Below, one piece after another: positions 1 to 64,000 of a stretch of 64,000 bases of DNA. This DNA is from Mesoplasma coleopterae (GTDB lineage: Bacteria; Bacillota_I; Bacilli_A; Mycoplasmatales; Mycoplasmataceae), in NCBI RefSeq assembly GCF_002804245.1, contig NZ_CP024968.1, forward strand, positions 558,001 to 622,000. The letters are read 5' to 3'. The notes under the pieces are model-generated. The model worked only from the letters and a program-made list of their open reading frames with translations, made no database searches and had not been told where the DNA came from. Position numbers and translations under genes: made by a program. Numbering within the stretch: the stretch's first letter is position 1; every line of letters starts with the position of its first letter.

Positions 1-307
1 TTCCAGCATAGATCAAAGTTAAGTAAATTATTTTAAATATGAAAAGTTGCACTGATCAGTCTTTTCTTTTATCTGTTAAGTATATAAATATTCCCATAAC
101 ACAAAAATTAACAGGAATAAGAAATGTTAATTGCCCAAATTTATCAAATGCGTAACCAAATCATGACTTTTCTCGATAAATTTTTTCTGCTATTTGAGCA
201 TCCAAAAAAGTTCCTACCATAAAGATGGTAAACAATGTTATTCCTATTAATAAAAAAGCATATAAGTACGGTTTTTTAAGTATTTGTTTGTCTTTTAGTA
301 GTTTCAT
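1..307 (-). CDS. PAP2-like membrane protein, N-terminal part (runs off window)
   Basis: Only the first 102 codons lie in the window. The start MKLLKDKQILKKP is followed by a hydrophobic segment at about residues 14-32 (YAFLLIGITLFTIFMVGTF), a loop with DAQIAEKIY and WFGYAFDKFGQ, and a second hydrophobic segment near residues 60-75. The pattern of a TM helix followed by F-x-D-x-Q-I and F-G-x-x-F-x-x-F-G resembles the N-terminus of mollicute PAP2-family phosphatases, which act on lipid or pyrophosphate substrates in the membrane. The catalytic motifs would lie beyond the window edge, so the family is a guess. Two in-frame TGA codons are read as Trp. It is divergent from cdd. Confidence 0.45.
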
Positions 308-342
308 ACATTTAATTATACTTAATTTATTCCTTTTTTAAC

Positions 343-356
343 TTAACAAATGTTAA
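343..356. promoter_or_regulatory. Inverted repeat in the divergent cdd/membrane-protein spacer
   Basis: TTAACAAATGTTAA has perfect 6-bp arms around AA. It lies about 25 bp upstream of the cdd start, next to AT-rich TAAAAT and TATAAA stretches that could be the -10 region. It could be an operator or just part of the promoter; no regulator gene is adjacent. Confidence 0.25.
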
Positions 357-381
357 AATATAAATCCAAAGAGGTATTTAT

Positions 382-786
382 ATGAATTATGATAATTTAT
401 TAGAAATTGTTAAAAAAGAAGTTTATGAAAGGGAATTTAAAACTGAAAAAGTAACAGCTGGTGCTGTTGCTTCAATATTAGTAACAAAAGATAATAATAT
501 TTACACAGGAGTTTGTGTTGTCATGGATTGTGCGTTAGGAACATGTGCTGAAAGATCTGCCGCATTTCAAATGATTAAAAATAATGAAACCGAAATTAGA
601 ACAATTTTAACTATAGGCAGAAATGGTTATATCTATCCACCATGTGGGGCATGTTTAGAATTGGTTAAGTTAATAAATCCTAATAACAAAAATACACAAT
701 TTTATATTTCAAAAGATCAAACATTGAATTTAAATGAATTAATGATTAAAAACTGACAAGATAAAGAAAAAATGGAAAAATATTAA
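382..786 (+). CDS. cdd: Cytidine deaminase
   Basis: Deaminates cytidine and deoxycytidine to uridine and deoxyuridine in pyrimidine salvage; cytosolic zinc enzyme. The zinc site is complete: C55-A-E57, where the Glu is the proton shuttle, and P-C88-G-A-C91. The reading frame continues through TGA at 754-756 as Trp and ends at TAA 784-786, giving 134 aa, a normal length for the homotetrameric form. The start ATG follows AAAGAGG at the right distance. The gene stands alone on the plus strand, with a divergent membrane-protein gene upstream and a terminator overlapping its end. Identity is clear from the motif pair and length. Confidence 0.95.
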
Positions 787-800
787 TTCCATTTTTTTTA
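767..800 (+). terminator. Terminator of cdd
   Basis: Hairpin AAAAAATGGAA / TTCCATTTTTTTT with a 9-nt loop and a T-run. The left arm overlaps the last codons of cdd. Confidence 0.7.
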
Positions 801-803
801 ATA

Positions 804-832
804 TAAAAAAACTAAGCTTTAAGCTTAGTTTG
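804..832 (-). terminator. Terminator of eno
   Basis: Near-perfect palindrome AACTAAGCTT/AAGCTTAGTT followed, on the minus strand, by TTTTTTTAT. It lies 16 nt after the eno stop codon. The opposite strand has no T-run, so it serves eno. Confidence 0.8.
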
Positions 833-847
833 AATAATTATTTAAAA

Positions 848-2209
<1,362 letters not shown>

Positions 2210-2251
2210 ATAATTTCCTCTCTTTATTTAAATTATGTATTTAACTCCTAT

Positions 2252-2280
2252 ATTATATTCTCTTTTTAAAAAAAATTAAA
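2252..2280 (-). promoter_or_regulatory. Promoter of eno
   Basis: TTTAAT (2275-2280) and TATAAT (2252-2257) on the minus strand, with an exact 17-bp spacer, about 43 bp upstream of the eno start codon. Confidence 0.6.
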
Positions 2281-2301
2281 TAGAAATTATTGCTTAAAAT
2301 G

Positions 2302-2310
2302 TGATATCAT
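2302..2310 (+). promoter_or_regulatory. Possible extended -10 promoter of typA
   Basis: TGATATCAT fits a TGN-TATCAT extended -10 box and ends 27 bp upstream of the typA ATG. No convincing -35 at 17 bp. The AAAAGGAGAATAAA SD follows. Confidence 0.3.
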
Positions 2311-2337
2311 TTAAAAGTTATATAAAAGGAGAATAAA

Positions 2338-4176
2338 ATGTCAAATCAAAAAATTATTAACATTGCGGTTATTGCTCACGTTGATGCAGGTAAATCAACA
2401 TTAGTTGATGCACTTTTAAAACAAGGTGGAGCTTTTAGAGATAACCAAGAAGTTGTAGAACAAATCATGGATTCAAACGATCAAGAAAGAGAACGTGGGA
2501 TTACCATTTATTCAAAAAACTGTGCTATTGAGTACAAAGGAACTAAAATTAACATCGTGGATACTCCAGGTCATGCTGACTTCTCAAGTGAAGTTGAACG
2601 TATTATGAAAACTGTTGATACTGTTATTTTATTAGTTGATTCAAGTGAAGGACCAATGCCTCAAACACGTTTTGTTTTATCTAAAGCATTAGAATTAGGA
2701 TTGAACCCAATCTTAATGATTAATAAAATTGATAAAAAAGATCAAAGAGCTGAAGAAGTTGTTGAAGAAGTATTAGAGTTATTCATGGAATTGGATGCAA
2801 CTGATGAACAATTAGAATTTAAAACATTATATGGTATTGCTCGTGAAGGGATTGCTCAATTAAACTTAAATGATAAAGGAACTGATCTTTCACCTATGTT
2901 TGATACTATTATTGAACAAGTTGGAACATACCCAATTGAATTAGCTGAAAAACCATTAAAAATGCAAGTTAGTTCATTAGCTTATGATTCATTTATTGGA
3001 AGATTAGGAATTGGAAGAATCTTTGAAGGTAAAATTGCTGAAGGTCAAACAGTTAGTGTTGTTAAAAATGATGGTGAAGTTAAACAAGCCAAAATTTCTA
3101 AATTAACAGTTTACCAAGGATTAAATAAAGTTGCTGTTAAAGAAGCATTTGCTGGAGATATTATTACATTCGCTGGTATTGAACATATTTCAATTGGAGA
3201 TACTATTAATGAATTAAATAATATTAATCCAATGGAACCAATTACAATTGAAGAACCTACAATGAGTATGAACTTCTTAGTTAACACTTCTCCTTTTGCT
3301 GGTAAAGTTGGTAAATTTGTTACTTCAAGAAACATTAAAGAACGTTTAGAAAAAGAATTAGAAGTAAACGTTGGTTTAAAAGTTGAACCATTAGATAACC
3401 CAACTATTGAAGGATTCAAAGTTTTAGGACGTGGAGAACTTCACTTATCTGTTTTAATTGAACAAATGAGAAGAGAAGGTTTTGAATTAGCTATTTCTAA
3501 ACCTGAGGTAATTTTTAGAAAAGGTGATAATGGAACATTATTAGAACCTATGGAAAAAGTTATCTTAAACATTCCTACTGAATATTCAGGAACTGTTATT
3601 AATAAATTAAACCAACGTAAAGGTTTAATGACAGATATGGATTCTGATGGAGTTAGAGATAAAATTGTTTACAACATCCCATTAAGAGCTTTAATTGGAT
3701 TTAGAAGTGAATTTACTAATGATACTCATGGTGAAGGAATCATGGTTAGAAGTTCAAATGGATTTGAACCATACAAAGGTGAAATTGAATCACGTAAAAA
3801 CGGAGTTCTTATTTCAATGGCTTCAGGTAAAACATTACCTTACGCTTTAAATAACTTAGAAGAACGTGGAATTTTATTTGTAGGACCTCAAGTTGAAGTT
3901 TATGATGGAATGATCGTTGGACAACACTCAAGAGATAATGACTTAGAAGTTAACCCAACAACTGGTAAAAAATTAACTAACACTCGTGCTAGTGGTAGTG
4001 ATGACTCAGTTAAATTAACTCCACCTAAATTAATGACTTTAGAAGAAGCATTAGAATACATCGAATGAGATGAATTAGTTGAAGTTACACCAGATGATAT
4101 TCGTTTAAGAAAAAGATGATTATCAAATACTGAAAGACGTCAACACAGAAACGATAATAAAAAAGTTTTTGATTAA
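2338..4176 (+). CDS. typA: Ribosome-associated translational GTPase TypA/BipA
   Basis: Translation-factor GTPase that binds the ribosome; linked in other bacteria to ribosome assembly and stress growth. It is 612 aa once two TGA Trp codons near the C-terminus are read through to TAA 4174-4176. The G domain starts with AHVDAGKS (residues 13-20), then RERGITI, DTPGHADF and NKIDK. Domain II, the EF-G-like domain and the TypA-specific C-terminal part (RASGSDDSVKLTPP) follow. The length matches the family. Strong SD AAAAGGAG eight bases before ATG. Monocistronic, divergent from eno, ending in a shared terminator. Confidence 0.97.
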
Positions 4177-4179
4177 AAT

Positions 4180-4220
4180 AAAATGAAAACACGCTTATTT
4201 AATAGCGTGTTTTCATTTTT
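4180..4220. terminator. Bidirectional terminator between typA and the PHP-ATPase operon
   Basis: Arms AAAATGAAAACACGC (4180-4194) and GCGTGTTTTCATTTT (4205-4219) form a 15-bp stem with a 10-nt loop. Flanking A-runs and T-runs make it usable from both strands. It lies after typA and 26 nt past the end of the convergent three-gene operon. Confidence 0.8.
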
Positions 4221-4245
4221 CAATTTTTTTAGGTTTCCTTGCATT

Positions 4246-4569
4246 TTATATTTTATATTCATCAATGAAGAATATAAAATATTTTTTTCCAAATTCATTA
4301 ATAAAAGAAATATGTAATTTTTCTTTTTCATCAAAATAAAATTCAATATCTTTTTCAGGGTTTGATAATTGAATTCTTTTTCAATCATTAATAAGAATGT
4401 TTAATTCATTTTTTGCTTCTGATTTAGAATTAAACAAGTTTAAATTTTGCGAATTAAAAATAGTGTTTTCATATAAAAATTCTTTTCTTATTTCATCTGT
4501 TATTTTTAAACTTATGTATGTTTTTTCTTTATCATTTAAGACATCTTTTATTTTTATAACATACTTCAT
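4246..4569 (-). CDS. Small protein, third gene of the PHP-ATPase operon
   Basis: 107 aa, unrecognised. It starts MKYVIKIKDVLNDKEKTY and ends FIFFIDEYKI. One TGA (Trp) is read near residue 63. No signal peptide or TM segment; the predicted pattern is alternating beta strands with one helix (SKSEAKNELNILIND), so it is probably a small soluble domain. It begins 1 nt after the stop of the preceding 117-aa gene, so the two must be co-translated from the PHP-ATPase transcript. High Lys, Asn and Ile and very AT-rich. The only clue to function is its place behind the large ATPase; a regulator, inhibitor or specificity subunit are all possible. Confidence 0.75.
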
Positions 4570-4570
4570 A

Positions 4571-4924
4571 TTAGTTATTTCCTTTTTCTATTCTATCAAA
4601 TTCACTTATATAAATATTTTTTGTTTCATTACAAAATTTTATAATTATGTCTTTTGCAATTCTATCCTCTGCAGAAATTTTTTCTTGTTTAATAAAATTG
4701 CAATCAATAAAGAAATCATGATTAAATTTACCATTTTCATTTAATGACTTTATTTCATTAATAATATCATAATTTTTACAATCTTCTTTAATCTTTATAA
4801 TTATTGCATTATATAGATCTACAAGATCATTTTCAGTAGGATTCATTATATCTAGTTTATATTCCGTTCCACTTATGAAAAAAGAAATTATGTGCATATT
4901 AAATTTTATTTTAACTTTGTTCAT
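4571..4924 (-). CDS. Small protein, second gene of the PHP-ATPase operon
   Basis: 117 aa, unrecognised. It begins MNKVKIKFNMHIISFF. The ATG at 4924 is chosen because it lies inside the end of the upstream ATPase gene (14-nt overlap, translational coupling). An earlier ATG at 4963 would lie deeper in that gene without benefit. The N-terminal part is strand-rich, followed by a helix with NDLVDLYNAIIIKIKED and an acidic/basic C-terminal half. No TM segment. The overlap with the ATPase gene and the 1-nt gap to the next gene make a strict three-gene unit, which suggests the three products act together. Function unknown. Confidence 0.75.
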   Translation of the reverse strand: MNKVKIKFNMHIISFFISGTEYKLDIMNPTENDLVDLYNAIIIKIKEDCKNYDIINEIKSLNENGKFNHDFFIDCNFIKQEKISAEDRIAKDIIIKFCNETKNIYISEFDRIEKGNN

Positions 4925-7265
4925 TATAATATTCCTCTCTAGAGTAAAACTCTTTTTCCCCACCTTCCATCATATCTAGTAATTCTGGTGCAGCTTTTAT
5001 TTTTACTTCAGTGTTATCTAAATCTCTTAAATAACCATTTTGTTTATTTCCAAAGTATGTTTTATAAATATTTTGATCTGGTTCATATTTTCTAACTATT
5101 ATATTTCTTGGCTGGGTATTAATTGCTAAATTTGCATTATGTGTAGCTATAAAAATAGGTTTGTTCCTAATGTCTAATTCAATTATTTTATCTAAAATTA
5201 TTTCATTTGTTGTTTTTGAATCTAAAAATACTTCTGGTTCGTCTAGGAAATAAGCTTCTCTTTCTTCTTCCAAATATGATGATATTGTTAATAATTTTCG
5301 CTGACCTGAAGATAATTGACCGGTAAGTATATTATTATTTATTTTAAAGTAAGTTTTAAAAACGTATAATTCTTTTTTTTCAATTGTTGGCTTTAATTTT
5401 AATAGCTCTTTTAAGGAGTCATTCATATGTTTATAAAAAAGATTAGAAAAAGAACTCGAATATATTTCATTGTATATTTTAGTTAGATATTCATTTATAC
5501 TTAGCGAGTTTCTTTTATCAGAAAAATTACTATTTGGAATTGCTTTATATCCTTTTGTATCATATAAATCATTTTTTAAAAACTCAATATTAATATAAAC
5601 ACTTTCGCTTCTGCTTAATCTACCTAATTTTTCTTTATATTCAAAAGTTGATGGAAGATCCAAAATTATTCGTAACTCATTTCTAATTCTTTCTTTTTCT
5701 GAATAATATTTTCTTAAATTAATAGCTGACGGATTTGTTTTTTCACCTTTATTTTTTTTAATTGCTGATTGAGCTGCTTTTCTAATTTCAGATAAAAATA
5801 AGCTTCGTTTTCTTATTGTTTGTTTACTTGTTATTTCAAAAAGAAGAGCATCATTAATATAATTGAAAATTTCATTCAAAGATTTGTTAAAATCTTTTAT
5901 ATATTTAAATTTTAAAAATTCCGGACTTTCTAAAACTTTTTTAAAATATTTTTCAGAGTTATTTTTTCAATCATTTAAATTAGAAATTTTTAAATTAATT
6001 TTATTTATTTCTTCATTAAAATTTTTTTCATTTTTCTCAATTTCTGCTTCTATTTCTTCATTAAAAGTTAAATTATTTCAACCATTAAAATTTTGTGAGC
6101 CTTCATTTTCATAATATTCTTTAATTTCAATTATTTTACTCAATATTTCATTGCCTTCAAATAATTTTTTATTTAACGTTTCATCTTCAACATATTTTGA
6201 TATTTCATGAAATTTTACTTCTTCTAAATTAAATTGATTTATTGCATTTTTTACATGAGATTCTTTTATTTCATTAAAATTTGTTTCCGGTTTTCCTCCA
6301 TAAAACATAGAAATATTAGTATTATTTAAATCATTATAGGCATTTAATGCAGCTTTAAGTAAAATTGATTTTCCTGTTCCATATTTTCCAGAAATAATAT
6401 TTATACCATCAACAAAGTTTAAATTAATATTATCTATAAACACTCCTTCATCTGTTTTTAAATTTAAGTCCAATTCAAAACTTTTCATAGGTTCTAAATT
6501 TTTAACAACTTTTTTACAAAAGTTTATATACTCCATTATATTGCAAAATTCCATATTTATATCGTATGATTCAACATTTTTATATTCAATATTAGAGGAA
6601 TCATGTGAATCAGAACCCACTGTATATGACAATTTATTAATTCTAAATATTTCTTGTGTTTTTTCATTATTTTTAAAAGAAGAATTTCCCAATTCAAATT
6701 TATAATAACGCCCTTTTTTCGAAAATATATTTTTTAAATTCTCTAAATTTTCATTAGTCATTATTTTTTTATTATTATTTTGTTTACTAGAAGTTGGTAA
6801 TAAACCAATTACAGAAATATCATATTTATCCAAAAATCATTCTAAATCATTTATTGTTAATCCCAAAAATGATTCTGCATCATGCCCATTTAAAATTTCA
6901 ACAATCATGTCAGAAAATTCTTTTGTTTTATTGCTATCTGCTATTATATTAAAATTAAATATATCGAATAACTTATTATTTTTTTCTTTATTATTATCAT
7001 TCAAATTAATCTCAATTGGATTTTCTTTTGGTATTTTTATATCTAATTCAACTCCTGGTAAAAATAATATCTCTTCAGGCTTATACATTTCCATTTTTCT
7101 AAAATGCTTTAAATCAAAGTAATTATGATTAGTAATACCTATAACTCTTACATTATTTTTTTTAGCATTACTAAAAAAAATAGAAAAGTCTTGTTCACCA
7201 AGATTTCTTTTTTTTGATTCACCTTTTTTTGTAGCAATTGTATGACAATGTAAGTCTATTTTCAT
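4911..7265 (-). CDS. PHP-domain / SMC-like ABC ATPase fusion protein
   Basis: 784 aa in one open frame (TGA = Trp at residues 143 and 396 among others). The N-terminal PHP metallo-hydrolase domain is complete: H6-x-H8 (DLHCHT), ITNHNYFD, PGVELD, and D219-S-H221 in GSDSHD. The SMC/RecF-like ATPase follows: Walker A G-K-Y-G-T-G-K-S at 293-300, then a long Lys/Glu-rich coiled-coil-like insertion (about 390-640). The ABC signature LSSGQ is at 651-655, Walker B FLDEPE at 673-678 and the H-loop ATHN at 707-710. Perfect SD AAGGAGG. PHP domains hydrolyse phosphoester bonds, and SMC-like ATPases clamp DNA or sense ends. Such fusions (TrlF-like, as I recall) are rare in reduced genomes and typical of accessory or defence loci. 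Biochemical role here is inferred. Confidence 0.85.
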
Positions 7266-7342
7266 AGGGCCTCCTTATTATGATTTGTAATTAAATATAT
7301 AAGAAAAATATGTTTAATCATCTTTTTAAATTAATTAGCTTT

Positions 7343-7867
7343 CTACTTCATAATTTTATAAGAACTCTTTTTTTCTTTCAATAAAAACATTAGATCAATA
7401 ATTTCAAAATAAAATGGTAAAAATTCACCAGTTATAATCATATTATTTATTTCTTGTTTTGTTGCTCATTTTACTTCTTCAACTTCTTCCTTTTGTAAAA
7501 CTAATTTTTTAATTTCTACTTCTTTTTTAATTAGATAAAAATCATCAAATCCTTCACTAAAATTAATCGTAAATGATGGTCTGATATTTGAAAAATCTAT
7601 TTCTAATCCTAACTCTTCTTTTGCTTCTCTTGCTGCTGTTGATTGGCTATTTTCACCAGTTGAAACAGAACCACTAACTGATGGTGTTCACATTCCAGTT
7701 CAATGCTTTCTTTCCTTAGAAACTTTTTGAATTAACATTTCTTCTTTATTATTAAAAATTCCAATAGTTATTTTTCTTCTATAAAAACCTTTTGGAGGTT
7801 TAGTCCCTCTTATCATTGTTTGATCAGTTTTATTACCTAATATGTCATATAAATCTAAAATTTCCAT
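7343..7867 (-). CDS. Nudix hydrolase
   Basis: 174 aa. The Nudix box fits G-x5-E-x7-REUxEExGU: GSVSTGE then REAKEELGLE. Upstream the protein has KPPKGFYRRKITIGIFN and RKHWTGMWTPSVSG, like the IDI/YfcD-type Nudix group acting on nucleotide or isoprenoid diphosphates. Substrate cannot be told from sequence. SD AAAGGGG precedes ATG at 7867. The gene starts 49 bp downstream of the convergently oriented end of a membrane-protein gene on the same strand, so it may share its transcript. Three Trp codons are TGA. Ends with TAG at 7343-7345; 77 nt then separate it from the PHP-ATPase start. Confidence 0.85.
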
Positions 7868-7916
7868 ACGCGCCCCTTTAATTAATAAAATGATAACAAA
7901 AAATAATCCTATTGGG

Positions 7917-8657
7917 TTATCTTACAAACTTATATTTAATACTTATTTTATTGCTTAATTTTATAGATGTAAAATTTACTAGTGAGCTGACAAAGTAAAA
8001 TAGCGCAATGAAACTAATCATCCCAGGTAATCATAAATAAACAGGTTGATCTGTTGGGTCCAATTGTGAATATGGAAATGGTGTAAATCAATCAGCTTTA
8101 TCAGAATATTTAACAATCATTAATCCTCTAATAGAAATGAAAAATATATAAGCAAATGGAATAATACAATTTATTCAAGCTTTTTTCTTCATAAATTCTT
8201 TTGATGTTAAAGTTGATTCTCTTTCTCTTAGAATATAATAACCAATTACTACAAAAGGCAAAATTCAGTGTTCAAGAACTGACTTTAGTACTTTATATCA
8301 GGTGTTAAAACCAACTATTCCATCTCTTGAAGCGATAAAAGTAAATGTATAAATTAAAAACACAACTATTTGATAAGAAACAACCATTGTCATTACATTA
8401 TCAGATTCTGCTCAAGCAATTCTTTTACTATTTTTTCTGAAATAATTTAATACAGCAGCTATTCCTCAAAAAGATGTTATTAATGTAGTTCATACTGAAA
8501 AGTATATAACTTGATTAATGATTGATTGATCAAAAGTAAGCGCACCACCTGATTCAGAATCTGGTTGAATAACAGACATTAATAAATCTATACCAACACA
8601 AAATATTGGAGTTATTGCAATAAACAGCAATAATGTTAATTTTATTTTATTTTTCAT
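7917..8657 (-). CDS. Polytopic membrane protein (Pr6Pr/DUF1600-like)
   Basis: 246 aa with about six hydrophobic segments, starting with MKNKIKLTLLLFIAITPIFC. The second segment carries VIYFSVWTTLITSFWG and a later one LEHWILPFVVIGYYIL. These resemble the F-T-x-x-S-N and N-x-x-x-H-x-x-x-P features of the Pr6Pr/DUF1600 family of bacterial integral membrane proteins of unknown function. The gene at 51410-52420 has the same kind of layout and may be a distant paralogue. No catalytic motif recognised. The 5' leader contains a hairpin right before the SD AAAGGAAAAT. Family call is tentative; membrane location is solid. Confidence 0.75.
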
Positions 8658-8671
8658 ATTTTCCTTTAAAT

Positions 8672-8700
8672 AACTTATGGCTAAAAAAACCCTATAAGTT
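8672..8700 (-). promoter_or_regulatory. Hairpin in the 5' leader of the 7917-8657 membrane-protein gene
   Basis: On the minus strand AACTTATAGG and CCATAAGTT form a 9-bp stem (one bulged A) around a T-rich loop. It ends a few bases before the SD and 15 nt before ATG. It could act as a translational control element or be incidental. Confidence 0.35.
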
Positions 8701-8741
8701 AAATTGTATTGTTTTTTTGTTTAAGCGGGGTAAAAATAATT

Positions 8742-8780
8742 AAAAAACAGATAAATCTTTTAAGGATTCACCTGTTTTAT
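8742..8780 (-). terminator. Terminator of the 8789-9598 gene
   Basis: On the minus strand ATAAAACAG and CTGTTTTTT flank an inner AATC/GATT pairing, followed by a T-run. It lies 9 nt after the stop codon. Confidence 0.7.
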
Positions 8781-8788
8781 TTAAATTT

Positions 8789-9598
8789 TTACTCTTCTTC
8801 ATTCATTATTTTAAACGCTTCAATTTCTTTATATCGATCTATTATATTCATTCTGTAAAAGTTTTCAGGTAATCCCTTTGTTTCTACAAACTTATATTCA
8901 ATATGTTCTTTTAATAAAATCAAGCGGTCAAAAATAATTTCATATTTAATTAATAGTGCAATAAATGCATTTGAGCTTTCAATCATTTCATCCGTTAAAT
9001 CAATTGATAAATCATCAAAACCATCAATTGTTGATGTTAGATAATCTAATAGCTGATAAGCTACATCTAGCTTATCTTCTTTTGATTCATATTTACTAAA
9101 TCTCTTTACTAACTCAACTAAATCTCTTCAACAATATTTGAATTCATCAGGAACTACTGTGTTTCTAACCATTGTAATTAATTCTTCATAGTATTTTTCT
9201 GTAAGTTCTAGAAATGCTTTATTTATAGCAACATCAATTCCGCTCTCATCAACAGCATTAAATGAATTTTCATCTATTTCATTAAATGCATTTACATAGT
9301 CTGAAACTATATTATAAAGGCCATCAATTCTTAAATGAAATACCCCACTAATGAACGATTTAATATATTCATTAGTTTTACAAATTTCTTCATTTTCTAA
9401 GAAACCTGGTAAGTTATCAATAGCAATTGCTTCTTGATTTTCTTTAATAAAATTATGATAATTTAAAGAGCCTAATCATTTTTCATGTAATTGTACAACC
9501 TCATCAAAAATAATATTATTTTCTGATGTATTTATTTGTATATATCAATCATCATTAATAAACTGCATTAGTCAATCTTCATATTTGAATTTTGTCAT
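8789..9598 (-). CDS. Hypothetical protein, helical
   Basis: 269 aa, unrecognised. Starts MTKFKYEDWLMQFIND and ends EAFKIMNEEE. Acidic, mostly alpha-helical, without TM segment or signal peptide. It lies immediately downstream of lepA, whose stop is 14 nt upstream of this gene's start codon, so it is probably the last gene of the lepA transcript and has its own terminator. Five TGA codons are read as Trp (for example residues 9 and 18). No motif suggests an enzyme. A spiroplasma-group conserved hypothetical is the likely status, judging only from its ordinary codon use and housekeeping location. Confidence 0.8.
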
Positions 9599-9612
9599 AT
9601 TATAAACCCTTT

Positions 9613-11415
9613 CTAATCATCAAGTTTTAAAACTGCAATGAATGCTTCTTGTGGTACTTCTACACTTCCGATTTCTTTCATTTTCTTTTTACCTTCTTTT
9701 TGTTTATTAAGAAGTTTTTTACGTCTTGATTTATCAGCTGCATGTAGCTTTCAAGTTACATCTTTTCGATATGCTTTAATTGTTTCACGCGCTAAAACTT
9801 TATTCCCAATTGTTGCTTGAACAGGAACCTCAAAGTTTTGACGTGGAATTAATTCTTTAAGTTTTTTAGTTAAAGCAGCTCCTCTTTGATATGCAAAGTG
9901 TTTATTTACTATCATTGAGAATGCATCAACCATATCTCCATTTAATAAAATATCCATTTTAACTAATTGAGATTCTTGGTAACCAATCATTTCATATTCA
10001 AATGATGCATAACCTTTTGAAATAGATTTTAATTTATTAAAGAAATCAAAAATAATTTCAGCTAATGGCATATCATAAACTAACATCATACGATTATCAT
10101 CAACAACTTGTAAATCTTTATAAGTTCCTAATTTGTTTTGACATAAACTCATTAAATCACCAACTGATTCTTTTGGTGTCATAATTTTTACATTGACAAA
10201 TGGTTCTTCCATAAACTTGATTTTTTGTGGATCAGGTAATTTAGCGGGGTTATCAATTTCAATCATTGATCCATCAGTTAAATGAATCTTATAAATAACA
10301 GATGGTGCTGTTGCAATTAGATTTAGATTATATTCTCTTTCCAATCTTTCTTGCACAACTTCCATGTGTAATAGCCCTAAGAATCCAACTCTAAAACCAA
10401 ATCCTAATGCTTGAGAAGTTTCGGGTTCATATACTAAAGATGAATCTGATAATTCCATTTTTTCTAAAGCTTCTTTGAAATCTTGATATTGGTTTGTATC
10501 AATTGGATAAATTCCACAATAAACCATTGGTTTAAGTTTTTTATAACCATCTAAAGCATGTAATGCTGGATTTGTAACAGTTGTTATAGTATCTCCGACA
10601 TTAATGTCTTTAATAGTTTTAATTGAAGCTGCTACTCATCCTACTTCTCCAGCACTTAATTGATCTTTTTTGACTATTTTAGGGTTTTTTACTCCCAATT
10701 CAGTTACTTCATAACTACTTCCATTTGCCATAAGTTTGATTCTATCACCAACTTTGATTGAACCTTCTCTTACTCTAATTGACATAACAACACCCAAGTA
10801 TTTATCATAGTAGCTGTCAAAGATTAAAGCTCTTAAAGGTTTTTCATCATCAGCATCATATGGTGCAGGAATTTTATTAACAATAGCTTCTAAAACATCT
10901 TCAACATTTAGTCCAGTTTTGGCACTAATTAATGGTGCATCACTACAATCAATTCCGATTGTATTTTCGATTTCTTCTTTTACTCTATCTGCATCAGCAC
11001 TTGGTAAATCAACTTTGTTAATAACAGGGATTATTTCTAAATTATTTTCAATAGCTAAATAAACATTTGCAAGTGTTTGAGCTTCAATACCTTGTGTTGC
11101 ATCAACTACAAGTATAGCTCCTTCACAAGCTGCAAGACTTCTTGAAACTTCATAAGCAAAGTCAACATGACCTGGAGTATCAATTAAATGAAAAGTGTAT
11201 TCTTGTCCATCTTTTGCTTTGTAATATAATTGAACAGAGTTCAATTTAATTGTAATTCCACGTTCTCTTTCAATATCCATTGAGTCTAGCAATTGTTCTT
11301 GCATTTCTCGTTTAGTTACAGTATTAGTTAACTCTAAAATACGGTCTGCCAATGTTGACTTCCCGTGATCAATATGAGCAATAATACTAAAATTTCTAAT
11401 TTTTGATTTATCCAT
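9613..11415 (-). CDS. lepA: Elongation factor 4 (LepA), back-translocating ribosomal GTPase
   Basis: 600 aa, the usual LepA length. The G domain has AHIDHGKS (13-20), [19 protein letters not shown] and NKVDLP. LepA-specific features are VVSxx-type domain II, the conserved [11 protein letters not shown] region and a basic C-terminal domain ([15 protein letters not shown] type) ending AVLKLDD. Acts on the ribosome in the cytosol, with roles in initiation or rescue of stalled complexes. Two TGA Trp codons split it under the standard code. SD AAGAAAGAG is weak but well placed. It follows the alpha/beta hydrolase-like gene by 19 nt in a likely operon with proS and RNase H. Confidence 0.97.
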
Positions 11416-11434
11416 GTTATCTCTTTCTTACTAT

Positions 11435-12364
11435 TTAATAGTTATCTCTATATTTTTCTATAAATTTTAAAATATCATCAATTACTACTTCATTTAATTC
11501 TTCTTCTAATAATTTATTTTTAAGGTTTTGGTAAATTTTAAAGTCTGTATCTAAACCTAACTTAGTAAATCTATAAAATAATTTTTGCGAATCTTTTCCC
11601 ATTTTTGTATAGTTATCTAATCCACCACTTTGAATTAAGATTGGTAGGTCTTTTGTTATAAATTCATTGTTTGAATTTTTTGAAATGAATTTATTTCCAA
11701 CAGCAATATCTTTAAAAGCTGAAAAACTTAGTTTTAAATTACATAAAGGATCATTATTATACTTTTGAACATATTTTAAATCACTTGATAATCACTGATT
11801 ATCAAATTTCAATAATGGATTATGACTTTTATTAATTCTTTTCTCTCTAATGTTATTAAGGAATTTTGCATCATTTCTTACATTAAAAATTACTTGATTT
11901 AAATTCATGTACTTTAAAAATAAATTTGAAATAAAATAATTATAATCACGAGTATTCATTAAAATTAATCCAGCAATTTCTTCTGAATATTTAATTGAAA
12001 AAGTTCTTGCTAAATTACCACCTAGTCCTTGACCTAGCATAAAAATTGGTAAGTCTGGATGATATCTTTTAATTCAAGTATTAATATTTTTAACATCCTC
12101 AACTAATTTACTTCACCCTTGTTTTTTATCAAAGAAAATGTTTGAACCATCAGATTCGTCTCTACTTTCTCCAATGCTTCTTAAATCAGTACCAACAACT
12201 AAAATGTTATGTTCTCCCATTAATTTAGCAAAGTCATCATACATTCCCATATGTTCATCAAAGTTTGGCACTACTTGAATAACAGCAATTGGTTTTTCAG
12301 ATGTTTTTCATTCAAAATTAATTAATTCTTTTCCATCAATCATTTGTAATTGAAATTTTCTCAT
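11435..12364 (-). CDS. Lysophospholipase-like alpha/beta hydrolase with degenerate active site
   Basis: 309 aa, S33/monoacylglycerol-lipase-type fold. PNFDEHMGMYDDFAKLM matches the family's oxyanion-side motif and TDLRSIGESR the D-H-R-G-H-G-x-S region. At the nucleophile elbow the sequence reads FMLGQGLGG, where active members have G-H-S-M-G, so the catalytic Ser is Gly. Near the C-terminus the usual R-H-E-x-L-N-E reads KNKLLEE, so the His is gone too, while Asp in GGLDNY remains. The protein is therefore probably not a hydrolase in the usual sense. It sits 3 nt downstream of the RNase H gene. No signal peptide, so cytosolic or membrane-peripheral. Confidence 0.8.
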
Positions 12365-12367
12365 CTT

Positions 12368-12991
12368 CTAAACCTCCTTAACATATTCTTCAAATGTTGC
12401 ATTAGCTGCTAATTGGTCAGCTAAGTCATTGTAATAATCATTACTATGACCTTTAACTCAAATAAATTCTATTTCAACTTTAGTTCTGATTTGATCAACA
12501 TATTTAATATATTCAATGCCTTCATCAGATTTTGCTTTTCATTCATGATTAGCTCATTTGGCAATACCTTCATAATCATGATATAAATATAACTTTGGAA
12601 TGTTATTAGCATATGCAAATAACATAACTCTTTTAGCACCTTGCAATTCTCCACTTACATTTCACATTGATTTTAATTCATCATCACGATATCTTTTAGA
12701 AAAGTGAAACTCTTTATTTTTTCACATTACAACAGCACCATATGAATAAGTGTTGTTTGCTTTTATAAAACTACCATCACTATATGCAACAGCTACATTT
12801 TCATTAATTTCAGCATTAATTTTAACAGGTTTAGGTTTTGAAACAACACCAGTTATGAAAGCTTCAGCATCAGCTTTACTTGAAAAAGATTTATAAACTG
12901 CATTATTGAATCCTTCAACTTGAGCTTTACATTCATCTCAAGTAGTATAAACACCAATGTTTCTTCCCTTTTTAACAGCGTAATATTTCAT
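12368..12991 (-). CDS. Ribonuclease H1 with N-terminal viroplasmin (hybrid-binding) domain
   Basis: 207 aa. Residues 1-50 (MKYYAVKKGRNIGVY, then FSSKADAEAFI) form the caulimovirus viroplasmin-like domain that binds RNA:DNA hybrids. The catalytic RNase H domain follows, with D in AYSDGSF, E in SGELQGA, D in YHDYEGI, and a final acidic/His region VKGHSNDYYNDLADQLA. It removes RNA from hybrids, such as primers and R-loops. SD AAAGGAGG with the start codon following TTTAGAT. It lies 27 nt downstream of proS, and its own end carries the SD of the next gene (AAGGAGG). Five TGA Trp codons. Confidence 0.93.
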
Positions 12992-13018
12992 ATCTAAACC
13001 TCCTTTTTCTTTATTAAA

Positions 13019-14440
13019 TTAATAAGCTCTAGCAAAGTAAACTTTTAAAGTTGTTTCCTTATTACAATTAAAACATTTTTCAGTTTTATTATCTTGTTCA
13101 AATGGAATACAACGTGAGTTAGTTGAAGTTTGTTTTTTAACATCCTCTTCACATGCAATTTCTCCACAGAACGGAACTAAAACAAATCCTTGATTTTGAC
13201 CTAAAATATTTTTATATTCTTCGATTGAACTAGCTTTTGAAGTTCTATCTTCACGGTTTTTCAATGCTTTAGCATATAAATTAGCATCATAGTCCTTAAT
13301 CATTTGATCAACAATTGTTTCAACTTCATTTAAATTAACTTGAATTTTTTCTCTTGTATCTCTTCTTGAAATAGTTACTTGATTATTTTCTAAGTCTCTT
13401 GGTCCTACTTCAATTCTTAAAGGAATACCTTTGATTTCAGCTTCACTAATTTTAAATCCAAATGATTTATCAGTTTTATCAATATCAACACGGTATTTGT
13501 TTTTTAATAAGTTTCTAATCTCTTCAGTTACTTTAATTACTTCATCAGTTTCTTTAATTTGAATTAACCTAACTTGAATTGGTGAAACCATTGAAGGAAG
13601 TACTAATCCATTATCATCAGAATGAGTCATAATGATAGCTCCTATTAATCTTGTTGAAACTCCTCAACTTGTTGAGTAAGCATGTTCAAGTTTTCCTTCT
13701 TTATTTTGAAATTTAATTTCATAAGGTTTTGAGAAGTTATCTGCAAAGTAATGAGAAGTTCCACATTGTAATGCTTGTCCATCATGCATTAATGATTCAA
13801 TAGTATATGTTGAATCAGCTCCAGCAAATTTTTCTTTCTCTGTTTTTTTACCAGGAATAACTGGTAATAACAACGCATTTTGAGCAAACTCAGTATATGT
13901 GTCTAAGATTTTTAAAGTTAAATCAGAAGCTTCAGTTCTATCTGAGTGAACTGTATGTCCTTCTTGTCATAAGAATTCACTTGTTCTTAAAAATGGTCTA
14001 GTTGTTTTTTCTCAACGCATTACATTAGTTCATTGATTAAAAATTAAAGGTAAGTCACGGTATGATTTAACTTCATTTTTAAAGAAATTAGCCATTAATA
14101 CTTCACTAGTAGGTCTAATAAATAATGGTTCAGCTAATGGTGTATCTCCAACTCTTGTAACAGTTGCAATTTCAGGAGAGAATCCTTCAATGTGATCTTT
14201 TTCTTTTTGAAATAATGATTGAGGAATTAATAATGGAAAGTAAACATTTTCTACTCCAAGCTCTTTAAATTTTGCATCTAAATATTTTTGCATTAATTCT
14301 CAAATTGCATATCCATAAGGTCTAAAAATAATTGTCCCCTTAACTGGTCCATAACTAGCTAATTTAGCATTTAATACCGTATCTGTATATCATTGTGAGA
14401 AATCCACATCTCTTGGTGTTATTTTATCTAATTGTTTCAT
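13019..14440 (-). CDS. proS: Prolyl-tRNA synthetase (archaeal/eukaryote-like type)
   Basis: 473 aa class II synthetase that charges tRNA-Pro. The short form lacks the bacterial editing insertion, as usual in mollicutes. Motifs: FRPYGYAIWELMQ (motif 1 region), RPTSEVLM and FRTSEFLWQEGHT (motif 2), YSTSWGVSTRLIG near motif 3, and a C-terminal zinc-like C-G-E-I-A-C / C-F-N-C domain ending YFARAY. Start ATG at 14440 follows GTAGGAGAGTAG, an SD formed by the end of the upstream gene, 3 nt away. Its tRNA-Pro(TGG) is encoded at 50890-50966. Likely operon with the upstream unknown gene and the downstream RNase H gene. Confidence 0.96.
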
Positions 14441-14443
14441 TTT

Positions 14444-15058
14444 CTACTCTCCTACTTTTACTAAGCCATCATGACTTAAATATAATTTTATTTCTAATCC
14501 TAATTCTTTAATAATGTTATTAGCATAATTATAATATTGTTCATCTCTTATTAGAATTCATTTGATTGTATCAAAGTGTATTGTTTCAATAATATTAATC
14601 ATTCCAAATGATCTATCAAAGATTCAATCCTTTGTTGTGGTTTTTGCTAATTTTTCTGGGTCTATTCCAATAACACAAAACTTGCTAGTGTCAATTGCTG
14701 CATCACGTGATCATTTTCAAAAATGAGCTCTTGATGAAATATCAAAGTCTAAGTTACTTGAGTCTTGTTTTTGATGATAACCTCATACATGATAATTTTC
14801 ATCTTTATTTAAATCTATTTCTTGGGTTGGTTGTATTCCATTTTTTAAAATATATCCGATGTTTCTAACGTCAGTATAAAATAAAAAACTTTTGATTCCT
14901 CTTTTTTTAATTAAGTCTAAAACTATTTCTTTTTCAGAACCAGCATTAACGAATAATGACTTAAAAAAGTTATCTAATTCATTTTCATTTAAAATATCGT
15001 CTTTGTCAGCTCTTCAAAAAAATAATTTATCCTTAAATGATTTTTTATTTCATTTCAC
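14444..15058 (-). CDS. Hypothetical protein upstream of proS
   Basis: 204 aa from a GTG start at 15058, chosen because GGGGTGG lies 5 nt upstream and no in-frame ATG exists before the conserved-looking region. Trp-rich: eight TGA codons are read as Trp. Notable stretches are SFLFYTDVRNIGYILKNGI, YHVWGYHQ, and SSRAHFWKWSRDAAID. The T-x-x-x-N-x-x-x-I-L-x-x-G-I pattern is reminiscent of DarT/DUF4433-type ADP-ribosyltransferase N-termini, but the remaining motifs cannot be matched, so I do not assign it. No TM segment. The proS start lies 3 nt after its stop, so the two are coupled. Confidence 0.7.
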
Positions 15059-15111
15059 TATACCACCCCAGACTATATAATATTATATAATTTTTTAACA
15101 ATTTTTGATAT

Positions 15112-15138
15112 AAAAAAGCCACCTATTAAGGTAGCTTC
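15112..15138 (-). terminator. Terminator of tRNA-Ser
   Basis: On the minus strand AAGCTACCT TAAT AGGTGGCTT gives a 9-bp stem (one U-G) followed by TTTTTT, 12 nt after the tRNA 3' end. Confidence 0.8.
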
Positions 15139-15149
15139 ATTATTTTTAC

Positions 15150-15239
15150 TGGCGGGTTAAAAGAGACTCGAACTCTTGCGCCGGAAACCGACCTAACACC
15201 TTAGCAGGGTGTCCTCTTCACCAACTTGAGTATTAACCC
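15150..15239 (-). tRNA. tRNA-Ser (anticodon GCT)
   Basis: 90 nt with a long variable arm. Acceptor GGGTTAA/TTAACCC, discriminator G, encoded CCA. Anticodon loop CTGCTAA reads AGC/AGU Ser codons. It has its own promoter and terminator. Confidence 0.96.
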
Positions 15240-15255
15240 ATTAATACACTTAATT

Positions 15256-15284
15256 ATTATAACAATTAAGTGCAACATATTCAA
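15256..15284 (-). promoter_or_regulatory. Promoter of tRNA-Ser
   Basis: TTGAAT (15279-15284), 17-bp spacer, perfect TATAAT (15256-15261) on the minus strand; 16 nt lie between the -10 box and the tRNA 5' end. The -10 lies inside an inverted repeat (CACTTAATT/AATTAAGTG). Confidence 0.75.
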
Positions 15285-15288
15285 AAAA

Positions 15289-15756
15289 TTATTTATGATA
15301 TTTTTCATTATTCATTATTTTAAAGGCACGATATATTTGTTCTGCCAATATAACTCTAAATAACTGGTGGGGTAATGTAATGTTTCCAAAAGAAACTTTT
15401 TTAAAATTTTGTGCTAAAAATTTATCACTATAACCATCACTTGGCCCTATAATAAATGCAATTTTTGCTTGTTTTAAATTCTTATTGTTTTCAATGATTG
15501 ATGTAAATTCTTCTGTTGAATAATTTTTGGAACTAACGTCCATACAAATTATTTCATGATCAGAAAATGCTTTTAATTTTTCTAATAATAAATCAGAATT
15601 AATATTTTTATTCACAATATCTTCTTTTTGATATTCTTCTTTAAGTTCAATAACTTGTAAATTAGCATATTTGGAAATTCTGTTTGCGTATTCATTAAAT
15701 GAATCAATAAAGAATTTTTTATCTAATTTACCAAAACAAATTATTTTAATATTCAT
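15289..15756 (-). CDS. rlmH: 23S rRNA pseudouridine-1915 N3-methyltransferase
   Basis: 155 aa, the standard RlmH (SPOUT family) length. It methylates pseudouridine 1915 in helix 69 on assembled 70S ribosomes. The SAM-binding knot shows IIGPSDGYS and FGNITLPHQLFRVILAEQIYRA, ending NNEKYHK, all typical of RlmH. It starts 12 nt after ffh on the same strand, so is probably co-transcribed with it; the tRNA-Ser promoter follows its stop. No TGA codons, so it is intact under either code. Confidence 0.96.
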   Translation of the reverse strand: MNIKIICFGKLDKKFFIDSFNEYANRISKYANLQVIELKEEYQKEDIVNKNINSDLLLEKLKAFSDHEIICMDVSSKNYSTEEFTSIIENNKNLKQAKIAFIIGPSDGYSDKFLAQNFKKVSFGNITLPHQLFRVILAEQIYRAFKIMNNEKYHK

Positions 15757-15768
15757 TAGACGATTTGA

Positions 15769-17121
15769 TTAAAAACCAAATCCTCCTTTACCCATTCCAG
15801 GCATTCCTGGCATACGTCCACTTTTCATCATTTTAGCCATTTCAAGAACTTGTTTTTTACCTTTTTCAAATGAGTTAATTAATTCATTTAATTCCTTTTC
15901 AGTACGCCCTGATCCACTAATAATTCTATTTTTTCTAGTCAATGATTTTAATAATTTAGGTTCTCTTCTTTCTTTTAATGTCATTGAATCCATTAAAATT
16001 GAAAATACAACTAATTTTCTTTGTGCATCAGTTATTTGATTTTCTGAAATTTTAGCACCAGGCATCATTTTCATGATTCCACCAATGTTCCCCATTTTTG
16101 ATACTTGAACTAATTGATTTCTTAAATCTTCCAAATCAAATTGACCCATAAACATACGTTTCATGGTTTTTTGCATTGAACGTTCATCAATATTATCAAC
16201 AACTTTTTCAAAAAGAGTTTCAATATCACCCATTCCAAGAATTCTATCAGCCATTCTTTTTGGATAGAATGGAGCAAGTGCAGAAACACCCTCTCCTTCA
16301 CCAATAAATTTAATTGGTAATTTAGTCATGTATCTAATTGATAATGTAGCTCCCCCACGAGCATCTCCATCTAATTTAGTTACAATAACCCCTGTTAATT
16401 TTAATTGATTGTTAAATTCATTAGTTACATTAATAATTTCTTGACCAATCATTCCATCAACAACTAATAAAGTTTCATTTGGTGATGTTAGTTTTCTTAA
16501 GTCATTTAATTCATTCATTAATTCTTTATCAATTTGTAAACGTCCAGCAGTATCTAAAATAACAACATCATGCCCATTTTTTTCAGCAAATTCTAATGCT
16601 TGTTTTGCTGTTTTCAATGGTGATTGTTTTCCTTGTTCAAAAACTGGGATATTATTTTTATTACCTAATTCAACTAATTGATCAATAGCCCCTGGTCTGT
16701 AGATATCTAACCCTACTAATAAAGGTTTCTTAGTTTCTTTTTTAGCTAAGAAATGTGCTAATTTAGATGATGAAGTAGTTTTCCCTGAACCTTGTAAACC
16801 AACCATCATAATAACAGAAGGCTTTTTAGAAAGGTTTAAAGGTGCTTTTTCAGTTCCTAAAATATTAATTAATTCTTCATGAACTATTTTCAACATTTGT
16901 TGGTGTGATGTAACACCTTCTTGAATATATTCACCTACTGTTTTTTCTTTTATTTTACTAATTAATTCTTTTACAACTTCAACGTTAACGTCAGCTTCTA
17001 ATAAAGCTAATCGTATTTCACGAAGTGTTTCTTGAATATTTTCTTCAGTCAATGTAGATTTTTTGATATTTTTCTCCATTGATTTTTTCATTCGTTTAGT
17101 TAAAAAATCTCCAAATGCCAT
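15769..17121 (-). CDS. ffh: Signal recognition particle GTPase Ffh
   Basis: 450 aa SRP54 homologue that binds 4.5S RNA and signal peptides for co-translational membrane targeting. The N-domain helices are followed by the G domain with GLQGSGKTT, LDTAGR and TKLDGDARGG. The M domain has a Met-rich end (MKMMPGAK, GRMPGMPGMGKGG). The start is taken at MAFGDF (ATG 17121) because GGAGG lies 7 nt before it; an ATG two codons upstream is too close to that SD. It follows asnS and its terminator and leads the ffh-rlmH unit. Confidence 0.97.
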   Translation of the reverse strand: MAFGDFLTKRMKKSMEKNIKKSTLTEENIQETLREIRLALLEADVNVEVVKELISKIKEKTVGEYIQEGVTSHQQMLKIVHEELINILGTEKAPLNLSKKPSVIMMVGLQGSGKTTSSSKLAHFLAKKETKKPLLVGLDIYRPGAIDQLVELGNKNNIPVFEQGKQSPLKTAKQALEFAEKNGHDVVILDTAGRLQIDKELMNELNDLRKLTSPNETLLVVDGMIGQEIINVTNEFNNQLKLTGVIVTKLDGDARGGATLSIRYMTKLPIKFIGEGEGVSALAPFYPKRMADRILGMGDIETLFEKVVDNIDERSMQKTMKRMFMGQFDLEDLRNQLVQVSKMGNIGGIMKMMPGAKISENQITDAQRKLVVFSILMDSMTLKERREPKLLKSLTRKNRIISGSGRTEKELNELINSFEKGKKQVLEMAKMMKSGRMPGMPGMGKGGFGF

Positions 17122-17173
17122 ATGCATACCTCCAGTTTTAATCTTTATTTATTATACCAAACTTAATATTCAA

Positions 17174-17199
17174 AATAAAAATGCCTAATGGCATTTTTT
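17174..17199 (-). terminator. Terminator of asnS
   Basis: AAAAATGCC/GGCATTTTT hairpin with a 4-nt loop and T-run, 15 nt after the asnS stop; it reads well on both strands. Confidence 0.8.
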
Positions 17200-17213
17200 G
17201 AATTATTATTGAA

Positions 17214-18578
17214 TTAGTATAATAATGTTTTTGGTGTTCTTGGGAATGGAATAACATCTCTAATATTTGAAGCACCTGTAATGTACATAATTAATCTTTC
17301 AAATCCTAAACCAAATCCAGCTGATTTGTAAAATCCATATTTTCTTAATCCAATATATCAGTCTAATTCTTCAGGATTAATGCCATAGAATTCACATCTT
17401 TCAAGAATTTTATCTAAGTTGGCTTCACGTTCACTTCCACCACATAATTCACCAATTCCAGGAACTAGTAAATCTACAGCAGCAACTGTTTTACCATCAT
17501 CATTTTGTTTCATATAGAATGATTTTATATCTTTTGGATAGTTAATAACAAATGTTGGACACTTATTTACTTCTTCACAAATAAATCTTTCATGTTCTGT
17601 ACCTAAGTCTAGTCCAAATTGAATGTTGTTTTCTTCAAATTTGTGACCATTTTCAATAGCTTTATGTAAAGTTTCTAAAACTTCTTCATATGTATTAACT
17701 TTGAATTCAGCATTTACTATACCAGTTATTTTATCAATTAATCCTGGTTCTAATTGTTCTTGTAAGAATTCTAATTCAGTCATGTTTTTTTCTAAAACAT
17801 AGCCAACAACACTTTTTAACATATCTTGCATTAATTGAATATTGTCATTAATATCAGCAAATGCCACTTCTGGTTCAATCATTCAGAATTCTGAAGCATG
17901 TTTTGTTGTATGTGAGTTTTCAGCTCTAAAAGTAGGACCAAATGTATAAATGTTTTTAAATGCTTGAGCAAATGATTCACCGTTTAATTGCCCTGAAACA
18001 GTTAAACTAGCTTTCTTACCAAAGAAATCATTTGCATAATCCTTATCTTCATTAACAGTTACAACAAATTGTTCTCCTGCACCTTCAGCATCATTTGATG
18101 TAATGATTGGTGTAGTTACATAAACATAATTATTTTCTTGAAAGAATTTGTGAATTGCAAAAGCAGCTGTTGAACGAATTCTAAAAATTGCTTGGAAAGT
18201 TTTTGTTCTTGCTCTTAAATGCGAAATTTCTCTTAAAAATTCAGGAGAATGTTCTTTTTTTTGTAGCGGGTAATCTTCAACCGCTTGATCTAATAAAACA
18301 ACTGATGTCGCATTAATTTCAAATGGTTGTGGTCTTGTTGGAGTTGGAATTAGAATACCTTCAATTTCAACAATTGAACTAACTCTAGCTTTAGTACCAT
18401 CTTCAAAACCAATTGTTTCTGGTTTGTAAACAACTTGTAAGTCATTTAAAACTGTTCCGTCATTTAAAACCATAAAGCTAACTGCTTTACCTTGTCGATT
18501 TGATCTAACTCTACCAATAATTGTTACTTTTTGTTCTTTTAAAGTTTCATGGTTATCATATAAAAATTTAATGTCCAT
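17214..18578 (-). CDS. asnS: Asparaginyl-tRNA synthetase
   Basis: 454 aa class IIb synthetase. The N-terminal OB-fold anticodon-binding domain ([18 protein letters not shown]) is followed by the catalytic core with [40 protein letters not shown] and [15 protein letters not shown] (motif 2). Motif 3 [12 protein letters not shown] lies near the C-terminus, ending [18 protein letters not shown] favours AsnRS over AspRS. Two TGA Trp codons split it under the standard code. It begins 1 nt after the stop of the upstream HAD gene, so both come from one transcript with the hydrolase upstream. Confidence 0.96.
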
Positions 18579-18579
18579 A

Positions 18580-19428
18580 TTATTCTCCTTTTAATACATA
18601 TTTTTCTATAAATTTACCAACACCACCGTTTAGGTTAGTATCAGTTTCATATTTAGCTATTTTTTTAATTGCAGGTACTGAATTACCCATTGCAACTGAA
18701 TTTGGAATAACTTCAAACATGCTAATGTCATTCATGTTATCTCCGAAAATTAAAATTTCATCTAATTTAACATTTAATAGCTCCGCTAATTTTAATACAC
18801 CATTACCTTTACTTGCGTTTACATTTATAAACTCGTAAATTGGTGTTGACTCTACATTACTTCTCATTTTATTCAAGACTGTGGATTTATTAGTTGTTTC
18901 AAATCATTCAAGCATAGCAGCTTCTTCTTGTTCCTCAACAAATATCATAAATTGAATTACATCTTGATAATTTTCAAATGTTTCAACATCAACTGCTTCT
19001 ATATCATATTTATCAACTCAGTTTCTTTCCTTTAAAGACTTAACATTAATATCAAGTTTATTTCAATAAGCATGAGCTGGTATTTTTGTATATGCTAATG
19101 TAGGAATGTTTAATTCAAACATTTTTTGCATAAATTCTTTAACTAACTCAATATCAATTGTTTCACAATAAGTTGGTTCAAATGATGATACTCTTGAAAT
19201 AACAGAACCATTTGAAAAAATTGAAATATTTGAATGCTTATCTACATCAAACATTTTAGCTCTAACTGATCCACTTGATCAACCTTGCCCTGTAACTACC
19301 GCTACATGAACACCTTGCTCAGAAACTTTTTTTAACATTTCTAAATCGAATTGATTTGAAATTTTTCCATGTTCTAAAATAGTTCCATCTAAATCTGTTG
19401 CAATTAATTTAATATTAGTTAATTTCAT
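18580..19428 (-). CDS. Cof-type HAD phosphatase
   Basis: 282 aa HAD superfamily, Cof/class IIB subfamily: small-molecule phosphate-ester hydrolase in the cytosol, often on sugar phosphates or nucleotides. Motif I TDLDGTILEHGK, motif II in VAVVTGQG, and motif III/IV GDNMNDISMFEV near residue 230. The C2 cap lies between motifs II and III. The length fits. Start ATG at 19428, 4 nt after the upstream hydrolase stop. One of three Cof-type genes in this window (others at 45241-46062 and 58148-58987). Substrate unknown. Confidence 0.92.
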
Positions 19429-19432
19429 TTAT

Positions 19433-20578
19433 TTACTTTCCCTTTTTCTTATTTTTTGTTGAATTTACATAGAAGGTATTAACTTCATATTTTTCTAAGA
19501 AATTATTATCAATAATTTCTGAGCTAATACCTAAACTTTTTAACGCTCTTTCTGTTGCTTCATCGTCTTTCATTATTTTGTTTTCAAACATTAATCAACG
19601 ATACACTGTTTGGTAATAATGATGCTTTAATGATAAACAATGAGAAGAGTAATCATATATTAAAATTTCATCGTCTCTGGAATGAACTGATCTTTTAACA
19701 AATAGTCTCATTGAATCATCAAATGGAGTTACATTATCATTTCTACAATGCATTAAAAACATTGGAAAAATCATTTTCAAGTCTGATTCATAGTATTTAA
19801 AAACATCTAAATCATTTCAATCCAAATCAGTATCCTGAATTTGATTTTTAATAATTTTATTAATAGATTTACCAACTTTTTTATAACTTACAAGATTTTT
19901 CAATCAAACATTTCTTGTATGAACTAAAAGCGTTTTAATACTTCCGTAGTAAGAATCTGAAATTGCTCATTTAATATTATATTTAGAAAATTCTTCATTG
20001 TATTTTACAATACCATATTGCATTGTAAATCCACCCATACTCATACCAATTAAGCCTATTGTTTCTGGTTTGTGGTTTTCATATAATCATTTCATAGCAG
20101 CTCTAAAGTCCTTAACTTCACTAGCTCCCATAGTAACAAAGTCAGTATTTTCTGAATCACCATGGTTTCTAAAATCAAATACCAAAATGTTATAACCTAA
20201 TTCAATGAATGGTCTAGCTTCAAATAAAGCTCAATATTTATGTCCAGCAAATCAATGTAATGAAACAACTCATTTTTTAGAATTTGGATCAGTAATGTAC
20301 TTCATTCCTGAAATAATCACACCGTCTTCAGTTTCAAAATTAAAAGGGATTAAATTATCTGTAGCTTTTAATTGTAATTGAGGAGTTTTATAGAATTTAC
20401 GCATAATTTTATTCATACGTCTTAATTCAGGATAATAATATTTGTTTTTATTTGTTTGACCCATTGTTGTTTCTAAAAGTTTATAAAAAAGTTTAAATCG
20501 CAAATTAACTCTTTTAAATATTTTAGTACCTAATTTTGATCTATACTTTTTATGCTTTTTTATACTTACCTTGGACAT
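19433..20578 (-). CDS. Alpha/beta hydrolase (serine hydrolase, S33-like)
   Basis: 381 aa with a basic N-terminal region (SIKKHKKYRSKLGTKIFKRVNLRF) and possibly a short amphipathic segment, then an alpha/beta hydrolase domain. HWFAGHKYWALFE, FDFRNHGDSE and the nucleophile elbow GMSMGGFTM (G-x-S-x-G) are intact. The C-terminal His is in YDYSSHCLSL and Asp probably in NDNVTPFDD. This contrasts with the degenerate paralogue at 11435-12364. Substrate unknown; related mollicute proteins are annotated as esterases or lipases. First gene of a unit with the HAD gene and asnS; SD AAGGAG arises at the end of the RpiR gene 12 nt upstream. Confidence 0.88.
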
Positions 20579-20590
20579 ACATTAATCTCC

Positions 20591-21373
20591 TTATTTTTTT
20601 TCACTATTTAAGTAATGGTAAATTAATAAATCATTAAAGTAATGGAAAGGTAATGATTTTGAAATTAAAACATTATCATCATTAATTTCAACACCATCAA
20701 CAATTAATGTATGAACTAAACTTGCATTTAATTCAACATCTTTTGAAGGCACCTTACCAGAAATAAAGATTGATTTACCTTTTTGTTTTTTAATTGCTTC
20801 AATAACTTTTGCTAAGTGAGTTGATGTTCCATATTTTGTTACAAAAATGTATAAATCATTTGTTTGAGTATTTTTGATTCTATTGTTAATTGAATCTCAG
20901 TCAGAGTCTAATAAAGTTACGTTTAAACCTTGATTATAGAAAAAGTTTGAAAGATCCATTGCTGGTCCTCTTAATACTGCTTCTCAGTAACAAACAATAA
21001 TTCTTGGAGAAGAATCAATTAAATTAATTGTTTTAACTAAATTAGCTTTCTTAATTAAAGTATAGTTTTGCTTAATTAAATTAATGTATCCATTAGCTAC
21101 ATTTTCATCATTTTTTGCAATATTTAATTCTGCATGTTCAACATCGTTTGCTAAACAAATCATGAAGTCTCTATATCCATCAATATTCATTTTTTTCAAT
21201 AAGTTATAAATTGCACTAAACCCTGTTTTTGCACGTCTTGCTAATTCATCAATCTTAATGTTTTCTTCTACTATTTGTTTTGAATTGGTTTTAATGTAAT
21301 CAACAATAATTAATTCACGTGTAGTTAAATTATTTTCCTCAATTGTTGATAATTTTGCTAAAAAAGATCTCAT
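20591..21373 (-). CDS. MurR/RpiR family transcriptional regulator
   Basis: 260 aa. The N-terminal RpiR helix-turn-helix (LTTRELIIVDYIK then ARRAKTGFSAIYNLLKKM) is followed by a SIS domain (RIIVCYWEAVLRGPAMDLS, LYIFVTKYGTSTHLAKVIEAIKKQKG) that binds phosphosugars. Such regulators usually control sugar or cell-wall precursor genes next to them, but here the neighbours are a hydrolase and tsaD, so the target is not evident; it may act elsewhere. SD GGAGG before ATG 21373. Three TGA Trp codons in the SIS part. A TATAAT lies in the 68-nt spacer upstream. Confidence 0.88.
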
Positions 21374-21441
21374 ATTTCCTCCGTTTTTTATAAATTTTGC
21401 ATTTGTTTAATTATTTATTATATTTTATCATTTTTTGGAAA

Positions 21442-22395
21442 TTAATTACTAATTTTCAATTTTTCATATGCCAATTTTGCTATCATTGCTGCATTATCTG
21501 TACAATATTCCATCTTTGGAACAAATGTGTTTGATATATTATATTTTTTTCCTAATGACATTATTATGTTTCTAATTTCACTATTAGCACTAACACCACC
21601 AGCTACTGTTAATGTTTTTGGCTTAAATTGAATAATTGCTTTTTCTAGTTTTTTCTCAACTATTTTTGTTGCTGCATATTGAAAACTAGCAGCAATATCT
21701 GCGACTGGTATTTCTTCACCTTTTTGAGTTAAATTATGAATAATATTAATAACTGCTGTTTTTAAGCCTGAATATGAAAAGTCATAACTATCATCATTTT
21801 TAGATATAGGAAATATAAAAGCTTCTTTATTTCCTTTTTGAGCCAATTTGTCAATTTTTGGTCCACCAGGATAGCCTAATCCCATTACTCTAGCTACCTT
21901 GTCATAACATTCACCAATAGCATCATCAAGAGTTGCACCTATCACCTCAAATTCATTAGGTGAGTTAACGATTTCAATTTGCGTATGTCCTCCACTAACA
22001 ACCATAGCTAGTACTGGATAAACAAACTCATTTTCAATTGAAGCTCCATAAATATGTCCTTCAATATGATGTAATGGCATTAATGGTTTATCAATATAAC
22101 TAGCGATAGTTTCAGCAACTAATTTACCTATGATTAAAGAACCTATTAAACCAGGTTTTTCAGTATATGCAACATGATCAATTTCTTCAATTTTTGTATT
22201 TGAAGATTCAAGTGCAGATTTGATTACTCAAGATATATTTTCCAAATGTAATCTTGCAGCTAATTCAGGTACAACACCACCAAAATTAACATGTTGTTCA
22301 ATTTGAGAAGAAATAATATTAGTTAATATTGTTCCATCTTTAATAACTGAAATTGAAAATTCATCACAACTTGATTCAATAGCTAATATTTTCAT
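21442..22395 (-). CDS. tsaD: tRNA N6-threonylcarbamoyladenosine (t6A37) transferase catalytic subunit
   Basis: 317 aa Kae1/TsaD. It transfers threonylcarbamoyl from the adenylate made by TsaC to A37 of ANN-decoding tRNAs, working with TsaB and TsaE (both encoded at 29310-30297). Motifs: [10 protein letters not shown] at the N-terminus, metal ligands in [34 protein letters not shown], and [15 protein letters not shown] at 22395 follows AAGGAGAAAACA. Two TGA Trp codons. Follows the PH-domain gene by 10 nt; likely a two-gene unit. Confidence 0.97.
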
Positions 22396-22405
22396 TGTTT
22401 TCTCC

Positions 22406-22810
22406 TTATAACGATTTAATAAATTCTTCATACATTTTTGAAATGTTATAACCAAATTTTTGTGCATCTTGTGTATGTAAATAGTCAATTTTAAAGATAT
22501 TTCCGTTTTTGAAAATCATAGTTAGATCTGCAATATCACCAAGTACACCTAATTTTACATCTTCTATTTGTTCTAAGCCATATTGTTTAATTTGACTTGC
22601 TGTTTGAATAAACTTGCTTATTGTAAATAGTCTTTTGTTTGTTAGTAAAACCATATGTGCAAAAGCATTTATTTCTCCCACAATAATATCTATAACGAAT
22701 TCATCAGATAAAAAATATTTTTCAACTTCATGAAATTCTTTTTTATTTATTAATTCATATTTATCAAAATTGTAAATTCCTAATTTACTTAAGTATTCTT
22801 TGTTGTCCAT
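22406..22810 (-). CDS. Small protein with bacterial PH-like domain
   Basis: 134 aa, soluble. After a 30-residue N-terminal part come strands [48 protein letters not shown] and [10 protein letters not shown], then a C-terminal helix. The V-L-L-T-N-K-R-L motif is the hallmark of bacterial PH/YvbH-type domains. Function unknown; it precedes tsaD by 10 nt, probably by shared transcription rather than function. No TGA codon. Fold assignment is by pattern only. Confidence 0.75.
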
Positions 22811-22825
22811 AAATAGATTATAACA

Positions 22826-22855
22826 AATAAAAAAACCACATTATATGTGGTCTAT
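22826..22855 (-). terminator. Terminator after the DHH phosphoesterase gene
   Basis: ACCACAT/ATGTGGT stem, short loop, then TTTTTTT on the minus strand; directly follows the stop codon at 22852. Confidence 0.75.
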
Positions 22856-23796
22856 TCATTATCAATTATTATTTGATTTGCATCTTCAACAATTTGCATT
22901 GCTTCATCTAAGTTGTTAATGATTGCTCCAGCAGCCATTTTGTGACCACCTCCACCTCATTTAACAGCTAATTCATTAACAGCAATACCATTTGAACGGA
23001 ATTCAACTCTTCATTTTCCGTCCTCTCTGATTGAGAAAGTAATTCAAATGTCAATTCCTTCAATATCTTTTAATAAGTTTGAAAATTTACCATTTTCATC
23101 ATAACTTAAATTATATTTTTTCATTAACTCATCAGTTAAGATAACATATCCAACTTTATGATCAGTTACTTTAGCTGATGCTATTAACTCTGATTGTAAA
23201 GCTAAAACCGGGAATGAACGTTTGTACATTGTTTTATACATTTCAAAAACATCAAAACCAGTTTCAATTAATCTAGCACATACTTCAAAAGTTCTCGGTG
23301 TTATTCCCCCAAATAAAAATCTTCCACTATCAGTACAAATACCATGATAAATTACTCTAGCTGCAACTGGTGTTATTTCTCAGTTATTATTAACAGCTAA
23401 ATCTCCAACCATTTCACTTGCACTTGTATAATTTACATCAACTCATGATAGATCTCCATATGGTGTTGCATCTGGGTGGTGATCAATTTTTAGTAAAAAT
23501 GCACCCTTATCATAATTTTGATTATCAATTCTTTCAACATTACCACAATCAGTAACAATTACTAATGCGTCCTTAAATATTGCTTCGTCTGTAAAAACAT
23601 CAGGTGTTCCAGCATGTTTTAAATATCCAATTTCTTCACCAAATGCATAAACTTCCTTATTTGGGTAATTTGTTTTAATTAATTCTTTTAATCCTAATTG
23701 TGAACCATAAGCATCTCCATCTGGAACAATATGTCTTAAAATAATTATCTTGTCATATTTTTCAATAACTTCTTTTATTTGTTTATAAATTGTCAT
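22852..23796 (-). CDS. DHH-family phosphoesterase (NrnA/MgpA-like nanoRNase / pAp phosphatase)
   Basis: 314 aa DHH-DHHA1 protein. Motif I HIVPDGDAYGSQLG, motif II VTDCGN, motif III KIDHHPDA, a further acidic motif GICTDSGRF, and the DHHA1 glycine motif KWGGGGHKMAAGA at the C-terminus. Members degrade 2-5-nt RNAs and 3'-phosphoadenosine-5'-phosphate using Mn2+. The exact activity (NrnA-type versus c-di-AMP-type) cannot be fixed, but the lack of extra N-terminal domains excludes a GdpP. Four TGA Trp codons. Monocistronic with terminator. Confidence 0.92.
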
Positions 23797-23858
23797 AAAT
23801 CTCCTTTTATATTATTAATATTTTACCAACTATTTGATAGAACATTTTATTTTACAAC

Positions 23859-23886
23859 AAAAAAAGCAATCCCTTACGGAATTACT
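23859..23886 (-). terminator. Terminator of the 23913-25598 gene
   Basis: On the minus strand AGTAATTCC GTAA GGGATTGCT with wobble pairs gives a 9-bp stem followed by TTTTTTT. Confidence 0.8.
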
Positions 23887-23912
23887 AATTTTTATTAATA
23901 TTAAAGAGCTAA

Positions 23913-25598
23913 TTATTTAGCTGCTTTTGTAGATTTTGTAGATTTTTTTGTTTTTGCAATTTTTAATGCATCTGCTTCAACTGCTTTACGTAATTCTCTA
24001 GCCATGTTTGGTGAAATTAAGTTGTTGATTAAGAAACTTGAAATTGATAAGTAAATTCAGAATCCAACTAAAGTAACTCCATTAATTGCTGAGAAAATGC
24101 TTTGTAAGCTATGTCCATCTGGTCCATATAAAGCCATAAAGTTTGAAACAGTAGCGATAGTTCATGCGATCATTGGTAAAATGATTCCATCAACTAATAA
24201 TTTTTTAGATAATGTTTTGTGTTGTTTAAAGCTATCTACTAATGTAGCAATTACATAGAATATTAAACTTGTTGATAATACTAAGTAAGCTACTGCTGAG
24301 AATCAAACTCAAATTTGAGATGATGATCCTGGAGCAACGATGTTAACTTTTGATACACCAACAATTCCTGCTGAAATTGTAATGAAAGTTAATACGTATA
24401 ATGAGTAGAAAATAATAGCTGGTTTAACTAAAATATTTTTGATGTTTTTGTATTGTTCATTTCTGAAGATCATTAATGAATGAGCAATAATAGTTAAAAT
24501 TACTCAAGAAACGAAGAATGTAGCTGCTACAGCTAATGTTCTTACATCACCTGTTAAATTAGAAACTAATCCATTAATTAATCCACCAACAAATGCTGAA
24601 ATAATAACTGCTGGTATAAACATTGCAACTAAGAAGAAGTTGAATTTGAAGATTTCTAGACTATAAATTTTTCATCCTAAATTGTTATCGGCTTTATCTT
24701 GTAATGCTTTGTGATAAGCAATTGAGTATTTTGAACCTGTTGCACAGTATTCATATCCACGTTTTAAGTCGAAGAATAATTCATCTCCACGACCATTGAT
24801 TGAACGTCTTCTTTCTTTTTCATACATTTCTTTGATTGATTCTGTAACAACTTTTGCTGCTTCAGCAAAAACTGTTAAGTCTCCTTCTTTGATAAGTACT
24901 GAACAAATTTCATCCATCATAATGTTTAAGAATTCTGGTTTGAAGGCCAATCCTGAATATGCTGCATAATCAGCTTTAACTGCATCAAAGTTTCCTTCTG
25001 CTAATTTAACTTGTAATCCTTCAGTAAATGAAATTGTTTTTTGGTAGTTGTATAAAACGTTTGACTGACGGTTTTTCATGTATGATTTCATTCCAATAAC
25101 TGTTCCAAATAATAATTGTTTTGTTAATGGTACGAACATTGCAAATACTCCCCCAACTAAAATCATTTTGAATGGATCCAATAATGTTTTTAGTAATGAG
25201 TTAGCCGCCATAAATCCGTTTAATGTATAATTCCCACCGTTTGCGTTAGCAGCATTAATAAGAATTTTAACAAATTCTACATTTGTAGCTCCCCCAAGTG
25301 TAAATGCACTTGAAGTTAAGAATGCATCTTTTGTGCCTGGCCCTACTGGAACCATAACTAAAAGATCTTTAGCTTGTAATGTTGATCCTGCTGCTTTTAA
25401 CATATCGTCAATAGCAGTTGAGCCTGTAATTCCTGCTACAGCTAACAATTCATCTAAAGTTTTGTTTCAGTTTGTACCTGATCCTAATTGAACTGCACCA
25501 ATGTTGTAAATAGCAACTGAATCAATTCAAGCTGAGTAACCAAAGTAAATAACTGCAACAACTAGTAATAAAATAACTAATCTAACTGTTTTTCTCAT
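23913..25598 (-). CDS. Large polytopic membrane protein of unknown function
   Basis: 561 aa. N-terminal TM segment (VRLVILLLVVAVIYFGYS), an exposed domain of about 130 residues rich in small residues, then a TM (MILVGGVFAMFVPL), a cytoplasmic charged domain (about 190-300, with EKERRRSINGRGDELFF), and six more TM segments. It ends in a Lys/Ala-rich tail (KTKKSTKSTKAAK) common in mollicute membrane proteins. No catalytic motif recognised. TGA Trp codons occur in the first segment and throughout the C-terminal half, so the standard code shows only a 258-aa piece. Single gene with its own terminator; TTGACA and TATTTT at 18-bp spacing in the leuS terminator region may be its promoter. Confidence 0.85.
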
Positions 25599-25633
25599 TT
25601 TCTCTATTCCTTTCTTTTAACCAAAATATTATA

Positions 25634-25667
25634 ACAAAAAAATCAGTGTCAATACTGATTTTTTGTT
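25634..25667 (-). terminator. Terminator of leuS
   Basis: AAAAAATCAGT/ACTGATTTTTT 11-bp stem with a 6-nt loop, 12 nt after the leuS stop; symmetric. The descending arm contains TTGACA, a possible -35 for the next gene. Confidence 0.85.
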
Positions 25668-25678
25668 TTTTTGCACCC

Positions 25679-28084
25679 TTATTTAATTACAATGTTAACA
25701 ATTCTATCAACAACAGCAATCTCATTAATAATTTCTTTATCCTTAATATAGCTAATAATATTCTCGTGTTTCTTAGCTAATTCTAATAATTTATCTTTAA
25801 TAGTTCCTTTTTCTACTTCAATAGTAGCTCTTAATTTACCATTAATTTGTAAAGCAATAACAACTGTGTTTGAAACTAATTTACTTGGATCAAAGACTGG
25901 TCAAGCTTGTTTTGTAATTGAAGGAGCATGTCCTAGTTTTTCTCATAATTCTTCTCCAATGAATGGAGCATAAATACTTAGCATTTTTACAAACCCTTCA
26001 ATGTAAGGACGATATACTGGTCCTTCATGTTTATAAACTGCATTAACAAATATCATTAATTGTGATATTGCTGTATTAAATTTTAATGATTCAATCATTT
26101 CACTTACATTTTTAACTACATCATTATAAACAAAGTCTAATTTAGTATCATTTACATCAGTTAGTTCAGTAGAAACAACCATTCTATAAGCTCTATGAAT
26201 TCATTTTAAAGCAGAATCTAAACCATCTTCACTTCATGGTAAAGAAGCATCTAATGGCCCCATGAACATTTCATATAATCTTAAACTATCAGCACCATGT
26301 GTTGAAACAATATCATCAGGATTAATTACATTTCCTCATGACTTAGACATTTTTCTACCATCTGGTCCTAAAATCATTCCTTGATTGAATAATTGTTTAA
26401 ATGGTTCTTTAACTGAAGTAATTCCTAGATCATATAATACATAGTTTCAAAATCTTGCATATAGCAAATGACCAACTGCATGTTCTTGTCCACCAACATA
26501 TAAATCAACTGGCATTCATTTTTCAAAACGTTTTTTAGCTTCTGCACTATCAATGTCAATAAATTCATTTTCTCCATCAGCTAAGATATAAGCTAAGTAA
26601 TATCAACTTGATCCTGCAGATTGAGGCATTGTATTTGTTTCTCTTCTGTATTTAACACCATTAATTTCTACATTAACTCATTCTTCAACATTAGCTAATG
26701 GTGATTCTCCAGTACCACTTGGTTTAATGTTTGTAATTCTTGGTAGTTCTACTGGTAAATCTTCAATTAAAGTAATTTCTTGGTTTGGTTCATATAAGAC
26801 TGGGAATGGTTCACCATAAAATCTTTGACGTGAGAATAATCAGTCTCTTAGTTTATAGTTTGTTTGTTCTCTTCCTCAACCTTGTTCAACAGCAATTTTT
26901 GTCATAGTTTCAATAGCTTGTTTTTTATCCATTCCATTTAGAATGTCTGAGTTGATAATTTTACCTTCTCCAACAAAAGCTTTTTCATCAGTTTTGCTTT
27001 CAATGACAAATTTTTTCTCTAAGTTAAATTTAGTTGCAAACTCTCAATCTCTTTTATCATGAGCAGGCACAGCCATAACAGCACCAGTTCCATAGTTGGC
27101 TAATACATAATCACTTACTCATACTTGAACTAACTCACCAGTGTGAGGATTAATTGCATAACTTCCAGTGAATACTCCAGTTTTTGGTTTTGATTCATCT
27201 TTACGATCAATCTCTGATTTGTTTTTTGCTAGTTCAATATAAGTTTGAACTTCACTTAATTGTTCAGCAGTTGTAATATTTAATACTTGTTCATGTTCTG
27301 GAGCTAAAACAATATAACTAACTCCATAAATAGTATCTATTCTGGTAGTGAAGACAGGAACTTTAATATCATTAACTAAAAAGTCTAATTCAACACCAGT
27401 TGATTTACCAATTCAATTTCTTTGTAAATCTTTAATTGAACTATTTCATTCTAGTTCATCTAATCCTTCTAATAAACGATCAGCATATTCTGTAATTTTT
27501 AAAACTCATTGACGCATTTTACGTTTAGTTACTGGATGTTCTCCACGTTCACTAACCATTAATCCATCTTTTTCAATAATTTCATCATTAGCTAGAACAG
27601 TTCCTAATTCTTGACATCAGTTAACTTCAACATCACGATTTTCTGCTAAACCTTTTTTATACAGTTGATTAAATATTCATTGAGTTATTTTGTAGTAGTT
27701 TGGGTTAGCTGTTGAAATTTCTTTATCAAAGTCATAACTAAATCCCATCATTTTTAATTGGCGTTTAAATGTTTTAATATTTTCTAAAGTGAAATCAATT
27801 GGATCATTACCTGTTTTTAATGCATATTGTTCTGCTGGTAATCCAAAGGCATCTCAACCCATTGGATGTAAAACATCATATCCATTCATTCTTTTATAAC
27901 GAGAAAAAACATCAGTTGCAGTATATCCTTTAACGTGACCAACATGAATACCTGCTCCACTTGGGTATGGGAACATATCTAATACATATGATTTTTTATC
28001 TGATGTATTAGTTGTTTTGTTTGTATTATTTTCTTCTCAATATTTTTTTCATTTCTTTTCGATCGCTTTATGTGAAAATTCCAT
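25679..28084 (-). CDS. leuS: Leucyl-tRNA synthetase
   Basis: 801 aa class Ia synthetase. HIGH motif in [15 protein letters not shown] (about residue 45), zinc/CP1 editing region with [12 protein letters not shown] and [16 protein letters not shown], leucine-specific [13 protein letters not shown], and KMSKSWGNVINPD (KMSKS). C-terminal anticodon and tail domains end RIVNIVIK. Full length with many TGA Trp codons. SD AAGGAG before ATG at 28084. Monocistronic, followed by a strong terminator. Confidence 0.98.
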
Positions 28085-28138
28085 TTTAAACTCCTTATAA
28101 ATATAAACTATTATTAATTTTACTATTTTTTAAAAAAT

Positions 28139-28170
28139 AAAAAAAGTAATAATCAAATGATTATTACTTG
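28139..28170 (-). terminator. Terminator of tRNA-Ile
   Basis: AAGTAATAATCA/TGATTATTACTT 12-bp stem, 2-nt central gap, then TTTTTTT on the minus strand, 12 nt after the tRNA. Confidence 0.85.
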
Positions 28171-28180
28171 TGATATCTAA

Positions 28181-28257
28181 TGGTCGGAATAATTGGACTT
28201 GAACCAACGACCTCTCCGTTATCAGCGGAGTGCTCTAACCAGCTGAGCTATATTCCG
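28181..28257 (-). tRNA. tRNA-Ile (anticodon GAT)
   Basis: 77 nt, acceptor CGGAATA/TATTCCG, discriminator A, encoded CCA; anticodon loop CTGATAA reads AUC/AUU. Confidence 0.96.
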
Positions 28258-28317
28258 AAAACAAAAATATTGTATTATTTTTACAATATTAAGTCAATAG
28301 AAAAGTGAATAAAAAAA

Positions 28318-28346
28318 TAAAAAAAGACAGCACTGACTGTCTTTTC
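28318..28346 (-). terminator. Terminator of rplM-rpsI
   Basis: AAAAGACAG/CTGTCTTTT stem with a 6-nt loop and a T-run on the minus strand, about 25 nt after rpsI. Confidence 0.85.
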
Positions 28347-28370
28347 ATATATTTTGCTGAAAATATATAA

Positions 28371-28766
28371 TTAACGTTTTGAGTATTGAGGTGCTCTACG
28401 TGCTCCACGAAGACCGTATTTTTTACGTTCTTTAATACGTGCATCACGTGTTAGTAACCCAACAGCTCTTAACCCTTTACGGTAATCTTCACTAGCAACT
28501 AATAATGCTCTAGCAATTCCTAAACGAGTTGCTCCAGCTTGACCAGTAAATCCTCCACCTTTAACTGTAACAGTGATATCAAAATCTTTTTCTGTTCCAG
28601 TTGCTACAAGTGGTTGTTCTAAGTCTTGAACTAATGTTGGATATGGGAAGAATTCTAATGCAGGAACACCATTAACAATGATGTTTCCTTTTCCAGGAGT
28701 TAAGATAACTTGAGCTACAGAAGTTTTTCTTCTTCCAGTTCCTCTATAAATAACTTTTTCTGCCAT
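28371..28766 (-). CDS. rpsI: 30S ribosomal protein S9
   Basis: 131 aa uS9, located at the small-subunit head, with the C-terminal tail reaching the P-site tRNA. Diagnostic sequences are [33 protein letters not shown], and the C-terminal [18 protein letters not shown]. Start and rplM stop overlap as TAATG, so the two are translationally coupled. No TGA codons. Classic rplM-rpsI pair. Confidence 0.99.
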
Positions 28767-29218
28767 TATTTGTTATCTCCTTTTTTTACGAATGTTAAAA
28801 CTTCTGGTTTTTGAGCTGCGTAAGGGTGGTTTTCACCAACAAATACGTGTAATGCTCTAAATTGATTTCTTCCTTGTACATTTTTTGGTAACATCAAACG
28901 AATTGAACGTTCTAAAATTTTAGTTGCATCTAATTCTCTTTGAACTGCTACAGTTCTTCTTCTTAGTCCACCTGGGTGCATTGAGTGGTGGTAGTATGTT
29001 TTATCTGATTCTTTTTTACCAGTAAATAATACTTTCTCAGCGTTAATGATGATAACGTGATCACCATTGTTCATGTGAGGTGTGAAGTCAACTTTATGTT
29101 TACCTCTTAAGATTCTAGCTACTTCTGTAGATAATCTCCCCACATTTTGTCCTGCTGCATCAACAATATATCAATTTTTTTTGATATCTTTTGCAGCAAT
29201 TAATGTTGTTTGTTTCAT
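28766..29218 (-). CDS. rplM: 50S ribosomal protein L13
   Basis: 150 aa uL13. The start at 29218 gives [24 protein letters not shown]; Trp16 is TGA, so standard-code reading truncates the protein to 125 aa. Typical L13 sequences are [38 protein letters not shown] and [25 protein letters not shown] before the start. First gene of the L13-S9 operon, preceded by a leader of about 80 nt with TATAAT at its upstream end. Confidence 0.99.
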
Positions 29219-29300
29219 GTGCTTTTTCTCCTCTTATTTGACTTGTCCGGGGTCTTATAAATGTAGTAAGCAAAAATATTATAATACATTTGTTTGTAAA
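29219..29300 (-). promoter_or_regulatory. rplM leader, candidate L13 autoregulatory RNA, with TATAAT
   Basis: Reads TATAAT (near 29278-29283), then a leader with GACCCCGGACAAGTC before the SD. Firmicute rplM leaders often bind L13; the short GAC/GTC pairing and C-run are suggestive, but I cannot fold or match the family model here. The -35 is weak. Confidence 0.3.
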
Positions 29301-29309
29301 TTTAAATTC

Positions 29310-29876
29310 CTAAATGAAATTTTTTATATATAAAGGTAAAATTTCTTCAATTTCATCAACTAATCTAAATTTTTTTTCTAATAAGTTAAATGTTTGAATA
29401 TAATCTAAAGATTCATTATCTTTTTTAATTATAAAGTCATTATAAGTTTTTTTAATATCATCTAATTCAGATAAGTTAACAACTGTTTCTTCTATTAAAG
29501 ACTTTTGATTTTCATATACTCCAATATAATATTTATTTCCTCTAGCATCTAATATTGAAATAGCTTGATCATTTGCTGCTTGAAATGCTAATGAATTCAT
29601 TAAATACACTTTGATTTCATTATTTAAAGTTTTTAAAGTTTTAACAATTGTTAAGCCAACCCTAACACCAGTATAACTACCAGGACCATTAGTTAAATAA
29701 AATTCTTGAATATCATTAATTTTTAAATTATTTTTGCTTAATAACTTAGTGATAGTAGATAATGCTATATCACTAACCTTTTTAGTGTCAGGCAATATTA
29801 GACTGTCGATTATCTGATCATCTTTTTTTAGTATTAAAACTAATTTTCAATTACATGTATCTATAAACAATTTCAT
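29310..29876 (-). CDS. tsaB: tRNA t6A biosynthesis scaffold protein
   Basis: 188 aa. The N-terminal start MKLFIDTCNWKLVLILKK is recovered by reading TGA as Trp. The signature TNGPGSYTGVRVG (residues about 60-75) is typical of TsaB, the TsaD paralogue without catalytic residues that holds TsaD and TsaE in the t6A complex. The later part (ILDARGNKYYIGVY) also fits. The gene begins 1 nt after the tsaE stop; the two form an operon, with tsaD elsewhere at 21442-22395. Confidence 0.93.
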
Positions 29877-29877
29877 C

Positions 29878-30297
29878 TTAATAATTTCTTTCTATTTTAA
29901 TTTCTCTGGTGTTTTCATCAATTACCAATATTTCAATTTTTATATTTTTAAATTCATCAAAGTCATAATTTAAATTTGTTCATCATTCAATAATGTTAAT
30001 ATTGTTATCAAATTCTTCTAAAAACATTTCAATATTTGATTGTTTGTCTAATCGATATGCATCCATATGATTTATGACGAAATTATTAGTAGTTTCATAT
30101 TGATTCAAAATATTAAAAGTTGGGGATGTTACATTTTCTTCAACTCCCAATGATTTAATTAATTGCTTTGTTAAAGTTGTTTTACCTGCACCAAGATCAC
30201 CTGTTAATAATAAATAAACTTCACCATTAACGCTTTTTAGTTCATCAGCGATTTTAATGGCTAATTCTTTAGTTTCATTAATGTTTTTAATAATCAT
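29878..30297 (-). CDS. tsaE: tRNA t6A biosynthesis ATPase
   Basis: 139 aa P-loop protein. Walker A LTGDLGAGKTTL (about 36-47), TSPTFNILNQY and HMDAYRL are diagnostic of TsaE (YjeE). It hydrolyses ATP to reset the TsaBDE complex. The start is MIIKNINETKE at 30297, because GAGGTGAT lies 4-5 nt before it; the upstream ATG at 30315 sits on the SD itself. Two consecutive TGA codons (WW) near residue 105 explain the standard-code truncation. Confidence 0.95.
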
Positions 30298-30326
30298 TAA
30301 AATCACCTCTTTCATTATTAAATTAT

Positions 30327-30354
30327 ATAAAAAAATACCTATTAAAGGTATTTA
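30327..30354 (-). terminator. Terminator of mgtA
   Basis: AAATACCT/AGGTATTT 8-bp stem, 5-nt loop, T-run on the minus strand; overlaps the mgtA stop codon. Confidence 0.75.
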
Positions 30355-33009
30355 TAATCATTCTTTAAATTTTTTGATGTATAGTTTTTTAACTAATTGA
30401 GCTAGAAGGATGTAAGTTCCAACAAATCCCAATGCTACAAATATAAATGATCAGTGTGGTGTTGACATTTGAACCAATTGATTAATTGGTGTAAATGGAA
30501 TCAATATAGCAGCTAAACAAATTACAATAGTTGCTATCAACATTGACATTGAACATTTAGATTGTATAAACGGTGTTTTTTCAGTTCTGTATACTTGCAT
30601 TACAGCTGTTTGAGTCATTAATCCAACAACGAATCAAGAAGCATGGAATTGCATTCTTGTATGTTCAGTTTCTGCGCCTCCTTGGAATGCTACTAAATGG
30701 TATCCAAATATTAAAACTAAGAATGTTGATATATCAAATATAGAACTTATAGGTCCATTTATAACTGCGAACCATATTATATTTTTTGTTGTAAACGGTC
30801 TTGGTTTTTGTAAAAACTCTTCATCAACATTATCAAAAACTAGAGCAAACATTACAAAGTCATATAATAAATTTTGCAACAGCAAGTGAAGTGCTAACAT
30901 TGGCTGTTCTTCAGTCAAGAATAGTGCAACAATAACAGAAATAACATTACCAAAGTTTGATGCAACTGTTACTTTAATGTATTTAAGCATATTAGCTAAA
31001 CTTTTACGCCCTTCAATAACAGCATTTTCAATAGCCATTAATGATTCACTTGTTAAGATCATATCAGCTGCATCTTGAGCAATATTTGATGCTTCACTAA
31101 ATGAAATAGCTACATCAGATTCTCTAAGAACTGGAGCATCATTAATTCCATCTCCCATGAAACCAACTACATGCCCTTGCGCTTGTAAAGCTGCAATAAT
31201 TGTTGATTTATGAATTGGTGATAATTTTACGAATACATTAGCTTCAACAACAGCTTTGTGTAATTGTCTATCATCCATAGCTTCAATTTCTGCACCAGAA
31301 AATAATTTAGTTATTTCAAAGTCAACATTTTTACAGATTGCTCTTGTAATAATTTCATTATCACCAGTAAGAACCTTTGTTGAAATTCCTTTTGATGCTA
31401 AATTTTTAATTAATTTTTTTGAGGTTTTTTTAGGTTTATCAAAGAAAGTACCAAATCCATAAAAAATTAGTTCTTCTTCAACGTCTTCGTCATGTAAAAC
31501 ATTATGAGCTATACCGATCACTCGATAACCTTCAATATTTAATTCATGAGTTTTTTTCAAAATCATTTTCTTTAACTTAGCATCTAATTTTTCTATTTTT
31601 CCATTAATAGAAATTCTATTACATACTTTTAAAACTTCTTCTACAGCACCCTTTGTAAAGATTTCTTTATCTTTTTTACTAGTTAAAATCACAGATAAAA
31701 TCTTTCTTTCAAAGTCAAAAGGTATTTCTCATTCTTTGGTATAGTCATCTACATCAGGTTTCTTAATTTTTGATGATAAAACAGCACTATCAATAGGATT
31801 TTGAAATCCTGATTGGAAATAACTATTTAAATATAAAACATTTTCTAAAAATTCTGATTTTTCACCATTAACTCCGGTTACTTTATTTAAACTAATTTCA
31901 CCACTTGTAATAGTTCCTGTTTTATCTGTACATAAAATATCAATAGCACCTATGTTTTGTACTGAATTTAAATTCTTAACAATCATTTCACCATTTTTTT
32001 CAATTTGTTTGTATCCTCTTGTTAAGTTTGAAGTTACAATAATTGGTAGCATTTCTGGTGTTATACCTACAGCAATAGCAATAGTAAACATTGCACCTTT
32101 AACTCAATCTCCTTGTTGTAAACCTGAGATTAATAAAACAACAGGAATTACAGCAACCATAAAGGCAATTAAGTATAATGTGATTCTTTTAATTCCCTTT
32201 TCAAATGAAGAGCTTTTTCTTTTTTCTTTAACTTTGTTATCAATTAATGAGAAATAGGTATTTTGTCCAGTTGCAACAACAATTGCCAATCCACTTCCAG
32301 ACATTACTTCTGTTCCCATGTAACCTATATTTTCATAACTTAAGTGAGATTCAAATTCTTTATCATGTAAATCTTTTTTTTGTACTGGGAAACTTTCACC
32401 AGTTAAAGATGATTGGTTAACATATAAATTATTTGATCAAATAATTCTAACGTCAGCTGGAATAATATCTCCGTTTACTAAATAGATAACATCTCCTGGA
32501 ACTAACTCATCATTTTCAATAACTTCGGCTTCTTTAATCATTCTAATTGAATTAGCGTTATCTACTGATTTATAGTTGTATGAAATATTTCTTATAACTT
32601 TTGATGTTTTTTTATTCTCAGTTATCATTCTTTTAATAACTAAATGAGATCTAATTTCTTGAATGAATGCCATTGTTCCACTAGCTAAAATCATAATTAG
32701 CACAATAATAGCAGCTACAAGTGAAAATGTATTTGGATCACTAACATATTCATAAAAGTTAAATGCATCAATCACCATTAAAATAACATTAAATGGTGAA
32801 AAAAATGATTTAGCAAATACAAGGAAGACATTAAATCTTGCTGGTTTTAATTCTTTCCCACCGAATTTTTCTCTATTTATTTCAACTTGTTCGTCGTTTA
32901 AACCAAAACTATTTATTTCAAATTGTTTTAGTAATTTATTATTATCAGAGTCTACGTAATTGATTAATTCAATTTTTGTATTATTGTTTAATTTCTTTAG
33001 TCTTTTCAT
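30352..33009 (-). CDS. mgtA: P-type Mg2+ ATPase (MgtA-like)
   Basis: 885 aa P3B-type ATPase that imports Mg2+ across the membrane. N-terminal cytoplasmic region with FGLNDEQVEINREKFGGKEL, TM pairs, actuator motif QSSLTGES, phosphorylation site D362-K-T-G-T, hinge GDGINDAPVLRESDVAI, then six C-terminal TM segments ending KKFKEWL. The length agrees with MgtA/MgtB rather than Ca2+ pumps. Six or more TGA Trp codons. SD AAAAGGAAAATTT. A 26-codon ORF with a strong SD lies 38 nt upstream in the leader, reminiscent of leader-peptide control of mgtA in enterobacteria (that mechanism is inferred). Confidence 0.93.
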
Positions 33010-33047
33010 AAATTTTCCTTTTCTATGAATGCCTAAATACTAAAATT

Positions 33048-33128
33048 TTAACGATTAAAAATTAGTGATTTAAAAGCACTCTCAATAAAATTTAATCCAT
33101 TAAATAAACTCTGGGATGGAATACTCAT
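33048..33128 (-). CDS. 26-aa leader ORF upstream of mgtA
   Basis: MSIPSQSLFNGLNFIESAFKSLIFNR, with a near-ideal SD (GAAAGAGGTGAT) 4 nt before ATG. It begins about 21 nt after the expected transcription start and ends 38 nt before mgtA. Product amphipathic, with two Phe/Leu/Ile patches. Nothing else fills the 146-nt leader. Either a true small protein or a regulatory leader peptide. Confidence 0.55.
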   Translation of the reverse strand: MSIPSQSLFNGLNFIESAFKSLIFNR

Positions 33129-33155
33129 AAAATCACCTCTTTCATTTTCTTTTAG

Positions 33156-33164
33156 ATTATAGCA
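33156..33164 (-). promoter_or_regulatory. Extended -10 promoter of the mgtA leader
   Basis: TGCTATAAT, a perfect extended -10 box, on the minus strand; the -35 (TTTATG at 17 bp) is poor, as expected for an extended -10 promoter. Confidence 0.65.
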
Positions 33165-33211
33165 TAAAAAGTAAAATGCATAAAAAAACTTTATATTTAT
33201 AATAATCAAAT

Positions 33212-33254
33212 TAAAAACTATTCAAAGAAAAATGAACTTCTTATTTGAATAGTA
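33212..33254 (-). terminator. Terminator of the alpha-glucoside operon
   Basis: ACTATTCAAA/TTTGAATAGT 10-bp stem with a 17-nt loop and TTTTTAATTT on the minus strand, 10 nt after the ROK kinase gene. Confidence 0.75.
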
Positions 33255-33263
33255 AATTAATTA

Positions 33264-34199
33264 TTAAATATTTTCTAAAGCTCAGTAATAAGCTCCTCAA
33301 ATTCCTGCGTCATTACCAAGCTTAGCTATTTCTATAACCATGTCTTCATAAAATGATTTTAAAGTGTATTTTTTTAAATTTTCAAAAATTATTTCAGATA
33401 TTCTTTTGCCTAAATTTGAAGGTCCACCTCCAATGATTACTTTGTCAACATCTAAAACGGTTTGTAAATATCCAACGGCTTTTGATAATGGCATCAAACA
33501 CTCTTTAAATATATTTATAATAACTGGATCTTCATTATTGAACAATTCAACAATATCAATAATTTTAATTGTTTTAAATTCTTTTCCTAATTTTGATTCA
33601 ATGTAGTTCTTGTTATCAGCTTTATTAAGTTCACGCTCTATACCTGTAGCACTACTTCTTGCTTCTAAACAACCATAAACACCGCATGAGCAAAGCAATT
33701 CTTCATCAGCGAAACAACCACCATGGCCACCTTCACTTGCGTATCCTTTTTTAGTTCCTTCTCAAATTTGTTTATTTAAAATTAAACCATGACCAACTCC
33801 AGTTCCTAAAGTGAACAGCATCATAGATTCTGGTATACCATCTTGACCTTTTTTTCATTCACCATAAGTTGCTGCATTGGCATCATTTAAAATAAATATT
33901 TTTTCAAAATTAAATATTCTTCTTGCTTCTTTTAAAAGAGGGTAGTTTCATCAATTTAAATTACCTGCAAAAACAATAATTTCAGTTTTTTTATCATATG
34001 CACCAGGTACAGAAAAAGATATTGCTTCAACATTTTCTCATTTATAACCATTTTCTTTAAAATAAATATCTATCATTTTCTTTAAATTTTCAATTATTTC
34101 AAATTTTGGTGTTTCAACAAAAAACTTACTTTTTATTTCAAAGTTTTCAATAAGTGCGCATTTAGCTGAATTTCCACCTAAGTCAATATTTAGTATCAT
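33264..34199 (-). CDS. ROK-family sugar kinase (probable glucokinase)
   Basis: 311 aa ROK kinase. N-terminal ATP loop NIDLGGNSAKCAL, catalytic-region ILNDANAATYGEW and FTLGTGVGHGLI, then SEGGHGG and the zinc-binding C-S-C-G-V-Y-G-C-L-E signature. Phosphorylates a hexose in the cytosol. It is the last gene of the operon containing a PTS EIIBC and a GH13 enzyme; hydrolysis of a phospho-disaccharide yields glucose-6-P plus free glucose, and this kinase would rescue the latter. Glucose specificity is inferred from that context. SD TTAGGAGAAATAAA. Several TGA Trp codons. Confidence 0.88.
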
Positions 34200-34215
34200 T
34201 TTATTTCTCCTAATT

Positions 34216-34569
34216 TTATAATATGTGTCTTGTACTTAAATAAATTTTTCTATATGTGTAAATTCCATACATGAAAGCAAAAATATTTAGTGTTAATAGC
34301 TCAAATATTATTAAAATAAACATTGTTTTCATTGATTTTTCATTTAAATAACTTCCATATATATCAATCTTATATATAGCTTGTCAGCAGTACAATGCAC
34401 TTACTATAGTTTGGATAAAAACTATACAAGGTAATATTCATCAAAAAGGAAACTGTTTTACAACCCCAATATAAATACAACTAATTATAAAAAGTAAAGT
34501 TGAAACAATGAAAACTGCAATACTTGAATTAAGCGAAAATCTTGCCTTTTCACGATCATTATATCTCAT
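34216..34569 (-). CDS. Small membrane protein of the alpha-glucoside operon
   Basis: 117 aa, unrecognised. After a charged start (MRYNDREKARF) come three TM segments: about 13-33 (SSIAVFIVSTLLFIISCIYI), 42-62 (WWILPCIVFIQTIVSALYCW) and 82-104 (MFILIIFELLTLNIFAFMYG). It ends with a basic tail. It sits 5 nt after the GH13 gene and 16 nt before the ROK kinase, so it belongs to the operon. No transporter or enzyme motif. Two adjacent TGA codons give WW. Confidence 0.75.
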
Positions 34570-34574
34570 TGTTT

Positions 34575-36194
34575 TTATTTCCTTTCGATTGCTATTACTT
34601 GATAAGGTTTTAAAGAATCAAAACTAAAATCTTCATAATTATTTAAAATTATTTTTCAATTATTGCTATCTAGTTTTAATTTTATCAATTTATTTTCAGT
34701 TGTTCAGTTTGTTAATATAATTATTTCTTTATCTTTTAATTTTCTAGAATATGCATAATCCTGATTTTCAAAAAAGTTTATTGTTCCATCATTAAATACT
34801 TCTTCATTTAATCTTAAATTAATTACTTTTTTATAAAAATTTAAAACAGATTTATCATCATTTAATTGGTTTTTAACATTGATTGTTTTGTAATTTTCAT
34901 TAACAAATAAATCTATATTTTCTTTTTCTGAAAATCCAGCATTGAATTCATCATTTCATTGCATCACACTTCTTGCATTGTCTCTTGATTTAATTCTTAA
35001 AATATCAAGTACTTCTTCTTCTGATTTTATTTTTAATAAATCATTAGCATTTCCAATTGATTCAACATCTTTAAATTCATTAAGGTTATTAAAAGTTAAA
35101 TTTGTCATACCAATTTCTTCGCCTTGATAAATGAATGGAACTCCACGCATTAATGAAGTAAATGCAAAAATAGAAGTTGCACTTTCATATCAATATTTAT
35201 CTACATTTCCAAATCTTGAAACAGCTCTTGGTTGATCATGATTATTCATAAATAAAGCTAAAGTAGAATTTTCTAATTGATAATATTCTTGTCATTCTTT
35301 TTGTAATTTTCAAAACAAGTTTAAATCAGGCTTAACATTTGTTCATTTGTCATTATTTTCATAATCAACTTTTAAATGTAAGAATGTAAAAACTGAATCA
35401 AGCTCTTTATTTTCTACCTTAGCATATTTAGCTGATTTTTCTTTAGTTGTTGATGAAACTTCACCAACTGTAAATATTTCATTATCAGTTCCAAAAACTT
35501 CATTATGCATCAAGTTAAAGTACTCTTCAACTTTTGCTCCATCTGTATAGAATCTTCTTCCGTCCCCAATTTCATCATTTTCAAATGATGAGGGTTTGCT
35601 ATAAAGATTACAAACATCAAGTCTAAAACCGTTAATACCTTTATCTTTTCAAAACTTCAATATATTAATTAGTTCATTTCTAACTTCCGGATTTTCTCAA
35701 TTTAAATCTGGTTGTTCTTTTGTAAATAAATGTAAATAGTATTTATTTAGATTAGGTACAAATTCTCAACTTAAACCACCCATTTTACTTTTTCAATTAG
35801 TTGGCTCTTTACCATTGACTGGATCTTTAAAAATATAATAATTCATATATTTTTCATCACCAGCTAACGCTTTTTTAAATCATTCATGTTGGTCAGAAGT
35901 GTGATTGAAAACTATATCTAAAACAATTGTTAAATTTCTTTTCTTTGCTTCAGATATAAGAATTTCCACTTCTTCCATAGTACCAAATTCTTCATTTATT
36001 CCGCAATAATCTGAAACATCATAACCACTATCTTTAAAAGGCGATTTTGTAAAGGGTGATATTCATATTCTAGTTATGCCTAAATTTTTTAAATAATCTA
36101 ATTTATTTATTATGCCTTTGATATTTCCTTTACCTTTTTTCTTACCATCAGAAAAAGTTAAAGGGAATATCTGATAAATTACTTCATTTCTCAT
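34575..36194 (-). CDS. treC: GH13 phospho-alpha-glucosidase, probably trehalose-6-phosphate hydrolase
   Basis: 539 aa GH13 (TIM-barrel) enzyme of the oligo-1,6-glucosidase/TreC subfamily. Conserved regions in order: YQIFPLTF, LDIVFNHTSDQHEW, GFRLDVCN (nucleophile Asp), FTVGEVSS (acid/base Glu), MNNHDQPRAVSRFG (third Asp), then YQGEEIGM. The PTS transporter in the same operon delivers a phosphorylated disaccharide, so a phospho-substrate is expected; trehalose-6-P is the best guess, with maltose-6'-P or isomaltose-type as alternatives. At least eight TGA Trp codons; only small fragments appear with the standard code. Start at ATG 36194. Confidence 0.88.
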
Positions 36195-36223
36195 TTTTTC
36201 CCTTTTTCTATTTAGTTTGTTAT

Positions 36224-36673
36224 TTATGCTAAAATATATTGATTGTTAATAGCATATTCAATTGATTTAATAATCATTTTAAATTTTTCTTGATTGCCTT
36301 CAGTTACAAAATTTGGCAATTCAAATTTAGGTCAGTCATATACATTCTCAGGCAATGTAACTCCTAAATTTTGAAAATATGCTCTTTGTTCTTCAACTCA
36401 TTTTGAACTAAAATAAAATTCTTTTGTAGAAACACTATAAGCTATAATCATTCCAATTCCTGTTATTATAAATGTTGCAGTAATTCCTAATAATATATAT
36501 CGATAAGTTTTTATTTTCTTATTATGAGAACTTTGCTCTTGCTTATTTCCCGAAATTGCAAACAGTAAAATAGCTATTGATGGAATAACAATTAAGAAAC
36601 AAAAACCTATTGCTGCCATTGGGTTTGTTTTTTGAAGTATTCCTGGTAAATCTGTATTTGCTAATAAATTCAT
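36224..36673 (-). CDS. Membrane protein between PTS and GH13 genes
   Basis: 149 aa, unrecognised. Two strong TM segments (AAIGFCFLIVIPSIAILLFAI at about 20-40 and ILLGITATFIITGIGMIIAY at about 60-80) are joined by a charged loop (NKQEQSSHNKKIKTYR). A soluble C-terminal region of about 60 residues starts FYFSSKWVEEQRAYF. Both ends are predicted on the same side. It lies 45 nt after the PTS gene and 29 nt before treC, so is part of the operon. Two TGA Trp codons. No function proposed. Confidence 0.75.
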
Positions 36674-36718
36674 AATATAATTTCCTTTCTTATTTCTTGA
36701 ATCAATTAAATATTTCTC

Positions 36719-38278
36719 TTATTTTAATAATTCTGCTGCCTTAACTTCAATATTAAATTTTTCAAAATATTTAACTTTTGAAAATAGCATTGTTAACCCA
36801 ATAGCTGTTGCTGCTGTTATTAACATAGAAATCATAAATCATGTATAACCAGTTCCAATTCAAGTATTAACACCTTCAATTTTTGATTCAACTTGAACAT
36901 TTAAAATTCCTAATCAAGCACCATTCCCTGAATTTGTTGCACTTACACCTGAAATAACTGCTAATTCTAATCCTAAACCTGTAGCAATTGAAGCTGCTAC
37001 AAATGGATACATATGTTTTAAGTTAACACCATACATTGCTGGCTCAGTAACACCTAGATAAGCTGAAACAACTGAAGGAATACCTACGTCTTTTGCTCTT
37101 GGATCTTTTTTGTTAACTAATATTCAACCAAGAACTGCGCTTCCCTGTGCAATTGCTTGTGCACATGTACCGATAAATAAGAAGTTTCCTCCATTTTGTA
37201 TTGTATCTTGTACGAACACTGCATTAAATAAGTGGTGTACTCCTGTTAAAACAATTGGCGCATAGACCATACCAATTATAAATCCGAAGAAGTATTTTGC
37301 AATATTATTTGTAAATGCTCATGAAATAGCAAAACTAATAACTGATGCAACTATAAATCCTGCAGGACCAATTACAAACATAGCTAATGTAAATGTTGGT
37401 AAAATTGTAACTAATGGAACAACAATTTGACTTACAACTGCTGGTGATGTTCTTTTAATTCATTTATTGATATAAGCACCAACAATACCAATAGCAAACG
37501 CAGGAATAACTTGCGCTGTATATTGAATTTTTCAAGGATATTTCATGAAACCTCAGTCAAAACCTCCATCATCCATACCTGCCATAATTTGTCAGATTCA
37601 TTTAAATCCACCATCTTGTGAAGCTTCACCAGAAACTTCATAAACATTCATTAAAGGTGGAACTAATAAACACAATCCTACAACAATCCCCATAACTTGG
37701 TCAGCTTCCATTTTTCTAAAAATACTTCAGCATAAATGAACTGGTAGTCATCAGAAACAAACTTGAGCTGGAATTCATAAGAAGTCATCAAGCCCCTGTC
37801 AGAACTGACCAGATTTTACAATTATAAAACCATTAAAATCTGCCTCCAAAATATTTCTAAATCCTAATATAATCCCCCCAGCTACTAAAACTGGAATAAT
37901 TGGTATAAATACTTCTCCTAAAAAATTAAGTGATTTTAAAAATCATCCACCATTATTTTGGTTTGCAATGGCTTTTGCTTTTTCTTTTGTTACCGCTTGA
38001 ACACCTGAAACAGCTACAAATTCTTTAAAGTATTTCTCAACTTCTGTACCAATAATAATTTGATATTGACCAGAAGATTTAAAAGTACCTTTAACGCTTG
38101 GCATTGTTTCAACTTTTGCTTTATTAATTAAATTTTCATCTTTAATAATAAGTCTTAGTCTTGTTAAACAATGTGTAGCTGAAATTATATTTTCAGATCC
38201 ACCAAGATATTCAACAAGTTCTTTTGATCATGCTTTTAAATCAATCTTCATTTGTGGTAATTTTTCTTTTTTACCCAT
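36719..38278 (-). CDS. PTS transporter EIIBC, glucose/sucrose/trehalose family
   Basis: 519 aa. The EIIB domain has the phospho-cysteine C37 in ATHCLTRLRL. EIIC has about ten TM segments, with GFxxxxMYAPIVLTGVHHLF and the substrate-site motif GVTEPAMYGVNL. No EIIA domain, so it needs a separate EIIA (Crr type). It imports and phosphorylates an alpha-glucoside; the adjacent GH13 and ROK genes favour trehalose. First gene of the operon. The operator TTGGAAACATTTCCAA lies between promoter and gene, and the LacI-type repressor gene is immediately upstream. Many TGA Trp codons; under the standard code almost no ORF is visible. Confidence 0.93.
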
Positions 38279-38294
38279 AATCTTTGCCTTTCTA

Positions 38295-38310
38295 TTGGAA
38301 ACATTTCCAA
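38295..38310 (-). promoter_or_regulatory. LacI-type operator of the PTS/treC operon
   Basis: TTGGAAACATTTCCAA: perfect 7-bp arms TTGGAAA/TTTCCAA around CA. It lies immediately downstream of the TATAAT, covering about +1 to +16, where a bound repressor would block transcription. The LacI-type gene is 31 nt further upstream. Confidence 0.75.
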
Positions 38311-38317
38311 CATAAAT

Positions 38318-38323
38318 ATTATA
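38318..38323 (-). promoter_or_regulatory. -10 box of the PTS/treC operon
   Basis: TATAAT on the minus strand, 7 nt before the operator; no good -35 at 17 bp, the upstream DNA being T-rich. Confidence 0.5.
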
Positions 38324-38341
38324 AAACAAAAAAATAAAAAA

Positions 38342-39289
38342 CTAAATAATTTTGAAAAAATTTTCCATTTCAAACTTATTATTTAGTAATTTATTCCCTA
38401 ATTGATATCCAATATAAAAATAATCTATAAAAATATTTATATCTGCGTTAGTTAAAAATTGACTTTTACCCATTCCACCAATATCTGTTGTAATATATCT
38501 ATCACGAACTTTTTTGCTCATTAAAAAACTAAAAACTGACATTGAAATTGTATGTGTTGCTGACACTATTATGTCTGGTTTGTTTTCATCAATTATTTTT
38601 TCAATAATTTCTTCTGCAACTTTAAAACTGTTTTGATCTAATAAGTAGTATTTAAAGTTTTTATTTTTTATTTTCTTTTCAAAAGCTTCTATTCTATTCT
38701 TACCTGTTGTTATATCTTTTTTATTTAAACCAATAAATGCAATCTTTTTACTTGGATATTTTAAATTTATTATTGATGCTAATTCTTCAAACATTTTCTT
38801 ATCATCAATTTTTATAGATTCTATGTTTTTAATATTTCTATTATAAACAATAACTTTTGTTGTTGAAATATTTGTAATTTCATTAATTAATTTTGCTGAA
38901 GTATTTTTTGGTAAGAGAAGTACAATTCCAAGTGGATTTCTATTTATAAGATATTTTAAATCATTAATATATTTGTCGCTTTCAGAAGAAGAAAAAAATA
39001 CAAAAAAATTTATGTTTTTTTCGTTCATAAAACTTTTAACACCATTTACAATTTCCATATTTGCAGTTTCATCTTTATTATAAGGTAATATTAAATAAAC
39101 ATCTTTACTTGGTTTTTTAATATTTGAAGCAGCAAAATTGGGGACATAGTTTAATTTTTTTATTACTTTATCTATTTTATTCTTTGCATTATCAGATATA
39201 TTATAGTTATTAAAATATCTTGAAACAGTTCCTATTCCAACGTTTGCAGCCTTTGCTATATCATGATAAGTTATATTATTTTTGCTCAT
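38342..39289 (-). CDS. LacI-family repressor, probable regulator of the alpha-glucoside operon
   Basis: 315 aa. The N-terminal LacI HTH and hinge are intact: ITYHDIAKAANVGIGTVSRYFN, SDNAKNKIDKVIKKLNYVPNFAAS. A periplasmic-binding-protein-like effector domain follows (NPLGIVLLLPK, IAFIGLNKKDITTGKNRIEAF, ATHTISMSVFSFL), ending MENFFKII. It lies upstream of, and in the same direction as, the PTS gene, with a 16-bp palindrome in the spacer; that position argues for direct repression of PTS-treC-ROK. A close paralogue is at 42446-43411 (same PLGI and HTH layout). No TGA Trp codon. Confidence 0.9.
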   Translation of the reverse strand: MSKNNITYHDIAKAANVGIGTVSRYFNNYNISDNAKNKIDKVIKKLNYVPNFAASNIKKPSKDVYLILPYNKDETANMEIVNGVKSFMNEKNINFFVFFSSSESDKYINDLKYLINRNPLGIVLLLPKNTSAKLINEITNISTTKVIVYNRNIKNIESIKIDDKKMFEELASIINLKYPSKKIAFIGLNKKDITTGKNRIEAFEKKIKNKNFKYYLLDQNSFKVAEEIIEKIIDENKPDIIVSATHTISMSVFSFLMSKKVRDRYITTDIGGMGKSQFLTNADINIFIDYFYIGYQLGNKLLNNKFEMENFFKII

Positions 39290-39344
39290 TTAGTACCTCT
39301 TTTATATTTTAACTTTATTTTATAATACTAAAAAAGCAAAATAA

Positions 39345-39368
39345 AAAACATTGAATATTCAATGTTTT
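39345..39368 (-). terminator. Terminator of the DUF285 lipoprotein gene
   Basis: AAAACATTGAAT/ATTCAATGTTTT perfect 24-nt palindrome with a flanking T-run on the minus strand, directly after the stop codon. Confidence 0.8.
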
Positions 39369-39370
39369 AT

Positions 39371-42352
39371 TTAATACTTAGCTAATAAAGGTTTTTGCAA
39401 AACTCATGCCTTTGTATTGGAATCAAAGTTTTCATAAGATTTTACTTTATTCACATTTCAAAATCCTAGATTTTGATTAAAATTAACTGCGCCCTTGAAC
39501 ATATTATTCATACTATTTAAATTTGATGTATTTCACCCACTTATATCCTGATTAAAACTCGTAGCTCCGCCAAAAGTTGCATTCATGTTTGTTATTCTTG
39601 ACACATTTCATTGTTTTATATTAGGATCATTAAATTTTTTTAAATTAAAAAATGCTGAATATAAAGAAGTTATTTCAATTGGCAAGTATGGAGAAATTTT
39701 TTCTAAGTTTTCGGGCAATCTACCTATTACAAATGCTTCTTGGTAATAATCTATACCTATTTGATAAACTTTAATACCATCATTTTTATTTTCAAGTGAA
39801 ACAGTGGGCGGATAAACTTGAATATTTCCTTTCGAGTCTTCAGCTATTGTTTCTTGTTTTAAGCCATCTCTACCCAATTCTGCCATGTAGTAACTTACTC
39901 TTTTTTCTCCACCTGAAAGTGTATAGTAATTTTTATATTGATCTTTAATTTTTATATCAACAATACCACTCGCATTATTCAAAGTAAACAATTTAAAATC
40001 AATTGCGTTAAATTCTTCTTCAGATAAATTTAAATATGCTATTGATTTGGTTAAGTCTAAAAATTTATAGTTTGAGTTAACTGTAAAATCTTTTTTTACA
40101 ACTTGATCATACAATTCATATATTCTTGTTGTATCAATATTTTTCATAAAAATTATTTTATCACTTATTACTTTAAACTCGCCATTAAAATTTGAGTCAT
40201 TTCATTTGTAAGTTGAATCAATAAGTTCCAATTTAACTTTAATAAATTTGTCATCTTTATCTTCTTTTAAAGAACTTATAACTTTAATACCAGAAGCACT
40301 AAATTTTTTATATTCTTCAATTGCCTGATTTTCTGGTGTTTCTTCTGTTAAAAAATTATTTAAAAGATTTTCTATTTCATTAATAGAAACAACATTAACA
40401 TTTCAGTTATGTTTTATAGAAGTTGAGTTTGAATATTCTAATCTTTTATTTGATAAAGATCATTGACCAATAAACATTCATGTATCTTCATGAAATTCTA
40501 CATCTAAATGCTGATTTTTGCTTAAAGAATAAATAATAACAACTATTTTACCTGCACCGTATTTTTTGTCTACTGCTTGTTGTAATTCTTCCTTATTTCA
40601 AGCCTTATTCTTATGTTCATTATCATTAACTAATGAGTATAATTCTGAATTAATTATTTCAATATTCCTACTATTGTCAAATTTCGGTCTTGCTAATTTT
40701 CAGTTTCCTGTTTTTACATCAAAATCATCAATATTAATTACATTGTAAACATTTCAACTACTTAGATTTTGATTGAAACTAAGAGCATTTTCAAACATAT
40801 GATCCATCATTGTAACTTTCTCTGTTTTTCATTTGCTAATATCTTTATTAAATTGAGAGGCTTTTGCAAATGTATATGACATTAATGTTACTGATTCAGT
40901 ATTTCAACTAGTTATATTTCCATCAAATTTGCTTGCTTCATGGAAAGTTCCATACAGAGAAGTAACATTTGAAGTATCTCATAAACTTAAATCTTGATTA
41001 AATTCAAAACATTGATAAAACATATTTGTTAAGTTTGTTGCACCACTTGGTAAATAATTGTTAATTTGTCTAATTTTTGATGGCATAATAGGTACTTGGC
41101 CTTGAAAATTGTAACCAATTTGGTAAATAGTTTCAGTATCAATTTCTCTGACTGAAGGCTCTTTTTCATTAGCAAAATTTATAGCTACAAAAGCTTCTGT
41201 TTCATTGTCATAATAAATAGTACTTTGATTTTTTGAATTGTTTGTTCATTCATTTAAATTTACTTCAATTTCATTAGATAATTTATACTTAATGTTGTTC
41301 TTAGGAGAGACAATTATTTTTCCTTCTGTTATTGAAAATTGGATTAATTCAAATACTTCTGATGATGTATTCATTTTTATAATATATTCAATAGTTTTTT
41401 CAAGGTCAGTTTCACTAGAAGTATTAAATGATAAAATAGATAATTTATTTAATAACATGCTTAATTCTTTTGTATCAATTATTTCTTTGTTATCAACTTT
41501 AACTTCAATTTCAAAATGCGTTGAACTAATAGTATAGTTATCTTCATCAATAGTTATATTGACTTCAAAAACTGCATTTTCAATTTCATTTAGCTGTTTT
41601 TTATATACTGATATTGTTTTAACTCCATTTGGTTTATGAATATTTTTTAAAGCATTAACAACTTCTGAATCATTCATACCCTCATTTATCGACTCTTCAA
41701 AAGTTTGTTTTAGGCTATTATAATTAATAATTTCTTTTTTGCCAATTCTTATATCAACAGTAAATGTGTTGCTCCCATCAAGTTTATAATTTTCGTCTAA
41801 TTCAACACTGAACTTAACTTGTTCATTTGTTAAATTGTAATTATTTGTTTCAAATTTAACTGATTTAACACCTGTTATACTTAGTATCTCATTTTCAATT
41901 GCAGATTGAGCAGCCTCCAAAGTTACATAATCGCCTTTAACCTTATTAGCTGCAGCTTGAATTTCACTTGCAGCTAAAACTTTATACATTTTTCAATCGT
42001 GAATTAAAGTTATTTCACCTATATAAGAACTTTTATCATTTAGCTCTCCATTTCCTATGAATTTTCAATTTTGGTTATAAACACCATCAGTCATTTCTTT
42101 TACTTCAGTTTGTGTTTCTTGAACTGTTATTTGTTCTTCACCATATTTTTGATTAATTTCGAATTGTAAATCCTTTACTTCTCATTTTTGTTCGGTTTTT
42201 GATTTCAATAAATCTTGTAAATTTTTTTCAAGTGTTTTGACATGAATTTTTTCTAATTTGTCCCCTACCAAAATAGAATTGCATGACACAGCTAAAATAA
42301 CACCATTTGTTACCAAAGTTGCTGCTGCTAAAAAGCTTATTAATTTATTCAT
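39371..42352 (-). CDS. Surface lipoprotein with DUF285/BspA-like repeats
   Basis: 993 aa in one code-4 frame. Signal peptide MNKLISFLAAATLVTNGVILAVSC with lipobox AVSC, so it is exported and lipid-anchored. The N-terminal half has repeated modules with NNYNLTNEQVKFSVELD-type strands. Two clusters of about 25-residue repeats follow, with the pattern W-x-T/V-S-x-V-x-x-M-x-x-x-F-x-x-A-x-x-F-N-Q-x-L/I. One lies at about 40750-41060 and one at the C-terminus (39371-39650); every repeat Trp is TGA. DUF285 repeats are typical of mollicute surface proteins spread by repeat-coding elements. Probable adhesion role (inferred). SD GGGGGTG. A LacI-type regulator and palindromic operator lie upstream. Confidence 0.88.
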
Positions 42353-42403
42353 AAAAACACCCCCTATGTTATCATGTATAAATTATATGTTACCAAAAAA
42401 ACA

Positions 42404-42451
42404 AAATAAAACATTAAAAATTGAAACGTTTCATTTTTTAATGTTTTATTT
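42404..42451 (-). promoter_or_regulatory. Long inverted repeat: lacI2 terminator and embedded operator
   Basis: 24-bp arms (42404-42427, 42428-42451) with a single mismatch. The centre is the 12-bp palindrome TGAAACGTTTCA (42422-42433), a LacI-type operator core. The arms overlap the stop codon of the LacI-family gene and carry T-runs, so the element can end that transcript as well as regulate the lipoprotein promoter downstream (TATAAT near 42380-42386). Confidence 0.65.
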
Positions 42452-43411
42452 AAAACTTATTTTATAAATTTGTTCTTTTGTTGTTGTTTCACCAAAAAAA
42501 GATTTAACAATTTGCCTTCCAACTTTAAAATAATCAATAGTTATTTTTATATCTGCATCTACCATTTTTTGAGAGAAATCATCTTTTCCTATATCTGATA
42601 TTATAAATTTATCTCTTAAATTGTTTCTATATAAAAATTCATACAAAGATACACTTAAAACATGAGTTTCACAAACAACTATATTTGCTGGGCAATATTC
42701 TGCTGTTTTTTCCATTCACTGAGTTATTAATGAAAAGTCATTTTTTTCTAAATAGTGAAAAGTGACTGAACTTTTTTTAATTCCATTTATGAAATTATTG
42801 TGAACCTCTTGAAACATTTTTTGATTTAATGTATCGGCATTTTTAATACCTAAAAATGCAATATTATTATTCGGGAGTTTCTCATCAATTTTTTCTGCTA
42901 AATTTTTAAAAATTTCTGGAAAATTTATACAATGATGTTTTACTCCTTCGATTTCATAATTATATGTTATTATCTCTGAACTCTTTATTTCCTTAAGAGT
43001 TTTAATCAAAGAAGTATTTATTTTTTTAGGCATAAAAGAAATTATTCCTAACGGATTTCTTTGATTTATATATTTAATATCTTTTTCGTACATTTCTGGA
43101 TTTGGTGATGACATAAACTGAAAAAAATTAATATTTCTTAAATTTAATTCAAATTTAATACCATTAATTAGAGGCATATTTATTGTTTCATTTTCTGAAG
43201 AAGGAGTTACAACATAAATATCAGAACTTTTCTTTCTTAAGGTTGATGCTGCAAAATTAGGAACATAATTTATTTCCTTTAAAACATTATCAATTTTAAT
43301 TCTTGTTTTATCAGAAATTTTTTCACCATTAAAATATCTTGAAACAGTACCAATAGCCACATTTGCCTTTTTAGAAATGTCATGATAGGTTATTTTTCTT
43401 TCTTTATTCAT
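42446..43411 (-). CDS. LacI-family regulator next to the DUF285 lipoprotein
   Basis: 321 aa, with one TGA Trp at about residue 233 that splits it under the standard code. HTH and hinge: ITYHDISKKANVAIGTVSRYFNG, NYVPNFAASTLRKK. Effector domain with NPLGIISFMPKK, NNNIAFLGIKNADTLNQ, ANIVVCETHVLSVSLYEFL and SDIGKDDFSQKM. Clearly a paralogue of 38342-39289. Its neighbour is a lipoprotein rather than a sugar operon, so the sugar-binding fold may sense another ligand or tie surface display to sugar supply. Stop codon lies within the operator-bearing inverted repeat. SD ATAGGAGAAAA. Confidence 0.9.
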
Positions 43412-43563
43412 TTTTCTCCTATATCTTTTTCAATAATATTATAAAGCATAAATAAAATGTTCTATTTTTAACAATAAATAATAAATATAACCTTTAAATG
43501 GCTTTTCAAATATATAATTTAACATTTTTTTTAATATCCTTATATTTTCTGCTTTTACAAAAT

Positions 43564-43600
43564 AAAATAACACCTCAAATTACTTTAATAGTGTTATTTT
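43564..43600 (-). terminator. Terminator of gpmI
   Basis: AAAATAACAC/GTGTTATTTT 10-bp stem with a 17-nt loop and following ATTTTG on the minus strand, 27 nt after the gpmI stop. Confidence 0.65.
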
Positions 43601-43626
43601 TTAAATTATACAAATGACTATTATTT

Positions 43627-45225
43627 TTATTTTTTAATAATCATTGAAGGTTGAGTCATTTCTTTAGGAATTTCCAATCCCATAATATCTAAAATTGTTG
43701 GTGCAACCTTAGCTATAGCTGGATCAAAATTACTTAGTTCAATTGTTTTATCAGTAACAATAATTGGTACTAAACTTGTTGTATGTTTCTTATTTGGTCC
43801 ACCATTTTCATCAATCATGATTTCTGCATTACCATGATCAGCTGTAATAACCATTACACCATTGTGTTTTAAGACAAATTCATCATGAATACGTTTTAAT
43901 TGTTCATCTAAAACTTTTACACCTTTAACAGTTGCATCATTATTTCCTGTATGTCCAACCATATCACAGTTAGCAAAGTTTAAGATAATTAAATCAAATT
44001 CGTCTTTTTTAACTTCTTCTAGTAATTTATCTGTAATTTCAACAGCTGACATTTCTGGTTTTAAATCATAAGTTGCAACTTTTGGTGAAGAAATTAAATC
44101 AATACTTGCATGTGGTAAAGTAATTTCTTCAGGTTTTGCTAAACCATTTTTAAAGTAATCGTTTCCTCCATCAAAGAAGAAAGTAACGTGAGCAATTTTC
44201 TCAGTTTCAGCAATTCTTAATTGTTTTAATCCTAAACTTGAAATGTATTCTCCTAAAGTATTAGTTAATGGAGTTGGTGGGTATGCTATAAATGGTGAAG
44301 TTACACTATCTGCATATTTCATTGTTGAAACAAATCTAATTTTGTCTCCAATGAATTCAATACCTTTGAATGCTTCATCATTTCACGCTGGATAATTATT
44401 GTTTGTCATGATTGATGCCATTTGAATAGCACGATCTGGGCGGAAGTTTGTAAAAATCATTGCATCATTTGCTTTTAATTCTGAATCAACAACACTTGCA
44501 TTGTATGCTGGCACAATCATTTCATCATCTAATCCATTTTCATATGCTGCTTTAACATATTCAATTGGATCAGTAAATTTAGGTTGGTCAACTTTTCTTT
44601 CAGTAATTGTTGTATATGCTGCTGCACTTCTTTCAAATCTTTTATCGCGATCCATCGCAAAGTATCTTCCACTAATTGAAGCTATTTCACCAATATTGTT
44701 GTTATCTTTAATAACTTGTAATAATTGATTGATATATTGTTCAGCAACTTTTGGAGCTGTATCTCTACCGTCAGTAATTAAATCAAATTTAATATTTGTT
44801 AAACCAAATTTAACAGCTGCTTTATACATTGAAATCATGTGGTTCATGTGTGAGTGAACTCCACCATCTGAAAATAATCCCATTAAATGTAACGCACTAT
44901 TATTTTCTTGAACATATTTAAAAGTATCTACTAACACTTCATTTGTTGAAAATCCATCAACTTTAACTTCATGGTTTAATTTTGCTAGAGATTCCATGTT
45001 GATTCTTCCAGCACCTAAGTGAATATGTCCTACTTCTGAGTTACCCATTTGCCCTTCTGGTAAACCTACTCATTCACCTGAAGCATGTGCTTTAACTCAT
45101 GGGTACATACCCATCATTTCTTTTACGAATTTTTGATCAGCATTAGCAACTGCATTACCAGCACCAGCTTCTTCAATTCCTCAGCCATCTAAAATGGCTA
45201 AGATAACAGGTTTTTTAACATTCAT
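43627..45225 (-). CDS. gpmI: 2,3-bisphosphoglycerate-independent phosphoglycerate mutase
   Basis: 532 aa alkaline-phosphatase-superfamily mutase that interconverts 3- and 2-phosphoglycerate with two Mn2+; glycolysis. N-terminal AILDGWGIEEAGAGNA, catalytic Ser in QMGNSEVGHIHLGAGR, SDGGVHSH, TDGRDTAPK, TNFRPDRAIQ, NFANCDMVGHTG, TADHGNAEIM. Full family length after reading three TGA codons. Starts 15 nt upstream of... its SD AAGGAG is right before ATG 45225. Clustered with a HAD phosphatase and tpiA upstream, all on one strand; a glycolytic unit with shared transcript is likely. Confidence 0.97.
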
Positions 45226-45240
45226 TTTTATTTCTCCTTG

Positions 45241-46062
45241 TTATTTATTTAAAATGTACTTGTTAACAAATTCTGCAACAGCACCTTCTGTGTTTTCTTT
45301 ATCTATATATACTTGGGCTACTTCTTTAATTTTTGGTTCTGAATTTTTTAAAGCTACTCCAATTCCAGCATGTTCGATCATTGGTAAATCGTTCATACCA
45401 TCACCCATTGCAGCAATGTTTTCTAATGGAATATTAAAGTATTCTGATAATCAATCAATCGCAAATTTTTTGTTAATTCCTGGCGCATTGATTTCAGCAA
45501 TTTTTCCATCATTAGTTGCAATATTTAAATTGAAATCTTTTTCAAATTTTTCATAAAGATCATAATTACCGTTGAATCCTAAAATTTTGAAAAAGTTAAA
45601 ATTGAAATTATCTTTAACATCTTCATAGATTAGATATTCTCCATCAAAAAATCTTCCTTCTCAATGACATTCTTCATTATAAACATCATTAACTTTTCTT
45701 GAAAGAATAACTGTATTTAAATCATCAACATATCCTCATAGAATTGTATCTGTATTTTTAACTTCTTCAAATAATTGTTTAGCTTGGTCAGATTTAATTG
45801 GACTACTTTTTAAAACCTTTTCAGTATTTAAATCATAAATACATCCAGAGTTACATCCAATTAAAATTGCATTCTCTTCGGCCAAATTATGAGCTTTTAA
45901 ATTATTTGGTTTTGCTAAAACTGGTCTTCCAGTAACAAAAGCTACTTTAGTACCAGTTTTAATAGCGTCTTGTAATGGCTTAATATTAGATTCGATAATA
46001 TTTCCCATCTTGTGATAAGAAGTACCATCCATATCTAAAACTAAAAGTTTAATTTCATTCAT
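45241..46062 (-). CDS. Cof-type HAD phosphatase between tpiA and gpmI
   Basis: 273 aa HAD/Cof: motif I VLDMDGTSYHK, motif II VAFVTGRPV, motif III/IV AAMGDGMNDLPMIEHAG with the class-IIB cap between. Cytosolic sugar-phosphate or nucleotide phosphatase; substrate unknown. The gene starts 3 nt after the tpiA stop and ends 15 nt before gpmI, so it is expressed with the lower-glycolysis enzymes. Three TGA Trp codons. Position suggests metabolite repair or overflow control but does not prove it. Confidence 0.92.
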
Positions 46063-46065
46063 TAA

Positions 46066-46812
46066 TTATTTTTTGTATTTGATTAATGCAATAAAATCAT
46101 CAGCTTTTAATGAAGCTCCACCAACAAGTGCTCCATCAATGTTTGGTTGTGACATTAATTCAGCAATGTTTGATGGGTTAACACTTCCACCATATTGAAT
46201 AGTAATTTGTTGTGCAGTTTTTTCATCATAAATTTTTGTTAAATTTTTACGAATAGCTTCACACACTTTTTCAGCATCTTCACTTGTTGCAGTTTTACCT
46301 GTTCCAATAGCTCAGATTGGTTCATAAGCAATAATTGTTTTTAATGCATCTTCTGCACTAATTCCTTTATATGCTTTTTTAATTTGTGCGTTTACAAATG
46401 TAACAGTTTTTTTAGCTTCTTTAGTTTCTAAAGTTTCACCACAACAAATAATTGGTGTGATTCCTGCAGCTAATAATGCAGTAGCTTTTTTGTTTACTGT
46501 TTCATCAGTTTCAGCAAACATTTCTCTTCTTTCTGAGTGACCAATAATAACATATTGTACTCCTACTTCTTGTAACATTGAAATTGAAACTTCTCCAGTA
46601 AATGCTCCTTTTTCAGCAAAGTGAACATTTTGTGCAGCAACTTTAACATTTTTTGCTTTTTCAATTCCTGTTGATAATAATGTAAATGGTAATCCTAATC
46701 CTGCAACTACATCTGATTTTTTAGCAGCTTTGTCAACTTTTTTTAAAAAAGTTACAAGTTCAGCATTAGTTCCGTTCATTTTTCAATTTCCGAAAATTAC
46801 TTTTTGTCTCAT
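46066..46812 (-). CDS. tpiA: Triosephosphate isomerase
   Basis: 248 aa TIM-barrel enzyme interconverting DHAP and glyceraldehyde-3-P. N-terminal [15 protein letters not shown] (active-site Asn and Lys), catalytic His in [12 protein letters not shown], catalytic Glu in IAYEPIWAIGTG, phosphate loop YGGSVNPSN and GALVGGASL. Two TGA Trp codons. First gene of the tpiA-HAD-gpmI unit; SD GAGGAG before ATG 46812. Confidence 0.98.
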
Positions 46813-46877
46813 GATATTTCTCCTCTTGTTTTTTTTGTACATTTTTAATTATATAACAATAAGAAAATCAATGAAAT

Positions 46878-46913
46878 AAAAAAGATAACAACATTTAAGT
46901 TGTTATCAAAAAA
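46878..46913 (-). terminator. Terminator of the 46921-49433 lipoprotein locus
   Basis: GATAACAAC/GTTGTTATC 9-bp stem, 6-nt loop, TTTTTTATTTC on the minus strand, and A-rich flank. Confidence 0.8.
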
Positions 46914-46920
46914 ATGAATG

Positions 46921-49433
46921 CTATTTGACTTGCGTATTAATTCTAGCTAATTCTTTTCAATCATAATTTCCTGATTTTATTCAAATAGTTGCATCTGTTG
47001 ATCCTCAGCCTGGTCATGCTTGAGCAGTTCTACCATAAATTTCTCAAATAAATTCACCAGTATTTTCATTTACTAAGTATGTTTTAACGTCAATGTTTTT
47101 ATCATCTGCTCTACGAGTTGTTAACTCATCTAAACTTGCTTTATAGTTTTTAATTACATAACTTAATTTTAAAGTTGTACCTTGTTTAATTTTTGCAGTT
47201 GATGAAGGTCAATTATCTCCAATTTTTTCTAAATATGGTAAGGCTAATATATTGGCTGTTATTTCAATTTTTTGATTAGGATCATCTTCTTGATATAAAT
47301 TTATGAGACTTGTAACATCATCTTTTGCAGTTGATGAAACTTTAATAGTTAAAAATTGTCTGTTGTTTTTAATATTAACTTGTCCATCAGTTTCAGCAAT
47401 AACTTCTGGATTATCAGTTTCTATTTTAAAAGTTTTACCTGATAAATTTTTACCATAAATTTCATATGTATTTAAAGTTGGGTTCCTCATATCAAAAGTT
47501 AAAGAATCTTTTTTTTAAACTCAGCAGGCATATATCATGTACCATTATTTGAAAAAACCTTTTCTCCTGTACTGCCTAATTTGTAATTAATTGTTACTTT
47601 ATATGATAGTTCTTCTTTGTCAATTCATTCAAAGTAAACATCAGAAATGCCGCTCACTAATTTTAAATTAGATTCTACTTGTTTTTGTAAATTGCTTTCT
47701 TGCCCTTGTTTTCAATTATAATTATTTTTAATATTATTCAATTCTTTGTCAATATTTTCTGAAATATCAGTTTCTTGTTTTGAAACTAATGTAAATATAG
47801 GTCCTATTTCACCATTCAATTTTAAAGCTATTTTTACTTTGCCATTTTCTGGTAAAGATTTAATAAATTTATAATAGAGTGTAAATTTTTGCTCATTTTC
47901 AGAATCTTGAACTAGTTTTATTTCTACATATGTTGAAACTGGAAAAGAATTTTCAATTTCTTGAAGTTGTGAAATAAATTGAAGATTATCTCCTTTAGCT
48001 TTATCGAAATCTTTCATCATAATATCTAAAGATGTTTCATGATTTAAATATCATCCATATTCTGGTTCTAGTTTAGACACTATTTCAGGTTTTGCTAATA
48101 TTATGGTTGTAAATTCTATTCCGTCTTCTTTTTCTTCCTCATCTCAAATTTTAATCACTGCTTGAATATTTTTATTCTCATTAGCAACTAATGTAATTTT
48201 TCCATCAGCATAAGTTGCTTGTATTGATGAATTATCTGAACTAACAGATATTTTCTTATTAGTTAAATTTTTCCCTTTTACATCAATTGATATTTTGTTA
48301 GTTTTTCTCATATCGATTGTTTGATTTTCGATCTTATCAAAACTTGCAGATTCATATTTTAACAATGTTCCACTTATTGAAGATGGACCAAAGAAATCAT
48401 TTGAGTAAGTTAATTTAATATTATATTTCAATGTTGCTTCATCTTCTCAAGAAAACTCGGCATTTAAAACCCCTTCAATTTTTAAATTAGATTCAACTGC
48501 ACTTTTTGCTGAAACTGAACTTTTATATTCTTTTGACTCAAAATTATTCTTAACTGTTTTAATAGCTTCAGTCAAATTGGTTTTAAGTTGTATAACTCCC
48601 TCAGCATTTTCGGGACCTTTGCTTTTTTCATCATATCTAATAGAAATAGTATAGTTATAAGGTGCTCACTGATCTCAAACTAAACTTGTTTTTTCAACAC
48701 CTTCTATACTTTCAAAAGTTGATTTAATAAATTTCGCAGCAGCAACTTTTGACTCATATTTTTTATTATCCTTACTGATTGACTGGTTAGCAGCATAAAT
48801 ATCAGTGCTTAAATTATTTTTTAAATTTATCAAAACTTCTAGTTTTTCTGGCCCTTGAACATTATCTCTATAATTTAAACTAACTTCAAATTTTAATTGA
48901 CTTCTTACTGTTAATATTCTAACAACACTAACTTGTTCAACACCAGTAATCGATTTAAATTTAGTTCTAATGCTTTCTTTAGCCTCATCTTCATTATCGT
49001 AATAAGTCATACTTAACTCTTTAGCAACTTCACTTACGTTCTTTTCGTTATTAATTTTAATTACTACATCAAATTCTCCAACTGATGCTTTTTGTCATAC
49101 ATAACCTTTTTTTAATTTTGCCTTAATATGAATAGATGAAACAGAATTGCTTCCGTATAGACTACCTGTTAATGATTCTATTCCTTCGGTTTTTCAATCT
49201 TTTTTATTTTGAATATTTTTTATTGCTTCTTCTCTGCTATTAAATGCTTCTTTTTCATCCAAATATTTTTGAATTTCTGCTTTTAATAATACTTGACTGG
49301 TTTCCTTATCAGCCGTTTTTGGGTCTGTTGTTCCGCCTTTATTTTTATCACCCTTAAAAGAACAAGACACAATTGTTGCGCTTGCTCCTCCAACAATACT
49401 AACCGCAGCTAGTAAAGTAATTGTTTTTTTCAT
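46921..49433 (-). pseudogene. Lipoprotein gene broken by a frameshift in an A8 tract
   Basis: Signal peptide MKKTITLLAAVSIVGG with lipobox IVSC, then Lys/Thr-rich linker and repeated modules of about 95 residues (for example WKTEGIESLTGSL, VSLNYRDNVQGPEKLEVLIN, ISIRYDEKSKGPENAEGVIQ). From ATG 49433 the frame is open (TGA = Trp) for 644 codons to TAA 47499-47501. Coding then continues in another frame from about 47508 to TAG 46921 with the same style (NPTLNTYEIYGKNLSGKTFKIET, matching KTNKISIDVKGKNLTNKKIS upstream). The frames switch at eight A residues (47509-47516); nine or six would fuse them into about 837 codons. Could be phase variation, decay or a sequencing error. Confidence 0.75.
47509..47516 (-). 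repeat. Homopolymer A8 (minus strand) at the lipoprotein frameshift
   Basis: Eight consecutive T on the given strand. Upstream reading frame GAG-TTT-AAA-AAA-AAG hits TAA two codons later; downstream frame AAA-AAA-GAT-TCT is long and conserved-looking. Slippage by one base would restore the protein. Confidence 0.8.
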
Positions 49434-49473
49434 TTCCCTAACCTCTTTCTTTTATTTAATAAATAAAATTAAG

Positions 49474-50169
49474 TTAGTTAATTAAAGGTGGCATGATCCT
49501 CATTTTTTCAGTTTTATTAATTTTAGTCTTTAAATATTTAAAAGTTAATTCATTTTTTTTAATCGTATATGCTAAAAAATGCTTTATTAAATTAATAAAA
49601 ACAATTTCATTATTTTGATCACATTCATCATTTTCGTTGTTTGTTGGTTCATATTTTTGAATTCATAAAGAAAGATCAACTTCTCCTTCATTTTCAATTA
49701 GTCAGTTCTTTTTAAAAATATATTTTATTACTATATATAAAATAAGACTTATTATAATAATACTCATCACTAAGAAAACAATGGTAACTATTTGAATAGA
49801 TAAAGGCAAAGTCTCTTTAAACCTATTAAAAAATATAAATCGTACAAGCTTGATTGCTAAAAATGGTATTATTAGACCTAAAAGTTTAAATATTGACTTT
49901 ATATTCTCTTTTTTAGTTAAAACATTAATATTTTTATTCTTAATTAAATCTTCATCATCTCTTGAAATGAATCTTATAGTTTCTGAAGTCAACAATATTA
50001 TTAAAATAATTGAAAAAAGATTATTAATTTTTTCAATAATCACGTTAGTTGCTTGATAATCATCTGTTTTCATAACTTCAAAAGATAACAAAAAGGCAAA
50101 CAAAAAGTGTGCACAAACTATTGCATAAATTGAAAAATAAATTATTTTTTTAAATTTTGGGGCATGCAT
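49474..50169 (-). CDS. Membrane protein with four TM segments
   Basis: 231 aa, unrecognised. TM segments at about 8-29 (IIYFSIYAIVCAHFLFAFLL), 47-62 (NNLFSIILIILLTSETI), 92-110 (LLGLIIPFLAIKLVRFIFF) and 123-150 (IQIVTIVFLVMSIIIISLIL). A cytoplasmic C-terminal tail of about 80 residues includes DECDQNNEIVFI and ends RIMPPLIN. SD TAGGAGG 8 nt before ATG 50169. It lies 40 nt upstream of the broken lipoprotein gene in the same direction and may share its transcript. One TGA codon gives Trp at residue 156. Confidence 0.8.
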
Positions 50170-50218
50170 TTTGTTAACCTCCTATTTTATTTATAACTAA
50201 TTTTACTCTTTTAAAAAA

Positions 50219-50246
50219 ATAAAAAAAGCACATAAGTGCTTAATTT
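50219..50246 (-). terminator. Terminator of the nine-tRNA cluster
   Basis: AAGCAC/GTGCTT stem with a TTAT loop and TTTTTTTATTTTTTT on the minus strand, just after tRNA-Phe. Confidence 0.85.
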
Positions 50247-50253
50247 TTTTTAG

Positions 50254-50329
50254 TGGTGGTTGTGGACGGAATTGAACCGCCGACACGCAGAGCTTCAATC
50301 TGCTGCTCTACCAACTGAGCTACACAACC
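50254..50329 (-). tRNA. tRNA-Phe (anticodon GAA)
   Basis: 76 nt, acceptor GGTTGTG/CACAACC, discriminator A, encoded CCA; anticodon loop TTGAAGC. Last gene of the cluster. Confidence 0.97.
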
Positions 50330-50331
50330 GA

Positions 50332-50408
50332 TGGCGACCCCAACGGGACTCGAACCCGTGATCTCCTCCGTGACAGGGAGGCGCGATAACCAACTTCGCT
50401 ATGGGGCC
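50332..50408 (-). tRNA. tRNA-Asp (anticodon GTC)
   Basis: 77 nt, acceptor GGCCCCA/TGGGGTC, discriminator G, encoded CCA; anticodon loop CTGTCAC. Confidence 0.97.
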
Positions 50409-50416
50409 ATTAAAAA

Positions 50417-50492
<76 letters not shown>

Positions 50493-50499
50493 ATAAAAA

Positions 50500-50592
50500 T
50501 GGCGGAAGATGAGGGATTCGAACCCCCGCTCGGGTTTCCCCGACTCTCGGTTTTCAAGACCGATCCCTTCAGCCGGACTTGGGTAATCTTCC
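50500..50592 (-). tRNA. tRNA-Ser (anticodon TGA)
   Basis: 93 nt with a long variable arm; acceptor GGAAGAT/ATCTTCC, discriminator G, CCA; loop CTTGAAA. Confidence 0.97.
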
Positions 50593-50628
50593 ATGTAATA
50601 TTCAAGTTGCAACCATATTATTAGCTAG

Positions 50629-50705
50629 TGGTGGACCTTATTGGACTTGAACCAATGACCGTCCGGTTATGAGCCGGATGCTCTAACCAACTGAGCTAAA
50701 GGTCC
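50629..50705 (-). tRNA. tRNA-Ile (CAT anticodon, expected lysidine)
   Basis: 77 nt; acceptor GGACCTT/AAGGTCC, loop CTCATAA. The body GGACCTTTAGCTCAGTTGG matches the firmicute Ile2 type, and the neighbouring CAT tRNA at 50713 is the elongator Met type. The CAT anticodon would need TilS to read AUA. Confidence 0.85.
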
Positions 50706-50712
50706 TTAATTA

Positions 50713-50789
50713 TGGTAGCGGGGGCGAGATTTGAACTCGCGACCTTTCGGGTATGAACCGAACGCTCTAACCAACTGAGCTACCCCGCC
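50713..50789 (-). tRNA. Elongator tRNA-Met (anticodon CAT)
   Basis: 77 nt; acceptor GGCGGGG/CCCCGCT-type with discriminator A and CCA; loop TTCATAC as in firmicute elongator Met. Confidence 0.9.
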
Positions 50790-50798
50790 GTAAAAAAA

Positions 50799-50874
50799 TG
50801 GTGGACCCTATCGGGATCGAACCGACGACCCCCTGCGTGCAAGGCAGGTGCTCTCCCAGCTGAGCTAAGGGCCC
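50799..50874 (-). tRNA. tRNA-Ala (anticodon TGC)
   Basis: 76 nt; acceptor GGGCCCT/AGGGTCC with a G-U pair, CCA; loop CTTGCAC. Confidence 0.97.
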
Positions 50875-50889
50875 ACAAAAAAAATATAA

Positions 50890-50966
50890 TGGTCGGGAAG
50901 ACAGGATTCGAACCTGCGACCCTTCGGTCCCAAACCGAATGCTCTACCAAGCTGAGCCACTTCCCG
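50890..50966 (-). tRNA. tRNA-Pro (anticodon TGG)
   Basis: 77 nt; acceptor CGGGAAG/CTTCCCG, discriminator A, CCA; loop TTTGGGA. Confidence 0.97.
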
Positions 50967-51012
50967 ATACGACAATGTTATTACTTTTTCAATAATAACA
51001 TTAAAATTAAAT

Positions 51013-51089
51013 TGGTGCGCCCGGAGGGACTCGAACCCCCAACCTTTTGATCCGTAGTCAAACGATCTATCCAATTGATCTACGGGCGC
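51013..51089 (-). tRNA. tRNA-Arg (anticodon ACG)
   Basis: 77 nt; acceptor GCGCCCG/CGGGCGC, discriminator A, CCA; loop CTACGGA. First gene of the nine-tRNA transcript. Confidence 0.97.
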
Positions 51090-51130
51090 ATTTGTTATTA
51101 TTGGTACACCTTAATTTAAGGGACTTTTTT

Positions 51131-51159
51131 ATTATAAATAAGTTTTGTAAAAAAAACAA
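51131..51159 (-). promoter_or_regulatory. Promoter of the nine-tRNA cluster
   Basis: TTGTTT (51154-51159), exact 17-bp spacer, perfect TATAAT (51131-51136), 41 nt before tRNA-Arg. Confidence 0.65.
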
Positions 51160-51186
51160 TAGATTTTTTATAAAATTAAATTTTGC

Positions 51187-51217
51187 AAAAAAAATCGTTC
51201 AGCTGTCTGAACGATTG
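51187..51217 (-). terminator. Terminator of tRNA-Cys
   Basis: AATCGTTCAG/CTGAACGATT 10-bp stem, 4-nt loop, TTTTTT on the minus strand. Confidence 0.85.
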
Positions 51218-51225
51218 AATTTATT

Positions 51226-51300
51226 TGGAGGCGGCAATCGGATTCGAACCGATGATCAGGGTGTTGCAGACCCATGCCTTAGCCACTTGGCTATGCCGCC
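51226..51300 (-). tRNA. tRNA-Cys (anticodon GCA)
   Basis: 75 nt; acceptor GGCGGCA/TGCCGCC, discriminator T, CCA; loop CTGCAAC with a T-T mismatch at the top of the anticodon stem. Confidence 0.95.
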
Positions 51301-51315
51301 ATTAAATACTATATA

Positions 51316-51344
51316 AGTATATAAAAAAAATCTTATTATGTAAA
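51316..51344 (-). promoter_or_regulatory. Promoter of tRNA-Cys
   Basis: TTTACA (51339-51344), exact 17-bp spacer, TATACT (51316-51321); start of transcription expected about 9 nt before the tRNA. Confidence 0.7.
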
Positions 51345-51370
51345 TTGATACTTGCACTTTTAAATAATTA

Positions 51371-51398
51371 TAAAAAAAATCAGACTTTAATGTCTGAC
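51371..51398 (-). terminator. Terminator of the 51410-52420 gene
   Basis: TCAGAC/GTCTGA stem, 6-nt loop, TTTTTTTT on the minus strand, 12 nt after the stop. Confidence 0.85.
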
Positions 51399-51409
51399 CA
51401 TTTTATATA

Positions 51410-52420
51410 TTATTTTTTATCAATTCTCTTAATTATTAAATATTTATATAATGATGAAAAACCAATATAGATTGCTGCTATTACAACAACAAAAATAAAG
51501 AATCATACAATACCTGGTATTCCTAATAAACCATCTTTAGCAGGTGTAGTAACTTGTAAGAAAAAGTACGGGTAAGCATACATTGAAGTTGGAGCTGTTC
51601 CTCCTGCTTCTTTTATTAATCCTCTAATAATTGCATATATACCATAGCTAATTAAAATTATGATTCCTTGCATTCAATTTTTATGTAAAAACTTAGTTGA
51701 TATATTTTCTTTTGAATCATGTTGCATTCCTAAAATAACATATAATACAAATGCTATTGGTCCAAATGTATGAAATACTTCATTTTCAATCACTGATGTA
51801 GCACTAGGGAATATTGCTTGAGTTAAAGATTCACCTTTTCCCAAACTTGTTGCAATAACAGTTGGTCTTAAACTTAATTGGTAAATTAAGAATGTAATAG
51901 TAATGAATGTTGCTGTTAAAATAGCACCATTAGTACTTAATAATCCTTTTTGACCTTCATTTTTTGGTTTAACTAATGAAGTAGTCATTCAAACTAAAAC
52001 TAACATATTACTTAATAAAGTAAAGAATGAAGTTCTAAATCAAATATCTTCAAATGGTTGATAGTTAGCATGAAGAGTTTTATTTTCACCAACTATTGTA
52101 AAACTAATAGAACCTATTACATTTCAAACAATTTCACCATTTTCTTTTGATGATACTAATCAGTCATGGCTTCCACTTTGAGAAGCTTTTTCTATTAGTT
52201 CTAAAACACTGTTAATGCTATTTGTCTTAATGAAATCGTTAATTTGACTTACGTAAATACTTGAATTAATTATTGGTTTCAAGTAACTCATAATTAATAC
52301 AGCTAATAAAATTACTACAAAAGATAATTTAAATCAGAATTTTCAATCACTTAGTGAATAGTTATCCAAAAATCATTTTTTTGTATTTTGCTTTTTTAAA
52401 CTAAAATAATTTTTATTCAT
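51410..52420 (-). CDS. DUF1600-like polytopic membrane protein
   Basis: 336 aa. After a polar N-terminus comes a TM (WFKLSFVVILLAVLIMSYL), an exposed region of about 90 residues, then segments FFTLLSNMLVLVWMTTSLV, ATFITITFLIYQLSL, HTFGPIAFVLYVILGM, IIILISYGIYAIIRG and IVWFFIFVVVIAAIYIG. F-R-T-S-F-F-T-L-L-S-N-M-L resembles the F-T-x-x-S-N motif of the DUF1600/Pr6Pr membrane family. Function unknown. Related in layout to 7917-8657. Single gene between the pot operon and tRNA-Cys. Many TGA Trp codons. Ends KRIDKK. Confidence 0.8.
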
Positions 52421-52453
52421 TTTATCTCCTTCTTAATGGAATTATATACTTAA

Positions 52454-52489
52454 AATAAAAAGCATATAACCTTTGAAAGATTATATACC
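52454..52489 (-). terminator. Terminator of the pot operon
   Basis: GTATATAATC/GGTTATATGC 10-bp stem with two G-U pairs, 7-nt loop, TTTTTATTTT on the minus strand, 12 nt after potCD. Confidence 0.7.
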
Positions 52490-52500
52490 ATTTTTACAAA

Positions 52501-55500
52501 TTATTTACTTGTACGTAACATATTAAACGCATCTACTAAGATTGGATCATATGTATTATTGTTGAAGAATGGTTGTAAGTTTCCTTTGTATTCCTCTTCA
52601 TGCAAAATGATAGGAAGGAACATTGTTTTATATTTCTCATACATTCCACCTTCTTCCACAGCTGCATCTAAAGTCTCAACAAAACCTGTAGGAGTTCCTG
52701 TAAATTCAGATATATCTTGTGCATGTTGAATATAAAAATTAATAAAATCATAAGCAACATCTTTATGTGAAGAATTTCTAGCCATTACTAAGTTATCTGA
52801 ATAAATATTTGTTGTTTCAAATTTATCAGTACCCTCAATTTGAGCATTTGGTCTTCCATATAAGAAGTTGATTTTGTCTTCTCTTTCATCTCTTTTTAGT
52901 GAATCTTCTTCAGTTTCACCATCGCCGTCTCCGCCTTCTTCTTCACCATTGTATATACGGTTAGCAAGTGCTGCATCTCCATTATACATAACAGCAAAGT
53001 CAAATTTACCTTCACTAGCATTTTCAATTAATAAATCACCCTGTAATGCAACATTATTGTATTTTAATAAATCTTTTAATTCATTTGATGCTGCATTAAT
53101 TGATTCTTTAGAAGTAAAGTTACCTTCACCAAATAATTTTTGCCCTGCAATAGCAAAAACGTTTTTAGGATCTTCATTAAGGATAACTTCTTTTCCAGCT
53201 TTAGCTGCGTCTCATAAGATGCCTCAAGATAATGCTGAGTTTTGCATTATATAAGTTGCATTCTCATCATAAGTTTCACCTGGTGTAACTTGTTTATAAG
53301 TGGTTCCATCAGTTGTTTTAGATAAAACCTCTGGATGAGTGTTAAGTAATCACTTAACGTTTTCTCCACCTTTGTCGCTACCTTTTGAATTTGGATTAAC
53401 TACAATTATTAAATCTCCTCATAAATAAGGAATTGAATAATCAACAATAGTTCCAGTTCCTAATGTTTTTTCATTGTCTTCAACAAAATCAACTTTACTT
53501 GCAGTCATAACTTCAAGTAAATCTTTACTAATTGTTTTTGTTTTGCTTTCTTTAATTTCAGTTTCATTTTCATTAAATGCTTCTGGTTCTGCAGGTTTTT
53601 TGTTAATTCCTGCATGTTCTTGATTACCTATTTTAAAATCATCAGAAACTACATTTAGTCTTGAATAATCTAATGCTTCCAATTTCCCTTCATTAGCTAA
53701 TTTTTGTACCATATAATCACTTGGTACCATTAAGTCATAACTGAAAGTATAAAGTTTATTATATAAAGTTTCATTTGAATCATAAACTTGATAATTAACT
53801 CTAACACCATATTCTTCTTCAAATTCTTTAATTAAAGAAGTATCAATATATTCTCCTCAGTTACCAATAACTAAGTCATAAATATTATTCATTACATAAG
53901 CTACTGTTAATCCTGTGAATGAAACTAAAGCTAAAATTGTAACCATTGCAATTTTTCATGTTCTTGCAAAGAATCCTTTTGTAAAGTTAGCCTCATCGAT
54001 ATCAGTTGGAAAGTATTTTTCCTTTTCTTTTGAAATTTTAATTTTTAATTTAGAAATTTGTTCATTTTTTGATTCGATTAATTTATTTAAAGTTAATTCA
54101 AAACTATTAATTTTTTCTTCTTTTAAAATTTTTAAATTAGCATCATTAGGATTTTTCATAATTTGCTTGTTGATTTTATTTGTTACACTAACTTTTCTGA
54201 AAGCTTGAGTGCTAATTAAATCTAACTTAGCTGCTAAATCAGTAATTTTGTTCTCATTAATTTGTTTAACTTCTTTTAATTTTTCAACAATCATTCTTAA
54301 TTTAAAGTTATTTTTGCCTTCTTCAACTTCAATTTTTCATTCCTCATAGTATTTAATTTTTTTGTTATATCAGTTAACAGTTTTTTTAGAAGGGTCAACT
54401 TCTGCTTTAAATTCTTTTTTCAATTGTTTAATTTTTTTATTGATCGAAGCTGCTTTTTTAATAGCTTCTTTCTCTTGTTGAGTAATTCATGCTATTTCTT
54501 CAGACAAAAAAGTTATTTTTTCTTCAACTTTTTCTAATTGAATAGAAAGTTTAGCTGCTCTTTTAATATCAGTTGATTTACTAATTTGTTTTTCTAATTG
54601 TTTTTGTTTGGCTTTAGCTTTTTTTAGTCTAGCACCATATCTTTTTTCACGGTTAATTGTATTTTGTAATTTATATCTTTTTCATTCCAACTTAGCTATT
54701 TTTTTATCATAGTTTTTAGAACTTGCTAACTTAAGTTTTAATTTCAAAATATAGTATTTAAATCATACACTTAATCTTTTTGATTTTTTTGTTTTTGTAA
54801 TTGTTTCTAAAGATATTAATAAATTATTAATTTCTTTTTCTAATTTATAAATATTTTTTGATTTATAAGTTCCATTTTTAATTTGTAACTTAACTTGTTC
54901 TTTTCTTTCCTTTGTGAAAAGAACTGCATTTCAAATAATAACACCAGCTGCAATAATAGCAACCATCATTGTTCCAAATGCAAATATATATGGTTTAATT
55001 CTTTTTGTTGAATAAATAAATGATGCAACGTTAGTTTGATCTCCACCTGTAAAATATGAAATGATGAAGTCATCAAAACTCATTGCAAATGCAATAACTG
55101 TTGCAATAATAATTGCTGGTTTTAAAATAGGCAAAATAACTTTAAATATTACTGTTCCTGTTTTAGCTCCTAAATCATAACTAGCTTCAACAATTGATTT
55201 ATCTACTTTTCTTAATCTTGGCATAACTGTAATTAATACATAAGGAACGTTAAATGATACGTGGGCCATTATTAATGTGAATATACCAAATTTAATTCCA
55301 CTCAATAAGAAGATAATCATTAAAGCAACAGCTGTAATAATATCTGCATTAATTAAAGGAATGTTTGCAATTGAAATTCATTTGCTTTGCTTTCTTTTTG
55401 CTACACGGCTTAATCCAATTGCAGCCATTGTTCCAATAACAACACTAATTACTGTTGAAACAATTGCAACGAATAAAGATGTAATGATTGATTTGATAAA

Positions 55501-55662
55501 AGGAGAATTTTTGAAAAATTCCTCATATCATTTTGTACTAAATCCTGATCAGTTAGAAACTGAGCTACCACTATTGAATGAAAAGAAAATCATTATAGCT
55601 ATAGGAATATAAATTATTAAAAGAATTATAGCAAAGTAAGTTGATCGGAAGAATCTTTTCAT
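52501..55662 (-). CDS. potCD: Fused spermidine/putrescine ABC permease and substrate-binding protein (PotC-PotD)
   Basis: 1053 aa in one frame. Residues 1-250 are the PotC permease (six TM; the EAA loop reads VEASYDLGAKTGTVIFKVILPILKP in two parts). Residues about 250-568 are a Lys/Glu-rich coiled-coil-like region with no counterpart in PotC or PotD. A TM segment at 569-592 (IAMVTILALVSFTGLTVAYV) re-enters the membrane. Residues 593-1053 are a PotD-type polyamine-binding domain on the outside (NIYDLVIGNWGEYID, LMVPSDYMVQKL, MYNGDAALA). The binding protein is thus tethered by the permease instead of a lipobox. Contains an acidic insert EEEGGDGDGETEED near residue 895. Overlaps potB by 37 nt. 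Confidence 0.93.
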
Positions 55663-56741
55663 GAATTAGCTCCTTTCTTTTCAAATTTATTACTTATGAA
55701 TTTTGAAACTACCATTAATAAGAATACGAATACGGCCAATACAACACTAATTGCCGCACCAAATCCGAAGTCGCTTCCCTTAAAGAAATAAGATTCAATG
55801 ATTGATGTAATTAATGTAATTTTCCCATCACCCATGTATTGAACAACAACTAAAGATGTTGCTGCTTGTAATAAAACTAATGTTAATGCAGTAATAACTC
55901 CAGGCATTGATGATCTAAAAGTAACAGTTCAGAAAGTTCTAAATTTAGAACAACCTAAATCCATAGCAGCTTCTTCGATATCTATTCTTCTTGATTCTAA
56001 TGAATCATAAATTGGAGTTATAGCAAATGGTAGAAACATATATGTCATTCCAATAATAATTGCTAATTGAGTTCCTAATGCACTTGGTGCCATGATTAAA
56101 AATAAACTTCTCAATCCTAACACTTTTAATAACATTGAAATTCACATTGGCATAGTAACTAATAATCACATATTTTTAGCTAAAATTTTTGATCTCATTT
56201 CTGACATTATTAATGCAATTGGATAACCAAAAATAATACACATTAATGCAGCTAAAAATGCATAGGCTATTGTTAAACCTATAGTTCTCATAATTCCACC
56301 TGTTGAGAAAATTCTAATAAAGTTTTTTAATGAAAATTCAAACATTTTCATGTCACCACTAGGTTGAACTACTGAATAAACAATAATTGAAATAATAGGT
56401 ACTATAACTAGACAAATCATAACTACAAAAAATGGTAATAATATTGGTCAAGCCTTACCTTTTCCAAAGTTAAACAATTTTGTTCTACCTAATGTTTTAT
56501 TGATTTCTTTTATTTTTTGACGAATTCTTTGTTTATTTTCACGAGCAATTTCATTATCAATTGCTGTTTCAAGTTGTTCTTGATCAAAACCTTCTTTTTG
56601 TTTTGATTTTGATTTAATTACTTTCTTAAAAATTGATTTGTTTTCTGATAAAGAAACTTCTTTTGTTTTATTTAAAGAATATTCATTTAAATTAACGTTA
56701 ACTATGTTTTCGGCTTCTACAGCTTTTGAAACTTTTTTCAT
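55626..56741 (-). CDS. potB: Spermidine/putrescine ABC transporter permease PotB
   Basis: 371 aa. Unusual charged N-terminal extension of about 95 residues (KSKSKQKEGFDQEQLETAI) precedes the permease core of six TM segments. The permease EAA motif is EEAAMDLGCSKFRTFWTVT. Under the standard code it would stop at the potCD ATG; with TGA as Trp it continues 11 codons into potCD (SWKDSSDQLTLL) to TAA 55626. It starts 4 nt after potA. Forms the heterodimeric channel with the PotC part of PotCD. Confidence 0.94.
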
Positions 56742-56745
56742 TAAT

Positions 56746-57798
56746 TTATTCTACCTCTTTTCACATTACGTGAATAGCTTGGTCATTTCACTTGATTGAA
56801 ACCTTATCATCAATTTCGAAAGTATGAGTTGTATGTATTTTTCAAATTCTTTTTTTAGTTGTTTCAACTAAAACTTCTCAGTGTACACCTTTGAAAACTG
56901 TGTTTATTACAGTCCCATTAAAGTACCCTGAATTTGTTTTTTTAATTTCGATATCTTCTGGTCTAATAACAATATCAATTGATTTTTCATCCTCACCAAA
57001 GTTTGTGTCATCACAAACAAAGTTTTTACCATCAATTTTTACTTTATTATCTTCAACAAATATTCCGTCTTCAATAATATTAGATTGTCCTACAAATTTT
57101 GCTACTCATAAGTTTTCTGGTTCATTGTATATATCTTCAGGTGTTCCAATTTGTTGAATTGATCCTTGATTCATAACAACTATACGATCACTAATACTTA
57201 ATGCTTCTTCTTGGTCATGTGAAACCATTAAGAACGTAATACCAATTTCTTTTTGCAGTCTTTTTAATTCTTCACGCATGTGTTGTCTTAATTGAACATC
57301 TAACGCAGCTAATGGCTCATCCAATAATAAAACTTTTGGTTTCATAACTAAAGCTCTTGCTATAGCTACACGTTGTTTTTGTCCACCTGAAAGATCATTA
57401 ATATTTCTATCTTCAAATCCTTCTAGTCCAACTTGTCTGATTTGTTTTAATACTTCACGTTGTAAAATATCCTTTTTAGTTTTTTTAGTTCTCAAACCAA
57501 ATGCAATATTATCAAACACATTTAAGTGCGGAAAAAGTGCATAAGATTGAAAAATTGTATTAAATTGTCTTTTGTTAATTGGGATAGGTAATAAATCTTT
57601 ACCTTCAAACATAATTTGCCCACTGTTTGGTTTTTCAAAACCTGCTATGATTCTCAAAGTTGTTGTTTTTCCACATCCTGAAGGTCCTAAAAGAGTAATA
57701 AATTCTCCTTCTTTAATATTTAAATCTATACCTTTTAAAACAACTTTACCATCATAGTCTTTAGTCACATTACGTAACTCTAAGATGTTATTTTCCAT
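56746..57798 (-). CDS. potA: Spermidine/putrescine ABC transporter ATPase PotA
   Basis: 350 aa. Walker [11 protein letters not shown]-loop FQSYALFPH, signature LSGGQKQR, Walker [14 protein letters not shown]-loop SHDQEEA, then a C-terminal TOBE-like domain ([31 protein letters not shown]) seen after reading TGA as Trp. Powers polyamine import through PotB and PotCD. First full gene of the operon; 99 nt upstream lies a 43-codon ORF and three hairpins that may control it. SD AAGAGGAAAC. Confidence 0.96.
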
Positions 57799-57831
57799 TT
57801 TGGTTTCCTCTTTTATTCATATATGATTGTT

Positions 57832-57896
57832 GAGTTTTAAACTCAAAAAAACATGTCATCATATGACAAAATAGAAGTCGTTATTTATATGACTTC
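57832..57896 (-). promoter_or_regulatory. potA leader: three consecutive hairpins
   Basis: On the minus strand: GAAGTC/GACTTC (57873-57896), then TGTCAT/ATGACA (about 57854-57868), then GAGTTT/AAACTC (57834-57846), between the leader ORF stop and the potA SD. None has the classic G+C-rich stem, but T-runs follow the second and precede the third. Consistent with attenuation or translational control. Confidence 0.45.
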
Positions 57897-58028
57897 CTAC
57901 TTAAGGGAGAGACTCTCAGTTTCTAAAATAGTTTCAAAAATTTGGGTATGGCTAAATGCAACATCTAATCATTCAAGAATAAGATATTGTTGTGAATTTG
58001 AAATTTCTTTAAATACTAATAAATTCAT
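57897..58028 (-). CDS. 43-aa leader ORF upstream of potA
   Basis: MNLLVFKEISNSQQYLILEW followed by LDVAFSHTQIFETILETESLSLK; TGA at codon 20 is Trp. The SD AAAAGGAGG lies 6 nt before ATG, one of the strongest in the window. Its stop lies directly at the first leader hairpin. Not recognised; a soluble, mildly acidic peptide. Both a small protein and a regulatory leader peptide sensing polyamine-dependent translation are possible. Confidence 0.6.
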
Positions 58029-58060
58029 AGCATACCTCCTTTTAAAACAACTAAATAAAT

Positions 58061-58090
58061 TTTATATTAATTATTTGAAAAATGTGTAAA
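58061..58090 (-). promoter_or_regulatory. Promoter of the pot operon leader
   Basis: TTTACA (58085-58090), 18-bp spacer, TATAAA (58061-58066) on the minus strand, 32 nt before the leader ORF. Confidence 0.5.
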
Positions 58091-58099
58091 AATAAGTTT

Positions 58100-58140
58100 T
58101 TGGATATTAAAAAATGAAGTTGTTTAAACTCCACTTTCAA
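58100..58140 (-). terminator. Terminator of the 58148-58987 HAD gene
   Basis: GAAAGTG...CAACTTC imperfect stem with an inner GTTTAAAC palindrome, then ATTTTTTAA on the minus strand. Confidence 0.5.
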
Positions 58141-58147
58141 AATTATT

Positions 58148-58987
58148 TTATTTAAAAATATTTTTAAATAAATAGTCTCCTACTCCACCTTCTCCAGCTG
58201 TTAAGTAAGTAACATCATCAGCAACTTCCTTAACAGAATCTTTAGCATTTTTCATCGCTACACCTTTACCTGCTCACTTAATTGCTGCAATATCATTTTC
58301 ACCATCTCCAAAGTAAATAACATCTTTTGGATCAATGTTTAGTTGCTCTGTTACATATTTTAATCCATACGCTTTATCAACTCCGGCTGGATTCAATTCT
58401 ATATTTGCATGAGCATCAGACACATAACTAAATTCAAAAATAGAAACATTGTTTTTTTCTGCCAATTCTCTAAATTTTTGTATATGTTTAGCTTTACCAA
58501 AACAAATAAACTTACTTACTTTCAATTTACTAAAATCAGTTTTATTATTGTAACTTATTAATTTTTGTCTTTTTGTTTTAAACTTCATAAATGTTCTGAA
58601 TGCACTTATTTTTTTATTAGCATACGCATACTTTTCATCTTCAGAATAAGCAAAAATTCTAATTTTATTTTTATTTGCACACTCAAACAATTCTTTTGTT
58701 AATTTTACGTCAAAAGAAACAGTATAGTAAATTTTTAATTCACCTTTATTATCATGATTAAAACTAAAAGATTGACCTCCATTTTGTGAAACAAATGGAT
58801 ATGAAGACTTATCTATTTGTAATTCCTTTGCTATCTGATGAATTGTTGTTAAATTCCTTCCTGTTGCAATTACAACAGGAATATTTAATTCCTTTGCTTT
58901 TAAAATTGCATCTTTAGTTTTTTGATGAATTCCTGTTTTATGATCCAAAACAGTTCCATCAATATCAATTGCTATCATTTTTATCAT
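58148..58987 (-). CDS. Cof-type HAD phosphatase
   Basis: 279 aa HAD/Cof protein: motif [15 protein letters not shown], motif [10 protein letters not shown], Lys in the cap region, and motif [23 protein letters not shown]. Cytosolic phosphatase, probable sugar-phosphate or flavin-type substrate. Start at 58987 (MIKMIAID) because AGAGG lies 8 nt before it; a second ATG three codons on is less well spaced. Single gene between the pot and scr operons, with terminators on both sides. Confidence 0.92.
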
Positions 58988-59042
58988 TTAAGCTACCTCT
59001 TTTGTATTTAAATAAATTATACTTTATCGATATTTAAATAAA

Positions 59043-59070
59043 AGAAAACTAAGAATAAATCTTAGCTTTT
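59043..59070 (-). terminator. Terminator of the scr operon
   Basis: GCTAAGA/TCTTAGT stem with a TTTAT loop and a TTTTCTTTT tail on the minus strand, right after scrK. Confidence 0.7.
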
Positions 59071-59072
59071 TC

Positions 59073-59993
59073 TTATTTTAAATGCTCTAAGAAACTTAAT
59101 GCACCTAAATATTGAACTGTTTGATTAGCAAACATATTAGATTTTTTAATAATATTTGCTATTTCTTCTGTTGATGAATTTTCATTAATATTTAATGAAA
59201 CATATTCATTAATTAAATTAGAAATAAAAGCGTCACCAGCACCAGTAGTATCAACTAAGTTTTCAGCTAATATTGTTGGTACATAGTTCAATTTATTTTT
59301 TCATCCAAAAATAGTATCATTACATCCACGAGTTATACAAACTAATGCAGATGGATTTTTTTGCATTATTGTTTTAATAGCTTCTTCTTGATTTTCAATT
59401 CCCGTTAATAATGATAATTCATCTTCTGAAAACTTAATTAAACTTGCATTTTCCATGTACTTTTGACAATGAATTTTAAATGCTTCAATTTCTTCTTTAG
59501 TCGTTCAAAGTTTGTCTCTAAAGTTAGGATCAAACGAAAACTTAATTCCATTTTTGATTGCTAATTCAAATAATTGATTATATGATTTTTTTAAATTTCC
59601 TTCTAAGAAACCTGTAGCACTTCCAAAGTGTATAAAATCTATTTTTGAAAGCTTTTCACTTTCTTCTTTATCAAGTTGATATTCAGCATCACTATTTCTA
59701 ATAAATTGGAAAAATCTTTCTTTATTTTCGTCTAGTGTAACTTTAGCAATTGTAGTTGGCTTATCACTAACTTGAATAAACTCTTCTTTAACATTAAATT
59801 TTTTAATAAAATCTTTTATTGGTGATACAAACTCATCATTACCAAGACTACCCATAAAATAACTGTTATTTTGTTTTAAAGCACCTATTGAACAAGCAAC
59901 ATTAAATGATGCTCCACCAACTTCACTTTTAATTGTGTTATTTTCTGAATAAACATCCATTAACACTTCTCCAATTGAAACTATATTTTTCAT
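59073..59993 (-). CDS. scrK: Fructokinase (PfkB/ribokinase family)
   Basis: 306 aa. Family start SIGEVLMDVYSE and GGASFNVACSIGAL; C-terminal anion-hole and catalytic Asp motif DTTGAGDAFISN. Phosphorylates the fructose released by sucrose-6-P hydrolysis to fructose-6-P. Last gene of the scr operon; begins 1 nt after the scrB stop. Two TGA Trp codons break it under the standard code. Confidence 0.95.
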
Positions 59994-59994
59994 A

Positions 59995-61446
59995 TTATTG
60001 TCCTTTTATCTCATTCTTGAATATTATATTATTTCAATTATATGAATACCCTTTTAATTGATTAATTTTTACATTTTTTAAATTTGTTAGAATTTTGTTA
60101 TGTTCATTTATATAGAACCTTACTGAAACAGCATGTTCACCTTCATTAATAAAAATTTCCATAACACTTCTATCTACTAAAATTCTGATGCTTTTAACAT
60201 TTAAATCTTCTAAATTAATTAAAGGTGGTAAATTTTCTTCATCTTTGAAAGTTGCTTCAGATCTATCTATTATAAATTTATTATCAATATTAGATATTTT
60301 TATATTTTCGTTTTCTTCATTTTTTATTAATATTTCAAATTCATTATTAATATCACTTGCACATATTTCAGCTAAACCATTATCATATGCATAAACATTT
60401 TCAAAACCTTTAATTTCATTTACTCTTAGTTCATCCAATTCTTTTATTGGTAGTTGATATAATTTATTATTTTTAACAAATAAATCTCTTGGAACTGTTA
60501 GTTGATTACTTCATGTTGTAAGCTCTGGTGGGAATGGATTAGATTTTGAGTTACCTAATCATCCTAACATAATCACTCTTTCTCCAGTATTACTAAACAC
60601 TTGAGGAGCATAAAAGTCAAAACCTAAATCAATTTTTAATAAACTAGTTTTATAAATGAAATTTATATTATTATCAATTTCAACTTCTCTATATTTAACA
60701 TAGTGACTTCCATCTTTTAATGGAGCGTCTTGTTCTAAACATGCAAAAACATATTCTCTTCCATCTAATTTAAAATAATTAGGACACTCTAGCATGTAAG
60801 CGTTTTGTTCATCGCCTTCATCAAATTTAACATCTTTGTAATTTTCTCAATTTGATCCATTGAATTTGTAAACATTTAGCATTGCCTTTAAATCTTTTGT
60901 TTGAGCTCCATTAAGCATATATAATTCATTATTTTTTTCAAAAACAATTGGATCTCTATAGTGACCTGTATATTTAGTTAAATCTGCTTCAAAAAGTAAT
61001 TCTTTCGTTACTAATTTTTCTTTTAAGTCTATAAATGCCTTTAATGTATATGCTGTTCTATCAACATCATTGAACTTTATGTTACCTGTATAGTATATTT
61101 CAATTTCATCATTTTCATTTATTCTAGCACTTCCTGAAAAAACTCCATTAATATCATACTTTGTTGAAGGTATTAAAGTTAAACCTTCATAGTTGTAATT
61201 AATAAAATCAGATGTTGTATATAATGCTCATGATTTATTAAAATGTTGAATACTAAAAGGACAACTTTGCATAAAGATATAATATTTTCCTTTATGATAT
61301 GTCAATCCGTTAGGGTCATTAGTAGAACCTGAATATCCAGCTAAATGAAACTGATTATTGTATCAATCGCTTTGCTTTTTATCATGTCATTTTTGAATAT
61401 CTTCAAGATCATTATTGCTTATTAAGCTATATTTTTCTTTTTGCAT
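59995..61446 (-). CDS. scrB: Sucrose-6-phosphate hydrolase (GH32)
   Basis: 483 aa GH32. The three catalytic blocks are present: STNDPNG (nucleophile Asp), YRDPIVF (transition-state Asp) and MLECPNYF (acid/base Glu), followed by a C-terminal beta-sandwich (VRFYINEHNK). Cleaves sucrose-6-P, supplied by the PTS gene upstream, into glucose-6-P and fructose. Start at MQKEKYSL (61446); an out-of-frame ATG lies 5 nt earlier. 4 nt after the scrA stop. Many TGA Trp codons. Confidence 0.95.
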
Positions 61447-61450
61447 ATCA

Positions 61451-63172
61451 TTACTCCGCTTTGCTTTTTCTAAATTTGATTTTGTCAAATTTTAATTTTG
61501 CTTTTAACTCATCAAATTTTAGGCCTAATTTAGTTTTTTTAACTTCCACGCCTTCTTTAAATAAGAAGAATGTTAGTAAGAATGCTGAACCAAAGGCTAT
61601 AATGTTAACACCTATAATTTCCAATAGTTTAACTCAATCTCCTGTATAAAGTAATAATCCAGGTATTACAGTTACTCCCATTCCAGGACAAGTAACATTT
61701 AATGCTCCTGCAAATAGACCCCCAAAGAATGCACCAATAGATGCATATACAAATGGTTTTACTTTAGGCAAGTTTGTACCAAATATAGCAGGTTCTGTAA
61801 TCCCAAAGAATGTTGACAATGCTGCTGAAAAACCTAACTCTTTATCTGATTTATCTTTAGCTTTTATAGCTATTGCCATTGCGGCCCCACCCTGTGAAAT
61901 AATTGATGCTGTTCATATTGCATTAAATATTGAACCTGCTGGGTCTGCTCCATTAGCACCTGGTAAACTTCCATCAATAACAAGCTGCATTTCAAGTCCT
62001 TGTAATACTTGGTGACAACCAGTAATAACAATACCTTGTAAAAGACCCGCAATAATAGCTGTTCCAAACCCATATTTAATTCCTAATATCGCTTTTGTTG
62101 CAATTAATATCCCTTGTTCAACCATTAATAAAATTGGTCCAAAGAAGAATAAGGCAATTAATAAGGCAATTGAAATAGTTAAGAATGGTGTAAAAATCAT
62201 ATTAACTGATTTTGGCATTCATGATTTAATTCATTTTTCTAAGTATGCAACTACAATCCCTATTATTAAAGCTGGTAAAACTGAACCTTGGTAACCTGTA
62301 ATAGGTATTATTCAAAATTTTATAGCTGTTATTGGTGCACCCATTGTTGCATCAACTAAAATTTCCTTTGTCTTATCATCAATTATTGTCGCAGTTCCCA
62401 TTCATTTTAATCCTGCTTTATCTCAAGCTGCATATATTTGATTTATATTTAAACCTTTACTTGATTGAACATTAAAGAAATCTAATTGTGCATTGTATGA
62501 TGCAATTGATCCTTTGTTTGGCAATAACGGACTAACTAACATTAATCCAATAATAATACCTAATACAGGATTACCACCAAATCTTTTAACAGTTGATCAA
62601 CAAACAAGAACTGCTAGTGAATCAAATGCTGTTTTTGTAATTATGTCCACAACGATTCAAAGCAATGAATCTTGTAATTCAGAACCTTTTGGGTTTAAAA
62701 TTTGTTTTAGTAATGCAGAAACCCCCATCGCTAATCCAGCTGCTACAATAGCAGGAATGATAGGAACAAATATGTCTCCTAAAACTCTCATACCTTTTTG
62801 GATTTGTCCAAAAAATCCTGATTTATTCCTTAAAGCTTCTTTATTGGCTTTAGCTTGTAATTTAAAGTCTTCTAATTTATCATTACTTATTTTTTCGTCT
62901 AATGATAAATTGCTTACTTCCATTTCATTTTGAACTTCTTCATAAACAGCTTCAACAACACCACTACCTAAAATAATTTGTAGTTGATTTTGTGAATAAT
63001 TTATTCCTTTTGTTAATGGAGATGCTTTTATTTCAGCTTCATTAACTTTTGTTTTATCGATAAGATTTAATCTTAATCTTGTAACACAGTGAAGATAAGA
63101 TTCAATGTTTGACTTACCTCCAACTGCTTCGATAAAACGTTTGGCTTCAAACGCATAATCTTTCTTTTTCAT
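61451..63172 (-). CDS. scrA: PTS sucrose-type transporter EIIBC
   Basis: 573 aa. EIIB phospho-Cys C29 in SYLHCVTRLRLNL; EIIC with IFVPIIPAIVAAGLAMG, GLLQGIVITGCHQ and the substrate-site motif FFGITEPAIFGTNLPK. Charged C-terminal tail (KTKLGLKFDELKAKLKF). No EIIA. Sucrose specificity follows from scrB and scrK downstream. Paralogous in design to 36719-38278. Begins 18 nt after the GntR-type regulator gene, so the four genes form one transcript. Confidence 0.94.
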
Positions 63173-63190
63173 TTTTTCCTCTTTATATTT

Positions 63191-63889
63191 TTATTTTCTT
63201 CACTCTATAAAATCCCATTTAAAGAATTTAGGTTTATATCTACTTAATCTATACTCAAGTAGCTCTCCAAAAATTCCGTAAACATTTCCCTCATCAACAA
63301 TAAAACCATTCAAACTATCATCATTAAAAATATGAAGTAATTCGTTTTCTCTTGTATCTTCAAAATATATTTTTTTTGAAGAGTGACTAACTTTAGAAGG
63401 CGTTTCAGACTCAACAAATTTCATTAGACCATTTTCGTTTAAGTAATTTAATGTTAAATTTTTATAAATTGATTTAGGTACATAACTTTCTTGGTATAAA
63501 ATAACCTCGTTTGTATCTTTGTCTTTTCTCACACATTTAAAAAAGCAAACATCTGTTCCAACATAAAAATTTGTTTTTTTAGCTAACGATTCGTCTACTT
63601 TAATTTCTTTAAGTTCGTAATATTTATTTATTGAATTAGGGAATAATTCTCTAAAACTAAATAATAAGTTATTTTTTATTTTTTCTTGGACCACATATCC
63701 TTTACCATTAACTGGCTTAACAATTTGTAATTCTATTAGTTTATTAAATGCTATTCTTATTGGCTGTTCACTATACTTAAATTTTGTTTTAAGCATATTT
63801 TGACTAGGTAATACTTCACCTGGCTGAACCTTATTTTCTCTAATTAGATGCATCAAATAATCAAATACTATCTCTCATTTTTTATTCAT
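63191..63889 (-). CDS. GntR/UTRA-family regulator of the sucrose operon
   Basis: 232 aa from ATG 63889 (MNKKWEIVFDYLMHLI; TGA at codon 5 is Trp). Winged-helix GntR domain: NKVQPGEVLPSQNMLKTKF, SEQPIRIAFNKLIELQIVKPVNGKGYVV. C-terminal UTRA effector domain (FYVGTDVCFFKCVRKD, ILYQESYVPK, GNVYGIFGELLEYRLSRYKPKFFKW). HutC/TreR-type proteins bind phosphosugars. First gene of the scr operon, so it is probably autoregulated through the inverted repeat overlapping its promoter. Ends in TGA-read Trp then RK and TAA. Confidence 0.92.
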
Positions 63890-63915
63890 TTATTTTTCCT
63901 CATTTAATAAAATTA

Positions 63916-63938
63916 ATTATACTTTTTTTGAAAAAGTA
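63916..63938 (-). promoter_or_regulatory. Promoter -10 and overlapping inverted repeat of the scr operon
   Basis: TATAAT (63916-63921) on the minus strand, overlapping the inverted repeat TACTTTTTTTGAAAAAGTA (63920-63938; perfect 8-bp arms, 3-nt centre). A symmetric site over the -10/spacer fits a GntR-family operator. Downstream to the window end (63939-64000) only AT-rich DNA without a recognisable feature. Confidence 0.5.
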
Positions 63939-64000
63939 AATTATATATTTTTAATCAAATATTCAAATAGAATAAAAATTGATTTAACTTAATATTTATT

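Follow-up and report, generated by a model that had tools for sequence, protein, structure and literature searches.

A PDC-M49-like PHP-ATPase with a nested small partner is a candidate defence system in Mesoplasma coleopterae

What is a fused PHP phosphoesterase-ATPase doing among housekeeping genes, outside any defence island, on the 800,407-bp chromosome of Mesoplasma coleopterae? Analysis of the 64,000-nt stretch that surrounds it (the window) points to a horizontally exchanged, accessory, two-gene PDC-M49-like PHP-ABC ATPase system accompanied by an orphan open reading frame (ORF), most likely acting in defence against phages or mobile DNA (probability roughly 0.65).

The operon comprises three ORFs, read under genetic code 4 (Table 1), and the coordinates, strand, lengths and junctions given in a preliminary description of this DNA proved exact. 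The start codon of P0003 is nested 14 nt inside the P0001 gene (overlap 4911-4924), P0003 and P0002 are separated by 1 nt (position 4570), and Shine-Dalgarno sequences are present at all three starts (AAGGAGG, GAGAGGA and AAAAGGAAA for P0001, P0003 and P0002, respectively). Sigma-70-like sites are not in excess over shuffles (39 versus 34.2), and therefore no promoter is claimed. The terminator that the block was said to own exists as a stem at its boundary with typA, but it is bidirectional, with convergent genes on either side. Greater AT-richness than the neighbours was borne out: the 3.17-kb segment has 21.1% GC versus a mean of 27.3% for stretches of the same length, only 0.3% of which are as low, making it essentially the lowest-GC stretch of the window. 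P0002, at 17% GC, is the lowest among 56 ORFs. Elsewhere in the window, GC-rich ORF calls at 50253-51119 are spurious and stem from a minus-strand cluster of ten tRNA genes (window 50254-51300).

Table 1 Features of the PHP-ATPase operon and of the corresponding junction in sister genomes (window positions unless a locus is named).
Feature	Position	Strand	Basis
P0001, 784 aa: PHP phosphoesterase domain and SMC/RecN/AriA-like ABC ATPase with helical insertion	4911..7265	-	Code 4 ORF, profile, structure model
PHP domain, residues 1-237	6555..7265	-	Fold match, ligand table
Walker A, residues 293-300, GKYGTGKS	6366..6389	-	Motif reading
ABC signature LSSGQ, residues 651-655	5301..5315	-	Motif reading
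Walker B strand to catalytic D675-E676	5238..5255	-	Motif reading
P0003, 117 aa, family partner protein	4571..4924	-	Held-out profile test; partner ORF position in relatives
P0002, 107 aa, orphan ORF	4246..4569	-	No family, no convincing homologue
Swapped segment, 3169 bp	4188..7356	.	blastn breakpoints versus G158
Bidirectional intrinsic terminator-like 16-bp stem, typA/operon boundary	4180..4219	.	Convergent genes either side
ASCH-domain genes, typA/NUDIX junction, sister Mesoplasma	L036:3720-4172, L038:3788-4240

P0001 carries the Walker A motif (G293-S300), signature, Walker B motif and H-loop (H709) of SMC/ABC-type ATPases, all as previously read from the sequence, and their key residues are invariant among close relatives. 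In an AlphaFold model of P0001, a PHP barrel (residues 1-237) precedes an ABC head (259-784) that is interrupted by helices, in keeping with the insertion expected there. Structure comparison aligned residues 259-784 to ABC heads, and Foldseek matches of the model include RecN, SMC and Rad50 heads and PARIS AriA.

Profile searches place P0001 in a wider family. A profile built from four relatives outside the Mollicutes matches it over its full length (E = 1e-52). Canonical relatives match the PADLOC model PDC-M49A over their full length (E = 1e-247 and 2e-199), as does the Mollicutes copy from G206 (E = 3.5e-21), and the small partners of the canonical relatives match PDC-M49B. P0001 itself matches PDC-M49A at residues 2-78 only (E = 1.4e-9), and P0003 has no match to PADLOC models, including PDC-M49B, at E = 10. 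Because a small gene occupies the partner position but does not match PDC-M49B, the system is termed PDC-M49-like and not PDC-M49 proper. Domain order, length, a C-terminal EGG...R...Y motif and a nested small downstream partner are common to both, whereas the partial PDC-M49A match, the missing PDC-M49B match, the loss of one set of metal ligands (the beta ligands, below) and the extra orphan ORF set the window system apart. PARIS (AriA/AriB), Septu (PtuA/PtuB) and OLD/Gabija (GajA) also pair an SMC/ABC-like ATPase with a hydrolase effector, mostly with a second subunit, and resemble P0001 in the ATPase part by HMM and fold; their effector is TOPRIM or HNH where the window class has a fused PHP barrel, and the partner is unrelated. 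The tree places the main Mollicutes group beside Bacilli, plasmid and virus-derived members and gives the window protein a long branch whose exact placement is unsure. The system ranks as a divergent variant, of Mollicutes type, within the PDC-M49-like candidate class, a known kind. The kinship with defence systems proposed in the preliminary description accordingly stands as resemblance to PDC-M49, itself a candidate, with relatives on plasmids, on virus-derived contigs and beside restriction-modification (R-M) genes. The literature searched contained no mention of PDC-M49 and nothing specific on PHP-ATPase defence.

The conserved unit is two genes. An ORF of ~85-125 aa directly follows the ATPase gene in 29/29 full-length copies (TrlF-like outgroup left out, L117 counted, L070 and L097 taken as one), a set that spans Mollicutes, Bacilli, Prevotella, plasmids and virus-derived contigs. 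The ORF starts shortly before the ATPase gene ends, and the overlaps of intact copies all equal 2 mod 3, giving a single relative frame; the decayed copy L111 is an exception to the nested arrangement. The partner Shine-Dalgarno sequence is embedded in the ATPase codons for the conserved C-terminal R...Y stretch. This same-frame nested start is direct evidence of old translational coupling, and P0003, with its 14-nt overlap, shares the frame. A partner profile built without P0003 detects it at E = 2.7e-4 among 459 sequences (best shuffled sequence, 0.28) and scores P0002 at E = 39, so P0003 is a divergent family partner and P0002 an orphan. P0002 has no Pfam, NCBIfam or PADLOC family, and 317 genomes of the order yield no convincing homologue, its weak matches there being scattered and near chance. 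It was also considered as a partner, an antitoxin or a P0003 paralogue and rejected, having neither a family nor any similarity. The three-protein partnership proposed earlier is therefore not supported: of the two small proteins thought to be tied to the ATPase, P0003 is a conserved nested partner and P0002 is not. Absence of the small genes from other ATPase-bearing genomes, which had been named as evidence against the proposal, applies to P0002 only, a P0003-type partner being present in all full-length copies.

Across subfamilies, the partners are equated by their position, size and coupling. Comparing profiles of the partner subgroups gave no link (hhalign probability 0.3% for the P0003 group versus the PDC-M49B type), and only positional equivalence is claimed. 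The P0003 model is a low-confidence three-strand meander with helices (pLDDT 67, 13 sequences), and a PDB fold search with it returned nothing under E = 0.9, so no fold is claimed. At the C terminus of P0001 (window 4911-4994), the tail motif reads EGG....R..Y. We note that the same tail occurs in the TrlF-like proteins of L049 and L056, which are without a nested partner. The motif is thus a feature of the protein itself, beyond any embedded ribosome-binding site.

The block is accessory to the genome. DNA identity to the sister genome G158 ends at window position 4187 and restarts at 7357 (blastn), and between these points G158 has 458 bp with an ASCH-domain gene (PF04266, E = 1.5e-10) versus 3169 bp in the window. 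G159 has the same arrangement as G158; G160 (Mesoplasma grammopterae) has an ASCH-like gene downstream of the NUDIX gene; and G161 and G162 have other content again at the typA/NUDIX junction, which may be a small site of variable gene content across Mesoplasma. Because sister genomes carry a different stem after typA, the terminator stem of the window appears to have been imported with the swapped segment. Relatives of P0001 occur in 11/320 genomes of the order and 2/7 of the genus, a patchiness that agrees with the accessory character supposed in the preliminary description and departs from the universal core synteny that it had set as grounds for refutation. The PDC-M49A model finds matches in 12/392 genomes of the phylum sample and the broader family profile in 19/395 of the class sample; a phage collection gave no match to P0001. 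A distant PHP-ATPase copy (~25-29% identity) lies at another locus in G160, near a contig end (L020:2277-4436).

This distribution bears on whether P0001 is instead a RecN/SbcC-like helper of DNA repair or recombination, exchanged among Mollicutes. Repair-type heads (RecN, SMC, Rad50) among the fold matches would suit such a role, but the family is rare and patchy, has copies on plasmids and virus-derived contigs, is often decayed in Mollicutes and, in the window, was swapped against an ASCH gene, which together make a repair function improbable. The decayed Mollicutes copies are an IS-interrupted one (L022), two split ones (L110 and L111) and a remnant (L029). The first, from Spiroplasma poulsonii (L022:6604-10153), has an IS3-like insertion within the ATPase gene, and a 71-aa partner-like ORF persists downstream.

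Several relatives lie near known or predicted defence genes. A Photobacterium plasmid copy has a BsuBI/PstI type II system nearby; type I R-M genes lie near L055 (by inspection) and L107 (E = 2e-295), the latter also neighbouring an AriA/PtuA-like ATPase; a type II methyltransferase neighbours L102; a type IIG enzyme and PDC-S06 neighbour L105; PDC-S06 neighbours L109; a Schlafen-type (SLFN) helicase neighbours L112; and AbiD lies beside a terminase-like gene at L117. Broken or partial ATPase copies also occur on Enterococcus and Staphylococcus plasmids, and those examined retain the partner. The copy of Candidatus Tyloplasma litorale (L115:13485-17307) has HsdS/HsdM-like type I R-M genes and parA/parB in its vicinity, as judged from inspected translations. 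The defence reading is supported by the R-M, AbiD and PDC-S06 neighbours, the plasmids and virus-derived contigs, the patchiness and the swap; it is weakened by the solitary place of the window block, by PDC-M49 being itself a prediction, by the lack of a match between P0003 and PDC-M49B, by the lost beta ligands and by the kinship with TrlF (both below).

The best named family for P0001 is NCBIfam TrlF (NF045780; E = 1.1e-19), although its 70.7 bits are far from the curated cut-off of 350 bits. TrlF likewise has an N-terminal PHP domain and a C-terminal ABC-type ATPase, and TrlF-like outgroup proteins share the EGG...R...Y motif. TrlF was studied in a Photorhabdus operon behind temperature restriction, not phage defence, and no trlF mutations were reported there (PMC7554251). 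Since the TRL operon limits high-temperature growth (PMC7554251), the PHP-ATPase could be a conditional toxin curbed by its partner, in a stress- or toxin-type growth-arrest module (TrlF/TRL- or toxin-antitoxin-like) whose main role is growth restriction and not phage defence. A small overlapping partner suits regulation of this kind. The TRL partners TrlG (AlbA_2/HATPase) and TrlR are, however, unlike the ~100-aa nested partner of the window class; neither of the TrlF-like outgroup proteins sampled has a nested partner; and the neighbours of relatives are defence genes. We consider a dedicated growth-arrest role rather unlikely, and note that abortive-infection defence would look identical, so the two readings overlap.

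The PHP domain lacks part of the expected metal site. The modelled domain (1-237) matches the PHP domain of DNA Pol III alpha (Z = 13.3, 3.9 Å over 202) and RNase AM (Z = 12.7, 3.7 Å over 192), and a search of the genome with PF02811 (PHP) did not detect P0001. In RNase AM, Mn-alpha is bound by His13, Glu72 and Asp255, Mn-beta by Glu72, His83 and His198, and Mn-gamma by Asp20, His45 and His257 (PMC9410882). Ligand columns were assigned partly via HMM alignments to Vibrio RNase AM (PDB 9etk) and YcdX, and the remainder by motif order. The window PHP keeps H6, H8, H47, E73, D219 and H221. The alpha ligands HxH, E and D are thus present (H6, H8, E73 and D219); the gamma site has H47 and H221, and E16 may replace Asp20. 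The two ligands private to the beta metal are lost, with N and T at the His83 and His198 equivalents, so that the PHP site earlier called complete has its HxH, NH, E and DxH motifs but neither beta-metal histidine. RNase AM (YciV)/Cv1693 shares the PHP barrel, the alpha ligands and the His45 and His257 equivalents with P0001, and differs in having an intact three-metal site and no ATPase.

A broken beta-ligand pair is common to all Mollicutes copies examined. HxH and the His45, Glu72 and Asp255 equivalents are invariant in 32 sequences, whereas 18/18 non-Mollicutes copies retain the whole His83/His198 pair, against 0/14 Mollicutes copies (Fisher value 2e-9, descriptive only because the sequences are not independent). 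Three Mollicutes copies retain one of the pair, and the replacements are often linked (Q with D; N with S, N or T). As one Mollicutes copy (G184) falls in a different clade of the tree, the beta-ligand change probably arose more than once. A general loss of PHP ligands in the organism was ruled out: PolC of the same genome keeps HxH, DH, GLE, the VHV His and SDAH, and the loss is therefore particular to the PHP-ATPase family. The missing ligands argue against ordinary PHP catalysis, so the chemistry has either changed (two-metal) or been reduced to a structural or binding role; the Mollicutes PHP may use just the alpha and gamma metals, have a different substrate or serve for binding only. Tentatively, and with some doubt, Mollicutes could have repeatedly re-engineered the PHP domain for a different metal set or substrate, or into an ATP-gated binding module, yielding a distinct candidate phage-defence variant. 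The same loss, the long branch of the window protein and the interrupted or broken copies in other Mollicutes would also fit a decaying, non-functional remnant, a dead PHP domain with an orphan ORF. Against this, the 784-aa frame is intact with all ATPase motifs and the alpha ligands, as are the Shine-Dalgarno sites and the coupling, and we regard a remnant as very improbable.

For the preferred defence reading, we infer a trigger, substrate and outcome by analogy, building on the observed architecture and coupling. With ATP bound, the ABC heads would form a dimer and detect an invader signal, either a DNA structure or a phage protein, like AriA/PtuA/RecN-like ATPases. The signal would release or position the N-terminal PHP barrel, the ABC part acting as a sensor or clamp that gates the phosphoesterase, as in PARIS, Septu and OLD/Gabija. 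The barrel would then hydrolyse a phosphodiester or phosphoester in nucleic-acid ends, a small RNA or a nucleotide, and so halt infection or growth. The partner of ~100 aa, whose start overlaps the ATPase gene, would be an obligate small subunit, probably structural or regulatory.

These analyses extend a candidate PHP-ATPase immune system to near-minimal genomes, with a conserved unit of two genes, not three. They reach copies that PADLOC models miss in part, the Mollicutes partners scanned having no PDC-M49B match. The ASCH swap points to a small locus that may vary between closely related Mesoplasma species, and the Mollicutes copies, with one metal site lost and the rest kept, are natural mutants for asking whether PHP is the killing enzyme.
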